Positions 1 through 64,000 of a DNA stretch of 64,000 nucleotides are shown one piece after another; position 1 is the stretch's first letter; each line of letters starts with the position of its first letter. Source of the DNA: a virus; the IMG/VR virus record IMGVR_UViG_3300032116_000065, positions 37,319-101,318 of that record; one strand, 5' to 3'. Made by a program: the position numbers and the translations under genes. The notes below the pieces were generated by a model that had not been told where the DNA came from, did not search any database, and worked only from the letters and a program-made list of their open reading frames with translations.

Positions 1-444
1 ATAACTCCAGGAAATTAACTCATCTTGCGATGCACTTAAACTTCCTGCTGACGTGACCCATGTTGGCTCACCAGAAATTAATAATCCTGGATATAGAATC
101 GCAGTTCCACCATCTTCTGGATTGATCACATAAACAGGATAGGTTCCAGTCGAAAGTGCTGGTGTTGTGAAAGAAATATTGCTTGCACTGATAAACGATT
201 GAGAAGGTACAGCAGCACCGTTCACAAGAACTTGTGCATTGGCAGCGAAACCAGAACCAGTAATATAAACAGTTTGACCACCTGTTGAGTTTGCAGCAGT
301 GTCATTGCTTGGATAGATGAGGCTCTTGACTTTCGGACCACCACTAGCACCAGATTGAATTTGAGTCACAACAGTTGTTTGTAACTGGGTTACACTAATC
401 GTATTCGCTTGAATTGCAGAACCAGGGAGTTTATAGATACTCAT
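1..444 (-). CDS. Tail-fibre/adhesin protein, IPT/TIG domain (partial)
   Basis: Partial gene: the start codon is inside the window and the 3' end lies beyond the left edge. It begins MSIYKLPGSAIQANTISVTQ, the N-terminal pattern shared with three downstream-numbered neighbours (855, 500 and 812 residues), followed by GGPKVKSLIYPSNDTAANS and an IPT/TIG-type Ig fold (GGQTVYITGSGFAANAQVLV). The visible part ends in the segment that, in the 855-residue protein, leads into a putative-Ig domain. The start overlaps the stop of the preceding gene by one base (TAATG). A surface-exposed role in a tail fibre or adhesin is inferred from this domain and from the adjacent fibre genes; the receptor-binding tip is not visible. 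Confidence 0.75.
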   Translation of the reverse strand, partial: MSIYKLPGSAIQANTISVTQLQTTVVTQIQSGASGGPKVKSLIYPSNDTAANSTGGQTVYITGSGFAANAQVLVNGAAVPSQSFISASNISFTTPALSTGTYPVYVINPEDGGTAILYPGLLISGEPTWVTSAGSLSASQDELISWSY

Positions 445-3011
445 TATTTGTCCTTCAACGCAGAAGTTGGCGCTGTGAAGTTTGATGTGTAGCGAGCATA
501 GCCTTTGGTGATGCGAAGATCGTCTAAGAATCCATTTAATGATCTAGTATTACTTGCATCTGAAGCGCCTATGACAGAATAATTTGTGCCACCATTATAT
601 GCATTTGTGTTTGTTGCAGTTGATCCAATTTGAACGCCGTCTACAAATGCTCTTAGTGAACTTCCTGATCTGCACCATGCAATGTGATACCAAGTATTAA
701 TACTTGGCGACCATGAAAAGTTACTATCGAATGCTGTGTTGTATCTGCCGATAACTAAACCTACACCAGTTCTGTAAAGAATATCATAGGCTCCTGTTGT
801 GCCATCAGATCCCAATATTGCTTGATCTGCGCCAACGGTATTGAAGCGCACCCAAGTTTCAACTGTGAAATCGCCAGATCCAAAATTTAATAGAGTTGCA
901 TTCTTGGTTATCTTGATATAATCACCAGTACCATCAAACGAAATAGAACCAGTACCATACTTAAATTGCGCAGTGCTAACTTTGGCATCACCGACTGTTT
1001 CAATTACATTCTTCGCTGTTTGGTCGAAGATGCCAGCGTTGGTGAAGTTGAGAAGTAAAGATGTATTAGCAATGTTTGTTGGTGGTGCTGTTGGTGGAGT
1101 AAACGCAGAAGTATAAACAGCAGTACCTTTCACAATTCGAAGACCTGACAGGTATCCATTTAGAGGATTAACTCCCGCAGATGGTCCTGCGCCCACACCT
1201 AAATTAGAGGCACTATTCATTAAAGTCGTTGAGTTAGTGACAGTTGTAATCAAACTGCCATTCGTGAATAATCGTATCGAACTTCCACTTCTCGTTAATG
1301 CAATATGAAACCATTGACCTGTTGCCATTGTTCCAAAAGAACTGCCGCTCAAAACATCCCATGTAGATCCAGAACTAGCGTATGCTATGAGACTACCTGA
1401 CGACAGGAAAATCAGATAGGGACTGATAGCTGCAGCATTCCATCCTTTATCAACAACAATTTGTGTGCCTGATACAGAATTGAAATATACCCAAAATTCA
1501 ATAGTAAAATCAGTAAATGATTCTAATGCGACATTATCTGGTACTGACAGATAATCTCCAGTCCCATCAAAATACCCACCACCACCCACATTTGCTGTTG
1601 AATACTCAGCAGTTGGAGCAAATGGAGACCATGCTTGAATAGAAGTATCACCATTGCGTGTGATTGTGAAGTTGTTATTGCTATTGTCTATAAATCGATT
1701 TGATTGCAGTGTAAGTAATGCCGTATTGGCATCTGAAGTAAATTGTGTTGTTGATGGTGTGAAATTGGCTGTATATCTTGCACTATTTGAAACTCTTAAA
1801 TTAGAAATATATCCTGGCCAATTTTCAGTAGTGCCTGAAGTCCAAGAACCAATATATCCCGTTGATCCACTAAATCCTACATTGGTTGTTGTATCTAAAA
1901 CCTTTGTTCCACCAATAAAACCAAACACATTAGAAGATTGTCGAACAACTGCCACGTGAACCCATGTATTTTGAACTAGATTAGTTGCAGCTGTTGCTGC
2001 AGAAAAACCATAAAAACGAAGTTTTCCTGCATCTAATAACATTCCTAAACTAGTACTGGTTACAAAAATATCATGAAAACCAGAGTGATTTCCTGTGTAA
2101 TATACCCATGCTTCAATTGTTAATGGTCCAGTTCCTATAGAAGATAATGTTGATCCAGGACTATAAGTTAGATAGTCTCCAGTTCCATCAAAATATCCAC
2201 TCCATCCAGTTTGACTAAATGGACTAAATGTTCCTTGAGTTGCATTACCGTTTCTAGTAATAGTGAAGTTATTATTCGAAGAATCCAAGAATGTATGATT
2301 GTTTTGATTATTCGTTCCGTCAGCATGAATCAATAAAACATTATTCGCAAACAACACACCTTCGCCTGTTGATGTTGTAACAGTAAATTGTCTTGTAGAA
2401 TCTTGATTCTGTGCATCGGTTGCGACAACACTAAATGTATAGGTTGTTGTATTGCCTGATGGAGATGTGATTGTTCCACTGATCAATCCATTTGCAGCAA
2501 GAGAAACTCCTGTTGGTAGTGAACTCCCAGCAGCAAGAGCATAAGTGATTGGAGCATCACCAGTTGCAGATAGAGAATAACTCCATGCGCTGAGTTCATC
2601 TTGCGATTCACTCAAACTTCCAGCAGCAGTCGCCCATGCAGGCTCAGCAGAAGAAATATAACCTGGAACAAAAATTGCAGTTGCACCAGAGTCTGTGTTG
2701 ATCACATAAACTGGATAAATGCCTGCGGATAATGCTGGTGTTGTGAAAGAAATATTGCTTGCGCTGATGAATGACTTTGAAGGAACGGCATTACCGTTGA
2801 TATAAATGGCATTATTTGTTTCGAAACCAGCACCGTTGATATAAACAGTTTGACCACCGACAGTGTTACCTGCTGTGTCATTTCCAGGATAGATCAAACT
2901 AGAGACGCGAGGTCCACCACCCGCAGAGATCTGATTCACCACAATTGTCGACAACTGCGTTGTTGTAATCGTATTTGCTACAATTGCTGTTCCTGGTAAT
3001 TTTTCTGCCAT
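444..3011 (-). CDS. Adhesin with IPT/TIG, putative-Ig and three LamG-like lectin domains
   Basis: An 855-residue fibre protein. Order: conserved N-terminus (MAEKLPGTAIVANTITTTQL, probably the attachment end because it is the part shared with paralogues), IPT/TIG fold at about residues 35-115, putative-Ig (He_PIG-like: SLPTGVSLAANGLISGTI) at about 140-215, then three concanavalin A/LamG-like sandwiches, each starting with (Y/S)FDGTGDY and containing TIEAWVYY, TIEFWVYF or TVETWVRF. LamG-type domains usually bind glycans or protein ligands, so the C-terminal half is the likely receptor-binding part (inference). It follows the 33-residue minigene and has no visible enzymatic motif. Confidence 0.85.
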   Translation of the reverse strand: MAEKLPGTAIVANTITTTQLSTIVVNQISAGGGPRVSSLIYPGNDTAGNTVGGQTVYINGAGFETNNAIYINGNAVPSKSFISASNISFTTPALSAGIYPVYVINTDSGATAIFVPGYISSAEPAWATAAGSLSESQDELSAWSYSLSATGDAPITYALAAGSSLPTGVSLAANGLISGTITSPSGNTTTYTFSVVATDAQNQDSTRQFTVTTSTGEGVLFANNVLLIHADGTNNQNNHTFLDSSNNNFTITRNGNATQGTFSPFSQTGWSGYFDGTGDYLTYSPGSTLSSIGTGPLTIEAWVYYTGNHSGFHDIFVTSTSLGMLLDAGKLRFYGFSAATAATNLVQNTWVHVAVVRQSSNVFGFIGGTKVLDTTTNVGFSGSTGYIGSWTSGTTENWPGYISNLRVSNSARYTANFTPSTTQFTSDANTALLTLQSNRFIDNSNNNFTITRNGDTSIQAWSPFAPTAEYSTANVGGGGYFDGTGDYLSVPDNVALESFTDFTIEFWVYFNSVSGTQIVVDKGWNAAAISPYLIFLSSGSLIAYASSGSTWDVLSGSSFGTMATGQWFHIALTRSGSSIRLFTNGSLITTVTNSTTLMNSASNLGVGAGPSAGVNPLNGYLSGLRIVKGTAVYTSAFTPPTAPPTNIANTSLLLNFTNAGIFDQTAKNVIETVGDAKVSTAQFKYGTGSISFDGTGDYIKITKNATLLNFGSGDFTVETWVRFNTVGADQAILGSDGTTGAYDILYRTGVGLVIGRYNTAFDSNFSWSPSINTWYHIAWCRSGSSLRAFVDGVQIGSTATNTNAYNGGTNYSVIGASDASNTRSLNGFLDDLRITKGYARYTSNFTAPTSALKDK

Positions 3012-3023
3012 TTTCTTTTCCGA

Positions 3024-3125
3024 TTATCCGTTAAGTTTGGTAATAATAATACCAGAGCCGCCAGATCCACCATAAGAGGCGAAAGAAGCATCACCATCTG
3101 CACCGCCTTTTAGTTTTCTTGCCAT
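3024..3125 (-). CDS. 33-residue glycine-rich fibre remnant or minigene
   Basis: A very short reading frame: MARKLKGGADGDAS at the N-terminus and GGSGGSGIIITKLNG at the C-terminus. The end matches the last residues of the large glycine-rich fibres (GGSGIVILKLN in the 566- and 570-residue proteins), while the start resembles the MA-KL-G opening of the IPT/TIG family. It looks like a paralogue from which the whole middle was deleted. The frame is intact and sits between two genes with conventional spacing. It could be translated as a small protein or be a recombination scar. Confidence 0.5.
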   Translation of the reverse strand: MARKLKGGADGDASFASYGGSGGSGIIITKLNG

Positions 3126-3129
3126 TTAT

Positions 3130-3744
3130 TTAGTTATAGATCTGCCCCACCTCGAGAGCAGTTAGATTCTCTTCCGAACCTATTAATCCTTTTGCAAAAG
3201 TATTAAACGAAAGACTGACACGAGTTTGTTCGGCTTGTACTACATTTACTGAGTGTCTTAGCGAGGAAGGAAAAATCACTAATCTTCCTTGAGTGGCTTC
3301 TAACCACCAAGTTTTTGAATTGTAGAGATTGAAATTATCTGTCGGAAAGGAAATCTGATCATAATGATTTTTTTCAAAGTAAATTCGATCTTTTGAATTA
3401 TCTGTTTGCACATAGAAAACACCAGAAAGAAATGAGTTTGGATGCTCATGTGCATGATGCCATTGCCCTGGTTTACTATAATTAACCCAAGACTGCGTGA
3501 TATACAAATTTACATCTTTTGATGGTGCAACAACTTCCTGAAAATAGGTATCAATGGAAGTCTGAATAAAAGCGCGGAGATCTTTAAGTTCTTCTTTTCG
3601 AAGAATAAATCTATCCGCGCTTGTTGTATTGCCCATGTTGGGCTTCATTTCAAGATCTAATAGAGCACCTTTCTCAATTTCAGTTAAATCTCGACCCAGA
3701 TGAAACATTCCAACCGCAGTCGGAAATAATGATATAATTTGCAT
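3130..3744 (-). CDS. 2OG-Fe(II) oxygenase (first copy)
   Basis: A 204-residue protein of the double-stranded beta-helix dioxygenases that use 2-oxoglutarate, O2 and Fe(II). The metal and cosubstrate pattern is visible: HEHPNSFLSGVFYV (His99 and His101), then IFPSSLRHSV (His164) and RVSLSFN (Arg175, the usual 2-oxoglutarate anchor). It resembles the phage and marine-bacterial putative 2OG-Fe(II) oxygenase family (PF13759-like). The substrate is unknown. It lies inside the tail-fibre block, and a second copy is at 6597-7169. Hydroxylation of a fibre protein is a tempting inference (see findings); action on a small molecule or nucleic acid is equally open. Confidence 0.85.
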   Translation of the reverse strand: MQIISLFPTAVGMFHLGRDLTEIEKGALLDLEMKPNMGNTTSADRFILRKEELKDLRAFIQTSIDTYFQEVVAPSKDVNLYITQSWVNYSKPGQWHHAHEHPNSFLSGVFYVQTDNSKDRIYFEKNHYDQISFPTDNFNLYNSKTWWLEATQGRLVIFPSSLRHSVNVVQAEQTRVSLSFNTFAKGLIGSEENLTALEVGQIYN

Positions 3745-3769
3745 AATATAACTCCATGATTAAAATAGA

Positions 3770-4138
3770 TCAAGCTGGAACAGAATCCTCTTCCCAAGAA
3801 AGAGTTGACTCGTTCCAAATATATGCTTTCCCATCATCTGGCTTTGCAACTGGTGCTTCCCAATCCGCTGTCGTGTTATTCAACGTCCAAGATACAAATG
3901 GTTTTGGTGGAACAAATGCATCGAGTTCTGCATTGTATGCAAAACCGATACCAGCATAACGCTTGCGCATATTTCCGTTGTAAGAAGTTTGCTTCCATGT
4001 GCCGCCAAGTAGACGTTCACAGAATGCTGCACCGATGTGTTCTTTCTCAACACCGTGCGCATCAGATGTGTCATCATTACCGACAACAATAACTCTCTTT
4101 ACAACATTATTTTCATCTAACTCTGCAAAGTGTGCCAT
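3770..4138 (-). CDS. Conserved phage hypothetical protein, tail-associated
   Basis: A 122-residue protein beginning MAHFAELDENNVVKRVIVV and rich in Trp/Tyr in its second half (RKRYAGIGFAYN, FVPPKPFVSWTLN). I recognise this as a type of protein found repeatedly in marine T4-like phages next to fibre genes, with no assigned function. The hydrophilic composition, lack of signal or membrane segment and fibre-block context suggest a small structural or fibre-assembly role (inference). Confidence 0.75.
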   Translation of the reverse strand: MAHFAELDENNVVKRVIVVGNDDTSDAHGVEKEHIGAAFCERLLGGTWKQTSYNGNMRKRYAGIGFAYNAELDAFVPPKPFVSWTLNNTTADWEAPVAKPDDGKAYIWNESTLSWEEDSVPA

Positions 4139-4144
4139 ATTACA

Positions 4145-4426
4145 TTACTCCTTAGATTTGTACTCGTTCACTTCTTCGAAATCTTCAGACTCAAAAACGC
4201 CTGTGATTTCCTGAATTTGTTTTTTCGTCCAGATTGTATTTATTGAATCTTCAAACTGCTTAATCTTTTCCATCGTATCATCTATTTCTTCCCACGTTGG
4301 CTGCGGTCTCTCGTCTTCCCAAATTGTTATATCACGATTGCTGATTTCCCAACGAGCACCTGGACGAAGTAGGTGCATTGCTGTGTTGATTCCATATAAC
4401 TGATATATTTTTACTTCTTCATTCAT
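4145..4426 (-). CDS. Small acidic hypothetical protein, possible tail-assembly chaperone
   Basis: A 93-residue acidic protein. It contains LLRPGARWEISNRDITIWED followed by RPQPTWEEIDDTMEKI, an arrangement (short beta segment, Trp, then P-T-x-E-E helix) seen in small phage tail-fibre assembly chaperones and related hypothetical proteins. Assignment to that role is tentative. Located 6 nt upstream of the previous gene in the same transcription direction. Confidence 0.65.
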   Translation of the reverse strand: MNEEVKIYQLYGINTAMHLLRPGARWEISNRDITIWEDERPQPTWEEIDDTMEKIKQFEDSINTIWTKKQIQEITGVFESEDFEEVNEYKSKE

Positions 4427-4441
4427 AAAGTCACTCCAAGT

Positions 4442-6067
4442 TTACGGATTAAATTTTAAAATTACAATACCAGAAGACCCTCTACCTGCGGGATTTCCAC
4501 CGCCGCCACCGCCACCAAGATTGTCAATTGCATTATTTCCTGCTGTTGTTGGTGCTGCTGGTCCTGCTCCACCATCTCCACCACCTGATGGTCCTCCTAT
4601 TGCTCTCGGTAGAGCACCTGTGTGTCCACCACCACCACCACCAAAGTACACATTGTACAATGTGCCACCTGCAATAAATGGACAAATAATGCCAATTCCA
4701 CCATTACCTGTTGCAGTTGGTGTTGCTGGGCTTGTGCTACCACCCACAGCGCCAGCGCCACCGCCTCCACCACCAGGATTTGGTCCACCAGTCGCATTGC
4801 CACCATTGTTTCCTTGTGATGGATAAACTGACGGAATATTTCCAGATCCTGCACTGGCTGTTGGTCCACCTGCTGTTCTTCCACCGCCGCTTCCACCTGA
4901 ACCACCTTGACCACGAGCATCGTTTGGAGTTCCTCCAGGTTGTCCAGGTGTTCCACCAGCACCACCGCCAGCAGAGGTAATAGTCCCAAATACACTATTT
5001 GTACCACTTGCACCTGAACCAGTGTCATATGGTGTTGCTGGATATCCTCCAGCTCCGCCAGCACCAATAGTAATTGTATAAGCATTGCCAGCAGTTAGTG
5101 GGTAATTAGAACCGAATCTAACACCACCAGCACCGCCACCACCGCCATACCAACCGCCTCCACCGCCGCCAGCAACAACAAAATAATCGCAACTTGTGAT
5201 ACCAGTCGGACCAATAAATGAACTTGTGTTTACAAAAGCAACAACGCCTGTTCTTGACATAGAATATCTGAGAATAACAGTTCCAGAACCACCAGAACCA
5301 CCAGCTGAACCACCATTCGGACCATACCCACCGCCGCCTCCGCCTCCGCCAAAGTTGGCAGTACCAGAACCACCTGGATATCCTGCTCCACCGCCAGGAG
5401 AAATTCCACCTTGACTTCCTGCGTTTGGATCTAGTGGAGTTCCGCCACCACCAGCACCATATCCACGCGCAGTACCAGTGATTGATGACATTGCATTTTG
5501 TCCATTCGGACCGCCAGCACCACCACCACGACCTGTGCCTGGTGTTGCACTATATCCTTGTGCTGGACTATAAACGTTTGGTAGATTTCCTAATCCAGCA
5601 GGTGCGCCGCCAGAACCACCATTTTGTGGACCAGGTGCACCTGCGCCTCCACCATCTGTTTGTATTCCACCAGGAGTTGCAGGTGAGATACCAAAAAATG
5701 ATGATGATCCAATGCTCCCGCCTCCACCACCCGCACCAATTGTAATAGTGTACAGATTATTTGCTGTAACTGCGTATCCAGACCCTACTCTAAATCCACC
5801 ACCGCCAGCACCAAATCCTGGGTTAAGATATGCACCTGCGCCACCACCACCACCGCCAGCAAGAACTAGATACTCGACAGTAGTAACACCATCTGGGCAA
5901 CGCCACACAGATGATGAATTAAAATTTTGCACTACAGTTATTGCAGTAGAATCTGTGATGTATCCATATGTGCGAAAGAATGTGATATCATCAAGTGACC
6001 AAATACCTGCAACGTTTGCTGCAGTGGAACTAGCAATTCTTCTTGCGCCAATAAAACGTGTTGTCAT
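4442..6067 (-). CDS. Glycine-rich tail fibre/adhesin with two glycine-rich domains
   Basis: A 541-residue protein starting MTTRFIGARRIASSTA. Two copies of a module follow: a beta opening (VVQNFNSSSVWRCPDGVTTV, then VEYLVLAGGGGGG), a long Gly/Ser/Pro-rich stretch with G3-G6 runs, and a closing beta strand (SGTVILRY in the first copy, SGIVILKFNP at the C-terminus). This is the glycine-rich phage domain resembling PF21722. By analogy with phage adhesins whose glycine runs form polyglycine II helix sandwiches, it is likely to be a variable receptor-binding tip (inference). Its stop overlaps nothing; its start overlaps the stop of the 108-residue gene by four bases (ATGA). Confidence 0.85.
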   Translation of the reverse strand: MTTRFIGARRIASSTAANVAGIWSLDDITFFRTYGYITDSTAITVVQNFNSSSVWRCPDGVTTVEYLVLAGGGGGGAGAYLNPGFGAGGGGFRVGSGYAVTANNLYTITIGAGGGGGSIGSSSFFGISPATPGGIQTDGGGAGAPGPQNGGSGGAPAGLGNLPNVYSPAQGYSATPGTGRGGGAGGPNGQNAMSSITGTARGYGAGGGGTPLDPNAGSQGGISPGGGAGYPGGSGTANFGGGGGGGGYGPNGGSAGGSGGSGTVILRYSMSRTGVVAFVNTSSFIGPTGITSCDYFVVAGGGGGGWYGGGGGAGGVRFGSNYPLTAGNAYTITIGAGGAGGYPATPYDTGSGASGTNSVFGTITSAGGGAGGTPGQPGGTPNDARGQGGSGGSGGGRTAGGPTASAGSGNIPSVYPSQGNNGGNATGGPNPGGGGGGAGAVGGSTSPATPTATGNGGIGIICPFIAGGTLYNVYFGGGGGGHTGALPRAIGGPSGGGDGGAGPAAPTTAGNNAIDNLGGGGGGGNPAGRGSSGIVILKFNP

Positions 6068-6390
6068 GTCATTTCCAAAATGCTTACTGTAACATCTAGA
6101 TGATTATTTGAAGAAGCAGTTCCAAAAATATAATCATTTGCTTCTAAAACTAATTTACCTGTCAAAAAGGTTGTTGCTGCATCTGCAGGAACAGGAACAG
6201 TATATACTAGAGCCTTTGCTGCTGCTTCACTAGAATCATAAACGTACATAGTTACGTCGGCAGAGTTAGCACCATCTTTGTTTGCAATTTGTCCCATGAT
6301 AACAATAGATGTTGCATTCGCAGGACAAACATAAACATTAGCATTAGCTGTTGTTAGTGATGCTGCTCGTAACTTAAATACTTGTGCCAT
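6064..6390 (-). CDS. Hypothetical virion-like protein, beta-rich
   Basis: A 108-residue protein (MAQVFKLRAASLTTANANVY) with alternating beta-strand pattern and no membrane segment. It resembles the 110-residue protein at 18897-19229 in length and plan: both have an N-terminal TTANANVY / TTANVYTVP strand, an ATSIVIMGQIANKDGANSADV-like middle and a C-terminal beta strand. Each copy directly precedes a glycine-rich fibre gene in transcription order. It may be a small fibre-associated or baseplate-side protein. Function unknown. Confidence 0.7.
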   Translation of the reverse strand: MAQVFKLRAASLTTANANVYVCPANATSIVIMGQIANKDGANSADVTMYVYDSSEAAAKALVYTVPVPADAATTFLTGKLVLEANDYIFGTASSNNHLDVTVSILEMT

Positions 6391-6402
6391 TTTATTCTCC
6401 GA

Positions 6403-6594
6403 TTAGGATAATGCAATCACTAAACCAAGAGAAACACCACTTTCTGCTGCTGTTGTTGCGCTATTTGCTTGAGCATAAGCCGCATTTGCAGTTGCAAGAG
6501 CAGCATAAACTTGCGCCCATGTTGCAGAGTTCATCTGAGTGTCGGTAATAGTATTTGATGCAATTGCATCGCCAGGTAATAGATTGATTGCCAT
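6403..6594 (-). CDS. Short fibre-like protein with alanine heptad segment
   Basis: A 63-residue protein: N-terminus MAINLLPGDAIASNTITDTQ is the IPT/TIG-family opening, but it is followed only by a short alanine-rich heptad stretch (ANAAYAQANSATTAAES) like that of the 837-residue fibre, then a hydrophobic tail. It looks like a truncated or recombined fibre start, similar in spirit to the 33-residue minigene. A real small protein is possible because the frame has normal spacing to both neighbours. Confidence 0.6.
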   Translation of the reverse strand: MAINLLPGDAIASNTITDTQMNSATWAQVYAALATANAAYAQANSATTAAESGVSLGLVIALS

Positions 6595-6596
6595 TT

Positions 6597-7169
6597 TTAA
6601 CCTACATTAAAACTTAAACTAATTCTTTCCGTTTTAGTCGGTAGAGTTCGGTGCAACATATGACTCATAAAGACCATTCCTCTACCCACATTGCTATTTA
6701 TTTCTACGTTATGGCAGTTATTTAAATTATATTCTGTATAATTCGGAAGTTTTGGTTGCATAAAATGCCATGGTGCTTGGAAAACAAAATCTTTTTCTTC
6801 TGAACTTTGCAGCCAAAATACCCCAGAAATCATAGAATCATGATGATTATGTAAATCTTGATAACCACCTTCTTCATATAGATTTAACCAACTATCTAAA
6901 ATACTCAATTTAGAACAATCGATTTTCATTTGTTCGCAATAAACATAAACAAGATTACCAAGAAATTGCTTAATCCCTGAAAATTCTGACAATTCTAAAA
7001 TATCACTTTTAGTTCGAACCGTGCTTATACATTTACTATGAAATGGTGTTTCTGCATTTTTTAATAATATTTCTTTAGAAATAGAAATTAAATTTTCTGT
7101 AATTAAACCTCTTTCTTCTTTAAACATAACATTACAAGGAAAAAGCATCAACATATTAAAATCATTCAT
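6597..7169 (-). CDS. 2OG-Fe(II) oxygenase (second copy)
   Basis: A 190-residue relative of the oxygenase at 3130-3744. Visible motifs: DLHNHHDSMISGVFWL (His107 and His109 as probable metal ligands), VFMSHMLHRTLP (His173) and ERISLSFNVG (Arg182). I chose the ATG at 7169 (MNDFNMLMLF): it lies directly after the stop of the 500-residue gene, whereas longer starts would run 140 nt into that gene in another frame and add residues unlike the family. Substrate unknown. Sequence similarity to the first copy is limited outside the motifs, so it is an old duplication or an independent acquisition. Confidence 0.82.
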   Translation of the reverse strand: MNDFNMLMLFPCNVMFKEERGLITENLISISKEILLKNAETPFHSKCISTVRTKSDILELSEFSGIKQFLGNLVYVYCEQMKIDCSKLSILDSWLNLYEEGGYQDLHNHHDSMISGVFWLQSSEEKDFVFQAPWHFMQPKLPNYTEYNLNNCHNVEINSNVGRGMVFMSHMLHRTLPTKTERISLSFNVG

Positions 7170-7170
7170 A

Positions 7171-8673
7171 TCAAAGTCCTGTAATAATAATCGCTCCATT
7201 ATTTCCTGATGCAGTACCAAGACCGCCATTACCAAACGTAGAAAGGAAGTTTGGTGATGTATTTGGACTCCATCGATAATTCGCTTGTTGCGTATTTCCG
7301 CTCGTGACAACGTTAGTATTTATGTACCCCGAACCGCCGCCTCCACCGAAGCCGCCAGCATCACCGCCACCTTCACCGCCACCCCAGTAACCACCACCGC
7401 CACCACCAGATCCCTGATCCCCACCGTTGTATGTACCGATACCACCATTACCAAACCCAACACCACCAGCGGCTGCTGGAGAACCTGTATTACCACCACC
7501 ACCATTTCTTCCTGATCCAGAAGCGCCAGTGCGGCGACCACCATTACCACCCGCTCCAGCAGCGGATTGTGTTCCACCATAACCACCTGCTCCCACACTG
7601 AGAGCGTTTTGGCCAGTTGTGCCACCTCCACCACCACCGCCTCTAGCCTCTGCTGGACCACCACCTGCAGAACCGCCACCACCACCAGCGACAATAATTG
7701 CAGTTGAGTTTGATTTAAATTCGATACCAGAGCCAGCACCAGCACCAGATGCTGCACGACCAGAAGGAGTGCTGGCGCCAGCAGAGCCAACAACTACATT
7801 ATACTGAACTCCACTCTTAAAGGCAATTATTCCTGTTGAGTATCCACCGCCACCACCAGTTCCACTACCATATCCACCACCACCCGCGCCCCAAACTTGA
7901 ACATTGGCGCTGAAGTCGCCAAGAGGGGTGATTGTATACGCACCGTTTGTTGTAAGATTAAGCGTTGAGCCTGTTGTAAGAGCGATATTGCTTTGACCAT
8001 TTACAGCAGGAGAAATCGAGAATGTGAACAAAATTCCAGTATAAGAGAATGCTCTTTCTGAATTTTGATTTTCTTGGTCGGTTGCGACAACAGAGAAATT
8101 GTAAGTTGTCTCTGCTCCTGGTGGAGAAGTTAATGTTCCACTAATTAATCCATTAGAAGCAAGACTTGTTCCTGCTGGTAGTGAACTTCCATTAGCCAGA
8201 GTATATGTGATTGTTGAGTCGGATATCGCTTCAAGTTGTTTGTTCATTCCAGCACTAACGACAAATTGACCTAATGATGATGAAGTTACCCATGCTGGAT
8301 CGCCAGATACTTGAAATCTTGGGAATGTTCCAACACCACCATCAGAATTCACAACATATAATTGATAAAGACCCTGAGTCAACGCAGGAGTTGTAAACGA
8401 GAGTGAGTTTGCATTTGCTCTAGAAACTGTTGGTGCTTCTGTTCCGCCAGAAATGGAGCCAATAAAAACTTTGACATTTGGATTAAATCCTGTTCCAGTG
8501 ACAGTGATTGTTTGTGCACCAACAGAATTAGCAGCAGTATCGTCACCAGGATAACCAACAGAAATAACTTTTGGTCCACCACCTGCTTGAATGACAGCAC
8601 TTACGTCATTTGCAAGTTTTGCTACAGTGACGGATCCAGGTACAATTGCTGTTCCAACTAATTTACCAGCCAT
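7171..8673 (-). CDS. Adhesin with IPT/TIG, putative-Ig and one glycine-rich domain
   Basis: A 500-residue paralogue: MAGKLVGTAIVPGSVTVAKL, then GGGPKVISVGYPGDDTAANS and an IPT/TIG fold (about 35-125), a putative-Ig segment (SLPAGTSLASNGLISGTL, about 150-215), then a single glycine-rich domain (about 240-500) ending NNGAIIITGL. The C-terminal domain replaces the LamG-like domains of the 855-residue paralogue while the N-terminal half is kept, the pattern expected for tip swapping in fibre genes. Start ATG is one base from the stop of the next gene. Confidence 0.83.
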   Translation of the reverse strand: MAGKLVGTAIVPGSVTVAKLANDVSAVIQAGGGPKVISVGYPGDDTAANSVGAQTITVTGTGFNPNVKVFIGSISGGTEAPTVSRANANSLSFTTPALTQGLYQLYVVNSDGGVGTFPRFQVSGDPAWVTSSSLGQFVVSAGMNKQLEAISDSTITYTLANGSSLPAGTSLASNGLISGTLTSPPGAETTYNFSVVATDQENQNSERAFSYTGILFTFSISPAVNGQSNIALTTGSTLNLTTNGAYTITPLGDFSANVQVWGAGGGGYGSGTGGGGGYSTGIIAFKSGVQYNVVVGSAGASTPSGRAASGAGAGSGIEFKSNSTAIIVAGGGGGSAGGGPAEARGGGGGGGTTGQNALSVGAGGYGGTQSAAGAGGNGGRRTGASGSGRNGGGGNTGSPAAAGGVGFGNGGIGTYNGGDQGSGGGGGGYWGGGEGGGDAGGFGGGGGSGYINTNVVTSGNTQQANYRWSPNTSPNFLSTFGNGGLGTASGNNGAIIITGL

Positions 8674-8674
8674 T

Positions 8675-11113
8675 TTATGTAATCAAATATCGAACAATGA
8701 CTATGCCAGATCCACCCAATCCACAAAGTTCTCCTGAACCACCCCAAGCACCACCACCACCACCACCAGTATTTGTAGTTCCATCTGTTCCAGCAGTACC
8801 AGATCCAGAATTATATCTTCCGCCGCCACCACCGCCGCCCGCACCACCAATTGATAATAGTGGTGAATTTCCAGCGTGTCCACCACCACCACCAGCATAG
8901 TAAGAAGGCGTTCCGCTGATTGTAGAAACTAATCCTGCTCCACCGCGACCTGTATTTGCGACTAGTGGAGCAGCCCCACTATATCCAGCCTCTCCTGCAC
9001 CCCCTCCGCCACCGCCTCTTGCGCCAGTCCAGCTGCTGATATTTGTTCCACCAGCTCCACCAGCATTTCCTTGTCCTGGAGTTGCAGCGCCACCTGCGCC
9101 ACCACTGCTTTCGCCCAAGCCACCGCCACCACCAGATCCTCCAGCAAGCCCTGCGTTTGCATTATACCATCCACCACCACCACCGCCAGCAGCTTGAGTT
9201 ATTCCTGTGATTGAACTATTTGCTCCATTTCCACCACTAGTGTATGATGATGTTCCTCTCGCTCCACCAGCACCAATTGTGACAGTGTATGTTGTATTTG
9301 CAGTTGGAACAAATCCAGAACCTGTGACAACACCGCCACCACCACCGCCGCCGCCCCAACCACCACCGCCACCACCAGCAGCAACAATCAAATATTCAAC
9401 GTTGAGGCTGTTTGGATTTGCATCAACTACAAATGATCCAGAAGAAGTGAACGTGTGTATCTTATAATTACCAGAATATGTGATTGTTCCACCATTCGCT
9501 TTTAATGATGGATTAATTACAGTCAGACTAAATGTTTTTTCTGTATACTGTAATTCTGGATCAGGACCAGCCTGTACTGTGAAACTATATGTTGTTGATG
9601 CATTTGGTGGGTTTGTGATATTACCAGTTATTACACCATTTGATGCAAGATTTAATCCTGGAGGAAGTGCACCAGAAATAAGTGTATATGAAAGATTGCT
9701 CACAATGGTATCATTTTTTGGATACTTGATGTAAACAATACCAGAACCGCCAGCACCACCAACAGCTTGGTGACCGCCACCACCACCACCACCGCCAGTG
9801 TTTGCTCCAGCAGCACCACCAGTACCAGCAACACCATTTGACCCATTTGACAGACCACCAAGACCACCAATACCTGCAGTGCCACCTGGCCAAGTGCTAC
9901 CACCACCGCCACCACCATAACCACCTTTACCAGCTTGACCAGCAGTATGACTTCCGCCACCGCCACCACCAGCATAGTAATATGATGTTCCAGAAATATT
10001 TGATGAATATCCATCGCCACCATGACCAGCACGAGTTCCACTCACAGCGTCGATTGTACCGTTAGCCATTCCAGCCAGTGAAGTGTTGCCACCAGCACCA
10101 CCGCCACCACCAGCGTAGTATTGATCAGAGACTTGCGTTTCTGGTGAATTACCACCACGAGTTCCTCGTTGCCATGATGGAATACCGATTGCATTTGCAC
10201 CCAATGATTGTGGTGCGCCAGAGTAACGATATCTTGCAGCAGAACCACCACCGCTACCACCAATAGCAGCATTACCGCCAACATATGGAGGATCAGTTCT
10301 GTGACCTGACCCGCCTCCACCACCACCAACTGCAATGATCGTGTTTCCAAATGATGTATTTCCACCATTCGCACCAGCTGGTGGAGTTGATGCATATCCT
10401 GTTCCACCAGCACCACCTGCACCAATTGTGATTGTATAATTTGTAGCAGTCACTGTGACTGTGTTGGCAAGAACACCACCACCGCCACCACCGCCACCCA
10501 TGTCATTACCGCCACCGCCACCAGCAGCAACAACGAGATACTCTACTGCTCCGCCACCAAAAGAAACATTGAATGATGATGTAGATGTGAATGTATGAAT
10601 AGTGTAGTTATTAATATTTGCAACTGTGCCACCAGTTGCATAAATTGGGGTTATATCTCCAGGATTATATGCAAACAATGGTGCAAGAGAAACATTAGTG
10701 TTTGGAGAAACAGTTCCAAGATTTGCACCAGTCAACCAAGTCGGTGTTCCAGATATTGTAATTCCTGGGAAATAGACTGCAGAGCCGCCGTCAGTATTCA
10801 CGACATAAAACGGGACTGTCGGACCTTGTGTATTTGCAGGAACAGTAAAGGAAAGAGAATTGGCATTTGCGCGTGTAACCGTAGAAGAAACCACGCCATT
10901 AACATAAACTGTAACACCAGGATTAAAACCTGTGCCTGTAACAATAACTACAGAATTTCCAGTATTATCAGCAGCGAGTGCATTATTAGCATATGCAATT
11001 GATAATACTTTTGGACCACCACCTTGCGCAATAACATCAGAAACATCTGATGCTAATTGCGTTGTGGTAATACTTCCATCAACAATTGCATTTCCAGATA
11101 ATTTGCCAGCCAT
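8675..11113 (-). CDS. Adhesin with IPT/TIG stalk and two glycine-rich domains split by a putative-Ig domain
   Basis: An 812-residue paralogue starting MAGKLSGNAIVDGSITTTQL. An IPT/TIG fold (GNSVVIVTGTGFNPGVTVYV) is followed by a first glycine-rich domain that begins HTFTSTSSFNVSFGGGAVEY and closes SGIVYIKYPKND. It is inserted in the loop before a putative-Ig segment (ALPPGLNLASNGVITGNI), after which a second glycine-rich domain (FTSSGSFVVDANPNSLNVEY) runs to the C-terminus (SGIVIVRYLIT). The insertion of one module within another domain boundary illustrates active shuffling. Role: virion fibre or adhesin (inference from composition and context). Confidence 0.83.
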   Translation of the reverse strand: MAGKLSGNAIVDGSITTTQLASDVSDVIAQGGGPKVLSIAYANNALAADNTGNSVVIVTGTGFNPGVTVYVNGVVSSTVTRANANSLSFTVPANTQGPTVPFYVVNTDGGSAVYFPGITISGTPTWLTGANLGTVSPNTNVSLAPLFAYNPGDITPIYATGGTVANINNYTIHTFTSTSSFNVSFGGGAVEYLVVAAGGGGGNDMGGGGGGGGVLANTVTVTATNYTITIGAGGAGGTGYASTPPAGANGGNTSFGNTIIAVGGGGGGSGHRTDPPYVGGNAAIGGSGGGSAARYRYSGAPQSLGANAIGIPSWQRGTRGGNSPETQVSDQYYAGGGGGAGGNTSLAGMANGTIDAVSGTRAGHGGDGYSSNISGTSYYYAGGGGGGSHTAGQAGKGGYGGGGGGSTWPGGTAGIGGLGGLSNGSNGVAGTGGAAGANTGGGGGGGGHQAVGGAGGSGIVYIKYPKNDTIVSNLSYTLISGALPPGLNLASNGVITGNITNPPNASTTYSFTVQAGPDPELQYTEKTFSLTVINPSLKANGGTITYSGNYKIHTFTSSGSFVVDANPNSLNVEYLIVAAGGGGGGWGGGGGGGGVVTGSGFVPTANTTYTVTIGAGGARGTSSYTSGGNGANSSITGITQAAGGGGGGWYNANAGLAGGSGGGGGLGESSGGAGGAATPGQGNAGGAGGTNISSWTGARGGGGGGAGEAGYSGAAPLVANTGRGGAGLVSTISGTPSYYAGGGGGHAGNSPLLSIGGAGGGGGGGRYNSGSGTAGTDGTTNTGGGGGGAWGGSGELCGLGGSGIVIVRYLIT

Positions 11114-11122
11114 ATGATTTCA

Positions 11123-11923
11123 TTAACTCCAATACTCTGTCAATACACCTGCACCACCTCCGCCACCACCGCCACCACCACCGCCTGATCCAGCGATGGA
11201 ATCATCGATAACATTAACTGGTCGAATCTTTGTCTCAATTGCAATTGGTTCTCTGCGAGTGTTTATAACAACTGCTTTTCTTTGCTCATTAATTCGAGTT
11301 CGTTTAGGTTCTGCTCTACTTTGAACTTCAACTTGTTTGATTACACTATTATCAAGTTTAAGTTGAGATGTGTGTGGACTGTTATTTTTACTATCTTGAA
11401 CAAATACATATCGTTCATTAATATTTGTCGGTTTTCTGTCAGTCGCAACGTTTCGATCTGAGATTATAACTAGTTTATCATTATTTCTATATGGAATTCG
11501 ATAACCAAATACTCGATTAGATTCTTCAACAACAACAGGTCTCACATACACAGCCACTTTAGACGATTCAGTTCGAACTTGAGTTGTAACTCGCGGATTA
11601 AATGTTGCATATTTTGGGCTATCTTCTACACTATTAACTAATCTTTCTGAGACAGAAAACGTTTTATATACCACATTACTTGTTTGTATTTGCGGTGTGC
11701 TGTTTACATAAACAGCAACAGTTGTAGTCGATCCAAAATTAGCTGGTATAGGAGAATTAACACCAATAATGGTTTTGGTGTTAATCGGAACACTGGTTCT
11801 ACCAGGAGATACAGAAGATTTAACAACAATTGAGACAACCGAACCTAACTTAATTACATTATTAGATGCAAAAACAGTTAGGTTCGGCTGATATGAGTTA
11901 AATCGTGTATCAACTAATGCCAT
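11123..11923 (-). CDS. Unknown beta-rich protein with poly-glycine C-terminus
   Basis: A 266-residue, Val/Thr/Arg-rich protein made of repeated short beta strands (for example SKVAVYVRPVVVEE, RRKAVVINTRREP-like segments) and ending in SGSGGGGGGGGGG-type run, then AGVLTEYWS. I do not recognise a family. The glycine run near the C-terminus resembles a fragment of the glycine-rich tips of neighbouring fibres, so this may be a fibre shaft or a protein docked with those tips. Its start overlaps the preceding stop by one base. Confidence 0.65.
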   Translation of the reverse strand: MALVDTRFNSYQPNLTVFASNNVIKLGSVVSIVVKSSVSPGRTSVPINTKTIIGVNSPIPANFGSTTTVAVYVNSTPQIQTSNVVYKTFSVSERLVNSVEDSPKYATFNPRVTTQVRTESSKVAVYVRPVVVEESNRVFGYRIPYRNNDKLVIISDRNVATDRKPTNINERYVFVQDSKNNSPHTSQLKLDNSVIKQVEVQSRAEPKRTRINEQRKAVVINTRREPIAIETKIRPVNVIDDSIAGSGGGGGGGGGGGAGVLTEYWS

Positions 11924-13635
11924 TAGATGTCGACACTGGCAATAATATTATTCAATCCACCACCAGAAATTGTAATCGAAATCTGCGTATTTGTTGAGTT
12001 ACTTGTTGTCACTGTTGTATTCTTACTATTGCTTGCAGTGAAAATCATTCCATTCCCATCAATAGAGAGAGATACATTTGCTGCAACACGTTCGCCATTG
12101 CTATTATAAGCATTGACATTCGCAGTTGTAGAGATTGAATTTCCAGTATAAACATAACTTGTATTTGCCATCAATACACTAATTGTAATTGGTAACGTTG
12201 GCGTAATTGCGTGGATCGTATGATATCCCTTTTCGCGGCTTGAACCCCAAAGACGATTCGTTTGATCCAATCCAATCATTCTAAACTCAGTAGGATAAGT
12301 TCCAGTTGCAACCCATCCATCAGTTGAATTAAATGTATAGAATTTTAAACTTCCAGTAATCGGAACTGCCATTTGAGTTCCAGCATCATTCATCGGCATC
12401 AATCCTCTTGGAATATCATTGACGCTAGAGAATGTAACTTTACTGTGGAAGGTTAGAACATCATCACCAGTTCCAGAACCAATTGAATATGTCATCATGG
12501 TTCTTTTTGCAGCACTACTCCAACGACTTGCACCACTACCAAATGCAGCAGATTTGTCTACGAGCCAAAATGTGATATAGTTTGTTCCGCCAACAGTAAA
12601 CTGCCATGGCTGCATGCGCCAGCTATTACGTTGATATCCATCAGCACCATCAGTTGTATAAGCTGCAGCATGAGTTGCATATGTTTCAGCACCAGAATAA
12701 GTCATTGTGCAGTTAGCTGCAGCAATAGAACCATCAGCAGGATTCCAAACGTAACGAACTGGAGACAATGCTACATACGTTCCTTCAAAATGACTACTGT
12801 AGAATACACGACGAGTTGCACTATCACGACGAATGTTACTTGGATAACTTCTCATGTAGTTGGTATTGTAATTTCTGTAACTATTGCTTATGACTGTTGT
12901 TGATGCAGTTGAAGATGCATTTAGTTTATAAATGTTATATCTGCTAAATCCGCCATGCTCAACAGCAACAAAAAACAAGAATCCCGCATCGTCACGACCC
13001 ATAAAGAAAAAGCGATAGTTTTGCATGTCTAGCGGACGAGTTACACCAGAAGGAGTTCCCGCCTCATAACCTGACCAAGTTACTACACGATCAAACTCTG
13101 GACGACTACTGTGAAATCCCCACATTCTATTATTTGACACATCTTCAAATATGAATTGACTTGGTGCACCTTCATAATTACCTGACTGATAAGATGTTCC
13201 TAATGTTGCATCATCAGCAACTACGTGAATATTGTTATAATTGTCACCACTGTTAATGGTGGTTCTTCCAGGAATTGAATAATAAGACTTTCCACCAGCA
13301 GTTTTCCAACCTTTTCTTACTGGAAAATTTGGAAAATCCATTGAACGCCAGCGAGTATCTATGAAGCCAGTATCATAGTGTTGGGAATCACCATTACCCC
13401 AAGATTGATCAACACCTTTAGATAAAACCATTGGACCAAAGTCTACAAAACTGTCTGGGCTCGTAAAGGTATACAATTCATTATGATTGAAATGATACTT
13501 TTGCATCCAAAGGGGTGAAAGTGTGTTGGTGTCATAACCCTGACCTTCGATGAAGATTCGGCTTCTAGAAAGATTCGCGTCTTCAATGAGCGCGAACATA
13601 TTAGTATTTGTTCTGTTTACTGCTATTTCTGGCAT
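11923..13635 (-). CDS. Large hypothetical virion protein with C-terminal Ig-like domain
   Basis: A 570-residue protein, rich in Ser, Thr, Tyr, Trp and Asn, without signal peptide. The first ~460 residues contain repeated WxF/YY beta-strand stretches (YHFNHNELYTFTSPDSF, RFFFMGRDDAGFLFFVAVEH) that suggest a beta-propeller or similar disc; the last ~100 (TANVNAYNSNGERVAANVSL) look like a bacterial Ig-like domain. This is compatible with a receptor-binding or carbohydrate-active fibre component, but no catalytic motif was recognised. It is followed (at lower coordinates) by the 266-residue gene with a one-base overlap, suggesting a pair. Confidence 0.7.
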   Translation of the reverse strand: MPEIAVNRTNTNMFALIEDANLSRSRIFIEGQGYDTNTLSPLWMQKYHFNHNELYTFTSPDSFVDFGPMVLSKGVDQSWGNGDSQHYDTGFIDTRWRSMDFPNFPVRKGWKTAGGKSYYSIPGRTTINSGDNYNNIHVVADDATLGTSYQSGNYEGAPSQFIFEDVSNNRMWGFHSSRPEFDRVVTWSGYEAGTPSGVTRPLDMQNYRFFFMGRDDAGFLFFVAVEHGGFSRYNIYKLNASSTASTTVISNSYRNYNTNYMRSYPSNIRRDSATRRVFYSSHFEGTYVALSPVRYVWNPADGSIAAANCTMTYSGAETYATHAAAYTTDGADGYQRNSWRMQPWQFTVGGTNYITFWLVDKSAAFGSGASRWSSAAKRTMMTYSIGSGTGDDVLTFHSKVTFSSVNDIPRGLMPMNDAGTQMAVPITGSLKFYTFNSTDGWVATGTYPTEFRMIGLDQTNRLWGSSREKGYHTIHAITPTLPITISVLMANTSYVYTGNSISTTANVNAYNSNGERVAANVSLSIDGNGMIFTASNSKNTTVTTSNSTNTQISITISGGGLNNIIASVDI

Positions 13636-13647
13636 TGCTATGACTCC

Positions 13648-13842
13648 TTATTCTGCAGGTGGTGTTTCTTCTGTAACACCATTCATTGTTTTTACTGTTT
13701 CCCACCACGCCATGGCTTCTGCTTCATCTGCCCACGCTGGCTGATCACCAGTAGAAGTAGGTTTAAATGGTTGATATACGATGACTTGATCATCATTTAG
13801 AGCTTCAAAAGCACCGCCGACAAAACGAGTTGTAATTGCCAT
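13648..13842 (-). CDS. Short hypothetical protein in fibre block
   Basis: A 64-residue acidic protein. Its opening MAITTRFVGGAFEAL resembles the start of the glycine-rich fibre at 4442-6067 (MTTRFIGARRIAS), whereas the remainder (PAWADEAEAMAWWETVKTMN) is helical and unrelated. It may be a fibre-assembly helper or the conserved attachment tip of a lost fibre. Two bases separate its start from the next gene's stop. Confidence 0.6.
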   Translation of the reverse strand: MAITTRFVGGAFEALNDDQVIVYQPFKPTSTGDQPAWADEAEAMAWWETVKTMNGVTEETPPAE

Positions 13843-13844
13843 GT

Positions 13845-15503
13845 TTAGTTCCTAGTATACAAGAAAGTTACAGTAAGGTCTGCTCCAGGGACACCTGATC
13901 CTGCAGCTGCAGTATCAACAGTTATATAGTCTCCATTATTTATATTTGCAGCAACGTTATAGGTTTCAGAGGATGATTGAGTTGATGTAATATTTAAGGT
14001 GATAAAGTTAGCACCATTTTTCACAATAACAAATCGTGCATTCGATCCTGCAGGAGCAGTTTCTAATCTTGCCTTTACAGAGGTGAGAGTTATGTTTCCT
14101 GGAACGTACCATTTTTGAGTTCCAGCACTGACTGTTAACGTCCCTGTTTTATGAAAGTGGCGCTCAAAGGTTGGTTTATTTGCTACAATTCGAGCATCAG
14201 CCTGACCCGCAACCCAGTTGATAAACTCTGAGGTTGTATTTGCATAATCGACAAAGTTCTTTGGAATCCATTTACCTGTTATTTCGTCTTTCCAAAGGAA
14301 AGACATCGCGAGATCGCCAGCAATTGGATCGTCTATAATAATCTCATTATACATTCCATTTTTAAGATGCTGCAAATATACCTTTGGAATACCATTTCCA
14401 GATAGATTAACTTGTAAATCTCGTACGATAATATTACCACGCATTGCTGCGTGATTCCCACATTGATAATGGAGAGTGTTCGGAGCATTATTTGCGACAA
14501 TCCAAGTGAGAGTATTCCCAGAAGTTGCTCTACTATTTGAAATGCCAGTTGTATACTCACCGACATACGCACCAGACGAAAAGCTGTTTGCGTTACTTGT
14601 CGTAATATACAGTGGATGATTTGATTCGCTTCCAGTTACTTGAAAACGATAAGTTCCACCGCGATAAACAATCACTTCTTCATTAAAGTTGTGGCTCTCA
14701 TCGACATGCCAGTGCGCAGGGGCAGCTGCATTTCCTTGATGACTCATCATTCCTTCAAATGTAATGTTCACATTTGGTGCATTGAGAGTTGGAGAAACTG
14801 CACCGAAAGTCTCTGGAATGTTCCAGGTTAAAGTTTGTACAGTATTCCCATTAATAGTTGTATTTCCATAAACAACACCATCAACTAGATTACCATTACC
14901 AGCGCCAGGAATCCACTTAATAAACGCATTGTGAATATGAGTTGCGTTAGCAACAGCGGTCACATTTAAATTACTTGCTTTATTTGTCCAGACATATCTA
15001 CCTTTCTTGTGAATGGTGATGGCTGGATCTAAAGTATTTGACGTGAGTGTTCGATTATATGGATTTCCATTTGAAAGCCAAGACCATGACCATGATCCTG
15101 TTGAACCAATACCATGCGAATCAAGTGTAAAATTTAATATTTCTGGAGGAAACTTATCAACAGAACTCAGGTCAGCAATATCTCCTCCAAACCCAACATT
15201 CGAAGAAACTGCAGTTTGAATTTCTGCAATATTGATTTCACCATTCGTTGTATTCGAAGTAGCAGTCTTACCTTCTGCAGTAATAATCAACGCCTTTGGA
15301 CTTGGTGTATTTGCAGTTGGTTTGCCAACAATGGCAACAGTTCCTGTATTTGCATCAATAGAGAGTTTAGCACCACCTAAATTAATCGTGCTACCGCTGA
15401 GATACATATCGCGAAAACGACCATTAGCAGTTCCAATATCAAACAACTCATTGTTTGCTGGAGTAAGGTGACCATCAATGATTGTATTTTTCAGTAATGC
15501 CAT
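13845..15503 (-). CDS. Tail fibre with cupredoxin-like domain
   Basis: A 552-residue protein. N-terminus (MALLKNTIIDGHLTPANNEL) followed by a fibre head (FRDMYLSGSTINLGG) typical of phage tail fibres. At about residues 225-365 a cupredoxin-type sandwich is visible: VIVYRGGTYRFQVTGSESNH with His296, then LHYQCGNHAAMRGNIIV with Cys348, His351 and Met354, the His-Cys-His-Met set of type 1 copper sites, with C-x2-H-x2-M spacing. The C-terminal ~100 residues form another beta domain (TLTVSAGTQKWYVPGNITL). Copper binding is inferred, not shown; the fold might have kept the residues for another reason. A second such domain occurs in the 1180-residue fibre. Confidence 0.8.
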   Translation of the reverse strand: MALLKNTIIDGHLTPANNELFDIGTANGRFRDMYLSGSTINLGGAKLSIDANTGTVAIVGKPTANTPSPKALIITAEGKTATSNTTNGEINIAEIQTAVSSNVGFGGDIADLSSVDKFPPEILNFTLDSHGIGSTGSWSWSWLSNGNPYNRTLTSNTLDPAITIHKKGRYVWTNKASNLNVTAVANATHIHNAFIKWIPGAGNGNLVDGVVYGNTTINGNTVQTLTWNIPETFGAVSPTLNAPNVNITFEGMMSHQGNAAAPAHWHVDESHNFNEEVIVYRGGTYRFQVTGSESNHPLYITTSNANSFSSGAYVGEYTTGISNSRATSGNTLTWIVANNAPNTLHYQCGNHAAMRGNIIVRDLQVNLSGNGIPKVYLQHLKNGMYNEIIIDDPIAGDLAMSFLWKDEITGKWIPKNFVDYANTTSEFINWVAGQADARIVANKPTFERHFHKTGTLTVSAGTQKWYVPGNITLTSVKARLETAPAGSNARFVIVKNGANFITLNITSTQSSSETYNVAANINNGDYITVDTAAAGSGVPGADLTVTFLYTRN

Positions 15504-15504
15504 C

Positions 15505-17178
15505 TTATTTGTTCTCTAATTTCTTAACTTGTTCTTCTAACTGCTTTATAGCCTCAATCAAATACGCAGTAATTTTAGTATAATATACACCAATTGGTTT
15601 TCCATCTTCATCATAAGAGACCAGTGTTGGAGCAACAGTCGCTACTTGTTCTGCAATCAATCCTGCTTCTAATTTCTCATGGTCTATCTTATTATAAGTT
15701 ACACCGAGTAACTGCTTAATAACTGATAGTGCATCATTAATCGGATTAATATTTTCTTTAATTGCAATTGTTGATGTTTCAACTAGATTATTACAACTAA
15801 CTTCTCCAGTTACATAAACACTATTACCAACAGTAACGTTATTATTCGATACATTTGCAGTCAACGTAGAGGAAACAGAAAATACGTTTCCATTTAAATT
15901 AAAGGTTAGATTAGATACACTTTTTGGCGACCCATCAAGATTAAATACAATCTGAGTGTTTGAGGTGGTTGCGCTAATATTTGCAGTTCCTGCAGGACCA
16001 GAAGGACCTTGTGGTCCCTGTGGTCCTGCGCCTTCAATTGTATATGCATCAACAACTGAGTTTGCTTCTGGAGCAGAAACGAAAACAATTGTTGCATTAT
16101 TAACAGAATAATCAACATTTCTTTGAAGAACACGATCAACAAATACAAGCACACCATTTGCATTATTTGGTGTGGTGCTTAATACAAAATTAAGAGTATT
16201 GCCATCGCCAGTGAATATATCATATGTTGATGGGTTTCCGCGTGGACCTTGTGGTCCCTGAGGTCCAACCGATCCAGAAGATCCTGATGGACCTGTTGGA
16301 CCTTGAGGTCCAGAATCACCAATAGTATATGCAATAATCTTAGTATTTGCATCTGGTGCCACATTAAAAATCAATTCATCGTTATTAGCGAGTGTGTATG
16401 CTGCATTAGATTGTAAAATAGCATCAACGAAAATGAGTGTGTGATTTGCACTAGTTGGCGATACATTCAAAACATATGTTGTTGTATTTCCATCGCCAGT
16501 GAACACATCTCGAAATGCTCCTGGATTGCCAGTACCAATACCAGCAGCACCTGTTGGTCCAGAAGGACCTTGTGGACCTTGTGGACCAAAGTTTCCTTGA
16601 GGACCTTGCGGACCAACAACACCTTGCGGACCCTGCGGACCTGAATCACCAATTGTGTAAACAATTATATCAGAATTGGTTGGTGGTGGTGATGTGAATT
16701 CTATATTTGCATTTACAACGTTGTAAGATGTATTCGTTTGAAGAATGTAATTAATAAAGACTAATGTGTGATTTTCATTCGTTGGCGTCACATTCAATGA
16801 ATAGATGGATGTATTACCATCACCAACAAAGATATCTCGCGTGGATCCAGGATTACCTGTACCCGATCCACCACCACCTCCACCGCCAAGACTTGTAAAT
16901 GCTACATTAGTAATTCCATTAGTATTTGATACGGCAACTGTTACTGTTGCTGTATTAATAAAATTGATTGTGTTGGTTAGTGTATTCGATGCGCTGTTTG
17001 CAGTGATGTATAAATCTGCACCAGCACCAGCTGGACCTGATGGTCCTTGTGGTCCTTGAGGACCAGCATCTGGTGTTTGACCTAAAGACGTCCAAGACTC
17101 ACCATCCCACTGCCAGGTGTTACCACCGTAGGAATATGTGTCATTTAGACTTGGTGAATTTGGAAAATTAATTGCCAT
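15505..17178 (-). CDS. Collagen-like tail fibre with S74 autocleaving chaperone domain
   Basis: A 557-residue fibre. Short N-terminal head (NSPSLNDTYSYGGNTWQWDG, a Trp-rich motif common at the start of phage fibres), then collagen-like G-P-Q/G-P-S triplets alternating with three ~80-residue beta beads, each with FxGDGNT and ending [12 protein letters not shown] or similar. The last ~89 residues are an intramolecular chaperone of the endosialidase type (peptidase S74): Ser469-T-I-A-I-Lys474-ENI and LEAGLIAEQV, ending in a coiled coil. In this family the Ser/Lys dyad cleaves the chaperone off after trimerisation. The protein is expected to be a trimeric fibre released from its C-terminal domain. 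Confidence 0.88.
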   Translation of the reverse strand: MAINFPNSPSLNDTYSYGGNTWQWDGESWTSLGQTPDAGPQGPQGPSGPAGAGADLYITANSASNTLTNTINFINTATVTVAVSNTNGITNVAFTSLGGGGGGGSGTGNPGSTRDIFVGDGNTSIYSLNVTPTNENHTLVFINYILQTNTSYNVVNANIEFTSPPPTNSDIIVYTIGDSGPQGPQGVVGPQGPQGNFGPQGPQGPSGPTGAAGIGTGNPGAFRDVFTGDGNTTTYVLNVSPTSANHTLIFVDAILQSNAAYTLANNDELIFNVAPDANTKIIAYTIGDSGPQGPTGPSGSSGSVGPQGPQGPRGNPSTYDIFTGDGNTLNFVLSTTPNNANGVLVFVDRVLQRNVDYSVNNATIVFVSAPEANSVVDAYTIEGAGPQGPQGPSGPAGTANISATTSNTQIVFNLDGSPKSVSNLTFNLNGNVFSVSSTLTANVSNNNVTVGNSVYVTGEVSCNNLVETSTIAIKENINPINDALSVIKQLLGVTYNKIDHEKLEAGLIAEQVATVAPTLVSYDEDGKPIGVYYTKITAYLIEAIKQLEEQVKKLENK

Positions 17179-17194
17179 ATGCTATTTATTTTTG

Positions 17195-18895
17195 TTAATT
17201 AAGTTTGAGAATTACAATGCCAGAACCACCATTACCACCATTGCCAGCATTGTACAGTTTCCCACCGCCGCCGCCACCAAGATTAGCAGTTCCATTGGCA
17301 CCATCTGTTCCACCACCGCCTGTCCCACCAGAACCATCTGTTGTTCCACCACTTGATCCTCTTGCACCACCGCCACCACCAGCGTATGTTACAGAAGTGC
17401 CTGTGATGCTATATTCTAGTCCATTTCCACCATTACCACCCGCAGCACCAGCACCATCAGCACCCACAGCACCTGCACCACCTCCACCACCAGATGGAAA
17501 ATTTCCATTCTCAAGTCCTGCACCACCATTATATCCTTGTCTTGTCAAACTAATAAATGAACTTCCTGGATAAACACCAGCACCGCCAGGACGATTTCCA
17601 CCATATGGTCCACCGCCACCACCAGATCCACCGTCTTGACCAGTAGAGTTTGTTGCATCTCCATGGACGCCGCCAGAACCACCACCCACTGCAGTGATTG
17701 TTGTAAATCCTGTGCCAGATATAGTAGTGTTACCTCCGCGAGAACCTCGTGTTCCTCCAGCAGAAGATGCACCAGCCGCACCAGAACCAATTGTGATTGT
17801 GTATGTGTTTCCTGCTGTTACAGCAACAGATGTTGAGTAAACCAAACCACCTGCGCCGCCACCGCCTCTTCCACCACCGCCACCGCCACCGACAGCAAGA
17901 ATGTCTATAGATGTTACACCAGCTGGACAAATCCAGCTGGCTGAATTAGTAAATGATATCACACTTCCAGGCATAGTGTATTTTAAAATTACAATTCCTG
18001 AACCACCAGCACCGCTGCCACCATTTTGGTTGCCTTGACCACTACCGCCGCCACCGCCTCCACCACCGCCAGTGTTTACTGTTCCTGCAACACCAGCATT
18101 GCTGACACCAGGAACAAATCCGCCACGACCACCGCCGCCTGTGCCGCCAGGACCTCCACCAGCAGGAGAAGTACCAGTATATGTGCCACCACCGCCACCA
18201 CCAGCATAGGTTACAGATGATCCAGATATTGATGATGCTATTCCTGAACCACCAGCGGCTGGTCCACTAGGCATATAATTATCGCCACTAGACCCTGCGC
18301 CACCACCACCGCCACCACCATAAAATGGATTATTGACCCCGCTGCCACCATTATTACCTTGTGATGGTGAAGTTGCAGGAGTATTTCCTGCGCCGCCTGA
18401 TGTAGTTCCGCCTATTTCAGAATAATATCCACCGCCGCCACCAGATCCGCCACTTAATCCGACGCCGTTATTCGGAATAGCTCCACCACCTCCACCACCA
18501 GCAGAAACAATATCGCTGAATTGAGAAGCAGATCCTGGGTCTCCAGTAAAATATGATGGGCTTGCGCCTCTAGCTGCGCCACCAGCGCCAACTGTAATTG
18601 TGTATGTATTTCCAGCGGTTACTGCTAAACCTGTCCCTGTTCTAAAGCCACCTGCTCCTCCGCCGCCGCCATAGGCTGTTCCACCAGATCCACCACCAGC
18701 AACAACGAGATAGTCGACAGAAGTGACACCAGTTGGAGCAGTCCATGTGCTTGATGATGTGAATGTCAAAACAATAGTTTTTGTTAGATTCCATGCTGGA
18801 TTTATAATCCTGCTTGGATTCAATGCATTGTATCTGCCCGTCGGAGAATATCCGAAAGCAGAGAGCGATGCTAATGAAAAGACTTTCGTTGCCAT
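17195..18895 (-). CDS. Glycine-rich tail fibre/adhesin (566 residues)
   Basis: Begins MATKVFSLASLSAFGYSPTG, then two glycine-rich domains: the first opens VLTFTSSSTWTAPTGVTSVD, the second VISFTNSASWICPAGVTSID; each has YLVVAGGG or ILAVGGGG, long G-rich runs and a closing strand (SGIVILKYTMPG, SGIVILKLN). It is closely related to the 570-residue gene at 19510-21222, with 61 identical bases across the junction between the two domains. Likely receptor-binding adhesin by composition and context. Confidence 0.84.
   Translation of the reverse strand: MATKVFSLASLSAFGYSPTGRYNALNPSRIINPAWNLTKTIVLTFTSSSTWTAPTGVTSVDYLVVAGGGSGGTAYGGGGGAGGFRTGTGLAVTAGNTYTITVGAGGAARGASPSYFTGDPGSASQFSDIVSAGGGGGGAIPNNGVGLSGGSGGGGGYYSEIGGTTSGGAGNTPATSPSQGNNGGSGVNNPFYGGGGGGGAGSSGDNYMPSGPAAGGSGIASSISGSSVTYAGGGGGGTYTGTSPAGGGPGGTGGGGRGGFVPGVSNAGVAGTVNTGGGGGGGGGSGQGNQNGGSGAGGSGIVILKYTMPGSVISFTNSASWICPAGVTSIDILAVGGGGGGGRGGGGAGGLVYSTSVAVTAGNTYTITIGSGAAGASSAGGTRGSRGGNTTISGTGFTTITAVGGGSGGVHGDATNSTGQDGGSGGGGGPYGGNRPGGAGVYPGSSFISLTRQGYNGGAGLENGNFPSGGGGGAGAVGADGAGAAGGNGGNGLEYSITGTSVTYAGGGGGARGSSGGTTDGSGGTGGGGTDGANGTANLGGGGGGKLYNAGNGGNGGSGIVILKLN
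17923..17983. repeat. 61-nt perfect direct repeat, copy 1
   Basis: Identical to 20256-20316. It encodes the junction between the two glycine-rich domains (YTMPGSVISFTNSASWICP) in the 566-residue fibre. Perfect identity, including third codon positions, points to recent duplication or gene conversion. Confidence 0.85.
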
Positions 18896-18896
18896 A

Positions 18897-19229
18897 TTAG
18901 GTAATTTCTACACCAAAGACGCTGAATGAAATATTGGCGTTTGCTGAATAGACAGACAATACATCCGTGTTGCCCATTGAGACACCGAGTGATAGTGCAA
19001 TCGAATCGAGTGCAGTCACTGTTGAATCATATGCAATATAATGTTGATTGGCTAATGCAGCACCAGCTGGTTGAACAGCAATTCTATATGTTGCGTTTGC
19101 ATTATTGTTTCTATTCGTCACAATGATCGAAGAAACAACAGCTTGCGTTGCAGCAGGAACTGTGTAAACATTTGCGGTTGTATTTGCTGCAGGAGCAGAT
19201 TGACCTAATACTTTATATGTTTGTGGCAT
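18897..19229 (-). CDS. Hypothetical fibre-associated protein
   Basis: A 110-residue beta-rich protein (MPQTYKVLGQSAPAANTTAN) with strands VVSSIIVTNRNNNANATYRI and ISFSVFGVEIT. It has the same size and pattern as the 108-residue product at 6064-6390, and similar proteins occur in other phages beside fibre genes. It starts 2 nt after the glycine-rich fibre gene's upstream neighbour ends, in a tight run of structural genes. No enzyme motif. Confidence 0.7.
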   Translation of the reverse strand: MPQTYKVLGQSAPAANTTANVYTVPAATQAVVSSIIVTNRNNNANATYRIAVQPAGAALANQHYIAYDSTVTALDSIALSLGVSMGNTDVLSVYSANANISFSVFGVEIT

Positions 19230-19240
19230 TCGAATATACC

Positions 19241-19495
19241 TTATAAACCAAGTAAGAATGGATGAAATGATTCAGATGGACCAGAAGATCCACCAGCAAC
19301 CTCGAAGGAAATATTTGCATTTCCATCACCAGAATCACTCACTGTAATTGAGACGTTTGTTGTATTTACAAAATTTAATTGTTTTGCAGAAAGAGTTGAT
19401 GAACTATTTTGCGAAATGCGCACAGTGTTTGCAGCAGAACCTAAATTTGTTTCTAGATTTGCGACTTGCGTTGTTCGAATAATTGGTTCAGACAT
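19241..19495 (-). CDS. Short fibre-fragment protein
   Basis: An 84-residue protein containing NTVRISQNSSSTLSAKQLNF followed by VNTTNVSITVSDSGDGNANI, the small beta segment that recurs in the large fibres ([20 protein letters not shown] in the 1180-residue protein; NFINTASIQVSVIDNADGN in the 837-residue protein). It thus represents a stand-alone copy of one bead of those fibres. It may be a real small structural protein or a leftover of shuffling. Confidence 0.6.
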   Translation of the reverse strand: MSEPIIRTTQVANLETNLGSAANTVRISQNSSSTLSAKQLNFVNTTNVSITVSDSGDGNANISFEVAGGSSGPSESFHPFLLGL

Positions 19496-19509
19496 TTATT
19501 TTCTCTATA

Positions 19510-21222
19510 CTAATTGAGTTTGAGAATGACTATACCACTACCGCCAGCACCACCATTTGTTGGTGAGTTTCCACCTCCACCACCACCACCACCACCCAAA
19601 TTAGCAGTGCCAGCACTTCCTGTTGATGCTTTTGCGCCATTACCACCACCACCAGATCCACCTGTTCCTGCAGTATTTGGAGAGCCAGCATTTGTTCTTT
19701 TTCCACCACCACCACCACCAGCATAAGTTACAGAAGTGCCAGTGATTGAAGATGCAGTTCCATTGCCACCATTTCCACCTGCCGATGATGCACCATTTGA
19801 ACCAACCGCATTTGCACCACCACCACCACCGCCACATTGAACGTCAGCGTCTGAATCACTTCCAAATCCATTTCCACCATTATTTCCTTGTGATGGTGAT
19901 GTACTCGGTGTATTTCCAGCAGCACCATTTTGTGTAAATGCTAAATTTAGACCTCCTCCTCCACCACCCGATCCACCTGATGCTGATGATGTAGATCCAT
20001 CTGGAATACCTCCACGACCCCCCTTAGTCGCTGTAATCGTTGAAAAAACAGAATCATTTCCATTTGCGCTTTGAGAACCACCAGCGCCAACAGTGACTGT
20101 ATATGCTGTGCCTGGTGTTACAGATAATGCAGTGCCAGTTCTAAATCCGCCTGCACCACCGCCCCCTCCACCTCCACCAGCACCAAATGCTGGTCCACCA
20201 GCACCGCCACCGCCACCACCAGCAACAACGAGATAGTCAACAGATGTGACACCTTCTGGACAAATCCAGCTGGCTGAATTAGTAAATGATATCACACTTC
20301 CAGGCATAGTGTATTTGAGAATTACAATGCCAGAGCCGCCAGATCCACCATTATCTGTTGGACCATTCCAGTTACCACCACCACCGCCACCTGAATTTGT
20401 TGTTCCAGAATTAGGAGTTCCACTAGACACACCTGCACCACCACCACCTGTTCCACCAGTTCCATTCGGATTTCCTGGTGCAGAAGAGCCTCCTCCGCCA
20501 CCAGCATAAGTTACTGATGATCCAGAAATTGTTGATGATGCTCCAACACCACCATTTCCAGCAATTCTTGGTGATGCGGTTGCATTTCCACCAACAGCAC
20601 CTGCACCACCCCCACCACCACCTGGAGAACTGCTTCCTGCGTCAGCACCGTTTCCACCACTATTTCCTTGAGATGGACTTACTGTAGGTGTATTTCCTGC
20701 TCCACCAGTTCCACTGTAAATACCTGATCTTGCACCACCGCCACCGCCTGATCCTCCAGCGTGACCATTTCCTTCAGCGTTAGGTGAATTGTAACCACCC
20801 GCACCACCACCTCCAGCAGATGTGATTGTGTCAAATACTGATGAAGATCCATTTGCGCCTCTATTTAATGCTGCAGCGCCTGCAGCACCAGCACCAACAG
20901 TGATGGTATAAGTGTTTCCAGCAGTTACAGGATATGATGTCCCCGTTCTGAATCCACCTGCACCTCCGCCAGCAAGCGAACCCGCACCACCACCAGCAAC
21001 AACCAAATACTCAACTTGAGTGACACCAGTTGGGGCAGTCCATGTACTGGATGATGTAAATGTAAGAACAATCGTTCGACCACTTATCACAAATGGCCAA
21101 AATCCAGATCCGACATATTGAGCAACATCAGCAGCACTATAAATGCCGCTTGCGACAACATTACCCGCACCAATTGGCGGTAATGATGATCGAATGATGC
21201 CACCTCTATACCTTCTAGTCAT
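19510..21222 (-). CDS. Glycine-rich tail fibre/adhesin (570 residues)
   Basis: Starts MTRRYRGGIIRSSLPPIGAG. Two glycine-rich domains open TIVLTFTSSSTWTAPTGVTQ and VISFTNSASWICPEGVTSVD, each followed by VEYLVVAGGG or VDYLVVAGGG, G-rich runs, a conserved NTPTVSPSQGNSGGNG segment and a closing SGIVILKY / SGIVILKLN strand. It is the closest paralogue of the 566-residue gene. The conserved beta edges flanking hypervariable glycine runs fit a polyglycine II type tip (inference). Confidence 0.84.
   Translation of the reverse strand: MTRRYRGGIIRSSLPPIGAGNVVASGIYSAADVAQYVGSGFWPFVISGRTIVLTFTSSSTWTAPTGVTQVEYLVVAGGGAGSLAGGGAGGFRTGTSYPVTAGNTYTITVGAGAAGAAALNRGANGSSSVFDTITSAGGGGAGGYNSPNAEGNGHAGGSGGGGGARSGIYSGTGGAGNTPTVSPSQGNSGGNGADAGSSSPGGGGGGAGAVGGNATASPRIAGNGGVGASSTISGSSVTYAGGGGGSSAPGNPNGTGGTGGGGAGVSSGTPNSGTTNSGGGGGGNWNGPTDNGGSGGSGIVILKYTMPGSVISFTNSASWICPEGVTSVDYLVVAGGGGGGAGGPAFGAGGGGGGGGAGGFRTGTALSVTPGTAYTVTVGAGGSQSANGNDSVFSTITATKGGRGGIPDGSTSSASGGSGGGGGGLNLAFTQNGAAGNTPSTSPSQGNNGGNGFGSDSDADVQCGGGGGGANAVGSNGASSAGGNGGNGTASSITGTSVTYAGGGGGGKRTNAGSPNTAGTGGSGGGGNGAKASTGSAGTANLGGGGGGGGGNSPTNGGAGGSGIVILKLN
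20256..20316. repeat. 61-nt perfect direct repeat, copy 2
   Basis: Identical to 17923-17983; the same domain junction in the 570-residue fibre. The two copies are about 2.3 kb apart in the same orientation and could support deletion or reassortment of the intervening genes. Confidence 0.85.
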
Positions 21223-21224
21223 GA

Positions 21225-21596
21225 CTAGCTGATTTCCTCATAACTTGCTGTTGCAAAGATTGAATTTGCAACATTTGCTTTGACTGCCAATGATGAATCC
21301 TCTTCAAGATAATATCCAGTTCCTTTATCTAGTACTGTCAATATCGTACCAGTTGGAACACTGACTTCATGAGCAATTTTATATTCAGTTCCACCCTGAT
21401 TTGCAGCAGTATAATATGACACTGAAACAAGAATAGTGTTTCCGCTATAGTTTGTCATATTGAGCACATTGATCTTCAATGATTTAGATGACGCTGCTCC
21501 ATTATTTACAAGCGTTGTCATGCTATTTGAAGTCAGATTGACTCCAGCTGTTTTTCCATAAATCGACGTCACGTTGACTATATTAGGATTAGCCAT
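21225..21596 (-). CDS. Hypothetical structural protein
   Basis: A 123-residue beta-rich protein (MANPNIVNVTSIYGKTAGVN, later TILVSVSYYTAANQGGTEYK). I place the start at 21596 because a strong ribosome binding site (GGAGG, five bases before the ATG) precedes it; a longer frame would need a non-ATG start inside the previous gene. The pattern (short strand, NTILVSVSYY, then VLDKGTGYYLEEDSSLAV) resembles small phage head-tail or fibre-linked proteins. Function unknown. Confidence 0.72.
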   Translation of the reverse strand: MANPNIVNVTSIYGKTAGVNLTSNSMTTLVNNGAASSKSLKINVLNMTNYSGNTILVSVSYYTAANQGGTEYKIAHEVSVPTGTILTVLDKGTGYYLEEDSSLAVKANVANSIFATASYEEIS

Positions 21597-21597
21597 A

Positions 21598-24500
21598 TTA
21601 TCCTCCAAATACAATAGCCATTGCTATTGCTTTTCCTGTTCCGATTCCTGCTGCGCCACTTGGACCAGATGGACCTGTTGGTCCAGTCGAGCCAGTTGGT
21701 CCTTGTGGACCCTGTGGACCAACTGCCATCAAATTCGATAGATTTCTAAAGTGCGTAAATGTTACAACATCATTCACTTGCGCTGCAGTGTTTAGAGTGA
21801 CGATGTTATTTGTAACTTGATAATGAATGTTTGGTGTAAGAACCAAGCCATTCTTTGACACAACCAAAGATGCAATAGAAGTCACATTTTGCGTCAATGT
21901 AAATGTATTCGTATTTGATACGACAGTATTCGATGTTACTGAAATTTCTGTATTGCCAGTCGGACCAGATGGACCTGTTGGACCAATTCTTGGAACAACA
22001 GCATCAACCCACTGAGTTGAGTTGCCATCATTGTAATAAATCTTCAATGAACCAGTGTTACTATTCCACCAGAAGTCTTGATTCGCACGACCACCTGTTG
22101 GGGCTGTTGCAGAAACAGTGACGTTTGCGTTGCCGTCACCACCACCGCCACCACCAACACTTGTAAATGCAACGTTGATAATTCCAGAATTGTTTGAAGT
22201 TGAAACAGTGACAGTTGCAGTATTAACGAAATTGATATTGCTAGAGACAAGAACTGATCCACTGTTTGTGGTGACTGTCGTTGCTGGACCCTGTGGTCCT
22301 TGTGGACCTGCGCTACCAGTAGCACCCTGTGGTCCTTGTGGACCAGTGTCACCAGTTACACCTTGTGGACCTTGAGGTCCTGTTGGACCTTGTGGACCCT
22401 GAGGACCTTGAGGTCCTGTTGGACCTTGTGGACCAGCAGGACCAAGATCGCTGATGTTGATTGTTCCAGCCATCGATGCGTGGTACTGACAGACATAATA
22501 TAATGTGCTTGGTGCGTCATAAGGAACATCGAATGTGATTGTGCCTACTTGAGCGCCATTGTTTGTAACACCAGTATTGTAAATGTTACCAGAACTGTAC
22601 GCACCAGAAACAGACTGAATCCAGAATGGATGCCCACTTGCATTTACACTGAATGTGTAAGTAAACCCACGCAATAAATTTAGAGTTGGATTATTTGATC
22701 CATCAATTGTGTATGCACTTGCACCACTATTTGTTACAGTATATGTTCTTGATCCGCTAACACCTTGTGGACCTTGTGGACCAGTAGCACCAGTTGATCC
22801 TTGTGGACCCTGTGGTCCTTGCGGACCTGCGTCTCCAGCAACACCTTGAGGACCTTGAGGACCAGTGACGCCTTGAGGACCTTGAGGACCTTGAGGACCA
22901 GTGACGCCTTGAGGACCTTGAGGACCCGAATCGCCGATTGTATAGACTACAATTGATGTATTATCTTCTGGTGCTGCGGTGAATACAATATTTGCACTAG
23001 CGATATTATAATCTACATTCTCTTGTAGCACACCATCAACAAAGACAAGTGTATGTGCTTCACTAGTTGGCGGAACAGTCAGAACGAATGTTGCGGTGTT
23101 TCCATCACCAGTAAATTCATTGCGAGTAGAACCAGGATTACCAGTGCCAGTTCCTGATGGACCAGTCGGACCAGCAGGACCAGATGGACCTTGCGGTCCA
23201 GCGCTACCTGTAGCACCTTGCGGACCTTGCGGACCTGGATCACCATTAAATCCTTGAGGACCCTGTGGTCCTTGTGGTCCTTGAGGACCTTGTGGACCAG
23301 ATGGACCAACAACACCCTGTGGACCTTGCGGACCTTGTGGTCCTTGCGAACCTTGAGGACCTTGTGGACCAGTGTCACCTTTATCACCAGTACGAACAAA
23401 TGTAATAATAACATTCGTTGAGTTTGATAGTGTGGTTACACCTGATGTGTGAGCAATAGGAACAGCGAAATAATTAGGAAGTTCGGCATGCAAACCTGTG
23501 ATATTAAAGAATGCAAATTCAAGAACATTTGCAGTGTTTGCAACTTTAAATGTTCCCTTAATTGAGGAAGTTGAATCGTCAATCGTTTGCAAATAATTAA
23601 ACACATTTGCTGTAGATTGATCAATGAAATCAATAAACAATGTATTTGCTGAAGATAATGTTACGTTATTAAACGTAAGATTTGCAACGCCAGGGTCTGT
23701 ATTGGATGTACTTGTTAGGTAAGTATAATCAAATGTTGCACCACCAAAATCACCAGTATCACCTTTTACGCCTGAAGGACCAATTGGTCCTTGCGGACCA
23801 GCAACACCTTGTGGTCCTTGCGGTCCCTGTGGACCAATATCACCTTGAACACCTTGTGGTCCTTGTGGACCCTGTGGACCTTGCGGACCAGATGGACCCT
23901 GAGGACCAACTGCACCTGATGGACCTGACGGACCATCATTACCCTGCGGACCAGATGGACCAGAAGGACCAGAAGGACCTGTTGGACCAGCAGCGCCAGC
24001 AGCACCTTGAGGACCTTGTGGACCAGAATCACCAATCGTGTAAACAATAATTTGAGTATTGCTATCTGGTGCAGTGGAGAAAACTACGTTTGCACTGGAA
24101 ATATTGTAAGACGAGTTTGGTTGAACAATACCATCAACAAAAACGATTGTATGTTCTTCACTAGTTGGTGGAACTGTAAGTGCAAATACCGCTGTATTTC
24201 CATCACCAGTAAATTCATTTCTTGTAGAACCAGGATTACCTGTACCAGTTCCTGATGGACCTGTTGGACCAGCTACACCACTTGGTCCTTGAGGACCTTG
24301 TGGACCAGTTGGTCCAGCATCACCATTTACTCCAGATGGACCAGTTGGTCCTTGTGGACCAGAGTCACCAATCGTGTAAACAATAATTTCATCATTGTTT
24401 GCAGGAGCAGTCGTGAACACAATATTAGCATTTGCAATATTATATTCGGCATTTCCTTGCAAAATTGTTCCAACAAAAACGAGAGTGTGTTCTTCACTTG

Positions 24501-25140
24501 TTGGTGGAACAGTTAAAACGAAGTTAGTTGTATTACCATCACCAATAAAGATATCTCTGGTTGATCCAGGATTACCTGTACCAGTTCCTGATGGACCAGT
24601 CGGACCAGCCACGCCACTTGGTCCTTGAGGACCTTGTGGACCAGTACCACCACCGCCTCCAGCAAGAGATTCGAATGCAACGTTAACAACACCATTTGCT
24701 GTTGTTGTGACAGAAACAGTTACGTTAGCTGTATTGACAAAGTTGAATGTATTAGCGCGAATAGTAGTTCCGCTATTTGCTTGAGCAAAGACGTTACCAG
24801 TGAGATCTGTAATGGGCGCAGCATCCCATGTAAGCATACCTGCTTCATCAGCACCAAGAGTTGCAACAAGAGGAGAACCATTTGCATTTCCGTAATAGAT
24901 GTAAATGGTGTTGCTTGAAACGTGAAGATCTTTCCAAACAGCCGTGTTTGATCCAAGGCTATATGCATTATTGGAAGATGGAATAATATTCTGTGCGAAT
25001 ATTGTAGAGCCAACAGTTAAGTTGCCACTGATATTCGCAGATTGAACGTTGGTGATATTACGACTTGAATCGACAACAATGGTATTGGCTACATCAATAC
25101 CATGTTTAACGCTGAAGGTCTTATTAGTCGTATTTGCCAT
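21598..25140 (-). CDS. Large collagen-like tail fibre with repeated beta beads and a cupredoxin-like domain
   Basis: The largest gene in the window, 1180 residues. N-terminus [20 protein letters not shown] is shared with the 837-residue fibre. Collagen-like GPQGP/GPSGP runs alternate with beta beads; three beads carry [16 protein letters not shown] and [13 protein letters not shown] different bead ([15 protein letters not shown]) sits in the middle. At about residues 800-900 lies a cupredoxin-type domain with His837 (SGHPFWIQ) and [12 protein letters not shown] (Cys884, His887, Met890). A later bead ([20 protein letters not shown]) and a final collagen segment end in [14 protein letters not shown]. 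Probably a long trimeric fibre: collagen-like triplets need trimerisation (established for the fold). Confidence 0.87.
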
Positions 25141-25243
25141 ATTATGTTAGAAAACGATGGGCAAATACACGCATGCACTCACATGCGCAACTCAGACCTC
25201 ATCGGATTCACTATCCTCCAATGGATTTACTTTCCAACTATAT
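25141..25243 (-). promoter_or_regulatory. Leader of the 1180-residue fibre gene: hairpin and late-type promoter
   Basis: A 103-nt non-coding gap. A late-type CATAAATATA box at 25239-25248 overlaps the stop of the upstream 837-residue gene, and a perfect 6-bp hairpin CGCATG / CATGCG (25170-25175 with 25182-25187, loop 6 nt) lies between it and the ATG. No other gene fits in the gap. Similar box and hairpin order occurs upstream of the 837-residue fibre. Confidence 0.5.
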
Positions 25244-27757
25244 TTATGGGACTATGCCATAACGTACAGCGCGGATTGTATTAATTGATTGTGTAGCGTT
25301 GAACAACAATCTCACATTTCCACTATCAATGTCCGCATTGAAAGTACCCAATGAAGCACCAGTTTGAATTGTACCGTATTCAGTAATCCAAATATTTGTG
25401 CCTTCATGAACGAGGATAATTTCAGTAGTGTGATACGTTGAACCACTATTGGCTTGTACAAAGTATTTTGCAGAAGCAAGATCGGTTGTTGGGAAAATAT
25501 CGAGCACAACTTGACCCGAAGCAGCTGTCGTTACAGTGTTAGTTGTAACCTTCAATGCTTCAACAGTTAAGGTATTCGTTACATTTGCATTTGCAACTTC
25601 AAGACCTTCACCAGCAGTGTTGATAGTCAACTTGCCAGTCATCGTATCGCCAGCACGATCGACCTTGACGTCGTTTATCCACTTGACTGAGTTTGCAGTC
25701 GCAGCGTTTGCAGTATCGGTAGAAGTAATCGAATCAACGAGTTTCGTGACACCAATTACTGTCGTAGATGCAATGTTTGGTGTAATCGTTACTGTCTTGA
25801 CATTTGCAGTCGTGACTTCAGTATTAGATAGACCAAGACCTGTTACAATTGTCTCAACTTTAGTATTGGCTTCGTCATAGGCTGCATTGGCTTGGCTGTA
25901 TGCCGCATTTGCTTGCCCATACGCAGCGTTAGCCTGTCCGTATGCAGCATTCGCCTGACCATAGCCAGTATTTGCTTGTCCATATGCGGCATTCGCTTGA
26001 CCGTAAGCAGCGTTGGCTTGAGCATAAGCATCAGCAACAGCAGCGCCAGTCGTACTAAAGGAGATATTCGCATTTCCATCAGCATTATCGATAACACTGA
26101 CTTGAATACTTGCAGTATTGATAAAGTTTAGGAATTTATTCGACAACTCACCAGCGCTGTTTGCATAAACACGAACCGTGTTTGCAGAGGTGTTGGCTTG
26201 AGCATAAGCACCATTGGCTTGACTGTACGCACCATTAGCCTGTGCAAAGGCACCGTTTGCTTGACTGTATGCACCATTTGCCTGAGCATAAGCACCATTG
26301 GCTTGCGAGTACGCACCATTGGCTTGAGCATATGCGCCATTTGCCGTGTCGCGTGCTGTATTGGCTTGAGCGTATGCATCGTTGCCAGTAGTGCGAGCAG
26401 TATTCGCTTGGAGATATGCAGCATTCGCTTGATCATTAGCAATCGTTAGATTGGCTTGAGTCGCAACTGTATTACCTTGCAACAAGAGAGATGCAGCATT
26501 TACATTTGCGCGCAACCATGCAAGATTTGCAGAAGCAACATCAATTACGTTATTGCTTGGTTCTGTTGCATAACCATCAAAGATGTAGAATACATTATCA
26601 GAGGCATGACGAATAAAGCCAGAATGAAGATTAGTTGTACCACCATCGTCGCTGTAGTGACCAACGAAACCAATATCAACAGCGTCAGAAGTTGAATTCG
26701 TTGATAGCTGGATAATCGAGTCATTAACTCTCACGGTCGCAACGTTGATATACGTTGCATTACCTGTTAGATACAAGTTACCTTGAACGGTAAGGTCACC
26801 AGAGACTGTACCACCAGTTAGGTTAAGTTTTAGATTTGCTTCACCGTATGCTGCATTCGCTTGCCCATAAGCAGCATTTGCTTGCCCATAAGCGGCATTT
26901 GCTTGCCCATAACCAGCATTTGCCTGAGCGTAACCAGCATTTGCTTGCGCATACGCATCATTTGCAGTGCCTCGTGCGGTATTTGCTTGGGCATATGCAT
27001 CATTAGCAGTCGTGCGGGCTGTATTTGCCTGGCCATATGCATCATTTGCGGTATCACGTGCTGTGTTCGCTTGAGCATACGCATTGTTGCCAGTGGTGCG
27101 CGCAGTATTTGCTTGACCGTATGCGTCATTCGCAGTGTCGCGAGCAGTATTGGCTTGTTCGCGCGCAGCATTTGCTTGATCATAAGCAATACCACCGCTA
27201 CTACGAATAACAAGATTTGCATTAACACCATCATCCAGCAACTCGAGAGTTACTGAGTTTGTGTTTTGTAGGAAAAGTTTCTTATTATTAAGAGTCAGAC
27301 CACCAACTGTAACAGAAACAGTATTGGCAGAAACATTGGCTTCGGCATAAGCAGCGTTGGCTTGACCGTAAGCAGCATTAGCCTGTCCATAAGCGGCATT
27401 TGCTTGACCATAACCAGTATTGGCTTGATCGCGGGCAGCGTTTGCTTGGGCGTATCCAGAATTAGCCTGAGCATATGCATCATTCGCAGTACCACGAGCA
27501 GTATTCGCTTGAGCATATGCGTCGTTTGCTGTGTCGCGAGCAGTATTTGCTTGCGCATAAGCGTCGTTAGCAGTTCCACGAGCTGTATTGGCTTGATCAA
27601 TAACGTTTAGACCACCCGTTGTTACGATTGTATTCGCATTAATCGTATGAAGGTTGGCAATATTAACGTTCGAAATATTACGATTCGAATCGAGAATTAT
27701 AGTATTAGCAAGGTCAAGACCTGTCTTAACACTAAATGTTTTATTCATTGTCGCCAT
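25244..27757 (-). CDS. Long tail fibre with alanine-rich heptad repeats
   Basis: An 837-residue fibre. N-terminus NKTFSVKTGLDLANTIILDS is homologous to that of the 1180-residue fibre. Much of the rest is exact heptad repetition: 7-residue units (YGQANAA) and 14-residue units (YAQANTARDTANDA), in three blocks separated by beta beads (LNNKKLFLQNTNSVTLELLD; NLYLTGNATYINVATVRVND; LSNKFLNFINTASIQVSVID). Constant Ala/Asn and Gln-Ala placement in register predicts a tight trimeric coiled-coil rod. The C-terminal ~95 residues (QVVLDIFPTTDLASAKYFVQ) match the C-terminus of the 324-residue protein. A ribosome binding site (AGGAG) precedes the ATG, and a late-type promoter and hairpin lie upstream. Confidence 0.87.
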   Translation of the reverse strand: MATMNKTFSVKTGLDLANTIILDSNRNISNVNIANLHTINANTIVTTGGLNVIDQANTARGTANDAYAQANTARDTANDAYAQANTARGTANDAYAQANSGYAQANAARDQANTGYGQANAAYGQANAAYGQANAAYAEANVSANTVSVTVGGLTLNNKKLFLQNTNSVTLELLDDGVNANLVIRSSGGIAYDQANAAREQANTARDTANDAYGQANTARTTGNNAYAQANTARDTANDAYGQANTARTTANDAYAQANTARGTANDAYAQANAGYAQANAGYGQANAAYGQANAAYGQANAAYGEANLKLNLTGGTVSGDLTVQGNLYLTGNATYINVATVRVNDSIIQLSTNSTSDAVDIGFVGHYSDDGGTTNLHSGFIRHASDNVFYIFDGYATEPSNNVIDVASANLAWLRANVNAASLLLQGNTVATQANLTIANDQANAAYLQANTARTTGNDAYAQANTARDTANGAYAQANGAYSQANGAYAQANGAYSQANGAFAQANGAYSQANGAYAQANTSANTVRVYANSAGELSNKFLNFINTASIQVSVIDNADGNANISFSTTGAAVADAYAQANAAYGQANAAYGQANTGYGQANAAYGQANAAYGQANAAYSQANAAYDEANTKVETIVTGLGLSNTEVTTANVKTVTITPNIASTTVIGVTKLVDSITSTDTANAATANSVKWINDVKVDRAGDTMTGKLTINTAGEGLEVANANVTNTLTVEALKVTTNTVTTAASGQVVLDIFPTTDLASAKYFVQANSGSTYHTTEIILVHEGTNIWITEYGTIQTGASLGTFNADIDSGNVRLLFNATQSINTIRAVRYGIVP

Positions 27758-27818
27758 TTAGAATCTCCTGGTGCCGACTATGAACGAATCGGCTTTTATA
27801 TTTAGTAAAATTTGCGTT
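27758..27818 (-). promoter_or_regulatory. Leader of the 837-residue fibre gene: late-type promoter and hairpin
   Basis: On the minus strand, CTAAATATA at 27797-27805 (late-type -10), then a 5-bp hairpin GCCGA / TCGGC, then AGGAG SD and the ATG at 27757. This box is not overlapped by a stop codon, so it is the clearest late-promoter candidate in the fibre block. Confidence 0.5.
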
Positions 27819-28793
27819 TTAGCTGGAAAGTGCTTGTCTCAAGAAACGAATTGTGATTAAATTATTATCTGGGTTATCTGGGAAAAACTTCAATTTGCAA
27901 ATCCCGCCTTCAATAACAACAGAAAACACTCCGAGAGTATAATTCGTAATGAGAATGGCGTATTCAGTCGTATAGACCGTCATGCCATCGTGCATACAGA
28001 ATAACTCTGTGGAATGAATTCCCTCAACACTTTTCGCTTGAATAACATATTTTACAGTAATAAAATCAGCAGCAGGGAATGAATCAATAACAACCTCCGA
28101 ATCCGACGTTGTCGTAACCGTGTTTGCAACTGTAACAGAAGGACCAACAGAGGATACATTTGATGCGATTGGAGCAGTAGTTTGTAAACTTACCCCATCA
28201 AAGTAGATATTTGCCGAGCCTACCTGAAGACCATCTGATCCAAGATGAATCTTTTTATATCGATTTGTAGAATTACCTAAGAAATGGACGTTATCCGAAG
28301 TTGGGATCACGTTTGTAGTGTTTAGATTACCTGTAAGAGTATCGCCCGATTTAGCGACTTTCAGGTCTACATTCGGAACACTAAATGTGATGCTCTGCGG
28401 AACAGTTTGAGCATTGGCTTCAATTACAACATTATTTCCAGACTTAAAGTTGATCGTATCGAGACCAATCGCAGTTAATCTTAGAACATCATCAACTTCC
28501 CAATACTTGAAGGTCGAGCTCGTAACAATACGAACTGTATTATTCGTTTGATCAACTGCATTAAACGCAGATTCCAGATCGAACTGAATAAGATTAACAT
28601 TGGCGATTGTGTTTCCAACAGTATTGTTGGAGGCATAGATTTCTTGGACGGTGAGTTCAAAGACTGGTCCTTGAGGACCTTGTGGACCTTGCGGTCCCTG
28701 AGGACCTTGTGGACCAGTTGCGCCAGTAGGACCTTGTGGACCTTGCGGTCCTGGTGGCATCTCACTGCCAAGAATGTCTGTTAGTGTTGCCAT
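27819..28793 (-). CDS. Short tail fibre with collagen-like N-terminal segment
   Basis: A 324-residue protein: MATLTDILGSEMPPG, a collagen-like stretch ([18 protein letters not shown]), a central fibre part (IPTSDNVHFLGNSTNRYKKI, like phage fibre 'shufflon' heads) and a C-terminal domain (EVVIDSFPAADFITVKYVIQ) homologous to that of the 837-residue fibre. Probably a distal fibre or fibre tip that shares its end domain with the longer one. It is 4 nt from the endolysin gene upstream in transcription, so fibre and lysis genes are co-transcribed. Confidence 0.82.
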   Translation of the reverse strand: MATLTDILGSEMPPGPQGPQGPTGATGPQGPQGPQGPQGPQGPVFELTVQEIYASNNTVGNTIANVNLIQFDLESAFNAVDQTNNTVRIVTSSTFKYWEVDDVLRLTAIGLDTINFKSGNNVVIEANAQTVPQSITFSVPNVDLKVAKSGDTLTGNLNTTNVIPTSDNVHFLGNSTNRYKKIHLGSDGLQVGSANIYFDGVSLQTTAPIASNVSSVGPSVTVANTVTTTSDSEVVIDSFPAADFITVKYVIQAKSVEGIHSTELFCMHDGMTVYTTEYAILITNYTLGVFSVVIEGGICKLKFFPDNPDNNLITIRFLRQALSS

Positions 28794-28796
28794 CTC

Positions 28797-29969
28797 TTAC
28801 GCTATAAATCCTGGCTTGTAAACTGTTTTGCCCTTTTCTGTCAATGCAGTGAGTTTTTGTTTTCTATTTGGTCCTTTAGAAGTATATGATGCATGGACCC
28901 AACCCGAGTTTGGACCTTCTTTTGGATCATAAAATTCTAGAATAATCTGATCAAATTCACAATTCTCAGCAACCCACTTTGCTAGATCTGGATTTGGTAA
29001 ACCATCGATTTCGAAGTCTATGGCTTCTCCATTGCAATGCTGAGACTTGCTGCTTCCGCCGACGGCTGCATTAAGAGCGGGACCACGATAGCCACTGTTA
29101 ATACGAACAGGCTTGCCAAAGTGACGACGAACGGGTTCAAGAATTTTTTCGCAGACGTTTTTGAGGTTTTGAGCATGTTCAGCATTTGGTGTATTATCAA
29201 TTCTCTTACGAATCGCAGTCTCCGATTTTGTGAATTCCTTTAGATTGAAATGTTCAGAGAGTTGCATTTCAGGGGAAACTTTACCAGCAGGAGCCACAGG
29301 TGCTGCTGCTTTTGCTGGTACTGGTGCTACAACTTTTGGTGCTGCTCCAGCAGGTGCGCTTAACTGAGCGAAGTACGTTTTCGTCTTAGTCTTGCGATCT
29401 TCCAAGCCGTGAGTACCACCATTAACTTTTTTACTAACGGATAATATCGTAGCATCATTCACTCCTTGATCACAGATGCTCCAGAGTTTGTTTCGTTCGA
29501 AGAAAAACATTGCAGATTCGAATGCTAACTCAGTGGCAACGAGATCTGGGTTTGTCATTACATCTGGGCGATTGCAATACTTTGAGAAAGCAAGATAGTT
29601 GTCCTTGCCTGTCAATTGTAGTGCACCGCGACCACGATACTTCCAACCATCACCTGATGCTTCTGGTCCATTACCCATGCGTGATGCATAAACTCTATTT
29701 GCGATTCTTTCTGGCTTGCGCTCATATTGTAAAGCAATGGAATCTGTTGGAAAATATTTACCGAAAATACCACGGAGACCTTTGGCTCCATAGTTTAAAT
29801 TCTCAGTAAACGCCTTAAAGCCACCAGTCTCATGAGCAGTTTGCCCAAAGAAGTGTGCTGCTCTGGTTGGTGATAATTTATAGTAAGCGGCTGCAGCGCG
29901 TAGAGTTCCTGGACCCCATGCACCGTCAGCTGTTACTCCAATTTTCTTTTGTAATGCCGCTAAACTCAT
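28797..29969 (-). CDS. Endolysin: peptidoglycan-binding-like, GH19 and M15 peptidase domains
   Basis: A 390-residue cell-wall hydrolase with three parts. Residues 1-31 look like a peptidoglycan-binding repeat (LQKKIGVTADGAWGPGTLRA). Residues 32-205 are a GH19 chitinase/lysozyme-like domain: AHETGGF (Glu47 as likely acid) and YRGRGALQLTGKDNY. An Ala/Pro linker (about 207-235) leads to an M15-type DD- or LD-peptidase with SQHCNGEAIDF (His311, Asp318) and a distal WVH (His359) as zinc ligands. Thus it could cut both glycan strands and peptide stems of murein. It lies beside the holin-like and lipoprotein genes, and no signal peptide is visible, so export by the holin is expected. Confidence 0.92.
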   Translation of the reverse strand: MSLAALQKKIGVTADGAWGPGTLRAAAAYYKLSPTRAAHFFGQTAHETGGFKAFTENLNYGAKGLRGIFGKYFPTDSIALQYERKPERIANRVYASRMGNGPEASGDGWKYRGRGALQLTGKDNYLAFSKYCNRPDVMTNPDLVATELAFESAMFFFERNKLWSICDQGVNDATILSVSKKVNGGTHGLEDRKTKTKTYFAQLSAPAGAAPKVVAPVPAKAAAPVAPAGKVSPEMQLSEHFNLKEFTKSETAIRKRIDNTPNAEHAQNLKNVCEKILEPVRRHFGKPVRINSGYRGPALNAAVGGSSKSQHCNGEAIDFEIDGLPNPDLAKWVAENCEFDQIILEFYDPKEGPNSGWVHASYTSKGPNRKQKLTALTEKGKTVYKPGFIA

Positions 29970-29977
29970 AAATCACC

Positions 29978-30388
29978 TCAGGCAATATGATCTTCTTCAT
30001 CGTCTGCTGCAGCAACAGCAGTGGCTCCAGCAGCACCGACAGCAGCAGCAACAACTAATGGTGCAAGTTCTGTTGGAGGTTCTGGGACTAGATCAGCAGG
30101 AGTAATTTCGAGTGGTTCTGGAGCCTTTGGTGCTTCAGGCATATCTTGTTTTTCACTCTTACCTAACATGATACCTGATAGGATACCTGTCAAAAATGTT
30201 GCGATTGGTGTAATTAACTCAAAAAACTTTGCGTCATTTGGCGATTGCTGCATTGGCTGTGTGACAAAGATAAGTGAGTAGAGAACTACAAACACAATTC
30301 CTGTCAATGTAAATGCCAATGATAGACCGACCGTGAATTTCAATCGAGCCATCAATTCTGATTCAGTATAACGTGGACCCTTAAACAT
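29978..30388 (-). CDS. Probable holin or small inner-membrane protein
   Basis: A 136-residue protein with transmembrane helices at about residues 17-42 (LSLAFTLTGIVFVVLYSLIF) and 56-76 (FFELITPIATFLTGILSGIM), a Pro/Glu-rich hydrophilic section (EAPKAPEPLEITPADLVPEP) and a hydrophobic Ala/Val segment near the C-terminus (VVAAAVGAAGATAVAAA) followed by DDEEDHIA. The position next to the endolysin and a lipoprotein makes a holin the best guess, but membrane topology alone does not prove it. Confidence 0.7.
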   Translation of the reverse strand: MFKGPRYTESELMARLKFTVGLSLAFTLTGIVFVVLYSLIFVTQPMQQSPNDAKFFELITPIATFLTGILSGIMLGKSEKQDMPEAPKAPEPLEITPADLVPEPPTELAPLVVAAAVGAAGATAVAAADDEEDHIA

Positions 30389-30390
30389 AA

Positions 30391-30639
30391 TTATTCTCCT
30401 GTAGTTTCACAATTACAATCTGCAGCAGGTGCTGCTGGTTCTTCAACTGGAGTTTGCTCAACAACTGGTTGTGGTGGCAAACCATTTAATGTATCATAAC
30501 ACATGCCATCGGCTTCGCATATTGGGCGATTGCATTCTGCTTTATCTTTATTCTCTGGATCTTGACATGGATATCTATATGTATCTTCACACCCAAGTAG
30601 GGTAAATGACAAAGCAAGTAAGAAAGCGATTTTTTTCAT
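30391..30639 (-). CDS. Small lipoprotein (possible outer spanin)
   Basis: An 82-residue protein with a clean lipoprotein signal: MKK, hydrophobic stretch, then lipobox LLGC with the acylated Cys17. The mature part is rich in Cys (seven after the lipobox, including CNRPICEADGMCYD and CNCETTGE) and Pro/Glu. It lies 2 nt from the holin-like gene, as outer-spanin lipoproteins often do, but no obvious inner spanin partner is in the window. Alternative: an envelope-modifying lipoprotein expressed late. Confidence 0.75.
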   Translation of the reverse strand: MKKIAFLLALSFTLLGCEDTYRYPCQDPENKDKAECNRPICEADGMCYDTLNGLPPQPVVEQTPVEEPAAPAADCNCETTGE

Positions 30640-30640
30640 T

Positions 30641-31003
30641 TCATTTCTTCCCGTGCTTCAGAAAAAACATTGCGCCAGTGATCTCATCTTGAACAATTAT
30701 TCCAGAAGATGGATTTTGCGCGGCGAAATCACGAACATCCTCACCCAACGAACCAGAGACATAGGATGTATAGTGCTTGAACTTTTTCTTTCCCAAGACT
30801 GCCTTTTGATAGTCTTCAGAACGAACTTTGAATACTGGAATTCCACCAAACATATCATGTGGTGTGATGCGACGAAGCATCTTTTTCTTTTTACCTAAAC
30901 CAACTGGAGTTTGCTCTGCTGGAGTTGCTGTTGGCATTCCTGCTACAGCGCCACTACCGACACTCATTGCAATTGATTCATTGAATTCGTTAAACTTTTT
31001 CAT
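30641..31003 (-). CDS. Hypothetical protein with possible capsid-targeting N-terminus
   Basis: A 120-residue basic protein beginning MKKFNEFNESIAM, which resembles the N-terminal targeting peptide of T4 internal head proteins (MKTYQEFIAE type). The middle (GLGKKKKMLRRITPHDMFGG) is strongly basic, and the C-terminus is globular (NPSSGIIVQDEITGAMFFLK). Unlike the related 152-residue gene the P3 position of the putative cleavage site is Phe rather than Ile or Leu. Function unknown; a packaged or internal-head protein is possible. Confidence 0.65.
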   Translation of the reverse strand: MKKFNEFNESIAMSVGSGAVAGMPTATPAEQTPVGLGKKKKMLRRITPHDMFGGIPVFKVRSEDYQKAVLGKKKFKHYTSYVSGSLGEDVRDFAAQNPSSGIIVQDEITGAMFFLKHGKK

Positions 31004-31027
31004 TACTTGATTTTGTCTTTATTTTCT

Positions 31028-31033
31028 ATTATA
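31028..31033 (-). promoter_or_regulatory. -10-like box in the gap after the DUF7207-like gene
   Basis: In the 50-nt gap 31004-31053 the minus strand has TATAAT at 31028-31033. No good -35 at 17 nt was found. It may start a transcript of the 120-residue gene and the lysis genes; low confidence. Confidence 0.3.
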
Positions 31034-31053
31034 ATCAGTATGTCCGCTATGAA

Positions 31054-31443
31054 CTAAAGATCTCTTAGAACACTTACAATTCTATTGTCTAATTCAATAT
31101 CACTTGAGATTATGTCTTCACCTCTTATCCCTTGTATCACCTTTGGCATCGCTGATGTGTAAACGAGAAACGTTTTAAGAGCACTATAATCTTTTTCATC
31201 AATACATAAAAATAACATTCTAGTACACGGTATAATGCCAAAAACATTTTGAGCAACTACAAGATGATTAAGAATAAGTCTTTCCTTCAACTCTCCTGTA
31301 ATTCTATATCGATGCAGTAATCGCTTTATATAACGAAGTTTTTTATAATCTTCATCGAACTCACTATCAATGCAGTTTGGCTTATCATAGCACTTGGCTG
31401 CATATAATAAAATATTCGATTCATTCAATTCATCAAAAAACAT
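31054..31443 (-). CDS. Conserved phage protein (DUF7207-like)
   Basis: A 129-residue protein starting MFFDELNESNILLYAAKCYD with RYIKRLLHRYRITGELKERL and NHLVVAQNVFGIIPCTRMLF. I recognise this pattern from many T4-like phages of different hosts, usually annotated as hypothetical or a domain of unknown function. It is mostly helical, without membrane or signal segment. Conservation and its place beside virion-like genes suggest a core function, not identified. Confidence 0.72.
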   Translation of the reverse strand: MFFDELNESNILLYAAKCYDKPNCIDSEFDEDYKKLRYIKRLLHRYRITGELKERLILNHLVVAQNVFGIIPCTRMLFLCIDEKDYSALKTFLVYTSAMPKVIQGIRGEDIISSDIELDNRIVSVLRDL

Positions 31444-31446
31444 ATA

Positions 31447-31905
31447 TTAGTATTCGTCGCTATTGCCTGCGTCATCATCTCTCTTGCGATAGGTATTTGG
31501 TGGAATAAGCATTGCTTCTCTCTCACCAGCCAAGTCCTCAACAGACATGCCCATCAAATCTTGCAATTCATCACTTGAAACGACTTGCGCATAACCATCA
31601 ACAAATCCATCTTCTTCATGCGTATCGTATACAATGTAAAGATGAAACCCACTAGTGCCAAGAGAGTATACTAACTCAGCACCAAGATTCATGAATTCAG
31701 GTGTTGCTGATTGAGGAATCTGAATTCCATAACGCTCACAAACACCACGCAACTGCGCTAAAAACACAGGAGCATTTTGATATGGCTTCAATGTGAGATT
31801 ATCGAGCTCATCATTGAATGCTTCCATATTTTCTGAGAGTCTGCGACTATCGGTATCAATAGTATCGTCAACACTTTCGTTTATAAATTGTTTGAACTTC
31901 AGCAT
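31447..31905 (-). CDS. Hypothetical protein with T4-type capsid-targeting N-terminus
   Basis: A 152-residue acidic protein beginning MLKFKQFINESVDDT. The first ten residues match the plan of the T4 capsid-targeting sequence, with an I-N-E cleavage site for a prohead protease of the gp21 type (known preference: Ile/Leu-x-Glu). The remainder (GAELVYSLGTSGFHLYIVYD, then VSSDELQDLMGMSVEDLAGE) has no recognised domain. The basic/acidic balance and N-terminal motif suggest a protein packaged in the capsid, possibly injected (inference). Confidence 0.68.
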   Translation of the reverse strand: MLKFKQFINESVDDTIDTDSRRLSENMEAFNDELDNLTLKPYQNAPVFLAQLRGVCERYGIQIPQSATPEFMNLGAELVYSLGTSGFHLYIVYDTHEEDGFVDGYAQVVSSDELQDLMGMSVEDLAGEREAMLIPPNTYRKRDDDAGNSDEY

Positions 31906-31908
31906 TGA

Positions 31909-33789
31909 TCAATCCTTATAACTGTCTAGATCAAGAGTTGGTTTTAGATCAATTTTATTCACTTTACCTTTTGCTGCTTTGATCATTTTGTCAGCAGCTT
32001 TTACTTTCTTATTTACCACTTTCATAGAACCTGGATCTACTGCCTCTTTCTTCATCTCTCTTCGTTTTAGAGCAGCAAGAGTTCCTGCCTGCACTGGTTT
32101 TTCAACCTTAGAAAGAGCATCAGACTTGGCTTGAGCAGCACGAACAGCGGGTGACATCTTGTATCCAGCATCACGCTTGTCTGAATCAACGCCATGTCGT
32201 AGATCCATTGCTTTCATTGAAGCGCGCATACCGTACATTACAGATTTGCCTTCTTTTGATGCTTCTGAGATTTCAACTTCTTCGAAATAATCTTTCATAT
32301 GTTTTTCAGTGTCTTTTTTAGTCTGATTTGGACCAAGACCACCGAGTTTTGTCATGCGACGAATATACTTCTTAGAAGCAGCACCAGCACGAGCATTCTT
32401 ATCTCGATTCAAAAAGTTCTTGACATCAGATGACTTTGGACGAGCAGCAGCCTCTGGATCAAAACGCATGTTGGCTTCATCAACCTGCTCGACATCTTCT
32501 TTCTTTATCGCTCTAACATATCCAGTGTCCATGTGTTTGATTGGGGCATAACCAATATCTTTATTGAATCCTTTGACACCTGGCTCACCTGTGATTTTGC
32601 GACGCTCTTTTGCTGCTTGAGCGAGACGATCTCTGGCATCTGATGCCGAGAACGACCATGGTCGGATTTTGACATTTGATTTCCTAATCAAACCTCTTTC
32701 AGCATCAACAATACGAACAGCTTCGTCTGTTTGCTCGACTTCTTCATTTGCGATGGCTCTTCTTGCTGCCGCTTTTTGTGCAGTGGTAAGACCTGCGCCC
32801 TTGCCGAATTTCCTTACATTTGATCTGTTGCGATAAAGAAGTGTTTTTAGTTTCTCTTTCTTTGTTTTCTTGGCTTCATCAACCTGCTCGGCTTCTTCCT
32901 TCACATCTTTCTTCTTCATTCTCATGAGATTATCATGGAATGCTGAAGCCTTGACTGGATCAGTTTTTGCAAGTTTATCAAAGATCTTTTTGTTGTTTTT
33001 ATCAACTTCAGATTGTGTGCCTAAACGCCACTCTGCTTTCCAGTAAGATGGCTTGAGTTTCTTTTGGGCTTCATCAACCTGTTCGGCTTCTTCGCCCATC
33101 TGAACTAAACTTCTGCTCACATCGCCAATTTTCTTTTTAGTTTTTGCTGTATCCAAACCGTATTTCTTTTGGTGAGCGTGAACTGCTTTCAAATACGATA
33201 GATGCATTTTCATTGCATCTTTTCCGCCAGTCATTGAACCCTTTTCCATGCTCTGGACTTTTTGCCAATCAGCGGCTTGGTCTTCGTTTACTGATTCGAC
33301 TTCTTCTTTCTTCAACTCTTTCGCACGACGCTCAGAGGCTGGCATTTCTTGATCCTGCTTTCTTTGCAATTCAGCAGCACGCTTATCTGATGCTGGAACT
33401 TGACCTGACGCACCAATATCATGCAATCGCTGTGCAAGTGCTGGGCGTTCTTGAGCAAGTTGAGCCACTGACTTTGTTGTGTCAGTGTGAGCCTTTGCGC
33501 CCATGGAAGCAAGCGCCATTGCACCAACGGCAAGTGCTTTTGCAATCTTTCCTTCTTCAAGTTCAGTTTCTTCTGAAATCAATGCACTTGTTGATTCTTC
33601 AATTTTCTGCTCAACAATGTTTGCAGATTGAATACGAAATCCAAGTGAACGCTGCTGATTTGCAGCACGATTCAAGGCTTCGTCAGCACTTTGAGCCTCA
33701 ACAACACGATTGACTGTTTCAACGCGACGTCGCAAAGAAACATGTTCGTGAGAAGGATTGGTGTATTTGAGTTCGACTACATGTTTCAT
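31909..33789 (-). CDS. Large modular protein with acidic EEVEQVDEA linkers
   Basis: A 626-residue protein. Basic, Lys/Arg/Ala-rich modules of 45-75 residues alternate with a short acidic motif: EEAEQVDEA at 233-241 and 298-306, EEVEQTDEA at 349-357, EDVEQVDEA at 431-439, with weaker forms at about 161-170 and 503-510. Module examples: KLKTLLYRNRSNVRKFGKGA and NFLNRDKNARAGAASKKYIR. This motif recurs in the neighbouring 486-residue protein, and similar proteins occur in marine T4-like phages. A capsid-internal or DNA-associated polyprotein is an inference; the motif may be a processing or binding site. Confidence 0.72.
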   Translation of the reverse strand: MKHVVELKYTNPSHEHVSLRRRVETVNRVVEAQSADEALNRAANQQRSLGFRIQSANIVEQKIEESTSALISEETELEEGKIAKALAVGAMALASMGAKAHTDTTKSVAQLAQERPALAQRLHDIGASGQVPASDKRAAELQRKQDQEMPASERRAKELKKEEVESVNEDQAADWQKVQSMEKGSMTGGKDAMKMHLSYLKAVHAHQKKYGLDTAKTKKKIGDVSRSLVQMGEEAEQVDEAQKKLKPSYWKAEWRLGTQSEVDKNNKKIFDKLAKTDPVKASAFHDNLMRMKKKDVKEEAEQVDEAKKTKKEKLKTLLYRNRSNVRKFGKGAGLTTAQKAAARRAIANEEVEQTDEAVRIVDAERGLIRKSNVKIRPWSFSASDARDRLAQAAKERRKITGEPGVKGFNKDIGYAPIKHMDTGYVRAIKKEDVEQVDEANMRFDPEAAARPKSSDVKNFLNRDKNARAGAASKKYIRRMTKLGGLGPNQTKKDTEKHMKDYFEEVEISEASKEGKSVMYGMRASMKAMDLRHGVDSDKRDAGYKMSPAVRAAQAKSDALSKVEKPVQAGTLAALKRREMKKEAVDPGSMKVVNKKVKAADKMIKAAKGKVNKIDLKPTLDLDSYKD

Positions 33790-33790
33790 A

Positions 33791-35251
33791 TTACTTACCC
33801 ATCTTCTTTGCAGCGGCTGATTTGAGTCTTGCCTTGATTACATCACCATATGTGATTTTTGTTTTATCGCCGTGATGCGCAGCGAGTGCCTTTTCCTTTG
33901 GAGTTACAGCAACAGTGCCTTCACCTTCTGTTACGACTTCTTCGCGCATTCCTGCTTCTCGCTCAGCGCCAAGTTTTGCGGCAACAGCCATCTCACGACG
34001 CTTTGCCATGCTCTTTCCTTTGAACTGAGGTGCCTTTGATTTATAGAAGTCTTTCACAACATCACCCATCTTGGCTTTTGCCAAATTCATTTTCTCATCA
34101 ATCTGTTCGACTTCTTCGTTCATCTCACCTTGCATATAATTTGATGCAGTTGAAATGTAATCTTCAGCAAGAGTAATCTTGCTCTGTACCCACTCAGGAA
34201 GATTTGTATTTTCTTCGAGCATATCATGCATACGCTTTGAGTTTGCCATGATACTACGAAGTTGAGACTTTGCCATATCTCCTTCGTAATCATACTCGCC
34301 GACGTCTGCTGCATCTTTGACTGCCTCATTGACATCTTCTTTTTGCATGGTCTTTTCCATTGATTTATGAATTGCAGAGACGCCACCCTTCATAGCCTTG
34401 CGAGCAAGTGAACGAACGTAGCGATATCCTGCTGGTTGTTTTCCTGGTGGCATTTTTGGTTTCTCCTTGACTGGACCGCCGATAACTGCTTCAGCTTCTT
34501 TCTTTGTGACTTCGTCGAGTTCAACTGACTCAGTGGCAAATTTTTCTTTTTTACTTGGTGTGAGCATTTTGTTTAGTAATCCTGCACGAGCCAACCCAAG
34601 ATTTTTACCAATCTGATTTCTCATGACATGTTTGCCACCTGCGGCTTTTGCAACTGTTGTATCGTGTTTTGATGCCAATGCTGTTCCTGCTCTAAATTTG
34701 GCTTTTTGTGGCTTATATACAGTAACCTTTCCACCTCTTTCTAGAAATTTTGTGACATCTGATGCGATATCAACAGAGGAAGGTTTCTTGATGACTTTAT
34801 CCATCATACGACTAACTTCGCCAATCATTTCTTTATCAACTGATTCTTTTTTGAGTTTGAGTGATCGTGGACCAACTTTCTTTGCTTTCTCTGACTCATA
34901 TGGATCTAGTGAAACTTTTGGGTTATATCCTGCTTTGATTCCAGCAACGATACCCTTTGCCGTTGACATATTTGATCCAGCCATAGAACTATGCCCACCA
35001 GAACCAGCAGCACCGATTGGTTGACGACCGCCCTTTGCCATATAAGCCTTTTGTTTTGCAGCATTGATGGCGCGAACAGAATTTGGTTCGACAGCAATTT
35101 CTTTTCTTGGTGCAACTTTTACACGTTTTGCTGCTGCAGCAGATCTGCCGCCAGCATCATCAGGCATCGCCATATTATTTTTCTTATACCAAGCCTTTTG
35201 TGCAGCCTTTGACATCTTGTGCAAGAGTGCTGGAACTTTTACGTCTGCCAT
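33791..35251 (-). CDS. Modular basic protein related to the 626-residue neighbour
   Basis: A 486-residue protein. N-terminus MADVKVPALLHKMSKAAQKA is basic with KKNNMAMPDDAGGRSAAAAK. It shares the acidic punctuation of the neighbour (ESVELDEVTKKEA, EDVNEAVKDAADV, EEVEQIDEKMNLA, REEVVTEGEGTVA) between Lys/Ala-rich stretches such as KQPAGYRYVRSLARKAMKGG. A small conserved segment (AVTPKEKALAAHHGDKTKIT) precedes the C-terminus. Stop and start touch the adjacent genes (one base apart), so it is translationally linked to the cupin gene upstream. Confidence 0.7.
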   Translation of the reverse strand: MADVKVPALLHKMSKAAQKAWYKKNNMAMPDDAGGRSAAAAKRVKVAPRKEIAVEPNSVRAINAAKQKAYMAKGGRQPIGAAGSGGHSSMAGSNMSTAKGIVAGIKAGYNPKVSLDPYESEKAKKVGPRSLKLKKESVDKEMIGEVSRMMDKVIKKPSSVDIASDVTKFLERGGKVTVYKPQKAKFRAGTALASKHDTTVAKAAGGKHVMRNQIGKNLGLARAGLLNKMLTPSKKEKFATESVELDEVTKKEAEAVIGGPVKEKPKMPPGKQPAGYRYVRSLARKAMKGGVSAIHKSMEKTMQKEDVNEAVKDAADVGEYDYEGDMAKSQLRSIMANSKRMHDMLEENTNLPEWVQSKITLAEDYISTASNYMQGEMNEEVEQIDEKMNLAKAKMGDVVKDFYKSKAPQFKGKSMAKRREMAVAAKLGAEREAGMREEVVTEGEGTVAVTPKEKALAAHHGDKTKITYGDVIKARLKSAAAKKMGK

Positions 35252-35530
35252 TTAGAATTCCTCGATCTTTACTGTAAGATCTGTTGTCCCACGTTTTAGT
35301 CTATGAAAGGTTTTTGCGGGAATAAAAAACCTATCGCCCTTGTATAACTTTTCTGGTAACTTATCGTCAAACTGGATCTCCCAGCCACTACCCTCTAATA
35401 CTTCTATAAATCTACCATTTTCATCACGATGCCAAGCCAACTCTTCATTCAACACATCATGTTTGAAGGTTCGTATAAAGGACCAATTATTTAGTTTTTG
35501 ATCCTCATATGGCTTATTTTCTACCACCAT
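35252..35530 (-). CDS. Small cupin-fold protein
   Basis: A 92-residue single-domain cupin: WHRDENGRFIEVLEGSGWEI gives the first cupin motif (His plus Glu) and KGDRFFIPAKTFHRLKRG the second (P-x-x-x-x-H). Cupins bind a metal or sugar. The substrate is unknown; phage homologues of this size lie in virion clusters of T4-like phages. The start overlaps the end of the 910-residue gene by 10 nt. It might act with the nucleotidyltransferase module next door, but nothing in the sequence shows this. Confidence 0.78.
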   Translation of the reverse strand: MVVENKPYEDQKLNNWSFIRTFKHDVLNEELAWHRDENGRFIEVLEGSGWEIQFDDKLPEKLYKGDRFFIPAKTFHRLKRGTTDLTVKIEEF

Positions 35531-38253
35531 GTTTTTCCTGAATTGCTAAAGAATCTTGGCCAACGGCATGCCCAATAAGATCTTGACGTCTTATCTTTAT
35601 TAGACAAGCAGTGATGACGAGCAACGAAACTGCGAGTTGCTGCAGGATCGTTGAACTTCTTTGTCATTCCAGATTGGCTAAAATTGATCTTGCGAATGCC
35701 GTCTCCAACACGAACATATACAGCGCCACCACCACCAGAGCGAAATGGTTTGCCGATACCCTTACCACCAGTTGGATCTTCTGCTTCACTCATCGGAACG
35801 CAGTTAGGGACCATCTTATCACCTTTCTTTTTCATTCCCTTCTGAGTGTAACCAGTCCAGCACTCCTCAAGACCCTCTTCGATTGGATAATCAAGAACGA
35901 CTGCTTGACCCTCGAACTCTGCGATTTCGCCAATATCTGTTTGAAGCATGTCTTTTTCCCATTCGTCTTTAGGAGTATACTTTCCTTCTTTATAAAGACG
36001 CTTGGCTTCTTTGATCATTTCAAAGAACATTTCAGATGCTGGACGAAAAACGTTTTCTGTGATCGAAATATTATTCTCGAGGTGATACTGAACTGCCTCT
36101 TCAAGAGTTAGTTCTGGAGCATCTTCTTCTTTGACAAGTTTCCAACCAGCGATATGGTCTTTGACTCGCTTATATCCTTTTGGAACAGCATGACCGCCTG
36201 GAGGTGCTGGAACCTGACGAGGAGTTGGCATAAACTTATCCTCTGGCTTCTTTTCTTCATATGCATTGAAGCGAGAAGCAACAGGAAGTCCCTGCATTGT
36301 TGAATCAATATTTCTTGGTGGAGTTTTGATATTTGATGCTTTCTTTTTAGAGTCACCTAATTTTGGATCAAACACTGCAGTTACTTGAGTGTCTTCTTCT
36401 TTTTCTTTTTTGGCTTCTGTTCTGAGGTCTCTAAAACTCTTTGGAACACTTCGCTCACCTCTTCCTCCAGTCGATTCATTTTGATTGCTATCGTCGCAGC
36501 CGCAATCGCTTTCGCATCCACAATCGGTTTCTTCTGGAATAGCATTCTTTTTAGATTTGTAAGCATCTTCAACTTCTCCCTGTCCTGGCGTCATAGCAAT
36601 GGCATGCTTACGATATTCGTCTGTACCCACCAATTGCATCTCAAATAGCGCATCTAGATCTTCTACATCTTCACGCAGATCTTTATCTGCTGTATGATAT
36701 GTCTTACCTTTGTTGATATAAGAATTCACACGAGCATGACCCCACTGTTGTGGTGTTGTTCCTGGACGATGTCCTGAATTCCAAGCAGCAACTCCGCGAT
36801 TATAAACTTTACGGAGTGTGCCGACAGAGATACCAGACTTCTCCGCTTTTGCTGAGATAGAAGAATCAGAAGCACCTTCGTTGACACGCCCAGTATCTTT
36901 ACGCTTGTCCATCACTGCAGTGATGTTGCCACTACGAGCAATGCGGCGAACCTTTTGTTGCTCAGCCTCATCCATCATCTTACGAACAGCGAGAGTATGC
37001 TTGCTTGGTTTCGTTTTTGCAGTTGCATCGCCAGGAGCTGGCTCATATGCACGCGGATCACTGTCAGATAACTTTGATTTTTCTTTCCAATGAGCTGCTC
37101 TTGCTTTCGCTGTTGAGGCACTCAATCCACGAACATATTTCTTAGGTAATCCTGATGCCTTATCTTTTGCAACTGTAGGAAACTTCTTTTCGCGAAGAAT
37201 TGAAAACGATTTTGGTGCTGGAGTTTCTTCAATGTGAAGTCCGAGTTCAACAACTCTTTCTAGAAGTTTTTCGATTTGAGAACCGAAAAACAATCTTTCC
37301 ATCTCTGATGATTCGTTGAGATTGATTGAGTTATTGAAAATAAATGCTTCAACATCTTTTGCTAATTGCTCAGCTTTTAGATATTTGTCAATACGCTTTG
37401 ATTCAGTAATTGGTTGTTCACGCTGTTCATTGCGCAAACGAGAAACTTTATTTGTAACAGATACATGAACAAAATCAAAGGTGTAGCCTTCGAGCATATT
37501 CTGTACTAGTTCGATCTTCTCAGCATCATTAGCGCCATTGATGACGATATTTTTATTTGATTCGAATAGTTCTGCAGCAGCACCATTGAGAATTTGATCG
37601 GCTTGAACCTCAGTTAGGTCGAAACGAGAAAAGATATTCTTGAGAAGATAATCCTTTCCGCTTCCTGGACCACCAAGTAGAAAAATGCCGACTGGGTTTG
37701 TTGATTCCATTTGCATACCTGCTTTTACCTTATCATGTATATGTGCGCCCAATTTTGGATCGCTATAGTGTGAAACAAATTCGTTTTTCTTGCCAGCAGC
37801 AACTAATCCACGAAGTTTAGAAGCAGACATACCTTCAGCACCTTCTGCGTCTGGATCTCGATGACCTGCTGATACAACGTTCACTTTTTTGATTCCTGGA
37901 AATTCTTTAGTTCTATATTTATTGAGTAGAGAATGGAAGTTATCAACGCGATCAGAACCAACAACCATTGTAACTTCTTTGTGTCCTTGTTTCTCTAAAT
38001 GCTTCATCGCATCAATTGCTGTGCGCACTTTACCAGAGGAAACAACATTTGCGTTTGGAAACATGCGATTCATTGCGCCAACTTTGTCACCATGAGTCAA
38101 TGGATTTTTCTTGGAATCTTGAGAGTGTGATGGGAAGATGTAATGACGACCGCCAGTTTTTTCTGCATGTGATTGAACTGCGCTCACCAATTTACCATGA
38201 CCCACTTCTGTTGGTGGGTTGAATCTTCCAAAGGTAAATGTTGCTTTACTCAT
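35521..38253 (-). CDS. Fusion protein: cytidylyltransferase/NMNAT-like domain, P-loop kinase-like domain and virion modules
   Basis: A 910-residue fusion. Residues 1-170: nucleotidyltransferase of the HIGH superfamily (FGRFNPPTEVGHGKL with a (T/H)xGH signature; SASKLRG in place of ISxTxxR). Residues 187-340: P-loop domain (GIFLLGGPGSGKD, Walker A at 194-201) like nucleoside or zeta-type kinases. The rest is modular: Lys/Ala-rich parts and acidic motifs like those of the neighbouring proteins, a Cys pair region (CGCESDCGCD), the CWTGYTQKGMKKKGDKMVPN element, and a C-terminal Trp/Arg-rich segment (CRWPRFFSNSGKTWW). NadR has the same two enzyme domains in this order, so NAD metabolism is one possibility; ligase-side chemistry is another. 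Activity is not established. Confidence 0.78.
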   Translation of the reverse strand: MSKATFTFGRFNPPTEVGHGKLVSAVQSHAEKTGGRHYIFPSHSQDSKKNPLTHGDKVGAMNRMFPNANVVSSGKVRTAIDAMKHLEKQGHKEVTMVVGSDRVDNFHSLLNKYRTKEFPGIKKVNVVSAGHRDPDAEGAEGMSASKLRGLVAAGKKNEFVSHYSDPKLGAHIHDKVKAGMQMESTNPVGIFLLGGPGSGKDYLLKNIFSRFDLTEVQADQILNGAAAELFESNKNIVINGANDAEKIELVQNMLEGYTFDFVHVSVTNKVSRLRNEQREQPITESKRIDKYLKAEQLAKDVEAFIFNNSINLNESSEMERLFFGSQIEKLLERVVELGLHIEETPAPKSFSILREKKFPTVAKDKASGLPKKYVRGLSASTAKARAAHWKEKSKLSDSDPRAYEPAPGDATAKTKPSKHTLAVRKMMDEAEQQKVRRIARSGNITAVMDKRKDTGRVNEGASDSSISAKAEKSGISVGTLRKVYNRGVAAWNSGHRPGTTPQQWGHARVNSYINKGKTYHTADKDLREDVEDLDALFEMQLVGTDEYRKHAIAMTPGQGEVEDAYKSKKNAIPEETDCGCESDCGCDDSNQNESTGGRGERSVPKSFRDLRTEAKKEKEEDTQVTAVFDPKLGDSKKKASNIKTPPRNIDSTMQGLPVASRFNAYEEKKPEDKFMPTPRQVPAPPGGHAVPKGYKRVKDHIAGWKLVKEEDAPELTLEEAVQYHLENNISITENVFRPASEMFFEMIKEAKRLYKEGKYTPKDEWEKDMLQTDIGEIAEFEGQAVVLDYPIEEGLEECWTGYTQKGMKKKGDKMVPNCVPMSEAEDPTGGKGIGKPFRSGGGGAVYVRVGDGIRKINFSQSGMTKKFNDPAATRSFVARHHCLSNKDKTSRSYWACRWPRFFSNSGKTWW

Positions 38254-39392
38254 ATTAGACTCTTTTGCGCTTTCAGTGCTGCTGAACGTTTACGATTTGC
38301 TTCAGTGAATTTTCTTGGAACAAACTTCATTCCACCCGAAACGAATCCTTCACCAGCAGCTTCTTCTCCATCGATTTTGTGAGAGTAACCACCACTGGCT
38401 GTTTTGGATAATGCATCAGCAACAGCATATGTTGCTTGTTGAATATGATGATGCATATCAAATGTCTTATCGAATTTATCTAGGTTATCATTTACATGAT
38501 TGATCGAGGCTTTTCTTTCTTCTGCTTTTTGGTTTTTAGCCTTTTCTGTTTTTACAGAATCTATTCTTTTCTGATGGTGCTTTTCTAGGAATTTGATATA
38601 GCCCTTTGCGTTTGGCTTTTCACCAGTATCAATGGTTGAGTTTGCATAACGCAATAGAGTTTCATCATGACCTTCATGGTGATCATGAGAATGCTTTTGC
38701 CCAAGTTTCTTGGCTGCAGCAATATGCTCAAGTGCTTTTCTTTTTGCGTCTGGAGATAGTTTTCTTTCTTCGCTAGAAACAAGATGACTCATCAGATGGA
38801 CATCTGGATGTTCTTGTAACTCACCTTCACCGATTGGAGTTGTGCTGCCATCTTCAGCAATGCGTGAGTGCAATGCAATACTCAACGGAGCCTTTGCAAG
38901 TTTCTTTCCTTCTGGAGAATTTTTATCTACAGAATAGCGAATCGTATTTGGCTTATGACCGATTTTACCATCTTCTTCGGTGCGATCTTCAAGAGAACTG
39001 AGATAACCACCTTGATACTCGCCTGGACCCTTTGGAAGCACTTTATGAACGTGCTTGAGAATATTCATTAGTGGTCCAGCGATGTATGGCTTTTCGCTGT
39101 GTTGCTTTTTAATATCTTCGGCTGAGAAATTATAGGTCGCGCCAGTACCTTTATATTTCACACCGACTTTACCTTCTGGAGTGCGAATAGTCTGGAAGGA
39201 CATGCGATCGTCGATCTTTCGAGTGATCGGAGTGCGACCACTGATAACACCTTGAATCTTGGAGAGAGTGGATCCGACTGCGCCTTTACGAGTGTTAAAA
39301 GCGGCTTCAGAAGGATGTGGGAGGTGTAGTATTCCGCGAACTGGTTTTTTCTGTTCTGATAATAAAGGAATATACTGCTTGAAGCCAAACAT
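38250..39392 (-). CDS. Ligase-like nucleotidyltransferase-fold protein (tentative), T4-like conserved
   Basis: A 380-residue protein beginning MFGFKQYIPLLSEQKKPVRG. RKIDDRMSFQTI resembles the KxDG motif I of covalent nucleotidyltransferases (DNA/RNA ligases) with the Gly replaced by Asp; GVKYKGTGATYNFSAEDI and EYQGGYL follow in the order of later motifs. Marine T4-like phages have a family of this kind annotated as unknown (DUF6267-like). The first ~12 residues also recall a capsid-targeting peptide. Its start overlaps no gene, and it overlaps the 910-residue gene by four bases (ATGA), suggesting a functional unit with it. Catalytic competence is doubtful because the motif-I Gly is absent. 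Confidence 0.6.
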   Translation of the reverse strand: MFGFKQYIPLLSEQKKPVRGILHLPHPSEAAFNTRKGAVGSTLSKIQGVISGRTPITRKIDDRMSFQTIRTPEGKVGVKYKGTGATYNFSAEDIKKQHSEKPYIAGPLMNILKHVHKVLPKGPGEYQGGYLSSLEDRTEEDGKIGHKPNTIRYSVDKNSPEGKKLAKAPLSIALHSRIAEDGSTTPIGEGELQEHPDVHLMSHLVSSEERKLSPDAKRKALEHIAAAKKLGQKHSHDHHEGHDETLLRYANSTIDTGEKPNAKGYIKFLEKHHQKRIDSVKTEKAKNQKAEERKASINHVNDNLDKFDKTFDMHHHIQQATYAVADALSKTASGGYSHKIDGEEAAGEGFVSGGMKFVPRKFTEANRKRSAALKAQKSLI

Positions 39393-39419
39393 ACTCTCTC
39401 CACACTGTGGGATTACAAG

Positions 39420-39428
39420 TATATTTAG
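39420..39428 (-). promoter_or_regulatory. Late-type promoter before the ligase-like gene
   Basis: Minus strand CTAAATATA (39420-39428) overlapping the stop codon of the SDR gene, followed by a CCAC-AGT-GTGG mini-hairpin, a GGAGAG SD and the ATG of the 380-residue gene. It matches the boxes in front of the large fibres; it would separate the sugar cassette from the virion-like genes. Confidence 0.45.
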
Positions 39429-40309
39429 TTAATTTGATTAATTAAGATATCTTGAATGATCGTATCAATCGTTTCGTTGATCGTATGCTCTGAACGATAT
39501 CCCAACTCTTTTAACTTGGTATTATCCATAAAGAAAGAGCGAGAAGATTGAACCTTCTTATGAAACTCTTTCTGTTCAATCGTACGAATCTCTGAGCCAG
39601 AGTCCATTGCATCTCGAGCATAACGAATAATATCACGAAAGATTATTCCCTTTCCGTTTCCGATGTTGTAGATTGAGTTGAGTTCGCCCTTGTTGACGAC
39701 CAAATCGATTGCTCGAGCGCAATCCCTAACATCAATATAGTCACGATAAAAATAACCACTATCATAGAGGTCGACTCGTTTGTTTGCAGCGAGTTCGCCC
39801 AATAGATATTGGACTGCGTTCTTCTTCGCAGAAACTTTTTTATCTTTCGGACCAAGGACATTGGCTAATCTCAGAATGCGGTAATTCAAATTGAATGTCT
39901 CGCAATAAGACATAAGCAACTGCTCAGCGCATCGTTTTGTTATCGAATAAAAACCCTTTGGATCACAAGGATCTGTTTCAGGAATGCCACGTGCACCCTC
40001 TCCGAAACCCGAGTCCTGTCCATAGACAAACCAAGAACTGATGAAGTTGAAACATCCATCTTTCTTGTTCGTCTCTATATAGAATCGATAATTGTTCAGA
40101 ACTCTCATCAAAATCGTTAGATTAGTGTCAATATCCAAATTAGGATCGACGTGTACGTTATAATTGTCAACAGTACTAATAAAGTAAACAACGTCGGGAG
40201 AAAATACTCCGATATTTTCTCGATAATTTTTGATATACCCATTTTTCGTTGTATTGCAGAATTGCGATCCGACGAATCCGTTTCCTCCGAAAACATTTAG
40301 CATACCCAT
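39425..40309 (-). CDS. NAD(P)-dependent sugar epimerase/dehydratase or ketoreductase (SDR)
   Basis: A 294-residue extended short-chain dehydrogenase. Rossmann motif GGNGFVGS (residues 8-15), catalytic FISSWFVYG with Ser, and YSITK (Tyr/Lys) are intact; DYIDVRDCARAIDL and YNIGNGKGIIF follow as in nucleotide-sugar enzymes. Downstream of rmlA/rmlB and the 3-dehydrase it is the best candidate for the 4-ketoreductase that finishes a 3,6-dideoxyhexose. It could be an epimerase instead. The start (ATG at 40309, or 40303) overlaps the dehydrase gene by about 10 nt. Confidence 0.86.
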   Translation of the reverse strand: MGMLNVFGGNGFVGSQFCNTTKNGYIKNYRENIGVFSPDVVYFISTVDNYNVHVDPNLDIDTNLTILMRVLNNYRFYIETNKKDGCFNFISSWFVYGQDSGFGEGARGIPETDPCDPKGFYSITKRCAEQLLMSYCETFNLNYRILRLANVLGPKDKKVSAKKNAVQYLLGELAANKRVDLYDSGYFYRDYIDVRDCARAIDLVVNKGELNSIYNIGNGKGIIFRDIIRYARDAMDSGSEIRTIEQKEFHKKVQSSRSFFMDNTKLKELGYRSEHTINETIDTIIQDILINQIN

Positions 40310-41592
40310 TTTTGCATTACACTCTCATAATAGGCAAACACTTCTTCACCGTAGTGCGGTGGGCATCCGACGAAGAACACATTGCTCAATGCCTTGTTTG
40401 CGTTTGGATACTTGGTAGCATCATCAAGATGCTTGTAGCCAGGATGCAATAGAATATTTCCAGCGAAGTAATTGCGAGTTTGAATTTTATTCTCTTCACA
40501 GAAGGCTTGTAGTTTTTCCTTCAGTTCAGGTGTATCAGTGATCAACGGAACACCGAACCATGACGGATCAGCCAAGAGAAGATTCTCAGCAACACGAACA
40601 CCAGGGATATACTTTTCAAAGAGATGCTTGATGCGCGCAAAGTTCACACGACGCTTGACGTCAATTTCATCAATCTTTTTCAACTGCTCAATACCAATCG
40701 CACCTTGAAGATCAAGTGGTTTGAGATTATATCCCATGTTCGTGAAGAGATACTTGTGATCGATTATTCCATTATATCCTTCAAGCCATTTATCAAAGCG
40801 ATTACCACATGTTCCACAAGCCAATAGGTTAGCAGCACCAACGCAACGACAATCACGACCCCACCAGCTAATGCTGCGAGCAGTGTTGATGAGTTGCTCG
40901 TCGTTTGAGCAAACCATCCCGCCTTCGCCTGTCGAAATGTGGTGAGCAGGATAGAAAGAAGTTGTCCACGCATAGTAATAATCCGTTAGAAGTTTACCAT
41001 CCCACTTTGTGCCCAATGAATCGCAGTTATCGCCAATCAAACGAATGCCGTGTCGCTCGCACATATCTTTGATGCGATCCATATGTGGCGGATTGCCGAG
41101 AACGGGTGAAACGAAAATAGCGACGGTCTTATCAGTGATCCACTTTTCAACTTGATCAAGATCAAAGTTGAGCGTTTTCATTTCAATGTCAACAAAGACT
41201 GGAGCAAGACCATTCTGAACCAACGGAGCAATCGTTGTTGGGAATCCAACGGGTGATACGATAACTTGATCACCATCCTTCCAACCCAAGTGCTTCTTAA
41301 GAGCAGCAACCATAGTCAAGTTGGCTGATGACCCAGAGTTCACCATGTGACAATGCTTCACATTAAACTTGTGACCGAATGCCCACTGAAACTTTGCAAC
41401 CTGCTCACCAGAGACGAGCCACTTGCCTGTGAGGAATGCAGTGACGCCAGCAATGACTTCTTTCTCGTCCCAATATGGACCAGAATAAAAGACTGTATCT
41501 TTGCCAGGAGTAAACTCTTTGCAATTGTAAGCATACTTCGGTGTGCCAACAGTGGCAACCAATTCTTCAATCATTTGTTTTACGTCACTCAT
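40297..41592 (-). CDS. rfbH: PLP/PMP-dependent, [2Fe-2S] nucleotide-sugar 3-dehydrase (RfbH/E1-like)
   Basis: A 431-residue DegT/DnrJ/EryC1/StrS fold protein. Instead of the aminotransferase lysine it has His217 in SFYPAHHISTGEGG, the mark of the E1-type 3-dehydrases (RfbH, AscC). The cluster ligands of the family, C-x57-C-x1-C-x7-C, appear as Cys190, Cys248, Cys250 and Cys262, with a 4-residue insertion before the last. These enzymes remove the 3-hydroxyl of a 4-keto-6-deoxyhexose nucleotide, needing a flavin/iron-sulphur reductase (E3) that is not in the window. The known E1 works on CDP sugars; here the neighbours make a dTDP sugar, so a dTDP substrate (as for SpnQ) is inferred. Start overlaps the rmlA stop (TAATG). 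Confidence 0.85.
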   Translation of the reverse strand: MSDVKQMIEELVATVGTPKYAYNCKEFTPGKDTVFYSGPYWDEKEVIAGVTAFLTGKWLVSGEQVAKFQWAFGHKFNVKHCHMVNSGSSANLTMVAALKKHLGWKDGDQVIVSPVGFPTTIAPLVQNGLAPVFVDIEMKTLNFDLDQVEKWITDKTVAIFVSPVLGNPPHMDRIKDMCERHGIRLIGDNCDSLGTKWDGKLLTDYYYAWTTSFYPAHHISTGEGGMVCSNDEQLINTARSISWWGRDCRCVGAANLLACGTCGNRFDKWLEGYNGIIDHKYLFTNMGYNLKPLDLQGAIGIEQLKKIDEIDVKRRVNFARIKHLFEKYIPGVRVAENLLLADPSWFGVPLITDTPELKEKLQAFCEENKIQTRNYFAGNILLHPGYKHLDDATKYPNANKALSNVFFVGCPPHYGEEVFAYYESVMQKWVC

Positions 41593-42464
41593 TATTTCAT
41601 CCTCAAAATTTGACCAAGATATTTACCATAATCAGACTTGCTGTACTTCTCAGCAGCACGACGAACTTCGTGTTCTGTGATCCAAGCATTATTATACGCT
41701 ATTTCTTCGGGGCAAGCAATCATCATGCCTGTTCTTCTTTGTACTGAGCCAACAAAAGTTGACGCCTCAGATAGAGATTCGAATGTGCCAGTATCAATCC
41801 ATGCAATACCACGATTTAGATATTCAATTGTACAATCATGGTTTTCCATGTAAAGATTATTAATATCAGTGATCTCTAACTCTCCTCTTGCAGAAGGCTG
41901 AATCTGCCATGCATAGTCTACTACTTTATTGTCATAAAAGTAAAGCCCAGTGACTGCATAATTGCTTGGTGCAACTTTTGGTTTTTCAATAATCTTAACT
42001 GGATTGCCACTTGAGTCTTGTTCAATCACACCAAATCTCTCTGGATCAGCAACATGATATGCAAATAAGGTAGAACCCTTGTGGTTGTTTGCTGCGCGAT
42101 TGAAACGATTGATAAGTTCATTGCCATAGAAGATATTGTCGCCAAGAATAAGCGTGACATCATCTTCACCGATCCATTTCTCAGCAATACGAAAACATTC
42201 GGCGATACCCTTTGGCTCCAATTGAGTAGCATAAGAAATGCTCAATCCCCACTGAGAACCATTTCCAATTAGATTCTCAAATGGTGCACGATCAATGGGT
42301 GACGTGATGATCAGAATATCTCGAATGCCCGCCATCATCAATGTTGAGATTGGATAGTAGACCAATGGTTTGTCGTAGACAGGAAGTAACTGCTTAGATA
42401 TCGCCTTTGTGCATGGGTATAGACGTGAGCCTAGTCCACCAGATAAAATAATTCCTTTACGCAT
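41592..42464 (-). CDS. rmlA: Glucose-1-phosphate thymidylyltransferase
   Basis: A 290-residue RmlA: makes dTDP-glucose from dTTP and glucose-1-phosphate. Signature GGLGSRLYP (residues 9-17) with Gly in place of the usual Ser/Thr-Gly order, Lys in SKQLLPVYDKPLVYYP, GDNIFYG and the dTDP-binding EKP-YAVTGLYFYDN region are all present; length is as in bacterial enzymes. It is the first committed step for the sugar cassette and overlaps rmlB by 8 nt. Confidence 0.92.
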   Translation of the reverse strand: MRKGIILSGGLGSRLYPCTKAISKQLLPVYDKPLVYYPISTLMMAGIRDILIITSPIDRAPFENLIGNGSQWGLSISYATQLEPKGIAECFRIAEKWIGEDDVTLILGDNIFYGNELINRFNRAANNHKGSTLFAYHVADPERFGVIEQDSSGNPVKIIEKPKVAPSNYAVTGLYFYDNKVVDYAWQIQPSARGELEITDINNLYMENHDCTIEYLNRGIAWIDTGTFESLSEASTFVGSVQRRTGMMIACPEEIAYNNAWITEHEVRRAAEKYSKSDYGKYLGQILRMK

Positions 42465-43407
42465 TATACCACTCCAAAGTTTTAATTAAGCCATCATTAA
42501 TATTCGTTTTCGCTTGCCAACCCAAGTCGTGTGCAATTTTAGTCGCATCCATCGAGTACCTAAAATCGTGACCTTTACGATCAGGTACAAAATTAATCCA
42601 GTTCTGATACATGTGAACTGGTTTGCCCATTAGATCGAGAATCAGTGTAACCATTTGAAGGTTGCTCATCTCAACTCCACCGCCGATATTATAACGCTCA
42701 CCAGACTTAAAGTTTGCACCGATCGTGAGCAATGCCTCGCAATGATCGTCGACAAAGATCCAGTCACGAACATTTTGACCTGTACCATAAACAGGAATTG
42801 GTGTATTGTTCTTGATATGACGAATTACTGTTGGGATAAACTTTTCTTTGTGCTGTCGCGGACCGTAGTTATTTGAGCAATTAGTCACAACTGCATCAAT
42901 CTTATGTGTATTCACATATGCGCGAACTAAATGATCGCTTGCTGCCTTTGATGCAGAATACGGATTGCGAGGATCGTATGGAGTCTTTTCGGTGAATGGT
43001 GGATCGTCATGAGAGAGTGATCCATAGACTTCATCGGTAGAGATATGTACGAGTTTGCCACCAAACTTACGAATACATTTTAGAATGTTGTGAGTGCCAT
43101 CAATATTGGTGCTGAGGAAAATGTCATCACCAGCAATAGAATTATCAACATGAGACTCAGCCGCAAAATGAAAGGTAATGTCTGGCTCATAATCGTGATA
43201 AATTTGATCCAGTAAAGGGAGATTGCGAATGTCACAACGCTTCACGATGACACGATAGTCCTCATGAAGACCAAGAATATTGTTCGAATCTGCTGCGTAC
43301 GAGTAGTTGTCAATAATAACAACTGTATCAGAAGGATGCTTTTTTAGGTGAGCATGGACAAAATTAGATCCAATAAATCCCAAACCACCAGTCACAAATG
43401 TCGTCAT
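42457..43407 (-). CDS. rmlB: dTDP-glucose 4,6-dehydratase
   Basis: A 316-residue RmlB: converts dTDP-glucose to dTDP-4-keto-6-deoxyglucose using bound NAD+. GGLGFIGS (7-14), HFAAESHVDNSI, the catalytic STDEVYG, YSASK and TNCSNNYGPRQHKEK are all intact. It starts the sugar operon. Length is slightly shorter than typical bacterial enzymes but without missing motif. The gene ends 8 nt inside rmlA. Confidence 0.93.
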   Translation of the reverse strand: MTTFVTGGLGFIGSNFVHAHLKKHPSDTVVIIDNYSYAADSNNILGLHEDYRVIVKRCDIRNLPLLDQIYHDYEPDITFHFAAESHVDNSIAGDDIFLSTNIDGTHNILKCIRKFGGKLVHISTDEVYGSLSHDDPPFTEKTPYDPRNPYSASKAASDHLVRAYVNTHKIDAVVTNCSNNYGPRQHKEKFIPTVIRHIKNNTPIPVYGTGQNVRDWIFVDDHCEALLTIGANFKSGERYNIGGGVEMSNLQMVTLILDLMGKPVHMYQNWINFVPDRKGHDFRYSMDATKIAHDLGWQAKTNINDGLIKTLEWYNA

Positions 43408-43417
43408 AAAGCCTCAA

Positions 43418-44563
43418 TTATAATTGAATTCCTAGTTTATCATTAACTCTATTGAATGCCGCTTTACTTCTCAAATCAAACGATTCTTGTAAAATGGTAT
43501 CTTTTGCTTCGATAATAGTCACCATTTTAAAGTTCGGCACACCCTTATTATCTATATCAACTTTAATGATGTTTAAATCTGGGAATAGTTCTCTTAGCAT
43601 TGGCTGAAGATCATAATCTATCATAGCCAAATACTTAATAAACGCATATACCAGATTTTCTGGAGTATATTCTTTCTTTCCCGACTTATATTTTTCTTTA
43701 TCATCTTGTTTTGTGGCATCGATGATAAACTTGTTCATAAATTTATTGTATGCAGTTCGATCGCTCAACTTTAAAGCAGATAAAGGTTTCTCTTTATTTT
43801 TCTCGATAATCTCAGAATCTTTTTCGAAATTTGTTTTTTTAAAGATTTCTCTGATTTCAGATATTGCTGGGAAATGATTTCCTTTTATATCTAAAATTTT
43901 ACCAAATGCTACTACTGGACCAGCAAAAGTTTTTTGTTCCGCTAGAACACTTAATACTGTAAACTCAATTGGATAATCTTTTTTTAATTGTTTTTGAGCA
44001 GAATCTTTTAACTTATTAACTCTTTGTGCAATATAAGTTGGTGATAATGTATTGGATCCACCTGTCATTGCCTTTACGCTAAACCCAAAATAATATCCGT
44101 TTTGAACAAAGAAGTCAAATATAGGATAATTTTGTGCATCTGGGAAACAAATTGAATTCAACTTTTTACCAGGTTCGCCATAAGCATGACGTATTGTTCC
44201 TTTCTGAACCTTCACGCCATTTTTAGACATGAATTTATCGAGATATCTTAATCCATAGAATGGGGCAAGAAGTTCTCCAAAATCTTTTGCAACCTCAGAA
44301 GGAGAGAATTTACTATCTTTCAATGCTGATTGAAGAGAATCTGCCTTAATTCCTTTTTCACCAGAAGCATAACCCACCAACATATTCAGATATTTCATTT
44401 TTGCTGGAGTGTTTGCAAATGATTTCTTAACTTGTTTTTCTAATAGGTCAGCATAATCCCTGATTGGAATTATCCAAAATTTAACATTTGGGTGAGAAGG
44501 TAAACATAATATTGGAACATCTTTCTTTGGATAACTTGAAAGAATATCTTTAGGCTGAAGCAT
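43418..44563 (-). CDS. Hypothetical protein of 381 residues, possible PD-(D/E)xK-like nuclease fold
   Basis: The start is placed at 44563 (MLQPKDILSSYPKK), because the longer frame has its first 33 residues inside the metalloprotein gene in another frame; the ATG is 9 nt after an AGG. The protein is Lys-rich, soluble, with FDFFVQNGYYFGFSVKAMTG followed by GSNTLSPT; the x-F-x-V-K-x pattern after an acidic residue recalls PD-(D/E)xK nucleases, but the motif is short and a match by eye is weak. Located between the sugar operon and the metalloprotein; no confident function. Confidence 0.55.
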   Translation of the reverse strand: MLQPKDILSSYPKKDVPILCLPSHPNVKFWIIPIRDYADLLEKQVKKSFANTPAKMKYLNMLVGYASGEKGIKADSLQSALKDSKFSPSEVAKDFGELLAPFYGLRYLDKFMSKNGVKVQKGTIRHAYGEPGKKLNSICFPDAQNYPIFDFFVQNGYYFGFSVKAMTGGSNTLSPTYIAQRVNKLKDSAQKQLKKDYPIEFTVLSVLAEQKTFAGPVVAFGKILDIKGNHFPAISEIREIFKKTNFEKDSEIIEKNKEKPLSALKLSDRTAYNKFMNKFIIDATKQDDKEKYKSGKKEYTPENLVYAFIKYLAMIDYDLQPMLRELFPDLNIIKVDIDNKGVPNFKMVTIIEAKDTILQESFDLRSKAAFNRVNDKLGIQL

Positions 44564-45167
44564 TCTTATAAACCTTTTTGAGAAACTTTTGCCAGACCTT
44601 TGGGTCTTGAGTCCGAAACGTTTTTCGATACATAAAGATGGCTTCACACTCTCTCCAGCCAATCTTATGAGCCGAACGCAATTTATTTATATCGAACTTC
44701 TCAGCCTGAGTTTCATATGCATGAGCATCTAACTCATCAGGATTTCCATAATACATAGCCTTCATTTTATTCTGTTTAGGTTTTGGTTTGTATTCTTTTT
44801 GCAAAAGAAATGGGCGCTGTTTCTGCTGATGTTTATGACGGTATTCATGGTGAATTGCACGAATAACCTTTACAGCCAAATTCTTAGCACCCTTCTCAGT
44901 TATGGATACTTTCTGAACATCCTTTGGGAAATTCAATTGAATGTATATGTGTTCTGGGATAATATCAGAAATTCGATTACAGTAATGTCCGTTCACAATT
45001 ACATTGTGATCAGGATAGTAATCGTCTTCAAATCTTCCAGAGGAAAAGCAAACAATGAAAGGTTTGAATGCTTTGTTCAATTGACGAATCATAGTTGGTA
45101 CATGTTTCTCGCCGACCCAATTTTCGGCAAGAGCATAAACCTTCTTCTCAATCTTCTGTAGTTTCAT
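44550..45167 (-). CDS. SprT-like zinc metalloprotein
   Basis: A 205-residue protein with an HEYRH (HExxH) zinc site in VIRAIHHEYRHKHQQKQRPF and a distal DELDAHAYETQAE, as in SprT-like peptidases and related phage proteins. N-terminal half is conserved-looking (GEKHVPTMIRQLNKAFKPFI). A role in proteolysis or DNA-protein crosslink handling is only suggested by the SprT family. It overlaps both neighbours slightly (TAATG with gp41 stop; 14 nt with the next start). Confidence 0.72.
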   Translation of the reverse strand: MKLQKIEKKVYALAENWVGEKHVPTMIRQLNKAFKPFIVCFSSGRFEDDYYPDHNVIVNGHYCNRISDIIPEHIYIQLNFPKDVQKVSITEKGAKNLAVKVIRAIHHEYRHKHQQKQRPFLLQKEYKPKPKQNKMKAMYYGNPDELDAHAYETQAEKFDINKLRSAHKIGWRECEAIFMYRKTFRTQDPKVWQKFLKKVYKNASA

Positions 45168-46543
45168 TACACCTTCAGATTCTTGAACTTGTCTGTACTA
45201 CGACCACGATCAAAGACTGGCTTTGATTCTGCTTCTTGCATCACAGCATCTTGGGCTTTCTGCTCAAGATCATACAACTTCATCTTGGCTCGATCAATAC
45301 CAACTGTGAATCTCTTATGAAGATTCGGATCATTATAACGATTCTTCAACTGCTTCACAAGGATCTGATTTAACTGTTGCAGTTCTTCAGTGCTTACCAG
45401 TGCAAACATAAAGTCAGCAGTGGCTGGCAAACCAAACGATTCTGAAGTATCTTCTAGCCCAGGATCCGAGTTGCTAAAGCCAGATCGAGTCGTCTGAGTT
45501 GCCGAAACAATCGGAACATTATTCTCCACTGCAAGACCACGAAGTTCTTCCGCAATCGCTTTGATATAGGTGTAGGAGTTAACATTCGCACCTGCTTTGA
45601 TTCTCGCCGACGCACAGATATTTAGATAGTCGATGAAAATAATATCTGGACGAAAGTTTTTCTTCAACGCAAGATCATTGATCAATGCGCGGAAGTGAGC
45701 AGGATTCGCCGATGCAGTTGGATACTCTTTGATGATCAACTTACCCTTTACCTTCTCCTTGAGTTTACCCATGCGCTTCTCATACATATCTTTCGGCATG
45801 TTCATGAGATCGTCAAGAGAGACATTCAGAAGATTCGCATCGATTCTCTCGGCGATCTTCTCTTCAGCCATTTCTAGAGTAATGTATAGAACGTTGTAGT
45901 TCTGAACCAAGCAACTAGCAGCCACATGGCACATAAAAAGAGACTTGCCGACGCCAGTACCTGCGAGAGCAATATTAAGGGTCTTTTGCGGCAGTCCTCC
46001 TTTAGTAATTTTGTTGAAGTATTCAAGATCGAAGGGGATTCGTTTCTCGATACGATGATAGAAATCATACCGATCAGCGTAATTATCCAAAAAGTCGTGA
46101 CCAATAGAAGGATCGAAACTAACCCCCAAAGCATCAGACAAAAGAGCAGGAATGCTTCCTTTGCCCCTCGCTTCATCTTTGCCATCAAGGATCTGAATAC
46201 TATCCATGATAGCATTATAGATTGCCTTTTCTTGGCAAAACTTTTCTGTAGTGTCAAGAAGCCATTCGAGTTTTTGTTCTGACTTGTCACTTGATACTTC
46301 CTTGAGTAGGTCAAGAGACTTATTTAACTCAACTTCAGTGAGTTTCGTAGACTCTTTGAGAGAAATTTCAAGAGCCGCAATCGGTGGAAGACTGTTATAC
46401 TTTAGGATGAACTCCTTTATTTGCTCGAATAGTTTTCTTTCGTGGCTTTCGGTCAGATACTCCTTCTTCAGAAATGGCAGAGACTTCCTCATATAAGTCT
46501 CGTTCCGAATCAGATTCGACAAGATCAAGTTTTCCGTTTTCAT
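45167..46543 (-). CDS. 41: Replicative DNA helicase gp41
   Basis: A 458-residue DnaB-type helicase. N-terminus ENLILSNLIRNETYMRKSLP follows the T4 gp41 plan. Walker A is GTGVGKS (residues 195-201), then LYITLEMAEEKIAERIDANL (H1a), IIFIDYLNI (Walker B), SATQTTRSGFSN (H3 region) and KNRYNDPN with an arginine-rich end (VGIDRAKMKLY). It unwinds DNA ahead of gp43 and recruits primase. The N-terminal 149 nt are overlapped out of frame by the upstream gene; the start at 46543 fits the T4 homologue. Confidence 0.94.
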   Translation of the reverse strand: MKTENLILSNLIRNETYMRKSLPFLKKEYLTESHERKLFEQIKEFILKYNSLPPIAALEISLKESTKLTEVELNKSLDLLKEVSSDKSEQKLEWLLDTTEKFCQEKAIYNAIMDSIQILDGKDEARGKGSIPALLSDALGVSFDPSIGHDFLDNYADRYDFYHRIEKRIPFDLEYFNKITKGGLPQKTLNIALAGTGVGKSLFMCHVAASCLVQNYNVLYITLEMAEEKIAERIDANLLNVSLDDLMNMPKDMYEKRMGKLKEKVKGKLIIKEYPTASANPAHFRALINDLALKKNFRPDIIFIDYLNICASARIKAGANVNSYTYIKAIAEELRGLAVENNVPIVSATQTTRSGFSNSDPGLEDTSESFGLPATADFMFALVSTEELQQLNQILVKQLKNRYNDPNLHKRFTVGIDRAKMKLYDLEQKAQDAVMQEAESKPVFDRGRSTDKFKNLKV

Positions 46544-46868
46544 TAAAATCCTTCTCTAGATTTTTTATAGCATTATAAATCATACTACGCATTACGTTTT
46601 GAGTAAAGCGAATAAAACTTCTTGACTTCACATCACAATTATTAACATTCGATATAATATCAAAATCAAAAGTCAACAATCCATTTTCACCAACTGTAAC
46701 ATTAGTGTACTCAACAATTACACCATCATACTTTCCTAATAATTTAACCGCAAATGATCCAGGTGGACCATTTAAATCTAAAAAGAACGTATAATGTTTT
46801 TCGAGTGTGATGAACTTTCGAGCATACCAAAACTCACATTTGGCAATAAGATCTTGAATTTTATTCAT
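46395..46868 (-). CDS. Hypothetical replication-region protein overlapping gp41
   Basis: A 157-residue acidic protein (start at 46868, MNKIQDLIAKCEFWYARKFI; two more residues are possible). It fills the space between uvsX and gp41 and continues 149 nt into the first codons of gp41 in another frame, ending SDRKPRKKTIRANKGVHPKV. Its middle (FLDLNGPPGSFAVKLLGKYD, then SRSFIRFTQNVMRSMIYNAI) has a beta/helix pattern. It starts 8 nt inside the uvsX end. I do not recognise it. The overlap means the 3' part encodes two proteins at once. Confidence 0.7.
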   Translation of the reverse strand: MNKIQDLIAKCEFWYARKFITLEKHYTFFLDLNGPPGSFAVKLLGKYDGVIVEYTNVTVGENGLLTFDFDIISNVNNCDVKSRSFIRFTQNVMRSMIYNAIKNLEKDFNENGKLDLVESDSERDLYEEVSAISEEGVSDRKPRKKTIRANKGVHPKV

Positions 46869-47919
46869 GACCATCGTCTACAACCTCATCAATCAAATTG
46901 CCAGCCACTGCTGCACTGAACTGGTAGTTACTACAGACCCACTCTTTGAATTTTTCATCAGCAAGAATAGGATCCCAGAACTCTGCGCACTCAGTATCAG
47001 CCAAACGCCACTTCTTACTATCAACTTCACCAGTTGCAGTATTCACTTTGGCATACCAACCTACATTTGGCTTCGTAACATGACCAGACTCAAGTGCCAT
47101 GTCAAGAAGACCACTGTACTTAGAAATGCCACCATCGAAACGAACAGTGACTGGAATCTTGGCTTTCTCACGAACATAACGAGATTTTTCTACATTGATA
47201 ATAAAGTTATAACCAATTAGATCAGTGCCTTCTTTTTCTTGCTGACGACCAAGGATGTAAATGTTATCAGCCGAGTAATAAGAACCTGTTCCGCCACCAA
47301 CAATATCCTTGGGATACAAACCTATTTCCTTGTAGGTGTGATTTACTACGACCATAGGAATGTCCTTTAGTGTAAGGTGTGGTGTCACCATACGGAACAG
47401 GGATTTAATTTGCTTTGCACGACTCATGTCAGCGACTGACTTGCCATCCATCGCATCCTCAACTTCTTTCTTCGAAGCCAAGTTCCCGATAGAGTCGATA
47501 ACAATCATCACGCGCTCGCCGCGCTCGATGTTACTCAACTGCTGCATAATATCAAACTTCAACTGCTCAACGTCCGTAATCGGAGTATGAACAACGCGAT
47601 CGGTATCAATACCAAACGAAGTGAAATAGTTTTGTGGAGTGCCGAACTCAGAGTCGTAGAACAGAACAACTGAGTCAGGATACTTGTCTTGATATGCCTT
47701 TGCCATCAAGAGACTGAATGCAGTCTTGAAGTGCTTACTCGGACCAGCCCACATCGTGAGACCAGGAGTGAAGCCTCCATCAAGATCACCAGAGAACGCA
47801 ACATTCACTACAGGAATGCTGGTCTGAATCATATCCTTTGCAGCAAAGAACTTAGACTTGGCAAGAATCGCAGTGTCTTTGATTGTCGTATTCTTCTTTA
47901 GTTTTTCAAGCAAACTCAT
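46861..47919 (-). CDS. uvsX: UvsX RecA-like recombinase
   Basis: A 352-residue strand-exchange protein. Walker A is AGPSKHFKT (residues 58-66, the T4-type variant), followed by VVLFYDSEFGTP, VMIVIDSIGNLASKKE (Walker B and L1 start) and MVVNHTYKEIG...VGGGTGSYYSADN (L2). It drives recombination-dependent replication and repair. Its start has an SD (GGAG) and a TATAAT-like box upstream in the 40-nt gap after gp43. Confidence 0.95.
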   Translation of the reverse strand: MSLLEKLKKNTTIKDTAILAKSKFFAAKDMIQTSIPVVNVAFSGDLDGGFTPGLTMWAGPSKHFKTAFSLLMAKAYQDKYPDSVVLFYDSEFGTPQNYFTSFGIDTDRVVHTPITDVEQLKFDIMQQLSNIERGERVMIVIDSIGNLASKKEVEDAMDGKSVADMSRAKQIKSLFRMVTPHLTLKDIPMVVVNHTYKEIGLYPKDIVGGGTGSYYSADNIYILGRQQEKEGTDLIGYNFIINVEKSRYVREKAKIPVTVRFDGGISKYSGLLDMALESGHVTKPNVGWYAKVNTATGEVDSKKWRLADTECAEFWDPILADEKFKEWVCSNYQFSAAVAGNLIDEVVDDGHE

Positions 47920-47947
47920 GTGTATTTCTCCGTTTGGGGACTAATCT

Positions 47948-47953
47948 ATTATA
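47948..47953 (-). promoter_or_regulatory. -10-like box before uvsX
   Basis: On the minus strand the 41-nt gap between gp43 and uvsX has TATAAT at 47948-47953, preceded by TTGCTTTTTT which resembles a MotA-box-like TGCTT element but with a longer (15-nt) spacer than T4 middle promoters. Together with the uvsX SD it may be a middle-class promoter. Evidence is motif-only. Confidence 0.35.
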
Positions 47954-47960
47954 AAACATT

Positions 47961-50504
47961 TTATTCAAAAAAGCAATCTAGTGAATCAACCTTTTCACTT
48001 TGCCAATCAATAGCAGATAAAATGATATCAAGAGGCTCAAGAAATGACTTATCAAATTGTAAGTCATAATCAATATATTGCTCAGCACCCAGTTGCTTTG
48101 GTAAACCAGACAAAAATGCAAGAGTGTTGTTGTTGAAGATATTTGGTTGCTTGAGATAAACAAACTTGATCTTCTCACCCTCTTGAATTTGCTGGTATCG
48201 TTTTGTGAGATTCAGTTCACGCAAGAAGTGATTGTAAACGAGAGCACCCTTGACATGAATTGGTGTACCCTTCTTGAAGATACTTGCAGAATCACCATAC
48301 TCACCAAGACCATTTACCGATCTTGGGAATGAGATATCTTCAACAGGCAATTTTCTGAACTCTACACGAAACTTATCAATGAACTTATGCAAATCATCTT
48401 GAGTTTGGGTCATGATAATATTGATTGCTTCTTTAATCTTCGTGCGACAAGCAGACGGTGTAGAAGATTTGACAGCCTCAAGACCCATGATCTTGAGTTT
48501 AGGTTTGGCATACGCCACACCTTCGCTGTTATACACGTTGAGAATATATCGTTTCTTCGCAGTCCAGATTGCTTTGTCTGCAAGAGACTCACGCTTCATT
48601 TCCATGCGCTGCTGATACGCATTGACATATTCTTTCAGTTCTTCATACGATGCATCAATGAACGGTTGAATCTTATCATCGCAAACCTTATCCATAAACT
48701 TGATAACTTTTTTAGTGTCATCAACATTCGGATACAACTTCTTGACCAATGGACCCATATTCAGATAGATCGAATCGGTATCCGAAGCAATCACATAATC
48801 TTCATCTTGAGTCTTGAGAAGTTTGTTCATATACTCGTTGATCTTCTTTTCAATCCAACGAATAGACAACTGACCTGCTGTAGTAATGCCCTCGGCGATA
48901 CGAATATCAAAGAAGCGGAAGTATTGATTGCCAAGTGCACCGTAAGCAGAGTTCAGAGTAACTTTCTTTGCCAACTGAAGATTATTATATCGCGCGACTT
49001 GTTTCTCGAGATACTGCACTTGATTCTTATCTTCAAGAACAGTTTCGATTTTCTTCTTGGCTTCAATTGCCAACTTCTTATAGCGTGTGCGGTCTTTGTA
49101 CATGCTATCCATAATCTCAGGCAGAACACCTTGACCCTTGTTCACATGAAACAGCTGACCATTTGGTGTTACAGTTACACCAAGATCTTTTAGAATTGCA
49201 GTGTCAACTTCTTGATTGAGTAGATTTTCAACGTTAGCATTACAGTTCTGAATAAAGCCACGCATGTTATCAGTATACTTCGTTGGTTCAATCAAAGTCT
49301 CCATCGAAATGTTATACTGCATGATCAAGTGCGGATACAGACTGTTCAAGTCAAATGACGCAACCCATTCGTGCATGCCAAGGATTGGATCCTTAACATA
49401 AGCACCTTCATACTGCGAACTCTTTGATCCCTTCTTCATTTGAGGGATGACAATCTTTTTCTTCAACAAGTAATTGTAGACAATCGCGTCCCACATACGA
49501 ACCTGCGTGAACACATCATCGTAGTTTACTTTGTTGTCATAAGCAAGAGTCAACGCCAACTCAATCAACTTCATCTTGTCTTCGAGTTTCTCGACCAACT
49601 CGACATCCTTGATGTTATACTCAATGAATTTTTGATAGTCGTGCTTGTAGAGTTGGTGCAGCGTTTCGAATTCAGAGTAATCTAATTTCTTTTCACCCAA
49701 CTCAACGTGAGCAATATTGTCTAGTCTGTACGACTCTTGCTGTGAATAAGTAAACTTGCGATAGAGTTGAATGTAATCAAGAATTGCAATTCCAGAAATA
49801 TCATAGAACTGCACAGGACGATTCATCATCACAGTATCGCGTTTGCTGATACGATTCCAAGGAGAAAGTTTCTTGGCTTCATCTTCACCAAAGAGTTTGG
49901 TGATACGATTCGTAAGATATGGAATATCGAATTGCTCGACGTTCCAACCAGTGACTACATCTGGATGCCATCTTGTCCATAAGTCGAGGAATCTTCGTAT
50001 AAGGTCGGACTCATCGCGACACTTTGCATAGTGCACGTCGTCACGATGCTTGTTATAATCGCCGCAACCAAACACAAAATAATTACCCTTGACTTTGATA
50101 GAGATTGCTGTGATTGATTCGTTTGCATCTCTTGGTTCTGGAAATCCGTTTTCGGATCCAACTTCGATATCAAGATAGGCAATAAGTATTTTACTGACAT
50201 CCCAAAGAATATCGTCAGGATACTCATCAGCAATATAAGCATACTCATAGCGATTATTCCCAAAAACAGGAAAATTGTCGACACTTTCGTACCTCTCTAA
50301 GAATTCACGACACTCAGGAATTGTTCCTGGCTGAATTGGTTTCACATACTCACCAGCAAGAGTTGTATACTCAGACTTTTCTTGGCTGGAAAGAAAAAAG
50401 GTCGGACGGAATTCAACCTTCCGTCTGACCCTTCTATCATTCTCTACGCCTCTGAAGAGAATAAACTTTCCAGAGACGCAGATGTTAGTATAAAAATCGG
50501 ACAT
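47961..50504 (-). CDS. 43: DNA polymerase gp43 (family B)
   Basis: An 847-residue T4-type polymerase. Exonuclease motifs: LDIEVGS (Asp112/Glu114) and GWNVEQFDIPYL (Exo II). Polymerase motifs: SFDLNSLYPHLIMQ (motif A), KKVTLNSAYGALGN (motif B), IASDTDSIYLNMG (motif C). C-terminal part ends EKVDSLDCFFE, a likely clamp-binding tail. N-terminal RKVEFRPTFFL has an internal hairpin with a U tract at 50394-50430 (see separate feature). It replicates phage DNA with gp44/62 and the clamp. No intein or intron was seen. Confidence 0.95.
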   Translation of the reverse strand: MSDFYTNICVSGKFILFRGVENDRRVRRKVEFRPTFFLSSQEKSEYTTLAGEYVKPIQPGTIPECREFLERYESVDNFPVFGNNRYEYAYIADEYPDDILWDVSKILIAYLDIEVGSENGFPEPRDANESITAISIKVKGNYFVFGCGDYNKHRDDVHYAKCRDESDLIRRFLDLWTRWHPDVVTGWNVEQFDIPYLTNRITKLFGEDEAKKLSPWNRISKRDTVMMNRPVQFYDISGIAILDYIQLYRKFTYSQQESYRLDNIAHVELGEKKLDYSEFETLHQLYKHDYQKFIEYNIKDVELVEKLEDKMKLIELALTLAYDNKVNYDDVFTQVRMWDAIVYNYLLKKKIVIPQMKKGSKSSQYEGAYVKDPILGMHEWVASFDLNSLYPHLIMQYNISMETLIEPTKYTDNMRGFIQNCNANVENLLNQEVDTAILKDLGVTVTPNGQLFHVNKGQGVLPEIMDSMYKDRTRYKKLAIEAKKKIETVLEDKNQVQYLEKQVARYNNLQLAKKVTLNSAYGALGNQYFRFFDIRIAEGITTAGQLSIRWIEKKINEYMNKLLKTQDEDYVIASDTDSIYLNMGPLVKKLYPNVDDTKKVIKFMDKVCDDKIQPFIDASYEELKEYVNAYQQRMEMKRESLADKAIWTAKKRYILNVYNSEGVAYAKPKLKIMGLEAVKSSTPSACRTKIKEAINIIMTQTQDDLHKFIDKFRVEFRKLPVEDISFPRSVNGLGEYGDSASIFKKGTPIHVKGALVYNHFLRELNLTKRYQQIQEGEKIKFVYLKQPNIFNNNTLAFLSGLPKQLGAEQYIDYDLQFDKSFLEPLDIILSAIDWQSEKVDSLDCFFE
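50394..50430 (-). terminator. Intrinsic-terminator-like hairpin inside the gp43 gene
   Basis: RNA of the minus strand folds as GGUCAGACGGAA / loop GGUUGAA / UUCCGUCCGACC: 11 of 12 positions pair (one A-C mismatch), immediately followed by UUUUUU (50394-50399). It lies at codons 25-37 of gp43. A second stem, AUUCUCU ... AGAGAAU (7 bp, loop 10 nt), is just upstream at 50439-50462. The layout is that of an attenuator: hairpin plus U tract within the first ~110 nt of the message. It may reduce full-length gp43 mRNA; function is inferred from structure alone. Confidence 0.55.
50439..50462 (-). other. Perfect 7-bp hairpin next to the gp43 terminator-like element
   Basis: Stem AUUCUCU/AGAGAAU (50456-50462 with 50439-50445) around a 10-nt loop, 8 nt before the larger hairpin at 50400-50430 on the minus strand. 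It could compete with, or stack on, the terminator-like hairpin, or be part of a translational control site for gp43. Confidence 0.4.
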
Positions 50505-50505
50505 A

Positions 50506-50802
50506 TTACCCCAAAATCAAATCCTTGGGAGGAACGACAATTCCTGCACCGAAGATCTGATTATACCCGTTTTTCACTTCCTCGGCAACATCACCAGCAG
50601 TAATAATCTTGTCACGACTGATTGTGAAAGGACCATCAGCGGCTTGCATCCAAGGCATAAATCCAAGAGCAGGACCATCCTGTCGACGTTGCATTACGCA
50701 AGCAACAGGATTCTTGAAGGTGATTAGATCCCCTTCTTCATTTGTAATTTCTACTACTAATTCCTCGCCACTTACGAGTTTCAGTGCTTTGATGTTCGAC
50801 AT
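50506..50802 (-). CDS. Conserved phage hypothetical, Sm-like beta protein (tentative)
   Basis: A 98-residue protein (MSNIKALKLVSGEELVVEIT) with the pattern of an Sm/LSm-like barrel strand set: VSGEELVVEITNEE, then NPVACVMQRRQDGPALGFMP. Start chosen at 50802 because AAAGGAAG is located 8 nt upstream; the longer frame uses a poor start. It stops just before the gp43 start (50504). In T4-like phages small proteins of this form are recurrent in this location. No direct function known. Confidence 0.68.
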   Translation of the reverse strand: MSNIKALKLVSGEELVVEITNEEGDLITFKNPVACVMQRRQDGPALGFMPWMQAADGPFTISRDKIITAGDVAEEVKNGYNQIFGAGIVVPPKDLILG

Positions 50803-50992
50803 TTTGTTTCTTCCTTTTGTAATTATCAAATAAATCTTTTTCTCTCAGACTTTGCGGCAATCCGTTTCGATAAAAAACATCATGTGCCATTGTCCAAGTA
50901 TCTTTGCCAACTTTGATATACCAACCACCAAACTCTTTGATCTCTATTTCTTTAGAGACCATAAAGTCATTTAGTTCTCTGAGAGAGTGCAT
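50738..50992 (-). CDS. Hypothetical protein, 84 residues
   Basis: Starts MHSLRELNDFMVSKEIEIKE, overlapping the previous gene's stop by one base (TAATG). The last 65 nt overlap the Sm-like gene in another frame; the SD of that gene lies inside this one. It has IKEFGGWYIKVGKDTWTMAH, then a basic tail (KRKKQNVEHQSTETRKW). No family recognised. The TAATG coupling and the lack of another frame in the gap support a real gene. Confidence 0.6.
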   Translation of the reverse strand: MHSLRELNDFMVSKEIEIKEFGGWYIKVGKDTWTMAHDVFYRNGLPQSLREKDLFDNYKRKKQNVEHQSTETRKWRGISSRNYK

Positions 50993-51198
50993 TATTCACT
51001 ATCACCTGCATCACGATTTTCAGTATTATGTCGCTTCATCTTGAAGCCAACATGATTGGCGTGAGCATTTATCATTGATCGACGAAGATCACCACGTGCA
51101 TGTTGATCACCAGTAAAGTTATAAACTTGACCCATTGTAAGCATGCGCTTGATGCTGCGTGGAAGTTTTGCACTAAAAAAGTCACTACGATTAGCCAT
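50992..51198 (-). CDS. Conserved small basic protein of T4-like phages
   Basis: A 68-residue protein: MANRSDFFSAKLPRSIKRML, then GDLRRSMINAHANHVGFKMK. The start at 51198 overlaps the stop of the glycosyltransferase-like gene by 8 nt; a longer frame would overlap it by 200 nt and is rejected. Recurrent small protein in T4-like phages with unknown function; strongly basic, compatible with nucleic-acid binding (inference). Confidence 0.72.
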   Translation of the reverse strand: MANRSDFFSAKLPRSIKRMLTMGQVYNFTGDQHARGDLRRSMINAHANHVGFKMKRHNTENRDAGDSE

Positions 51199-51883
51199 TG
51201 AGTAATTCCTCACACTTCTTTGTAAATCTTTCGTTTTGTCCTGGATGAAAACTTTGGTACATATGCCAGAACAAATCCATTGTTGTACCATCTCTATTTG
51301 TAAGACCAAATGTTGTGCCGATGCCATACTTCGGCATACCATCAGCAAGATCCCAGTATGGTGGTGCATCCTTTGGTTCCCAATCCATACGAATTGGCGG
51401 TGCATCATAACGCAGCGGCATCAAGATCTCAATAGGTATATTACTCTCTCTGGCTCTAAAAGTCAATTCTTCTGCAACATCACCACGATAGTTTGGCATA
51501 AACGAAGGATTGCCAAGTTTACGATACATTTCAACAGTGAATGTTACGTTATGTGGTGCGCAGAAAACATGTTGATCATTCTGTATATGATTGCTTCGCT
51601 GTGCAGAGCCAATCACCTTCCCCATATATGCTCTTTCGAAAAAGTAATTGAGTGCATTATTTTCCAGAGGCAAACAATCAATGTCCAAGAACATAATTGC
51701 ATCATGCCCTTTTTGTTCGAGCATATCAACAAGTTTATCCATTGTATAGCCAGGAGGTGCCTCTGTGTATACATGATAGTGTGGAATCTTTGATACATTA
51801 TATTTCTCAACAACTTGTTTCTGTAGAGCAACAAGTTTTTGATCAATATTGTTCATGAATATAGATGCGATACATGGGTTCAT
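51191..51883 (-). CDS. Glycosyltransferase-like protein
   Basis: A 230-residue protein. ATG at 51883 chosen (MNPCIASIFMNNIDQKLVAL): it overlaps the upstream stop in a TAATG and has GGAG before it; a longer frame would run into the methyltransferase gene. IMFLDIDCLPLENNALNYFF gives a DxD-type metal/nucleotide-sugar motif, and the fold order matches a GT-A-like domain. First gene at the 3' side of the glycan cassette. Sugar and acceptor unknown. Confidence 0.7.
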   Translation of the reverse strand: MNPCIASIFMNNIDQKLVALQKQVVEKYNVSKIPHYHVYTEAPPGYTMDKLVDMLEQKGHDAIMFLDIDCLPLENNALNYFFERAYMGKVIGSAQRSNHIQNDQHVFCAPHNVTFTVEMYRKLGNPSFMPNYRGDVAEELTFRARESNIPIEILMPLRYDAPPIRMDWEPKDAPPYWDLADGMPKYGIGTTFGLTNRDGTTMDLFWHMYQSFHPGQNERFTKKCEELLNG

Positions 51884-52674
51884 TATGTTTCTCCAATAGT
51901 TCCTGAAATTGTTATCCACAAAGGCTTGATATCAATTTCTTCTTCAGGATATACAAATCCATATGGCTTTTCGCAGACAGCAATATAATAGCCATTCCAC
52001 CAATCTGGATCATAGTGAATTTCATCATTTACTTTTTGAGTGTTGCCGAATATTTCCCATTCTTTATGAACTTTGACATATGCCGATTCAAATCCCAATC
52101 GAGTTCCTTCGCGGACCGCTTCTGTATTCCAATCATCGACAATATAAATGAATACATCTGATAAAGAATTCACATAGTATGTGATTGCTTGAGTGTGATC
52201 TTCTTTTGTATGTCCTGCATCGAACAGATACGTGTTGATATCACGAATGTCGAACTTGTCTGGCGGAAGAAGATCGAAACAGTCGCCTTGTATGCAGGTA
52301 AAGTTTGTGATGCCATTATCTTCGCAGTTGTCTAGAAAATATAGAAATAGTCCATTCTTGACATTGATTCCAGAATACTCAACGTCCACTTTCATATCCA
52401 TTTCCCAACTATCTTTTGCCGAGAATGAATCAACTACGAATGCAGATTTTGGCTTGTTGCCATACATTGCATTGATAAATGTAGAGCCTGTAAATGTGCC
52501 AACCTCTAGATAGTTGGTATCATCTTTCACAAGTTCATTTAGAAGAATTCGAATCTTTTTTCCAGATAATCCTTTGACTTCACTGATTTGCTTTTCTGTC
52601 AACTTTGTCTGATTATCATTAGCGCATTTGAGAGCAGACTCAACTCTCTCAACATATTTTTTTACTTGATCCAT
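51883..52674 (-). CDS. SAM-dependent methyltransferase-like protein
   Basis: A 263-residue protein with NYLEVGTFTGSTFINAMYGN (motif I-like glycine loop), AFVVDSFSAKDSWEMD, NFTCIQGDCFDLLPPDKFDI and TYLFDAGHTKEDHTQAITYY followed by IVDDW, as in the TylF/Methyltransf_24 group. Overlaps the next gene's 3' end by 13 nt. Probably methylates a sugar or glycan precursor together with the adjacent gene at 52662. Confidence 0.75.
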   Translation of the reverse strand: MDQVKKYVERVESALKCANDNQTKLTEKQISEVKGLSGKKIRILLNELVKDDTNYLEVGTFTGSTFINAMYGNKPKSAFVVDSFSAKDSWEMDMKVDVEYSGINVKNGLFLYFLDNCEDNGITNFTCIQGDCFDLLPPDKFDIRDINTYLFDAGHTKEDHTQAITYYVNSLSDVFIYIVDDWNTEAVREGTRLGFESAYVKVHKEWEIFGNTQKVNDEIHYDPDWWNGYYIAVCEKPYGFVYPEEEIDIKPLWITISGTIGET

Positions 52675-53303
52675 GCAGCCTTCCCATGAAAGTCTACAAC
52701 CTTATCACCAAATACTTCTTTTGCAGCAACCTTGATTGGGTTGTGGTGCCAATCGTCAATGATCATATATCCACCCTCTCTCAAAACTTCTGAATATCGA
52801 AACAAATCGATCTTTACATATTCGTAGTCATGAGCAGCATCAATATAAATCAAATCGGCTTGCACACCCCAATGCTTCAACGCAAGAGCACCATTACCAG
52901 AGTCGACTGGAAATGGCGTGATCACATCTTGTAGTTTCTCATGAACAATGTTTGATAAGAATTGATCATAGATTTTTGGACGACCATTTTTTCTAGTTTC
53001 TAGAAGATCAAATGTTCCCATAGTGCAATAGTGTTCATATGAACCGAGAAATGTGTCAACGCAAATAACTTCAAGTTCAACATCTCGAACACCCTCAGCC
53101 AAAGTAAGTTTTGCCATGTTTATGGCAGAGGCACCTTTCCAAGTTCCCACTTCAATGATTGTTTTAGGTTTGAGTTTTTTGATTGCTTCGCTGAAACTCT
53201 CTCCTGTGCTCGACCATCCCTGAGTATCTTTCTCTAGAACATCTAGATCTTGAAAGATGTCAGTTCCAATTCCATGGATTTTATCGCTTATTGTTTTAGC
53301 CAT
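52662..53303 (-). CDS. SAM-dependent methyltransferase (Methyltransf_24/CmcI-like)
   Basis: A 213-residue protein (start at 53303, MAKTISDKIHGIGTDIFQDL) overlapping the GT2 stop by 8 nt. KTIIEVGTWKGASAINMAKL, EVICVDTFLGSYEHYCTMG, ADLIYIDAAHDYEYVKIDLF and GGYMIIDDWHHN are the motif I, II, and catalytic/metal-like regions of cephalosporin-hydroxylase-like and class I methyltransferases. The longer frame is rejected because its first 32 residues overlap the GT2 gene. Confidence 0.77.
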   Translation of the reverse strand: MAKTISDKIHGIGTDIFQDLDVLEKDTQGWSSTGESFSEAIKKLKPKTIIEVGTWKGASAINMAKLTLAEGVRDVELEVICVDTFLGSYEHYCTMGTFDLLETRKNGRPKIYDQFLSNIVHEKLQDVITPFPVDSGNGALALKHWGVQADLIYIDAAHDYEYVKIDLFRYSEVLREGGYMIIDDWHHNPIKVAAKEVFGDKVVDFHGKAAWIK

Positions 53304-54048
53304 GATTTTTCCATGGTAATTTGTTATTATGCAATTGCAACATCGCTTGGTTTCCACGAAGGAAAAACTCTCCCTGTACGGAGAGTCCTGTATTACCAAC
53401 TCGATATTTCACTGTATAGTCGCGAGTGCAATCATACTTTAGATTGTTTTGTTTTCCCATTAGTATTGATGCAATGGCTCGATCGATTTCCATCTGACCT
53501 GGCTCGCGAAATTTGCGATACCAAACTGGACTCATGCCAACTGCCACTTCTTTCTTGACAAAATAACAATTGACGTCAACAAAGAAATCTTGTGGACTGA
53601 GAATAGAATGCCATAAACCAAGACTCTCACAATCATCTAAACAGATTACATTGCTATCTTTATCTATAATCTTTCTAAACGAAAAAGCCCAATCGAGTTT
53701 CTTTTCTTGAACAATTTTTATGAGACTTTCTATATGAGTTGGTTCTAGAACATTGTCATCATCTAACCAAATATGATAATCGCCATCTGCGAAATAAGTA
53801 GCAGCACCATACACACGGTGACCGTTGTAACGATTAGTGCCTGTAGGGTAGGGTAAAATGCAGACATGTTCATTCATTCCATTTGGGAATTCAGAAGCCA
53901 ATAAGATTTCGTCTGCCTTATTCCAACGTTCTTTACCATCAACAACTACAATGTGCTCGATATTTTGGTATGTTTGCGCTCTTACAGATGCAATGCATTC
54001 TGCAAGATATGGGTTGCCTGTGGTTGGTGTGATGACAGAGACTTTCAC
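53296..54048 (-). CDS. Family 2 glycosyltransferase
   Basis: A 250-residue GT-A enzyme: SVITPTTGNPYLAECIASVR, TYQNIEHIVVVDGKERW, YHIWLDDDNVLEP (DDDN carries the DxD metal site) and SPVWYRKFREPGQMEIDRAI as probable acceptor-side region. It should transfer a sugar from a nucleotide donor. Near its end the message has a hairpin ACUCUCC-loop-GGAGAGU followed by UUUUU (53363-53386). In the same operon as FkbM and two other methyltransferases. Confidence 0.84.
   Translation of the reverse strand: MKVSVITPTTGNPYLAECIASVRAQTYQNIEHIVVVDGKERWNKADEILLASEFPNGMNEHVCILPYPTGTNRYNGHRVYGAATYFADGDYHIWLDDDNVLEPTHIESLIKIVQEKKLDWAFSFRKIIDKDSNVICLDDCESLGLWHSILSPQDFFVDVNCYFVKKEVAVGMSPVWYRKFREPGQMEIDRAIASILMGKQNNLKYDCTRDYTVKYRVGNTGLSVQGEFFLRGNQAMLQLHNNKLPWKNHG
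53363..53386 (-). terminator. Weak terminator-like hairpin inside the GT2 gene
   Basis: Minus-strand RNA: ACUCUCC (53386-53380), loop 6 nt, GGAGAGU (53373-53367), then UUUU. Seven perfect base pairs and a short U run, at codons about 221-229 of the glycosyltransferase. It may be chance or a partial termination point inside the operon. Confidence 0.3.
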
Positions 54049-54830
54049 TTGAACATCACCTTGCTGCCAGGAACTTGTTCGCTCAATCTCTGCTCAACTT
54101 TCTTAGACAAATTGATGTCGTTGAAAGCATAAATGAATCCTCTTCGAACCAATACCTGTTTGTATCCGTATTGCTGAAGAACTTCAATCATAGCATCTTT
54201 TCTTTCTTTATACCAGTCATCATTCCAACATTCAATCATGAGAGGAGGAGTCTGATTATTCTCTATAATCTTTCCTGAACCTTTAAGCACTTCCAGTTCC
54301 ATTCCAGAAACTGTGATCTTGACTAGAGCAACATTACCAAATCTAAAATCATCTAGAGTTCGTAATTCGTAAACATCGATCTCATTTGGAACTGGAATAT
54401 TTCTATTTGTATAACTATCGATCAAAAAAGAAAATGCACCATGATTCACAGCAGCAAGATCGAAAATGGCATGATCAATGACCTCATTTCGATCTGCAAC
54501 ACCAAATCTATAGCAACGAACATTGTATAGTCTATTCAGCAGCGCATTTGCATTCAATTGCTGATTGATGGCAGGAACTGGCTCAAATGCCTCGAAGATA
54601 TGACTCTTCATGTATTTGATTGCGAGCGGCACAGTGAATCCACCGAGACCAGAACCAACATCAATAACTCTGTTGCCCTTATTTTCGCTTAAAACTATAT
54701 CTGCAATTTCTAAGTTGTAGGTGTTCCAATATTGGTTTCGTCGAATCTCATCAGAAATAATTTCTGTCTGAGCGAACAAAGCATATTGAGTTCCGTTTCT
54801 AGTAACGTGGACTTTTACTTCTGGTTGCAT
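54045..54830 (-). CDS. FkbM-family methyltransferase with altered catalytic segment
   Basis: A 261-residue FkbM-type protein (start ATG 54830, two bases after the previous stop; the longer frame begins with TTG). RVIDVGSGLGGFTVPLAIKY is the SAM-binding loop, IFEAFEPVPAINQQLNANAL follows, and VALVKITVSGMELEVLKG is the family's signature region. Usually this reads IKIDVEGxE-xVLxG: here Thr replaces Asp and Ser replaces Glu, so activity could be altered. It should O-methylate a sugar or similar acceptor. It overlaps GT2 by four bases. Confidence 0.8.
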   Translation of the reverse strand: MQPEVKVHVTRNGTQYALFAQTEIISDEIRRNQYWNTYNLEIADIVLSENKGNRVIDVGSGLGGFTVPLAIKYMKSHIFEAFEPVPAINQQLNANALLNRLYNVRCYRFGVADRNEVIDHAIFDLAAVNHGAFSFLIDSYTNRNIPVPNEIDVYELRTLDDFRFGNVALVKITVSGMELEVLKGSGKIIENNQTPPLMIECWNDDWYKERKDAMIEVLQQYGYKQVLVRRGFIYAFNDINLSKKVEQRLSEQVPGSKVMFK

Positions 54831-54832
54831 AA

Positions 54833-55321
54833 TTAATCCCAAAGATTCTCATAGTATTTGCCAAACAAACGAAAGGCATTTTTCTTGCGAGCATAGTATG
54901 CTTTGGCTTTTTCGGTATCATAAACTGGCTCAACAAGAGTTATCATCTCGCTCCAATCTTGACCTTCCTTCTTGACCCACTTGTGTTTGCCTTTCTTGAT
55001 ACAGAAATTTGGGTCACGGTCTTTGGCAAGTTCGCCAAATGCCCAAATCATCTCTTTCATGATCCAGTCCCAACGCTTGAAGTGATTGGAGTCAGTATCC
55101 CATTCGTTCTTCTTTGGTTTTGCGTTGGTAGAACGAAGATGCTCAGGCACATCTTCGTCATCGGTATATGGTGCACCATGATTGGTTTTGTGCAACTGCC
55201 TGAGCATCGGATGAATGATGTCAGCAAGAGTATGCGCCATGTTCCATGTATCCCATGAATCAATGCGAATAGACTTTTTCTGTTCACCTTTCTTCGGATA
55301 TTTACCGATAGAGATCTTCAT
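54833..55321 (-). CDS. Conserved phage hypothetical, 162 residues
   Basis: MKISIGKYPKKGEQKKSIRI, then WDTWNMAHTLADIIHPMLRQ and WDTDSNHFKRWDWIMKEMIW, rich in Trp and His. Recurrent in marine T4-like phages, function unknown. No catalytic motif was recognised. Ends 3 nt before FkbM and is co-directional with the early-gene cluster to its right. Confidence 0.75.
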   Translation of the reverse strand: MKISIGKYPKKGEQKKSIRIDSWDTWNMAHTLADIIHPMLRQLHKTNHGAPYTDDEDVPEHLRSTNAKPKKNEWDTDSNHFKRWDWIMKEMIWAFGELAKDRDPNFCIKKGKHKWVKKEGQDWSEMITLVEPVYDTEKAKAYYARKKNAFRLFGKYYENLWD

Positions 55322-55323
55322 AA

Positions 55324-55416
55324 TTACTTTTTCTTTTTTCTTCGAGCCTGTCGTTTCTTTGAACCGAGTTTAGCACGACCCTTTCCGAAACCTTTTGTTC
55401 CTGTTTTGGCTGGCAT
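55324..55416 (-). CDS. Tiny highly basic protein (30 residues)
   Basis: MPAKTGTKGFGKGRAKLGSK then KRQARRKKKK; 15 of 30 residues are Lys or Arg. It begins 2 nt after the 142-residue gene and ends just before the 162-residue gene. A histone- or protamine-like nucleic acid-binding peptide, or a ribosome-directed effector, are possible; nothing more can be read from 30 residues. Confidence 0.55.
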   Translation of the reverse strand: MPAKTGTKGFGKGRAKLGSKKRQARRKKKK

Positions 55417-55418
55417 GA

Positions 55419-55847
55419 TTACACTCCTTCGTCTGCTTTCTTGGCAAGATTGTGATATGCGGCAAGTTCATATGCTTCCTCGCTCAATCCTGGAGTGCTG
55501 TCGCGAATTCGAATCACTTCAGCGTTGACTTCTTCATCGCTGAAATTATACTTTGAATTTTTCTGCGCATCAACAAGATCAAGGTTACTTCTAACTTCAT
55601 CTTCTTCGTTCCATGAGCCAGTGCTCCAAGAATCATTCCAATCATCATTCTTACTGGAAATGATCAACTCTGCACCTTCTTCAAATTTATAGCCAGCAGC
55701 AGAAAGAAAGTTTTGAAACTCATTTAGAATTTCATGAACGCTCAGATCATCATCATTCAACTGCATAGTAACAGACTTTGTAGAGTTTCGATCATAAAAA
55801 GAACCTCTAGAAATCTCACCTTCAAATTCAAATATCATTCTTGACAT
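55419..55847 (-). CDS. Hypothetical acidic protein
   Basis: A 142-residue acidic protein (MSRMIFEFEGEISRGSFYDR; SVHEILNEFQNFLSAAGYKF). AGGTGA lies at SD distance. The C-terminal third is acidic helix (RDSTPGLSEEAYELAAYHNL). Unrecognised. Acidic phage proteins of this size are frequently host-takeover factors or DNA mimics, which is only a guess here. Confidence 0.62.
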   Translation of the reverse strand: MSRMIFEFEGEISRGSFYDRNSTKSVTMQLNDDDLSVHEILNEFQNFLSAAGYKFEEGAELIISSKNDDWNDSWSTGSWNEEDEVRSNLDLVDAQKNSKYNFSDEEVNAEVIRIRDSTPGLSEEAYELAAYHNLAKKADEGV

Positions 55848-55854
55848 AAGTCAC

Positions 55855-56040
55855 CTATAAAATATTATTTTGATAATCACGTTGTATATATTCACGTTGC
55901 CTGCATTCTTCTATTATACGCTCCTGCTCTGACAAAGGCAACTTTGTCCAAACAGTTATCTCTTCTTTTGTGCGAAAACACCCAACGCAATATTCACGTT
56001 GGGTGTCTAGTTTGCAAATCCCTTTACAGGGACTGATCAA
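55855..56040 (-). CDS. DUF1289-type cysteine protein
   Basis: A 61-residue protein: MISPCKGICKLDTQREYCVG with CFRTKEE. Cys5, Cys9, Cys18 and Cys21 match the DUF1289 family, which in bacteria is a small probable iron-sulphur or zinc-binding protein. Its presence in a phage suggests acquisition from a host. Overlaps the 69-residue membrane gene by four bases (ATGA). Confidence 0.8.
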   Translation of the reverse strand: MISPCKGICKLDTQREYCVGCFRTKEEITVWTKLPLSEQERIIEECRQREYIQRDYQNNIL

Positions 56041-56246
56041 AGTTTGAACTTTTCTTCGACAGTAAACTTGTTGACATAATAATCATATATCAACCAAGCA
56101 AACCAACCCATCATGCTCACAAGCATGAGAATCAATCCCAATCGGAGACCAAGAATCTCAAGAAGAATATACCAACCAACACCAACAACAGTCACAAATG
56201 CAAGTGACTTCAGCGTTTCAACAATAGCCTTTGAACGAATACTCAT
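56037..56246 (-). CDS. Small membrane protein with two transmembrane helices
   Basis: A 69-residue protein: TLKSLAFVTVVGVGWYILLE and LGLILMLVSMMGWFAWLIYD form two membrane helices with short loops; N-terminus MSIRSKAIV is basic, the C-terminus (NKFTVEEKFKL) charged. Early-region small membrane proteins in phages often affect the host envelope or superinfection, but no function is known for this one. Confidence 0.65.
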   Translation of the reverse strand: MSIRSKAIVETLKSLAFVTVVGVGWYILLEILGLRLGLILMLVSMMGWFAWLIYDYYVNKFTVEEKFKL

Positions 56247-56249
56247 AAA

Positions 56250-56417
56250 TTATTCCTCATCAGATGGACGACTTGGTTGTTTCGGGACAACCACTTTCCC
56301 GCATCGTTTGCAAGTTTTGTTTACAAGGATGTCAAAGGGATAGTAACTGCAACGACTTTCTCGCCACAATCCTTCCCATTTATGCAGACCAAAGAAACAG
56401 AGAATACGACCGATCAT
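56250..56417 (-). CDS. Small zinc-ribbon-like protein (55 residues)
   Basis: Not longer than 55 residues: MIGRILCFFGLHKWEGLWRE, then CSYYP and NKTCKRCGKVVVPKQP (C-x2-C knuckle). The G-L-H-K-W-E plus CxxCGK plan is that of phage DUF1660-like proteins. It overlaps the next gene's end by four bases. Function unknown. Confidence 0.6.
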   Translation of the reverse strand: MIGRILCFFGLHKWEGLWRESRCSYYPFDILVNKTCKRCGKVVVPKQPSRPSDEE

Positions 56418-56734
56418 CCGCGTCGCATTCTCGAGATATCTTGCATCTGCTCTTCATTGATAACTGGCACTGCGTTCGACTTGTGCATCGTAGCAATACC
56501 CTTCACCAAAGTGCCTGTGTATTTCAGGCTCTCTCTTTTTTCTGTAAAGATACGATCAGAGTTCAGCGACTCAAGTTTTCGCGCATCGCCAGCACCAACA
56601 CGATGTCCATATGAAAGACTCGGAATACTCAACACACCAGAAACTGCTTCCGAGCGCCGATACTTTCGAGCAACTTCACCTTTTGCTTTGCGTTTCTTTT
56701 TGGGTTTGAAACGCGCAGCGCAATAGATCATCAT
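56414..56734 (-). CDS. Hypothetical basic protein, 106 residues
   Basis: MMIYCAARFKPKKKRKAKGE with VARKYRRSEAVSGVLSIPSL. N-terminal half strongly basic. C-terminal end ISRMRRG. Coupled to both neighbours by 4-nt overlaps. Conserved in appearance but not identified; the basic half suggests nucleic-acid contact. Confidence 0.62.
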   Translation of the reverse strand: MMIYCAARFKPKKKRKAKGEVARKYRRSEAVSGVLSIPSLSYGHRVGAGDARKLESLNSDRIFTEKRESLKYTGTLVKGIATMHKSNAVPVINEEQMQDISRMRRG

Positions 56735-56919
56735 AGCGGATAAGTTTCTACATGTTCGTTATAGAAGCGACTAACTTCGTTAATCTTTGCGCGCATTTCA
56801 TAAGGCACAGGCATGTCATGAATTGCAGTTAGTGCAATCATTTCATTTACAAACTTGCGCAACACACGCAACTCTTCCATTGTGCCTCTCGGCATCACTT
56901 CAAAATCACCTTCACTCAT
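56731..56919 (-). CDS. Hypothetical protein, 62 residues
   Basis: MSEGDFEVMPRGTMEELRVL then FVNEMIALTAIHDMPVPYEM: a small, soluble helical protein. Start overlaps the preceding stop by one base and stop overlaps the next gene by four. Unrecognised. Confidence 0.6.
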   Translation of the reverse strand: MSEGDFEVMPRGTMEELRVLRKFVNEMIALTAIHDMPVPYEMRAKINEVSRFYNEHVETYPL

Positions 56920-57140
56920 TAGACTTTCTCCACAAGTTTAGACAAAGTATGATCAGCAATCTTGGCTCGAATCATCGTAGGAATATCCGAGTATGGATCT
57001 TCCAAGAAATAAGAGCAACCTTCTCTCCAACTATTATATTTCACAAACCTTGCAAAATCAAGCATATGTTTGCGATTGCTCGCATCAAACGGAACTCTTG
57101 TCCTTGGTGCAAGAATAGAACGACGATATTCACTTATCAT
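56919..57140 (-). CDS. Hypothetical protein, 73 residues
   Basis: MISEYRRSILAPRTRVPFDA and NRKHMLDFARFVKYNSWREG form a short basic then helical domain; ends LSKLVEKV. It overlaps by 11 nt with the 36-residue membrane peptide gene. Unrecognised. Confidence 0.6.
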   Translation of the reverse strand: MISEYRRSILAPRTRVPFDASNRKHMLDFARFVKYNSWREGCSYFLEDPYSDIPTMIRAKIADHTLSKLVEKV

Positions 57141-57240
57141 AATAGTATCTCCCCTTTCGTTTTGCAGGAATACAGACTAGTATACCTGCAATCAGACCAA
57201 AAAGAAAGCCTACGATGAATGTCAAATGTGGATCATTCAT
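57130..57240 (-). CDS. 36-residue single-pass membrane peptide
   Basis: MNDPHLTFIVGFLFGLIAGI then LVCIPAKRKGRYYYDK: one membrane helix (about residues 7-24) followed by a basic tail, a positive-inside arrangement. Its start overlaps the stop of the next gene (ATGA); its end overlaps the 73-residue start. Tiny membrane peptides like this are common in early regions of T4-like phages. Confidence 0.6.
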   Translation of the reverse strand: MNDPHLTFIVGFLFGLIAGILVCIPAKRKGRYYYDK

Positions 57241-57461
57241 TTGATTGCCCAGTTCCAATCCTCATCAGTCGGTGGAGCCAATCGTTCTGTCTCGATATCA
57301 TGAGCAAGAGTGTCAATGACATCCCAACCAAGTTCGATCAAACGATCTTGAACATAATCAGCACGAACGCCACGCAGTTCTTCCTCTGTAAAGATTACAA
57401 CAGCGCAACCCAACTCTTCGAGTTGACGGCTCAATTCAACAATTCTTGCCATGTCAGTCAT
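57237..57461 (-). CDS. Hypothetical protein, 74 residues
   Basis: MTDMARIVELSRQLEELGCA with VVIFTEEELRGVRADYVQDR, acidic, helix-strand-helix; TPTDEDWNWAIK-type acidic end. Overlaps with its neighbours by one to four bases. Unrecognised. Confidence 0.6.
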   Translation of the reverse strand: MTDMARIVELSRQLEELGCAVVIFTEEELRGVRADYVQDRLIELGWDVIDTLAHDIETERLAPPTDEDWNWAIK

Positions 57462-57694
57462 TAGTAGTGCTCCGCATTGTAATCAACATCACCTGGATCA
57501 AACACCAGATCATCATAAGAAACAACATCACCATCAGTCTCGCTGTAATCCATATCGCCACTCTCATAAGCAGCAAGAACATCATGAACCTGCGTCAGCG
57601 AAAGACCAAGAGACTTCGCAATCTCTGCTTCCTTCATACCATCTTCGCGATACATCGTAACGATATCAATCGCAATGTCTTTGAAATATCCCAT
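57461..57694 (-). CDS. Small HTH-like protein
   Basis: A 77-residue protein (start 57694, MGYFKDIAIDIVTMYREDGM). EAEIAKSLGLSLTQVHDVLA is a helix-turn-helix-like core; the C-terminus is very acidic (DYSETDGDVVSYDDLVFDPG). Could be an early transcriptional or replication modulator; the acidic tail may be an anti-host feature. Start chosen because the longer frame overlaps the next gene by 20 nt. Confidence 0.6.
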   Translation of the reverse strand: MGYFKDIAIDIVTMYREDGMKEAEIAKSLGLSLTQVHDVLAAYESGDMDYSETDGDVVSYDDLVFDPGDVDYNAEHY

Positions 57695-57695
57695 A

Positions 57696-57920
57696 TTAAA
57701 ACGGCACTCCTTCACCCATCGGAATGGTATTCAGATCCTGCTGCGTCTTGCGATCACCAATCACCAAGAGCATATGACACGCACGCTCAAGTTTCTCAGC
57801 AAGATTATAACAATCCTTCGCACTCAGATCATACTGCGTCATCGTGTTCGCAAGAACATGATCAGCAGCATTCACCAAATCAATCGCTTCACTCAACAAT
57901 GTTTCTGTTTGCTTTTTCAT
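57696..57920 (-). CDS. Hypothetical helical protein, 74 residues
   Basis: MKKQTETLLSEAIDLVNAAD with HVLANTMTQYDLSAKDCYNL: a helical, soluble small protein. The start at 57920 avoids a long overlap with the upstream gene. Unrecognised. Confidence 0.58.
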   Translation of the reverse strand: MKKQTETLLSEAIDLVNAADHVLANTMTQYDLSAKDCYNLAEKLERACHMLLVIGDRKTQQDLNTIPMGEGVPF

Positions 57921-57921
57921 A

Positions 57922-58131
57922 TCAACCCCAGTCCTTGAAATTACCACTGGCTTGATTGTCCTGCCAGCCACGAATATATTCCTGACACTCTTCGAGAGTC
58001 ATTTCTGACTGCTGAATCTCATCAGATTTATAAGTGTCGCCCACGAAATAGTGCGGACGAAACGATCGCTGATAGTAACTGTCGGCAGAACCACGATCAT
58101 ACGGACTACCGTGACCACGATCAAGACGCAT
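57922..58131 (-). CDS. Conserved small T4-like phage protein (RGSADSYY type)
   Basis: A 69-residue protein: MRLDRGHGSPYDRGSADSYY, followed by RPHYFVG. I recognise this as a recurrent conserved small protein of T4-like and other myophages with unknown function, whose RGSADxYY core is strongly kept. Start placed at 58131 (M-R-L-D); overlap with the next gene's end is 11 nt. Confidence 0.7.
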   Translation of the reverse strand: MRLDRGHGSPYDRGSADSYYQRSFRPHYFVGDTYKSDEIQQSEMTLEECQEYIRGWQDNQASGNFKDWG

Positions 58132-58336
58132 TGTGCATTTCCTCATAAAGAACAAACGAAACTTCTTCGCGAACCGCAGTGTCGCTGGCTTCCTCGAAAC
58201 CTTTGACCTTGCTGAGTTTCTCCAACATCTGCAATACTTCTATCCAACAGATATCAAGCAGATGTGCTGTAGTAACAATATTGTGGACTGCAGCATTGCC
58301 TTCGTCCGTGAACATTCCATAGTAGGGAGTTTTCAT
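58121..58336 (-). CDS. Hypothetical protein, 71 residues
   Basis: MKTPYYGMFTDEGNAAVHNI with VTTAHLLDICWIEVLQMLEK, a soluble helical acidic protein ending YEEMHNAS. One-base overlap with the next gene (TAATG). Unrecognised. Confidence 0.6.
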   Translation of the reverse strand: MKTPYYGMFTDEGNAAVHNIVTTAHLLDICWIEVLQMLEKLSKVKGFEEASDTAVREEVSFVLYEEMHNAS

Positions 58337-58593
58337 TAGGCAATCACCTGCACGCGAGGCTCAACATTAGCGAGATCATCAAAGAAATGATTGCCAGGAA
58401 GCGGAGCGTAGAATTCTTCGCGCGGGAAGGAGAGATCAACCTTACCCTGCCAAACACGCTTGGCAGTCTCAGCGCAAAAAGTGCCGTTTTTATAAACGGC
58501 GACAACCACGCCAATGCGATAGCAATCATTATGACCAACGAAGTCAAGAGACTTGACGACGTCACCAATTTTCACAGTGTTTTCACATTTCAT
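58336..58593 (-). CDS. Hypothetical early protein with a leaderless-type promoter
   Basis: An 85-residue protein (MKCENTVKIGDVVKSLDFVG; SH3-like barrel pattern: NDCYRIGVVVAVYKNGTFCA). Start at 58593 because a promoter's TATAAT box lies 6 nt before it, and there is no SD. Longer frames would start inside the promoter. C-terminal end ANVEPRVQVIA. Function unknown; an early gene by its promoter. Confidence 0.65.
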   Translation of the reverse strand: MKCENTVKIGDVVKSLDFVGHNDCYRIGVVVAVYKNGTFCAETAKRVWQGKVDLSFPREEFYAPLPGNHFFDDLANVEPRVQVIA

Positions 58594-58599
58594 AAGACT

Positions 58600-58628
58600 A
58601 TTATAACATTTCCTAGCGTAAAACACAA
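58600..58628 (-). promoter_or_regulatory. Sigma70-type early promoter, first copy
   Basis: On the minus strand: -35 TTGTGT (58623-58628), 17-nt spacer, -10 TATAAT (58600-58605, perfect), then 6 nt to the ATG at 58593. The start site is therefore predicted at or within 1-2 nt of the start codon, i.e. a leaderless or near-leaderless mRNA, consistent with no Shine-Dalgarno sequence. The identical geometry recurs at 59065-59093. An 18-nt repeat lies 15 nt upstream of the -35. Confidence 0.6.
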
Positions 58629-58643
58629 CAGGAAAAAGTCGAA

Positions 58644-58661
58644 TAAAATCAATAACTTACG
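58644..58661 (-). repeat. 18-nt direct repeat, copy 1 (upstream of early promoter)
   Basis: TAAAATCAATAACTTACG on the plus strand, identical to 59110-59127. It lies 15 nt upstream of the -35 box of the first promoter (on the minus strand) and covers the last codons of the 60-residue gene. See the second copy for the shared geometry. Confidence 0.7.
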
Positions 58662-58831
58662 AGCACCTCTCGGAAGGCTTCTTTGGCTTCCTCGAAGGAT
58701 GTATTTTCCAGGGAGATTTTGTTGCCTGTCGAACGACACTCGATTTCGTAACAGTAATTCCCTGTGTGCCAGAGCGTATGGCGATTGCCAAACTTGTCGT
58801 TTTGCGCATCGATGAAATGGTAGAATTTCAC
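58649..58831 (-). CDS. Hypothetical protein, 60 residues
   Basis: MKFYHFIDAQNDKFGNRHTL with WHTGNYCYEIECRSTGNKIS: a beta-strand-rich, acidic small protein ending EVLVSY. Its 3' end contains one copy of the 18-nt repeat. Overlaps the 76-residue gene by four bases. Unrecognised. Confidence 0.6.
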   Translation of the reverse strand: MKFYHFIDAQNDKFGNRHTLWHTGNYCYEIECRSTGNKISLENTSFEEAKEAFREVLVSY

Positions 58832-59058
58832 TGCTGATCCTCCGTGGGATACGGACCTGTGTAATTGTCCCAGTTATCCATGATGTATTCTAGCACCTCA
58901 GACTGAAATGCGCCTAATTCACTGAGTGACGCATTGTCGTAGTCTGGGTCTGTTGGCCAGTCGAATCCGAGGCGCATTGCGTCGAATTTTAGACTTTTAA
59001 TTGAAGTGATTGTGGCTAACCTATACGCCGCTGGGTTTTTTTCAATTTCATGTATCAT
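58828..59058 (-). CDS. Hypothetical early protein with a leaderless-type promoter
   Basis: A 76-residue protein (MIHEIEKNPAAYRLATITSI, then DWPTDPDYDNASLSELGAFQ), acidic, unrecognised. Its start has no Shine-Dalgarno but a -35/-10 pair ending 6 nt before the ATG (see promoter). Confidence 0.63.
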   Translation of the reverse strand: MIHEIEKNPAAYRLATITSIKSLKFDAMRLGFDWPTDPDYDNASLSELGAFQSEVLEYIMDNWDNYTGPYPTEDQQ

Positions 59059-59064
59059 ACAACA

Positions 59065-59093
59065 ATTATCGTATAAAACACTCGAATTTACAA
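59065..59093 (-). promoter_or_regulatory. Sigma70-type early promoter, second copy
   Basis: Minus strand: -35 TTGTAA (59088-59093), 17-nt spacer, -10 GATAAT (59065-59070), 6 nt to the ATG at 59058, with the same 18-nt repeat 16 nt upstream of the -35. Weaker -10 than the first copy but otherwise the same arrangement. It predicts a leaderless mRNA for the 76-residue gene. Confidence 0.55.
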
Positions 59094-59109
59094 CAGAAGA
59101 ATTTCTTGT

Positions 59110-59127
59110 AAAATCAATAACTTACGT
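59110..59127 (-). repeat. 18-nt direct repeat, copy 2 (upstream of early promoter)
   Basis: TAAAATCAATAACTTACG, identical to 58644-58661. It lies 16 nt upstream of the -35 (copy 1: 15 nt). Unlike copy 1 it is not within a gene; it may be the end of a lost duplicate, or a regulatory site. Confidence 0.7.
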
Positions 59128-59166
59128 GCCCCCCGAGAGACCGAGGAGAGAGCCGAGAGAGCGGTC
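59128..59166. other. Non-coding purine/pyrimidine-biased tract between dCMP deaminase and the 76-residue gene
   Basis: Part of the 108-nt non-coding stretch 59059-59166. This segment is almost only G, A and C on the plus strand (repeated CCGAGAGA/GGAGAGAG units, i.e. CTCTCGG on the minus strand). It has several direct CTCTCGG-type repeats but no convincing stem. Role unknown; could be a binding site or slip-prone spacer. Confidence 0.4.
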
Positions 59167-59658
59167 CTAGAATGGGGGTTCCCCTAGTTCTGGGGGCAGG
59201 TCGAAATAGCGTATTCGGACTCCTGCTTCACGCAGCATGGTTTCCGCGTGGTCGATCGAGTAATGCTTTCCAGCACCGACTCCTTTCCATGGACGATTCG
59301 GACCAATGACTTCCTTGATTCCTGCTTGGATCAATGCGCGTGTGCAATCAGCGCATGGCTTTGGTTCCCAGTTTAGATATGCTCTTGAGTTGTTGAGTGA
59401 AACACCAACTCGAGCAGCATTGAAGATTGCGTTTCTTTCTGCGTGTTCAACCCAGTGATACTTTTCTGGACGCTTCCAACGATCTTTCCAATCTTCTTCA
59501 ATGCCACGAGGAAAGCCATTAAAACCCGTCGACAAGATGACGTTATCATCATTGACGATTACACACCCCACCTTTGTCGACGGATCCTTGCTCTTCTGAG
59601 CGATCAGAGTAGCCTGTAAGATAAACAATTCATCCCACGATAGTTCATCACGAATCAT
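59167..59658 (-). CDS. cd: Deoxycytidylate (dCMP) deaminase
   Basis: A 163-residue zinc deaminase converting dCMP to dUMP. Zinc and catalytic residues: HAERNAI (His72, Glu74) and PCADCTRALI (Cys102, Cys105). Upstream SKDPSTKVGCVIV and TGFNGFPRGI are in the expected places. Together with dUTPase it raises dUMP for thymidylate synthesis, a T4-type nucleotide strategy. Confidence 0.93.
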   Translation of the reverse strand: MIRDELSWDELFILQATLIAQKSKDPSTKVGCVIVNDDNVILSTGFNGFPRGIEEDWKDRWKRPEKYHWVEHAERNAIFNAARVGVSLNNSRAYLNWEPKPCADCTRALIQAGIKEVIGPNRPWKGVGAGKHYSIDHAETMLREAGVRIRYFDLPPELGEPPF

Positions 59659-59675
59659 AATATAGTTCTCAATGG

Positions 59676-60116
59676 TTATTTGATTTCAATCTTACGAGGC
59701 TTCTGTTCGTCAGGAATGACATTTTCCAATTCAATGGAAAGAATGCCATCAGCAAGAGCAGCATCACGAACCACAATTGTATCAGACAAAACAAATTGAC
59801 GAGAGAACTTGCGACCAGCAATACCTTTTACAAGATAGTTGCGTTCGTCTGTTTCTGCCTTTTTGCCTGTTACCTTGAGAGAGTTTCTCTCACTAGTGAT
59901 TTCAATCTCATCTTGTTTGTAGCCAGCAACTGCCAATTCCAGAATAAAGTTGTAATCATCTTTCTTGATGACATTCACTGGAGGAAATGCAGTTTGAGTT
60001 GCTGTAAGTAGATGAGCCGCATTATCGAGAGCAGCGAACGAATTCTCAAACCCAAGAGCAGTCGGAAGAAGACGATCGAGTCCGTATGTGGATGCGAGTG
60101 TAGTGATATTAGTCAT
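59676..60116 (-). CDS. Small heat-shock protein Hsp20
   Basis: A 146-residue alpha-crystallin-type chaperone: FPPVNVIKKDDYNFILELAV opens the crystallin domain, with VAGYKQDEIEITSERNSLKV and LADGILSIELENVIPDEQ closing it. Start has AAGGAG at SD distance. Hsp20 is a recurrent gene of marine T4-like phages and is thought to help fold or scaffold virion proteins (family knowledge). Late-type CTAAATAG box 60 nt upstream. Confidence 0.92.
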   Translation of the reverse strand: MTNITTLASTYGLDRLLPTALGFENSFAALDNAAHLLTATQTAFPPVNVIKKDDYNFILELAVAGYKQDEIEITSERNSLKVTGKKAETDERNYLVKGIAGRKFSRQFVLSDTIVVRDAALADGILSIELENVIPDEQKPRKIEIK

Positions 60117-60178
60117 TTTGTAACTCCTTTAATAAGCAAGTTTATAGTTATGGACCCCAAATGGGCATCCAATTCTAT
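60117..60178. promoter_or_regulatory. Leader of hsp20 with a late-promoter-like box and a small hairpin
   Basis: Intergenic 62 nt. On the minus strand CTAAATAG (60175-60182) overlaps the stop codon of dut, then a hairpin GGA-TGCCC-ATTT-GGG-TCC type fold lies before CTATAAACTTG and the SD AAGGAG. The CTAAATA box fits the T4-like late -10 motif; motif evidence only. Confidence 0.4.
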
Positions 60179-60793
60179 TTAGCCAAAATTCGTTGGTCCG
60201 TCGACTTTCCAGTCCTCCATCGGAGGAGTTTCTGATGAAACGCCAGTTGAGCCAAATCCACCAGCACGCTCAGAGTGTTTTTCTGGACGTGTGTTACAAA
60301 CAGCAATATGGAATGGTTCGTTGCAGGCAATCTCGCCTTGAGCGATACGATCGCCTTTGCGAATTGTTGAATGCATCTTGGAAACGTTTGTTAAAAGCAC
60401 AAACACTTCTTCTTGATAATCAACGTCAACAATACCTTCACAGTTCGCTAGGATCAAACCTTTCTTGAGCGAAAGACCCGAGCGAGAATGCAAACGAATA
60501 CTGTGATTCTGCAATGGTAATTCTGGACGTGAGATATCTGCGTATGTTTCGATTGTTTTGCGATGATCGATTTTAAAGATCAATCCTGTTGGAATCAACA
60601 GACGATCTCCTGGATAAATTGAAATTTCTCCAAACGAATTAACTTGTCGTTCGATAGGTGAGTTAAATGAATCATATCCAGTTACAACATTACTTGTTGG
60701 CTGGAATGATAAATCAAAACAGTTTGCTAAAGTAGTTCCGTATGTTGGTAATTCTATATCATCACGAAGTCTATACACACTCAAATAAATCAT
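60179..60793 (-). CDS. dut: dUTPase
   Basis: A 204-residue trimeric dUTPase (dUTP to dUMP and PPi), longer than the usual ~150 because of insertions near the N-terminus (residues 40-60). Start at 60793 (MIYLSVYRLRDDIELPTYGT), overlapping the regA stop by four bases; longer frame would overlap regA. Motifs: IRLHSRSGLSLKKGLILANC, GIVDVDYQEEVFVLL, KGDRIAQGEIACN, and C-terminal RAGGFGSTG (motif V). Lowers uracil in phage DNA and supplies dUMP. Confidence 0.92.
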   Translation of the reverse strand: MIYLSVYRLRDDIELPTYGTTLANCFDLSFQPTSNVVTGYDSFNSPIERQVNSFGEISIYPGDRLLIPTGLIFKIDHRKTIETYADISRPELPLQNHSIRLHSRSGLSLKKGLILANCEGIVDVDYQEEVFVLLTNVSKMHSTIRKGDRIAQGEIACNEPFHIAVCNTRPEKHSERAGGFGSTGVSSETPPMEDWKVDGPTNFG

Positions 60794-61191
60794 ACAGGAT
60801 CCTTTTTCTTTTTTCCGATTGTATACTTGGAAACCAACTGCCACTGATTCTTATCCTTGAATGGAAGAATCTTAATTTGGCTCAATGGTGCAACATTATC
60901 TTTTGTCTTGTCTGCATCAACCAACTTGACCAATCCCCACTCAGCCATTAGATTCGCAATTGTGTTACGACGCTGAATGTCGTTATCTGACATATTGGAT
61001 GGCTTACCGTCCAACTCAAAGAGTTCTTTGAAGTGTACGATATAATACTTTCCTTGTTTATGGAGGATATGGCAGGATTGATAAAGAATGTTATCGTTCT
61101 TTGCTGCGACTCCGATGCGTGTGAGTGTTTCACGAACTTTGAGGAAGTCGTCTTGTTTTTCTAATGTGACTTCTACTAATTTTTCGACCAT
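60790..61191 (-). CDS. regA: RegA translational repressor
   Basis: A 133-residue RegA: VEVTLEKQDDFLKVRETLTR, ILYQSCHILHKQGKYYIVHF and WQLVSKYTIGK match T4 RegA closely. It represses translation of early messages by binding near their starts. ATG at 61191 chosen; the longer frame starts with TTG. Located between gp62 and dut as in T4-like gene order 44-62-regA. Confidence 0.94.
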   Translation of the reverse strand: MVEKLVEVTLEKQDDFLKVRETLTRIGVAAKNDNILYQSCHILHKQGKYYIVHFKELFELDGKPSNMSDNDIQRRNTIANLMAEWGLVKLVDADKTKDNVAPLSQIKILPFKDKNQWQLVSKYTIGKKKKDPV

Positions 61192-61193
61192 GG

Positions 61194-61574
61194 TCAATCA
61201 CCCTTATATAATTGTTTCTTCATCGCGGTGATCTGGTCGTCAGAAAGGATCTTTAATGCTTCCTCTGCTTTCGCATCGGAGTATCCATAGTATTCTTTAA
61301 CAACACTCAAATCACTACTTTGAGCCTTTTTATGCCATTTAGAGTATGGTCGCTTAGAGGCTCTAACAATATTTAGGAGAAAATCATATTTGAGTTTATT
61401 ATCGAGAGTCGTGTATCGATTCATTTCGTTCGCTAATAGAACGGTGTCTCTATGAAAAGAAAGAGCACGATTGACCATAAAAGATGAGTATGACTTTTCA
61501 TCCTGTTCTGTCAGAAGAGCATACTGCTTCGTCTGTAGAATAGACGGAATAATTTCTTTAAAGAGGTCAGCCAT
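61194..61574 (-). CDS. 62: Clamp loader small subunit gp62
   Basis: A 126-residue gp62 (T4: about 187), with SFMVNRALSFHRDTVLLANE, NIVRASKRPYSKWHKKAQSS and VVKEYYGYSDAKAEEALKIL. It forms the clamp loader with gp44. Its start overlaps the end of the inserted homing endonuclease gene by 8 nt, so translation probably couples to that gene. Confidence 0.88.
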   Translation of the reverse strand: MADLFKEIIPSILQTKQYALLTEQDEKSYSSFMVNRALSFHRDTVLLANEMNRYTTLDNKLKYDFLLNIVRASKRPYSKWHKKAQSSDLSVVKEYYGYSDAKAEEALKILSDDQITAMKKQLYKGD

Positions 61575-62370
61575 TGAAAGGTTCGCCTAATTGTGATTTT
61601 CTTTTACGCTGTTCTTCTGCATGCCGTTTTCTTCCTTCAATAAGTTTTTCAATTGCTTCTGGATGATTTTTAATATATTCTTTTCTATCGTAAGATCTCT
61701 TCACCAGCATTTCTGGATTATTCATATAATATTCTTTCATTGCAATAGAAGATTTTACTGCTCTATTTGTGTTATTTTTTGATGGGTGTTTTTCTGGATT
61801 ATTTTTATAATACTCTTTTTTTGCAGCAGATATTTCCTGTTTCTTTTCTGGATTATTTCTATAATATGCCTTCATTGAATTAGACATTTTATTGCGAACT
61901 TCGGGTCTTTTTGCGGGATTATTTTTACCAGAAAATAATTTTTGCATTTTCTCTTTATGCTTATTGGCAATACCAGGATTACGCATTGGATTACAATTTG
62001 GATCTTTTTTTAACCTTTCAGTTTGCGAAAAAGACAATTTACTGCGAACTTCTGTTCTTTTTGTTGGATTATTATCCCCAATAAAAGCATCAGACATTTT
62101 TTTTCTTAACCAACCATATAGTTTATTATTTCTAGATTCACCGATGGTCATCATGGATGCAGCATATAACAAACTATAATTTTCTGGATAAATTTTTAAT
62201 AGTAATTGATGGGCAACATAATGCTCTTCAGCAGTTAGATCTACCAGATTGGTCGGATCGTCATTTCCACCCATGCATCTTGGAATGATGTGGTGCGTCT
62301 CGCAATAACCCTCAAGCAATCTATTTTTTGCTCTGTTTATCAGAGCATCATAATGCTTTTGGTAGTTCAT
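61567..62370 (-). mobile_element. HNH homing endonuclease gene between gp44 and gp62
   Basis: A 267-residue protein (start 62370; overlaps the gp44 stop by four bases). HNH site: ETHHIIPRCMGGNDDPTNLV and HYVAHQLLLKIYPENYSLLY. The C-terminal half has four tandem (K/R)EYYxNNPE-type units (YYRNNPE, YYKNNPE, YYMNNPE, YIKNHPE) that likely contact DNA. In T4 several intercistronic homing endonucleases occupy comparable positions; this gene separates two genes normally adjacent, an independent gain. It is intact, with no inactivating change seen. Confidence 0.88.
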
Positions 62371-63302
62371 GAGAACTTGCACTCCACCATCATCTCTGTA
62401 AGACATGCGGTGAGGTTCAGTTCCTGATCTGCGACAAATGCTGATTGATATTGATACTTTGCGAGAATCAAAACTGCATTTGGAATCGTGGACTTATCCA
62501 TAACTTCATAAAGACTGTCATAGATCTTACGATAAATCTTCGCAGGATCGTCGCTACCAAAATCAGCAACCCACTTACGCATTGCACTGAAGTTTTGATC
62601 TTTGAGTGATGCAACCAATTCAGTCAATGAAACATCAGCAATACTGGAAAGAATCCCAGCATCAATCTTACCGCTGACAGAATATCTTTGGAGTTCGTTT
62701 AGAACACGACGATAGTCAGGGAAGTGCTTCTTGACAACTTCAGCCAGTACTGCTTTATCATACGGCACCTTTTCAGTTGCGAGGATTTCAGCAGCACGCT
62801 TCATAAACGCCATTGCCATCTTGGGTTTATCTTCCTTGCGTAGTTTGAATTCAATCACAGCGCAGCGAGAATGCAATGGCTCAATGATACGGTTCTTGTA
62901 GTTACAAGTCATGATGAAGGTGCAGTTATGCGCAAACTCTTCCATTGCAGCACGCATGGCTGGTTGAGTTGAGTTTGGATTTAGATAATCTGCTTCGTCG
63001 ATAATGATGACTTTTTTACCGCCACCAAGAGACATTGCACTCGCATAGTTCTTGATCTTTGTTCGAAACGTATCAATACCACTCTCATCCGACCCGTTGA
63101 TCATCAAATAGTCGCAACCAATCTCATCACACAGCGCTCTTGCAACTGTAGTCTTGCCAGTGCCAGGTCCACCGCAGAGAAGGAGATGAGGAATCTCCTT
63201 GCGATCTACATACGACTGAAAAGTGGACTTGTATTCCTCTGGAAGGATACAATCGGCAATAGTATGAGGACGGTATTTTTCAACCCACAATGCTTCAACC
63301 AT
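62367..63302 (-). CDS. 44: Clamp loader large subunit gp44
   Basis: A 311-residue AAA+ ATPase: VEKYRPHTIADCILPEEY, Walker A GGPGTGKT (44-51), Walker B KVIIIDEADYLNPNSTQPAM, SRC arginine-finger region (PLHSRCAVIEF) and a helical C-terminus. Loads the sliding clamp with gp62. The start lies 50 nt from the Tat-signal gene, with an SD. Confidence 0.94.
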   Translation of the reverse strand: MVEALWVEKYRPHTIADCILPEEYKSTFQSYVDRKEIPHLLLCGGPGTGKTTVARALCDEIGCDYLMINGSDESGIDTFRTKIKNYASAMSLGGGKKVIIIDEADYLNPNSTQPAMRAAMEEFAHNCTFIMTCNYKNRIIEPLHSRCAVIEFKLRKEDKPKMAMAFMKRAAEILATEKVPYDKAVLAEVVKKHFPDYRRVLNELQRYSVSGKIDAGILSSIADVSLTELVASLKDQNFSAMRKWVADFGSDDPAKIYRKIYDSLYEVMDKSTIPNAVLILAKYQYQSAFVADQELNLTACLTEMMVECKFS

Positions 63303-63318
63303 AATATAAAACTCCTTG

Positions 63319-63642
63319 TCACTCAGTCACTATTCTACGCCATTTACCGTTTGCATACAAGTACATTTCACCATCTGGTCCGACGGTCATACTTGCCTTT
63401 ACATGCTTTTGAGTTCCAGGGACAAACTGCGGTCCAAAATGGTACGTGTTAGGCTCGGTCGGACGCAGTTCGCCATACTCAGCACCAAGAGTTAGTTTAC
63501 CATTGTGACCATTGGATTCAATTTCCTTGATGGACTTTGTTTTTTCAGAATCTGGTAAAATGGCTGCGGCGGCAACAATGCCACCACCAGCAACGCCACC
63601 AGCAAGACCAAGATACTTGAAAAAATTACGTCTTGTTGCCAT
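63319..63642 (-). CDS. Small protein with twin-arginine export signal
   Basis: A 107-residue protein (start at 63642, MATRRNFFKYLGLAGGVAGG). TRRNFFK followed by a Gly/Ala-rich hydrophobic stretch is a textbook Tat signal. The mature part (KTKSIKEIESNGHNGKLTLG; MTVGPDGEMYLYANGKWRRI) is an exposed beta domain. In T4-like phages this location is next to gp44. A role at the envelope, possibly in superinfection exclusion or virion, is inferred from the signal. Confidence 0.7.
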   Translation of the reverse strand: MATRRNFFKYLGLAGGVAGGGIVAAAAILPDSEKTKSIKEIESNGHNGKLTLGAEYGELRPTEPNTYHFGPQFVPGTQKHVKASMTVGPDGEMYLYANGKWRRIVTE

Positions 63643-63793
63643 ACTTGTGCTCCCATACTGAATATGCAGCAACGAATAACACCAATAGAACTATTGGTGC
63701 TGATGCGGGAATCCACAAAAAGAAAGTATTTACTATGGCAAAGATTGCGAATACAAGAGCCACAATCAGTACTGATAGATCTGATTTATGCAT
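63626..63793 (-). CDS. Small membrane protein, 55 residues
   Basis: MHKSDLSVLIVALVFAIFAI then VNTFFLWIPASAPIVLLVLF: two membrane helices, with a short C-terminal tail (SVWEHKYGNKT). GGAG precedes the ATG at SD distance. Its end overlaps the Tat-signal gene start by 17 nt, suggesting coupled translation and a shared envelope-related role (inference). Confidence 0.65.
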   Translation of the reverse strand: MHKSDLSVLIVALVFAIFAIVNTFFLWIPASAPIVLLVLFVAAYSVWEHKYGNKT

Positions 63794-63814
63794 AATATAA
63801 CTCCAGAGAGAGAA

Positions 63815-63888
63815 TGGGGTGGAGGAGGTGAACCCTCACGATGAGCAGTCTGGCGGATAGTACCGTCGGCAATGAGTGCCGCACCCCA
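63815..63888 (-). ncRNA. Cloverleaf-like structured element of unknown type
   Basis: Within the ~100-nt gap between the 55-residue gene and the next gene. A 7-bp outer stem, TGGGGTG (63815-63821) with CACCCCA (63882-63888), encloses three short arms (GTGA/TCAC, CGG/CCG, CGGCA/TGCCG with a 5-nt loop). The overall plan recalls a tRNA, but neither strand gives a proper T loop (GTTCRA) or anticodon stem. It could be a degenerate tRNA or a regulatory RNA in the leader of the membrane gene. Confidence 0.4.
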
Positions 63889-63893
63889 TAGTT

Positions 63894-64000
63894 TTATTTA
63901 GCCACGTTTTCGTAAATGGTCTGGAAGTCACTCTGCTCTGCAACTTCCTCTTCATAATTACGTTTGTGGTAGGTCCGCGCTAGTTTACGTCCCAACTTCT
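63894..64000 (-). CDS. Hypothetical protein (partial, C-terminal end)
   Basis: The last 34 residues of a gene continuing beyond the right edge: KLGRKLARTYHKRNYEEEVA, then EQSDFQTIYENVAK. It is not the expected end of the sliding clamp gp45, so another small gene stands between gp44 and gp45, if the clamp is nearby. No function can be given. Confidence 0.5.
   Translation of the reverse strand, partial: KLGRKLARTYHKRNYEEEVAEQSDFQTIYENVAK

What the first reader, a model, noticed from the sequence alone, without database searches (positions are those of the whole stretch)
39425..43407. Phage operon predicted to make a dTDP-3,6-dideoxyhexose using an iron-sulphur dehydrase
rmlA and rmlB yield dTDP-4-keto-6-deoxyglucose. 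The next gene lacks the PLP lysine (His217 instead) and has the C-x57-C-x1-C-x(n)-C cluster pattern of E1 3-dehydrases with a 4-residue insertion before the last Cys. An SDR follows. Known E1 enzymes take CDP sugars, while here a dTDP sugar is made, so the pathway would be a variant. No RmlC/D, E3 reductase or glycosyltransferase is in the same operon; a host reductase would have to serve. Dideoxysugars are surface antigens, so the phage may remodel host LPS or its own glycoprotein.
Basis: partly seen in the sequence, partly recalled or inferred. Interest (0 to 1): 0.7.

Follow-up and report, generated by a model that had tools for sequence, protein, structure and literature searches.

The report
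Phage cassette for dTDP-dideoxysugar synthesis
Four neighbouring genes of a lake bacteriophage very probably make a rare sugar lacking two hydroxyl groups, using an iron-sulphur enzyme of a distinct subfamily shared by many aquatic phages and a few bacteria; related phages swap the sugar-finishing genes at the same spot, so each phage seems able to choose which sugar it makes.

Summary
Window 39425-43407 (minus strand) holds rmlB, rmlA, a 431-aa E1/RfbH-type protein and an SDR in an overlapping array on a T4-like freshwater phage record (101 kb). The E1-like protein has His217 for the PLP lysine and C190-x57-C248-x1-C250-x11-C262; its AlphaFold model matches Yersinia E1 best (Z 51 against 46 for the next fold). 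It belongs to a separate, fully supported subfamily (more than 160 aquatic phage loci, ten bacterial genomes). All members checked have the x11 spacing, which no other E1 relative sampled shows. Most sit beside one dedicated SDR and often near dTDP-type rmlB/rmlA, never near the CDP genes rfbF/rfbG that accompany other E1s. In related phages the same site keeps rmlB-rmlA but swaps the next module: E1-SDR, a rhamnose synthase (NRS/ER), both, RmlC-RmlD, or a halogenase. Best explanation: RmlA/RmlB make dTDP-4-keto-6-deoxyglucose, the Fe-S dehydrase removes O-3 with a host electron donor, and the SDR reduces C4 to a dTDP-3,6-dideoxyhexose for host or virion glycan. Correction: dTDP-using 3-dehydrases are known (SpnQ), but on a 2-deoxy substrate. 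Catalysis, product and acceptor are not shown.

The parts
42457..43407 (-). rmlB: dTDP-glucose 4,6-dehydratase (316 aa), with TDE and YxxxK catalytic motifs
   Evidence: TIGR01181 396 bits over cut-off 365; CDP-glucose dehydratase model only 89 bits
41592..42464 (-). rmlA: glucose-1-phosphate thymidylyltransferase (290 aa)
   Evidence: TIGR01207 422 bits over cut-off 361; glucose-1-phosphate cytidylyltransferase model only 22 bits
40297..41592 (-). E1-type [2Fe-2S]/PMP sugar 3-dehydrase (431 aa), distinct subfamily; H217, C190, C248, C250, C262
   Evidence: phmmer 3bcx E 4e-74; motif in 168/168 of subfamily; AF2 pLDDT 90.7, VIA Z 51.0 to E1; tree support 100 without the insertion columns
39425..40309 (-). 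dedicated extended SDR (294 aa), predicted C4 keto-reductase; GxxGxxG, S-Y-K triad, no TDE dehydratase motif
   Evidence: PF01370; triad invariant in 49/49, Arg/Lys at the end of beta 2 in 49/49; beside E1 in 140/165 phage loci; AF2 pLDDT 92

Best explanation
The four genes are a complete phage route to a dTDP-linked 3,6-dideoxyhexose, given a host electron donor. RmlA makes dTDP-glucose and RmlB turns it into dTDP-4-keto-6-deoxyglucose (strong inference from equivalog families). The E1-type enzyme binds PMP, forms a Schiff base with the 4-keto sugar, His217 takes a proton and the C3 hydroxyl leaves; its [2Fe-2S] cluster passes electrons from a host ferredoxin or flavodoxin (reductase) to reduce the intermediate to dTDP-4-keto-3,6-dideoxyglucose (inferred from E1/SpnQ). 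The SDR then reduces C4 with NAD(P)H to a D-series 3,6-dideoxyhexose of the paratose/abequose type (inferred; stereochemistry unknown; no RmlC-like epimerase found). A glycosyltransferase of phage or host places the sugar on a host surface glycan or on a virion protein (weakest step). The site is modular: sister phages keep rmlB-rmlA and exchange the finishing enzymes.
For: Family scores for RmlA/RmlB, dTDP not CDP. E1 homology, catalytic His, four Cys and fold. Subfamily is one side of a branch with support 100 even without the insertion columns, and has the x11 linker in all members checked. Dedicated SDR beside E1 in 140/165 phage loci and in 8 of 11 near bacterial loci (ten genomes), 0/75 elsewhere; rmlB at 40% identity or more in 64/92 phage loci; rfbF/rfbG in 0 of the subfamily but 36/53 and 22/53 of other E1 loci. 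Bacteriovoracales carry rmlB-rmlA divergent from SDR-E1 beside glycosyltransferase-like genes. Same site in sister phages: rmlB-rmlA followed by NRS/ER or RmlC-RmlD-like genes, which use exactly the RmlB product. Purifying selection. SpnQ precedent for dTDP substrate and generic electron donors.
Against: No biochemistry. The E1 protein falls below the RfbH equivalog cut-off. No electron donor is encoded in this record. Many marine relatives have no rmlA, and some stand-alone SDR-E1 pairs (L090, L092, L261) have no rml gene nearby, so the sugar nucleotide is inferred from context. In some cyanophages the SDR sits next to rmlC several genes away from E1, so the SDR may not act only after E1. The Cys loop is modelled with low confidence (pLDDT about 55-70).
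Confidence: 0.65

Rival explanations
1. The E1-SDR pair is a genuine 3-dehydrase module but acts on a host-made CDP- or other NDP-4-keto-6-deoxyhexose, while rmlA-rmlB serve another branch such as rhamnose.
For: Some SDR-E1 pairs have no rml gene nearby; some freshwater relatives have NRS/ER in the same cassette, so rmlAB feeds at least two branches there; most characterised E1 homologues by context are CDP-type.
Against: No subfamily locus has rfbF or rfbG; in the window rmlAB has no other outlet found in the record (no RmlC); in Bacteriovoracales and marine phages rmlB itself is next to SDR-E1.
Confidence: 0.15
2. The enzyme works as an aminotransferase or as a reductase-free (ColD- or SpnQ-like) enzyme, giving a 4-amino or hydrolytically deoxygenated sugar.
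For: SpnQ shows transamination with PLP and glutamate when no reductase is present (PMC8987622); no reductase is encoded here.
Against: Lysine replaced by His in all subfamily members scored and four cluster cysteines in all of them; E1 and wild-type ColD showed no transamination under those conditions.
Confidence: 0.08
3. The SDR is an epimerase rather than a C4 reductase, or makes the L-series by epimerising before reduction; a host SDR finishes the sugar.
For: Fold matches to UDP-sugar epimerases, RmlB and GDP-4-keto-6-deoxy-D-mannose reductase are tied.
Against: Basic residue at the end of beta 2 in 49/49, typical of NADP(H)-using reductases (inference); lacks the RmlB TDE motif.
Confidence: 0.2
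4. The sugar modifies phage DNA or a virion protein rather than host surface glycan.
For: T4-like phages glycosylate DNA bases (own knowledge); Synechococcus phage S-B43, which carries a 57% relative of this E1, makes carboxymethylcytosine described as a handle for hypermodification (abstract of PMC12783734); glycan clusters of cyanophages lie near tRNA and baseplate genes.
Against: No DNA glycosyltransferase or dCMP hydroxymethylase was recognised here (not searched exhaustively).
Confidence: 0.3

Closest known systems
E1 / AscC-DdhC-RfbH, CDP-4-keto-6-deoxyglucose 3-dehydrase (Yersinia, Salmonella)
   Same: Fold, catalytic His, four-Cys [2Fe-2S] site with x57 and x1 spacings
   Different: 34-38% identity; x11 instead of x7 before the last Cys; separate clade; dTDP genes and a dedicated SDR instead of rfbF-rfbG; no E3 gene
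SpnQ (spinosyn pathway), dTDP-4-keto-2,6-dideoxyglucose 3-dehydrase
   Same: dTDP substrate, [2Fe-2S] and His, works with generic ferredoxin/flavodoxin reductases (PMC8987622)
   Different: SpnQ substrate lacks O-2; Streptomyces homologues fall among the other E1s, not in this subfamily
ColD, GDP-4-keto-6-deoxymannose 3-dehydrase
   Same: Fold and His for Lys
   Different: ColD has no iron-sulphur cluster and needs no reductase; GDP sugar
RmlABCD / plant and mimivirus NRS-ER dTDP/UDP-rhamnose routes
   Same: Shared trunk to the NDP-4-keto-6-deoxyglucose; NRS/ER or RmlC-RmlD occupy the same phage site in relatives
   Different: Window cassette has no 3,5-epimerase and carries the C3 dehydrase instead
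Viral auxiliary genes listed as ascC/ddhC/rfbH (PMC10653327)
   Same: Same KEGG-type annotation already reported from marine viromes; S-H68 gene annotated as CDP-4-dehydro-6-deoxy-D-glucose 3-dehydratase
   Different: The CDP label is contradicted here by dTDP-type context; no paper was found that separates the subfamily or notes the SDR partner

Membership tests
[2Fe-2S], PMP-dependent sugar 3-dehydrases (E1/SpnQ type) | Lysine of aminotransferases replaced by His | tested here: met
   H217; in 167 of 168 subfamily sequences, the one other not scored
[2Fe-2S], PMP-dependent sugar 3-dehydrases (E1/SpnQ type) | Four cluster cysteines | tested here: met
   C190, C248, C250, C262 aligned with the E1 ligands and invariant
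[2Fe-2S], PMP-dependent sugar 3-dehydrases (E1/SpnQ type) | E1 fold | tested here: met
   AF2 model, VIA Z 51.0 to 3bb8/3bcx, next 46.3
[2Fe-2S], PMP-dependent sugar 3-dehydrases (E1/SpnQ type) | C3 deoxygenation activity with an electron donor | not testable with these tools
   Needs an in vitro assay
RfbH/E1 proper (CDP-type) | Score above the RfbH equivalog cut-off | tested here: not met
   361 bits, cut-off 423
RfbH/E1 proper (CDP-type) | Genomic link to rfbF/rfbG and CDP-glucose | tested here: not met
   0 of the subfamily loci; dTDP-type rmlA/rmlB instead
RfbH/E1 proper (CDP-type) | C-x57-C-x1-C-x7-C spacing | tested here: not met
   x11
RmlA (TIGR01207) | Curated cut-off | tested here: met
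   422 bits against 361
RmlB (TIGR01181) | Curated cut-off | tested here: met
   396 bits against 365
Extended SDR, C4 keto-reductase | Rossmann GxxGxxG and S-Y-K triad | tested here: met
   49/49 invariant
Extended SDR, C4 keto-reductase | Reductase rather than epimerase specificity | tested here: inconclusive
   Reductase, epimerase and dehydratase folds tie; basic residue at the end of beta 2 favours NADP(H)
dTDP-3,6-dideoxyhexose pathway | Product detected | not testable with these tools
   No chemistry available

The most novel reading that the evidence does not exclude
An unrecognised E1 subfamily, spread mainly by aquatic phages, removes O-3 from dTDP-4-keto-6-deoxyglucose and with its own SDR gives dTDP-linked 3,6-dideoxyhexoses, a route absent from the reviewed list of characterised 3-dehydrases; T4-like freshwater phages carry it as one of several interchangeable finishing modules behind a fixed rmlB-rmlA trunk, and so change which sugar they install.
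Probability: 0.55. Interest if true: 0.72.

Novelty: new variant of a known kind. Interest (0 to 1): 0.58.

Why it matters
If right, 3,6-dideoxyhexoses, known as CDP- or GDP-linked O-antigen sugars, also have a dTDP route, and current annotation of many viral and bacterial genes as CDP-type (ascC/ddhC/rfbH) is wrong in substrate. The fixed trunk with swapped finishing enzymes at one phage site is a ready natural series for testing what phage-made sugars are for (masking receptors, excluding rival phages, virion decoration), with cultured Synechococcus phages (S-B05, S-B43, RB11-B, RN05-S) available as relatives.

Tried and rejected
Chance or mis-annotation: rejected. A PLP aminotransferase with the lysine elsewhere: His at the Lys position in all subfamily members scored. 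An E3-like reductase or ferredoxin in the phage record: none by regex or Pfam; three of six other phage records searched do carry a [2Fe-2S] ferredoxin, all three from E1-bearing marine contigs, so phage-borne electron supply is possible in relatives. RmlC in the record: none. SDR as a second RmlB: rejected, no TDE motif. Fold search could not decide reductase against epimerase. Literature searches found no paper on this subfamily or on a dTDP-3,6-dideoxyhexose route in phages; the library is open-access only, so absence is weak. The Salmonella phage S.Kent hit of 2,570 bases was ignored as likely host DNA. Host not identified: the helicase is nearest to cyanophages, marine single-cell viruses and Methylophilales phage Melnitz at 62-65%.

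Full report
WHAT IS THERE. The window is part of a 101,318-base virus record with T4-like DNA polymerase, UvsX and DnaB-type helicase. Between a replication block and two long proteins lie four minus-strand genes with overlapping ends: rmlB 42457-43407, rmlA 41592-42464, an E1-like gene 40297-41592 and an SDR 39425-40309. RmlA and RmlB pass the curated equivalog cut-offs for the dTDP pathway and score far below the CDP models.

THE IRON-SULPHUR DEHYDRASE. The 431-aa protein's best solved relatives are Yersinia E1 (E 4e-74), then ColD. His217 stands where aminotransferases have lysine. Cysteines C190, C248, C250 and C262 align with the E1 cluster ligands; the extra C259 is not conserved. AlphaFold2 gives pLDDT 90.7, weak only in the cluster loop, and the model matches E1 at Z 51.0, ahead of all other relatives at 46.3 or less (Foldseek TM 0.87).

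A SEPARATE SUBFAMILY. Homologues were collected from phage records, viral contigs, bacterial genomes and genome searches by phylum, order and family. In a maximum-likelihood tree the phage proteins and a few bacterial ones (Bacteriovoracaceae, Nitrosomonadaceae, Prochlorococcus, Nitrospirales) form one side of a branch (98), support 100 when the insertion columns are cut out and five further bacterial members are added. The last-Cys linker is x11 in 168/168 members, against x7 in most other E1 relatives and x11 in none; the five members found later have x11 too. Streptomyces sequences (SpnQ-like by taxon; their context was not confirmed) fall among the other E1s, so dTDP use here would be a separate branch from SpnQ (inference).

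CONTEXT SAYS dTDP. In 140 of 165 phage loci a dedicated SDR (about 40-100% identical to the window's) is directly beside E1; among eleven near bacterial loci (ten genomes) it is beside E1 in eight. It is absent from all 75 other E1 loci. rfbF and rfbG occur in none of the subfamily loci but in 36 and 22 of 53 other loci with enough flank; rmlB-like genes occur in 64 of 92 phage loci. Phage loci are not independent samples. In Bacteriovoracales, rmlB-rmlA are divergent from SDR-E1 and pass the dTDP cut-offs. Marine phages show PMI-rmlB-SDR-E1 or cytidylyltransferase-like-rmlB-rmlC-SDR...E1.

MODULE SWAPPING AT ONE SITE. In 80 freshwater relatives the trunk rmlB-rmlA is followed by E1-SDR; in 28 an NRS/ER-type gene (PDB best 4qqr, 3,5-epimerase/4-reductase; 7jid, UDP-L-rhamnose synthase) precedes E1, and in 8 a tryptophan-halogenase-like gene (PF04820) does. 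Searching by the neighbouring helicase found the same site with rmlB-rmlA-NRS/ER and no E1-SDR (L267, L268, L269, L272, L279) and with rmlB-rmlA-RmlC-RmlD-like genes (L273, L274). Modules that trade places behind one trunk most simply share its product, dTDP-4-keto-6-deoxyglucose. This is the strongest context argument for the substrate.

THE SDR. The model (pLDDT 92) has the extended-SDR fold; GxxGxxG and the S-Y-K triad are invariant in 49/49 and Arg/Lys ends beta 2, which favours NADP(H). It lacks the TDE motif of RmlB. Fold matches do not separate reductase from epimerase. Reduction of C4 is the step the pathway lacks, so that is the proposed role (inferred).

ELECTRONS AND ACCEPTOR. E1 needs E3; SpnQ uses ferredoxin or flavodoxin reductase pairs (PMC8987622). 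This record has neither a ferredoxin nor a reductase of the FNR type, so a host donor is inferred; three of six other phage records tested, all from E1-bearing marine contigs, carry a ferredoxin. A GT2 gene and two methyltransferases at 52662-54842 are candidate users, unproven.

SELECTION. Median dN/dS against the window is 0.062 (E1), 0.100 (SDR), 0.059 (rmlA) and 0.108 (rmlB): all four are kept functional.

WHAT IS KNOWN. The review lists three characterised 3-dehydratases: E1 (CDP), ColD (GDP) and SpnQ (dTDP-4-keto-2,6-dideoxyglucose). ascC/ddhC/rfbH have been listed as viral auxiliary genes (PMC10653327). No paper found describes this subfamily, its SDR partner or a dTDP-3,6-dideoxyhexose. 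Verdict: new variant of a known enzyme and pathway kind; enzyme class about 0.9 likely, dTDP substrate about 0.75, SDR as C4 reductase about 0.6, acceptor open.

Noticed in passing
L063:7588-9213, L050:1846-3417, L077:5033-6649, L086:955-2556: Tryptophan-halogenase-like genes (PF04820, E 5e-103 for L063) inside the sugar cassette of eight freshwater relatives; substrate unknown.
   Followed up: partly
window 51191-54842: Glycan-like cluster on the same strand: GT2 (53296-54048), FkbM methyltransferase (54045-54842), Methyltransf_24/RMNT_CmcI-like (52662-53399) and two genes without Pfam hit.
   Followed up: partly
L087:14041-14979 (record 14041-14979): A GDP_Man_Dehyd/Epimerase-family protein that reads like UDP-glucuronate decarboxylase (UDP-xylose synthase); a second sugar-nucleotide gene in the record.
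   Followed up: no
L087:10975-13039: Porin-like gene next to a PstS-like phosphate-binding protein, as in phages of phosphate-limited waters.
   Followed up: no
window 61567-62406: ORF with an HHIIPRC motif that looks like an HNH homing endonuclease beside a clamp-loader subunit gene.
   Followed up: no
L003:3519-5450, L207, L208, L225: Cyanophages pair a small HldE/G3P-cytidylyltransferase-like gene with rmlB, rmlC and the SDR; if rmlC acts with E1 the product would be an ascarylose-type L-sugar.
   Followed up: partly
L259, L262: Bacterial subfamily E1 genes without the SDR nearby; L259 sits among other aminotransferase-like surface-sugar genes.
   Followed up: no
E1 in L007-L086: E1 (86-100%) is more conserved than rmlA, rmlB and the SDR in the same cassettes, whose identities vary out of step, which suggests recombination of single genes among these phages.
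   Followed up: no

What the first reader, a model, noticed from the sequence alone, without database searches (positions are those of the whole stretch)
58594..59127. Two early promoters with identical geometry, a shared 18-nt upstream element and predicted leaderless mRNAs
Seen in sequence: at 58600-58628 and 59065-59093 there is a -35 box, a spacer of exactly 17 nt, a -10 box (TATAAT; GATAAT) and exactly 6 nt before the ATG. The same 18-nt word lies 15 and 16 nt upstream of each -35. No Shine-Dalgarno sequence precedes either start. Known: transcripts start about 7 nt after the -10, so both mRNAs would begin at or beside their AUG. Inference: a matched pair of early promoters with a common activator or host-factor site, made for leaderless translation early in infection. 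This arrangement is not something I know from T4-like phages.
Basis: partly seen in the sequence, partly recalled or inferred. Interest (0 to 1): 0.8.

Follow-up and report, generated by a model that had tools for sequence, protein, structure and literature searches.

The report
IHF-site phage promoters fused to AUG
An uncultured T4-like phage and its relatives reuse one ready-made promoter unit: a site matching the host DNA-bending protein IHF, a host-type promoter at an exact distance, and, in most copies, the gene's start codon sitting on the predicted first base of the RNA, so that translation would begin without a leader.

Summary
Both starts have a -35, a 17-nt spacer, a -10 and 6 nt before ATG; the shared 18-mer lies exactly 15 nt upstream of both -35 boxes (not 15 and 16). 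It is not a pair: the 101-kb record has six copies, and the module recurs in dozens of uncultured IMG/VR contigs. A matrix for the downstream half (T-tract to start) found 101 distinct modules in 2.28 Mb; 100 carry YAANNNNTTGATT 53-55 bp upstream of the -10. That is the IHF consensus (WATCAANNNNTTR) on the other strand, and 53 of 54 substituted sites lie at IHF-degenerate positions. Of 56 sequence clusters, 39 put ATG 6-7 nt after the -10 and open at least 47 codons; about 15 drive Shine-Dalgarno-led genes or tRNA arrays. Best reading: a strong host-sigma70 phage promoter assisted by host IHF, with the start codon usually merged into the transcription start. Leaderless translation is likely at these two genes but is not what the promoter exists for. 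IHF binding, early timing and 5' ends are inferred, not shown. No full copy was found in cultured phages.

The parts
59112..59124 (-). Copy A upstream core TAAGTTATTGATT (inside the 18-mer 59109-59126): candidate IHF site
   Evidence: YAANNNNTTGATW match; conserved at 53-55 bp from the -10 in 100 of 101 modules; changes confined to Y and NNNN
59088..59093 (-). Copy A -35 TTGTAA
59065..59070 (-). Copy A -10 GATAAT
58828..59058 (-). Gene behind copy A, 76 aa, unknown function; predicted transcription start at 59058, the A of ATG
   Evidence: ORF; 12 contigs with homologues have the same module upstream; 5' end not mapped
58647..58659 (-). Copy B upstream core TAAGTTATTGATT (inside the 18-mer 58644-58661): candidate IHF site
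   Evidence: as copy A
58633..58637 (-). Copy B T-tract between core and -35
   Evidence: T-tract starts 21-23 nt after the core start in most family members
58623..58628 (-). Copy B -35 TTGTGT
   Evidence: aligned
58600..58605 (-). Copy B -10 TATAAT
58336..58593 (-). Gene behind copy B, 85 aa, unknown function; predicted transcription start at 58593, the A of ATG
   Evidence: 41 related loci; 423 of 502 single-base codon differences at third positions over the first 25 codons; 5' end not mapped
58649..58831 (-). 60-aa ORF upstream of copy B whose TGA stop lies inside the core of copy B

Best explanation
This is a reusable promoter module of a group of uncultured T4-like phages. Shown by sequence: 5' to 3' it holds a 13-bp core YAANNNNTTGATT, a T-tract, a -35 (TTGNNN or TTTACA), a 17-bp spacer, a -10 and a T-A-T start region, with core and -10 locked 54 bp apart. 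Inferred: host RNA polymerase with sigma70 starts RNA at the A 7 nt after the -10. Host IHF binds core plus T-tract (about -70 to -36 by analogy with the lambda H' site, from memory), bends the DNA just upstream of the -35 and strengthens the promoter, as IHF does at lambda PL and Mu Pe. In about 70% of clusters the gene's AUG is placed on the initiating A, so the mRNA has no leader and would be translated through recognition of its 5' AUG. In the rest the same promoter drives a leader with SD, or a tRNA array. The genes behind it are small ORFans and tRNAs, which fits immediate-early expression.
For: Six copies in the record, each with the core at 54-55 bp from the -10. 100 of 101 distinct downstream modules in 2.28 Mb have YAANNNNTTGATT at 53-55 bp, 93 at exactly 54. 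In loci chosen by downstream protein, not by motif, 32 of 34 distinct upstreams have it at 65-66 nt from the ATG. A matrix trained without the test genomes finds 14 sites, 11 with the core, none in shuffles. 53 of 54 substituted sites fall at IHF-degenerate positions, Y changing only to C. T-tract at a fixed place. 39 of 56 clusters have ATG 6-7 nt after the -10 with at least 47 open codons. Coding from that ATG. T at -1, A at +1, T at +2 dominate, and most copies without a start codon there keep AT. IHF consensus: PMC7177045. The nearest PstS-bearing bacteria have IhfA-like genes.
Against: No binding, activity or 5'-end data. The NNNN positions are also well conserved (GTTA in 66 of 100), more than IHF needs, so shared descent or another protein is possible. 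Most loci were fetched through the motif. The matrix was trained on members of the same family; only the protein-selected loci are free of this. Distinct substitution types are few (8; P 0.007). The host is unknown. Effect of IHF (stimulation or repression) cannot be read from sequence.
Confidence: 0.6

Rival explanations
1. The upstream word binds a phage-encoded activator or an injected virion protein rather than IHF; the promoter is otherwise as described.
For: The central GTTA is more conserved than IHF requires. T4-like phages do modify and redirect host polymerase (PMC2988021). The module is absent from bacterial genomes.
Against: The pattern of change follows the IHF consensus, and a perfect match to a 13-bp host-factor consensus plus T-tract would be a coincidence. 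No candidate regulator was identified.
Confidence: 0.17
2. The conserved upstream stretch is only an UP element for the alpha-CTD of polymerase, as in other T4-like early promoters; no other protein is involved.
For: A+T-rich, at -66 to -39; T4-like early promoters carry such elements.
Against: The family consensus matches 7 of 15 specified UP positions and none of the proximal A-tract (UP consensus from memory). A+T-richness does not explain invariant TTGATT with free NNNN.
Confidence: 0.13
3. IHF binds but holds the promoter down (or silences it later in infection), rather than activating it.
For: The predicted footprint abuts the -35; IHF represses some promoters (established knowledge).
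Against: The rigid core to -10 distance (93 of 100 at 54) suggests cooperation with polymerase; simple occlusion would tolerate other spacings.
Confidence: 0.1
4. ATG at the start position is only the initiator of transcription; the genes are really translated from mRNAs that begin further upstream or from inner starts.
For: The 3206 copy has ATG AGT TGA there; AT is kept at +1/+2 in copies that are not gene starts.
Against: 39 of 41 clusters with ATG there open at least 47 codons (of the other two, one is a truncated contig). Third-position changes dominate from the first codons on. Several homologues lack any inner start near by.
Confidence: 0.1

Closest known systems
T4 and T4-like early promoters (Pe)
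   Same: Host sigma70-type promoters with extra conserved sequence upstream, before early genes, ORFans and tRNA genes (PMC2988021, PMC1524935)
   Different: Those show A-rich UP elements at -40 to -44; here a TTGATT core at -66 to -54 and a T-tract. IHF and leaderless starts are not mentioned in the T4 review
IHF-stimulated phage promoters lambda PL and Mu Pe
   Same: Host IHF site upstream of an early sigma70 promoter (cited in PMC1784095 and PMC3820752)
   Different: Those are single promoters of temperate phages; here the same site at one fixed distance recurs in many promoters of T4-like phages, closer to the -35 than the lambda PL site (the latter from memory)
Leaderless mRNAs such as lambda cI
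   Same: Predicted 5' end at the A of AUG, no SD, AUG rather than GUG in all 39 clusters; such initiation is described in PMC2268962
   Different: Here it is the usual state of a whole promoter class, and homologous genes switch between leaderless and SD-led forms
PeSL cassettes of T4-like phages (Arbiol 2010; Comeau 2014, cited in PMC4503421)
   Same: Near-identical promoters before unrelated genes and different promoters before the same gene
   Different: A stem-loop is not consistently present

Membership tests
Sigma70-type promoter | -35 and -10 hexamers with 16-18 nt between | tested here: met
   17 nt in both copies and nearly all members; -10 strong, -35 TTGNNN or TTTACA
IHF binding site | WATCAANNNNTTR | tested here: met
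   Full match in both copies and in 100 of 101 modules
IHF binding site | A/T-tract beside the core as in the lambda H' site (optional feature) | tested here: met
   T-run starts 21-23 nt from core start in 87 of 118 sites of the relaxed list; broken in copy A
IHF binding site | Binding and bending by IHF | not testable with these tools
   Needs gel shift or footprint
T4-like early promoter | A-rich UP element at about -40 to -44 | tested here: not met
   T-rich there; 7 of 15 UP positions match
T4-like early promoter | Active before phage protein synthesis | not testable with these tools
   No expression data
Leaderless gene | Start codon at the predicted transcription start, no SD | tested here: met
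   6 nt after the -10 in both copies
Leaderless gene | Mapped 5' end at the AUG | not testable with these tools
   Needs Cappable-seq or primer extension
PeSL cassette | Stem-loop joined to the early promoter | tested here: inconclusive
   Stem-loops in some upstreams, z from -1.3 to +0.4

The most novel reading that the evidence does not exclude
A T4-like phage group runs its host-takeover genes and tRNAs from a standard, exchangeable promoter cassette that depends on host IHF and in which transcription start and start codon are fused, so that early proteins are made from leaderless mRNAs without Shine-Dalgarno pairing.
Probability: 0.42. Interest if true: 0.75.

Novelty: new variant of a known kind. 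Interest (0 to 1): 0.6.

Why it matters
If right, it joins three things usually studied apart: a nucleoid protein as a built-in part of the promoters of T4-like phages, leaderless translation as the usual mode of a phage promoter class, and cassette-like spread of that unit through uncultured phages. It gives a sequence signature for finding such genes in metagenomes, and gene families whose members switch between leaderless and SD-led starts, a natural test of what leaderless translation is good for.

Tried and rejected
Nucleotide match of the region to cultured phages: none. The 77-nt consensus against cultured phages gave only chance-level partial hits; the Achromobacter and Agrobacterium phage hits share an IHF-like core and T-rich stretch, but I saw no -10 at the right distance. 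The pattern in the bacterial and archaeal genome collection gave 48 hits, none with the promoter, so it is not a host promoter family. Phage-encoded HU/IHF: none found. UP element alone: poor match. FNR/Anr box: only a TTGAT half-site, no inverted repeat (read from the sequence). PeSL stem-loop: not consistent. Host by PstS and porin: PstS up to 64% identical to a proteobacterial protein, porin only distant, host not named. Homologues of the gene behind the record-10303 promoter: none confirmed. Literature searches for leaderless T4-like or IHF-dependent phage promoter classes: nothing matching in the held library.

Full report
Check of the observation. The two promoters are on the minus strand as described. 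Copy A reads CGTAAGTTATTGATTTTA-15 nt-TTGTAA-17 nt-GATAAT-6 nt-ATG, copy B CGTAAGTTATTGATTTTA-15 nt-TTGTGT-17 nt-TATAAT-6 nt-ATG. Two 18-mer copies are not expected by chance.

The rest of the genome. The window is part of a 101,318-bp virus record. It is T4-like: gp44 up to 60% identical to that of marine cyanophages, the first 50 residues of UvsX 62% identical to RB49-type phages. The record holds five minus-strand copies of AGTTATTGATTTT (record 96440, 95975, 10355, 7233 and 3203), each followed by a promoter at the same distance. A matrix of the promoter half alone finds a sixth on the plus strand (-10 at record 10413), divergent from the 10355 copy, with core TAACCTATTGATT. The copy at 3203 stands before a tRNA array; its ATG is followed by AGT TGA, so ATG is not a gene start there. 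The 10355 copy has no ATG at the start position, and a leader with an SD-like GAAGGA.

Relatives. A pattern scan of IMG/VR gave 100 stretches with a match, most with the full module, some plainly chance. A 172,991-bp relative has eleven matches on one strand, none on the other and none with the reversed control pattern. A scan of 2.28 Mb with the downstream-half matrix gave 101 distinct modules, of which 100 have YAANNNNTTGATT at 53-55 bp from the -10, 93 at exactly 54. The exception has TAAGTGATTGAAT. Because those loci were mostly fetched through the motif, I repeated the test on loci chosen by homology of the downstream proteins: 32 of 34 distinct upstreams have the core at 65-66 nt from the ATG; the other two have a different promoter and a leader. 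A matrix trained without the two test genomes found 14 sites in them at or above its threshold, 11 with the core, and none in shuffles. Core and promoter thus form one unit. In two places of the 173-kb relative a second core lies 28 or 37 bp further upstream.

What the core is. TAAGTTATTGATT read on the other strand is AATCAATAACTTA, a full match to the IHF consensus WATCAANNNNTTR (PMC7177045). Across all modules 53 of 54 substituted sites lie at the Y and NNNN positions; Y changes only to C. By distinct substitution type this is 7 of 8, P 0.007. A T-tract usually follows, 21-23 nt from the core start, close to the place of the A-tract in the lambda H' site (from memory). No HU/IHF-type gene was found in ten phage records, so the host protein would be used. 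The host is not known; the PstS gene of the record is up to 64% identical to proteobacterial ones, and the five best of those genomes have IhfA-like genes. That IHF binds and stimulates is inference, by analogy with lambda PL and Mu Pe (cited in papers read).

Leaderless starts. In 56 clusters, 39 have ATG 6 (36) or 7 (3) nt after the -10 and open at least 47 codons; 11 are SD-led; 6 are other, including tRNA leaders and a truncated contig. All 39 use ATG, while three SD-led clusters use GTG with AATGGAG. Position -1 is mostly T, +1 A, +2 T, and most copies without a start codon there read ATA, which supports a transcription start at that A. Among homologues of gene B 423 of 502 single-base codon differences fall at third positions within the first 25 codons, so coding begins at this ATG. 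One gene family occurs in leaderless and in SD-led form (METRNYTFDENI and MTTQYTFDEDIL). Lack of SD alone proves little, since many long ORFs of this record lack one with unrefined starts.

Mobility. Near-identical promoters precede unrelated genes (MTYQENAAQQ and MRYHYIESKND), and identical gene starts follow different promoter versions (L206 and L218). This resembles the PeSL cassettes of T4-like phages (cited), but a stem-loop is not consistent.

Comparison and verdict. T4-like early promoters share strength, an extended consensus and positions before ORFans and tRNAs, but have A-rich UP elements rather than this core. No full module was found in 50,697 cultured-phage records or among 48 genome hits. 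I found no paper describing it in the held library, which lacks most subscription journals. I rate it a new variant of a known kind. Shown: the module, its rigid spacing, its spread, and coding from the ATG at the predicted start. Inferred: IHF binding, activation, early timing and 5' ends.

Noticed in passing
L006 3140-3095 (-); L170 1440-1385 (-); G001 about 7380: The leader of the phage tRNA array (GAGCGTCCTTCGCGATTGCTCTTGCTCTTTAAAA) looks like the hairpin plus boxA of rRNA antitermination leaders and is conserved in three phages, with a further conserved stretch before the first tRNA.
   Followed up: partly
L006 13348-13392 (-): COG2908 RNA (RF02939), above its gathering score, upstream of the PstS gene region.
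   Followed up: no
L006 10975-13039 (-): A porin gene (PF16930) next to a PstS phosphate-binding gene, both likely taken from a host; PstS is up to 64% identical to a proteobacterial protein.
   Followed up: partly
record 10303 and 10413 (L006): Two divergent copies of the module with facing, nearly abutting cores: a possible shared IHF control point.
   Followed up: partly
L158 1288-1331 and L175 1501-1552 (G001): Tandem cores 28 and 37 bp apart upstream of one promoter.
   Followed up: no
L006 about 10285-10255 (-); L161: A shared leader AAAGCCGCAAAC(C)ACGGC(G/A)AAGGA, a hairpin followed by an SD-like sequence, behind two of the non-leaderless copies.
   Followed up: no
window 58649-58831 (-): The stop codon of the ORF upstream of copy B is the TGA inside the IHF-like core; one stretch serves as coding end and promoter element.
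   Followed up: no
window 61567-62406 (-): ORF overlapping the end of gp44 with an HNH-like N-terminal region (ETHHIIPRCMGG), perhaps a homing endonuclease; not tested.
   Followed up: no
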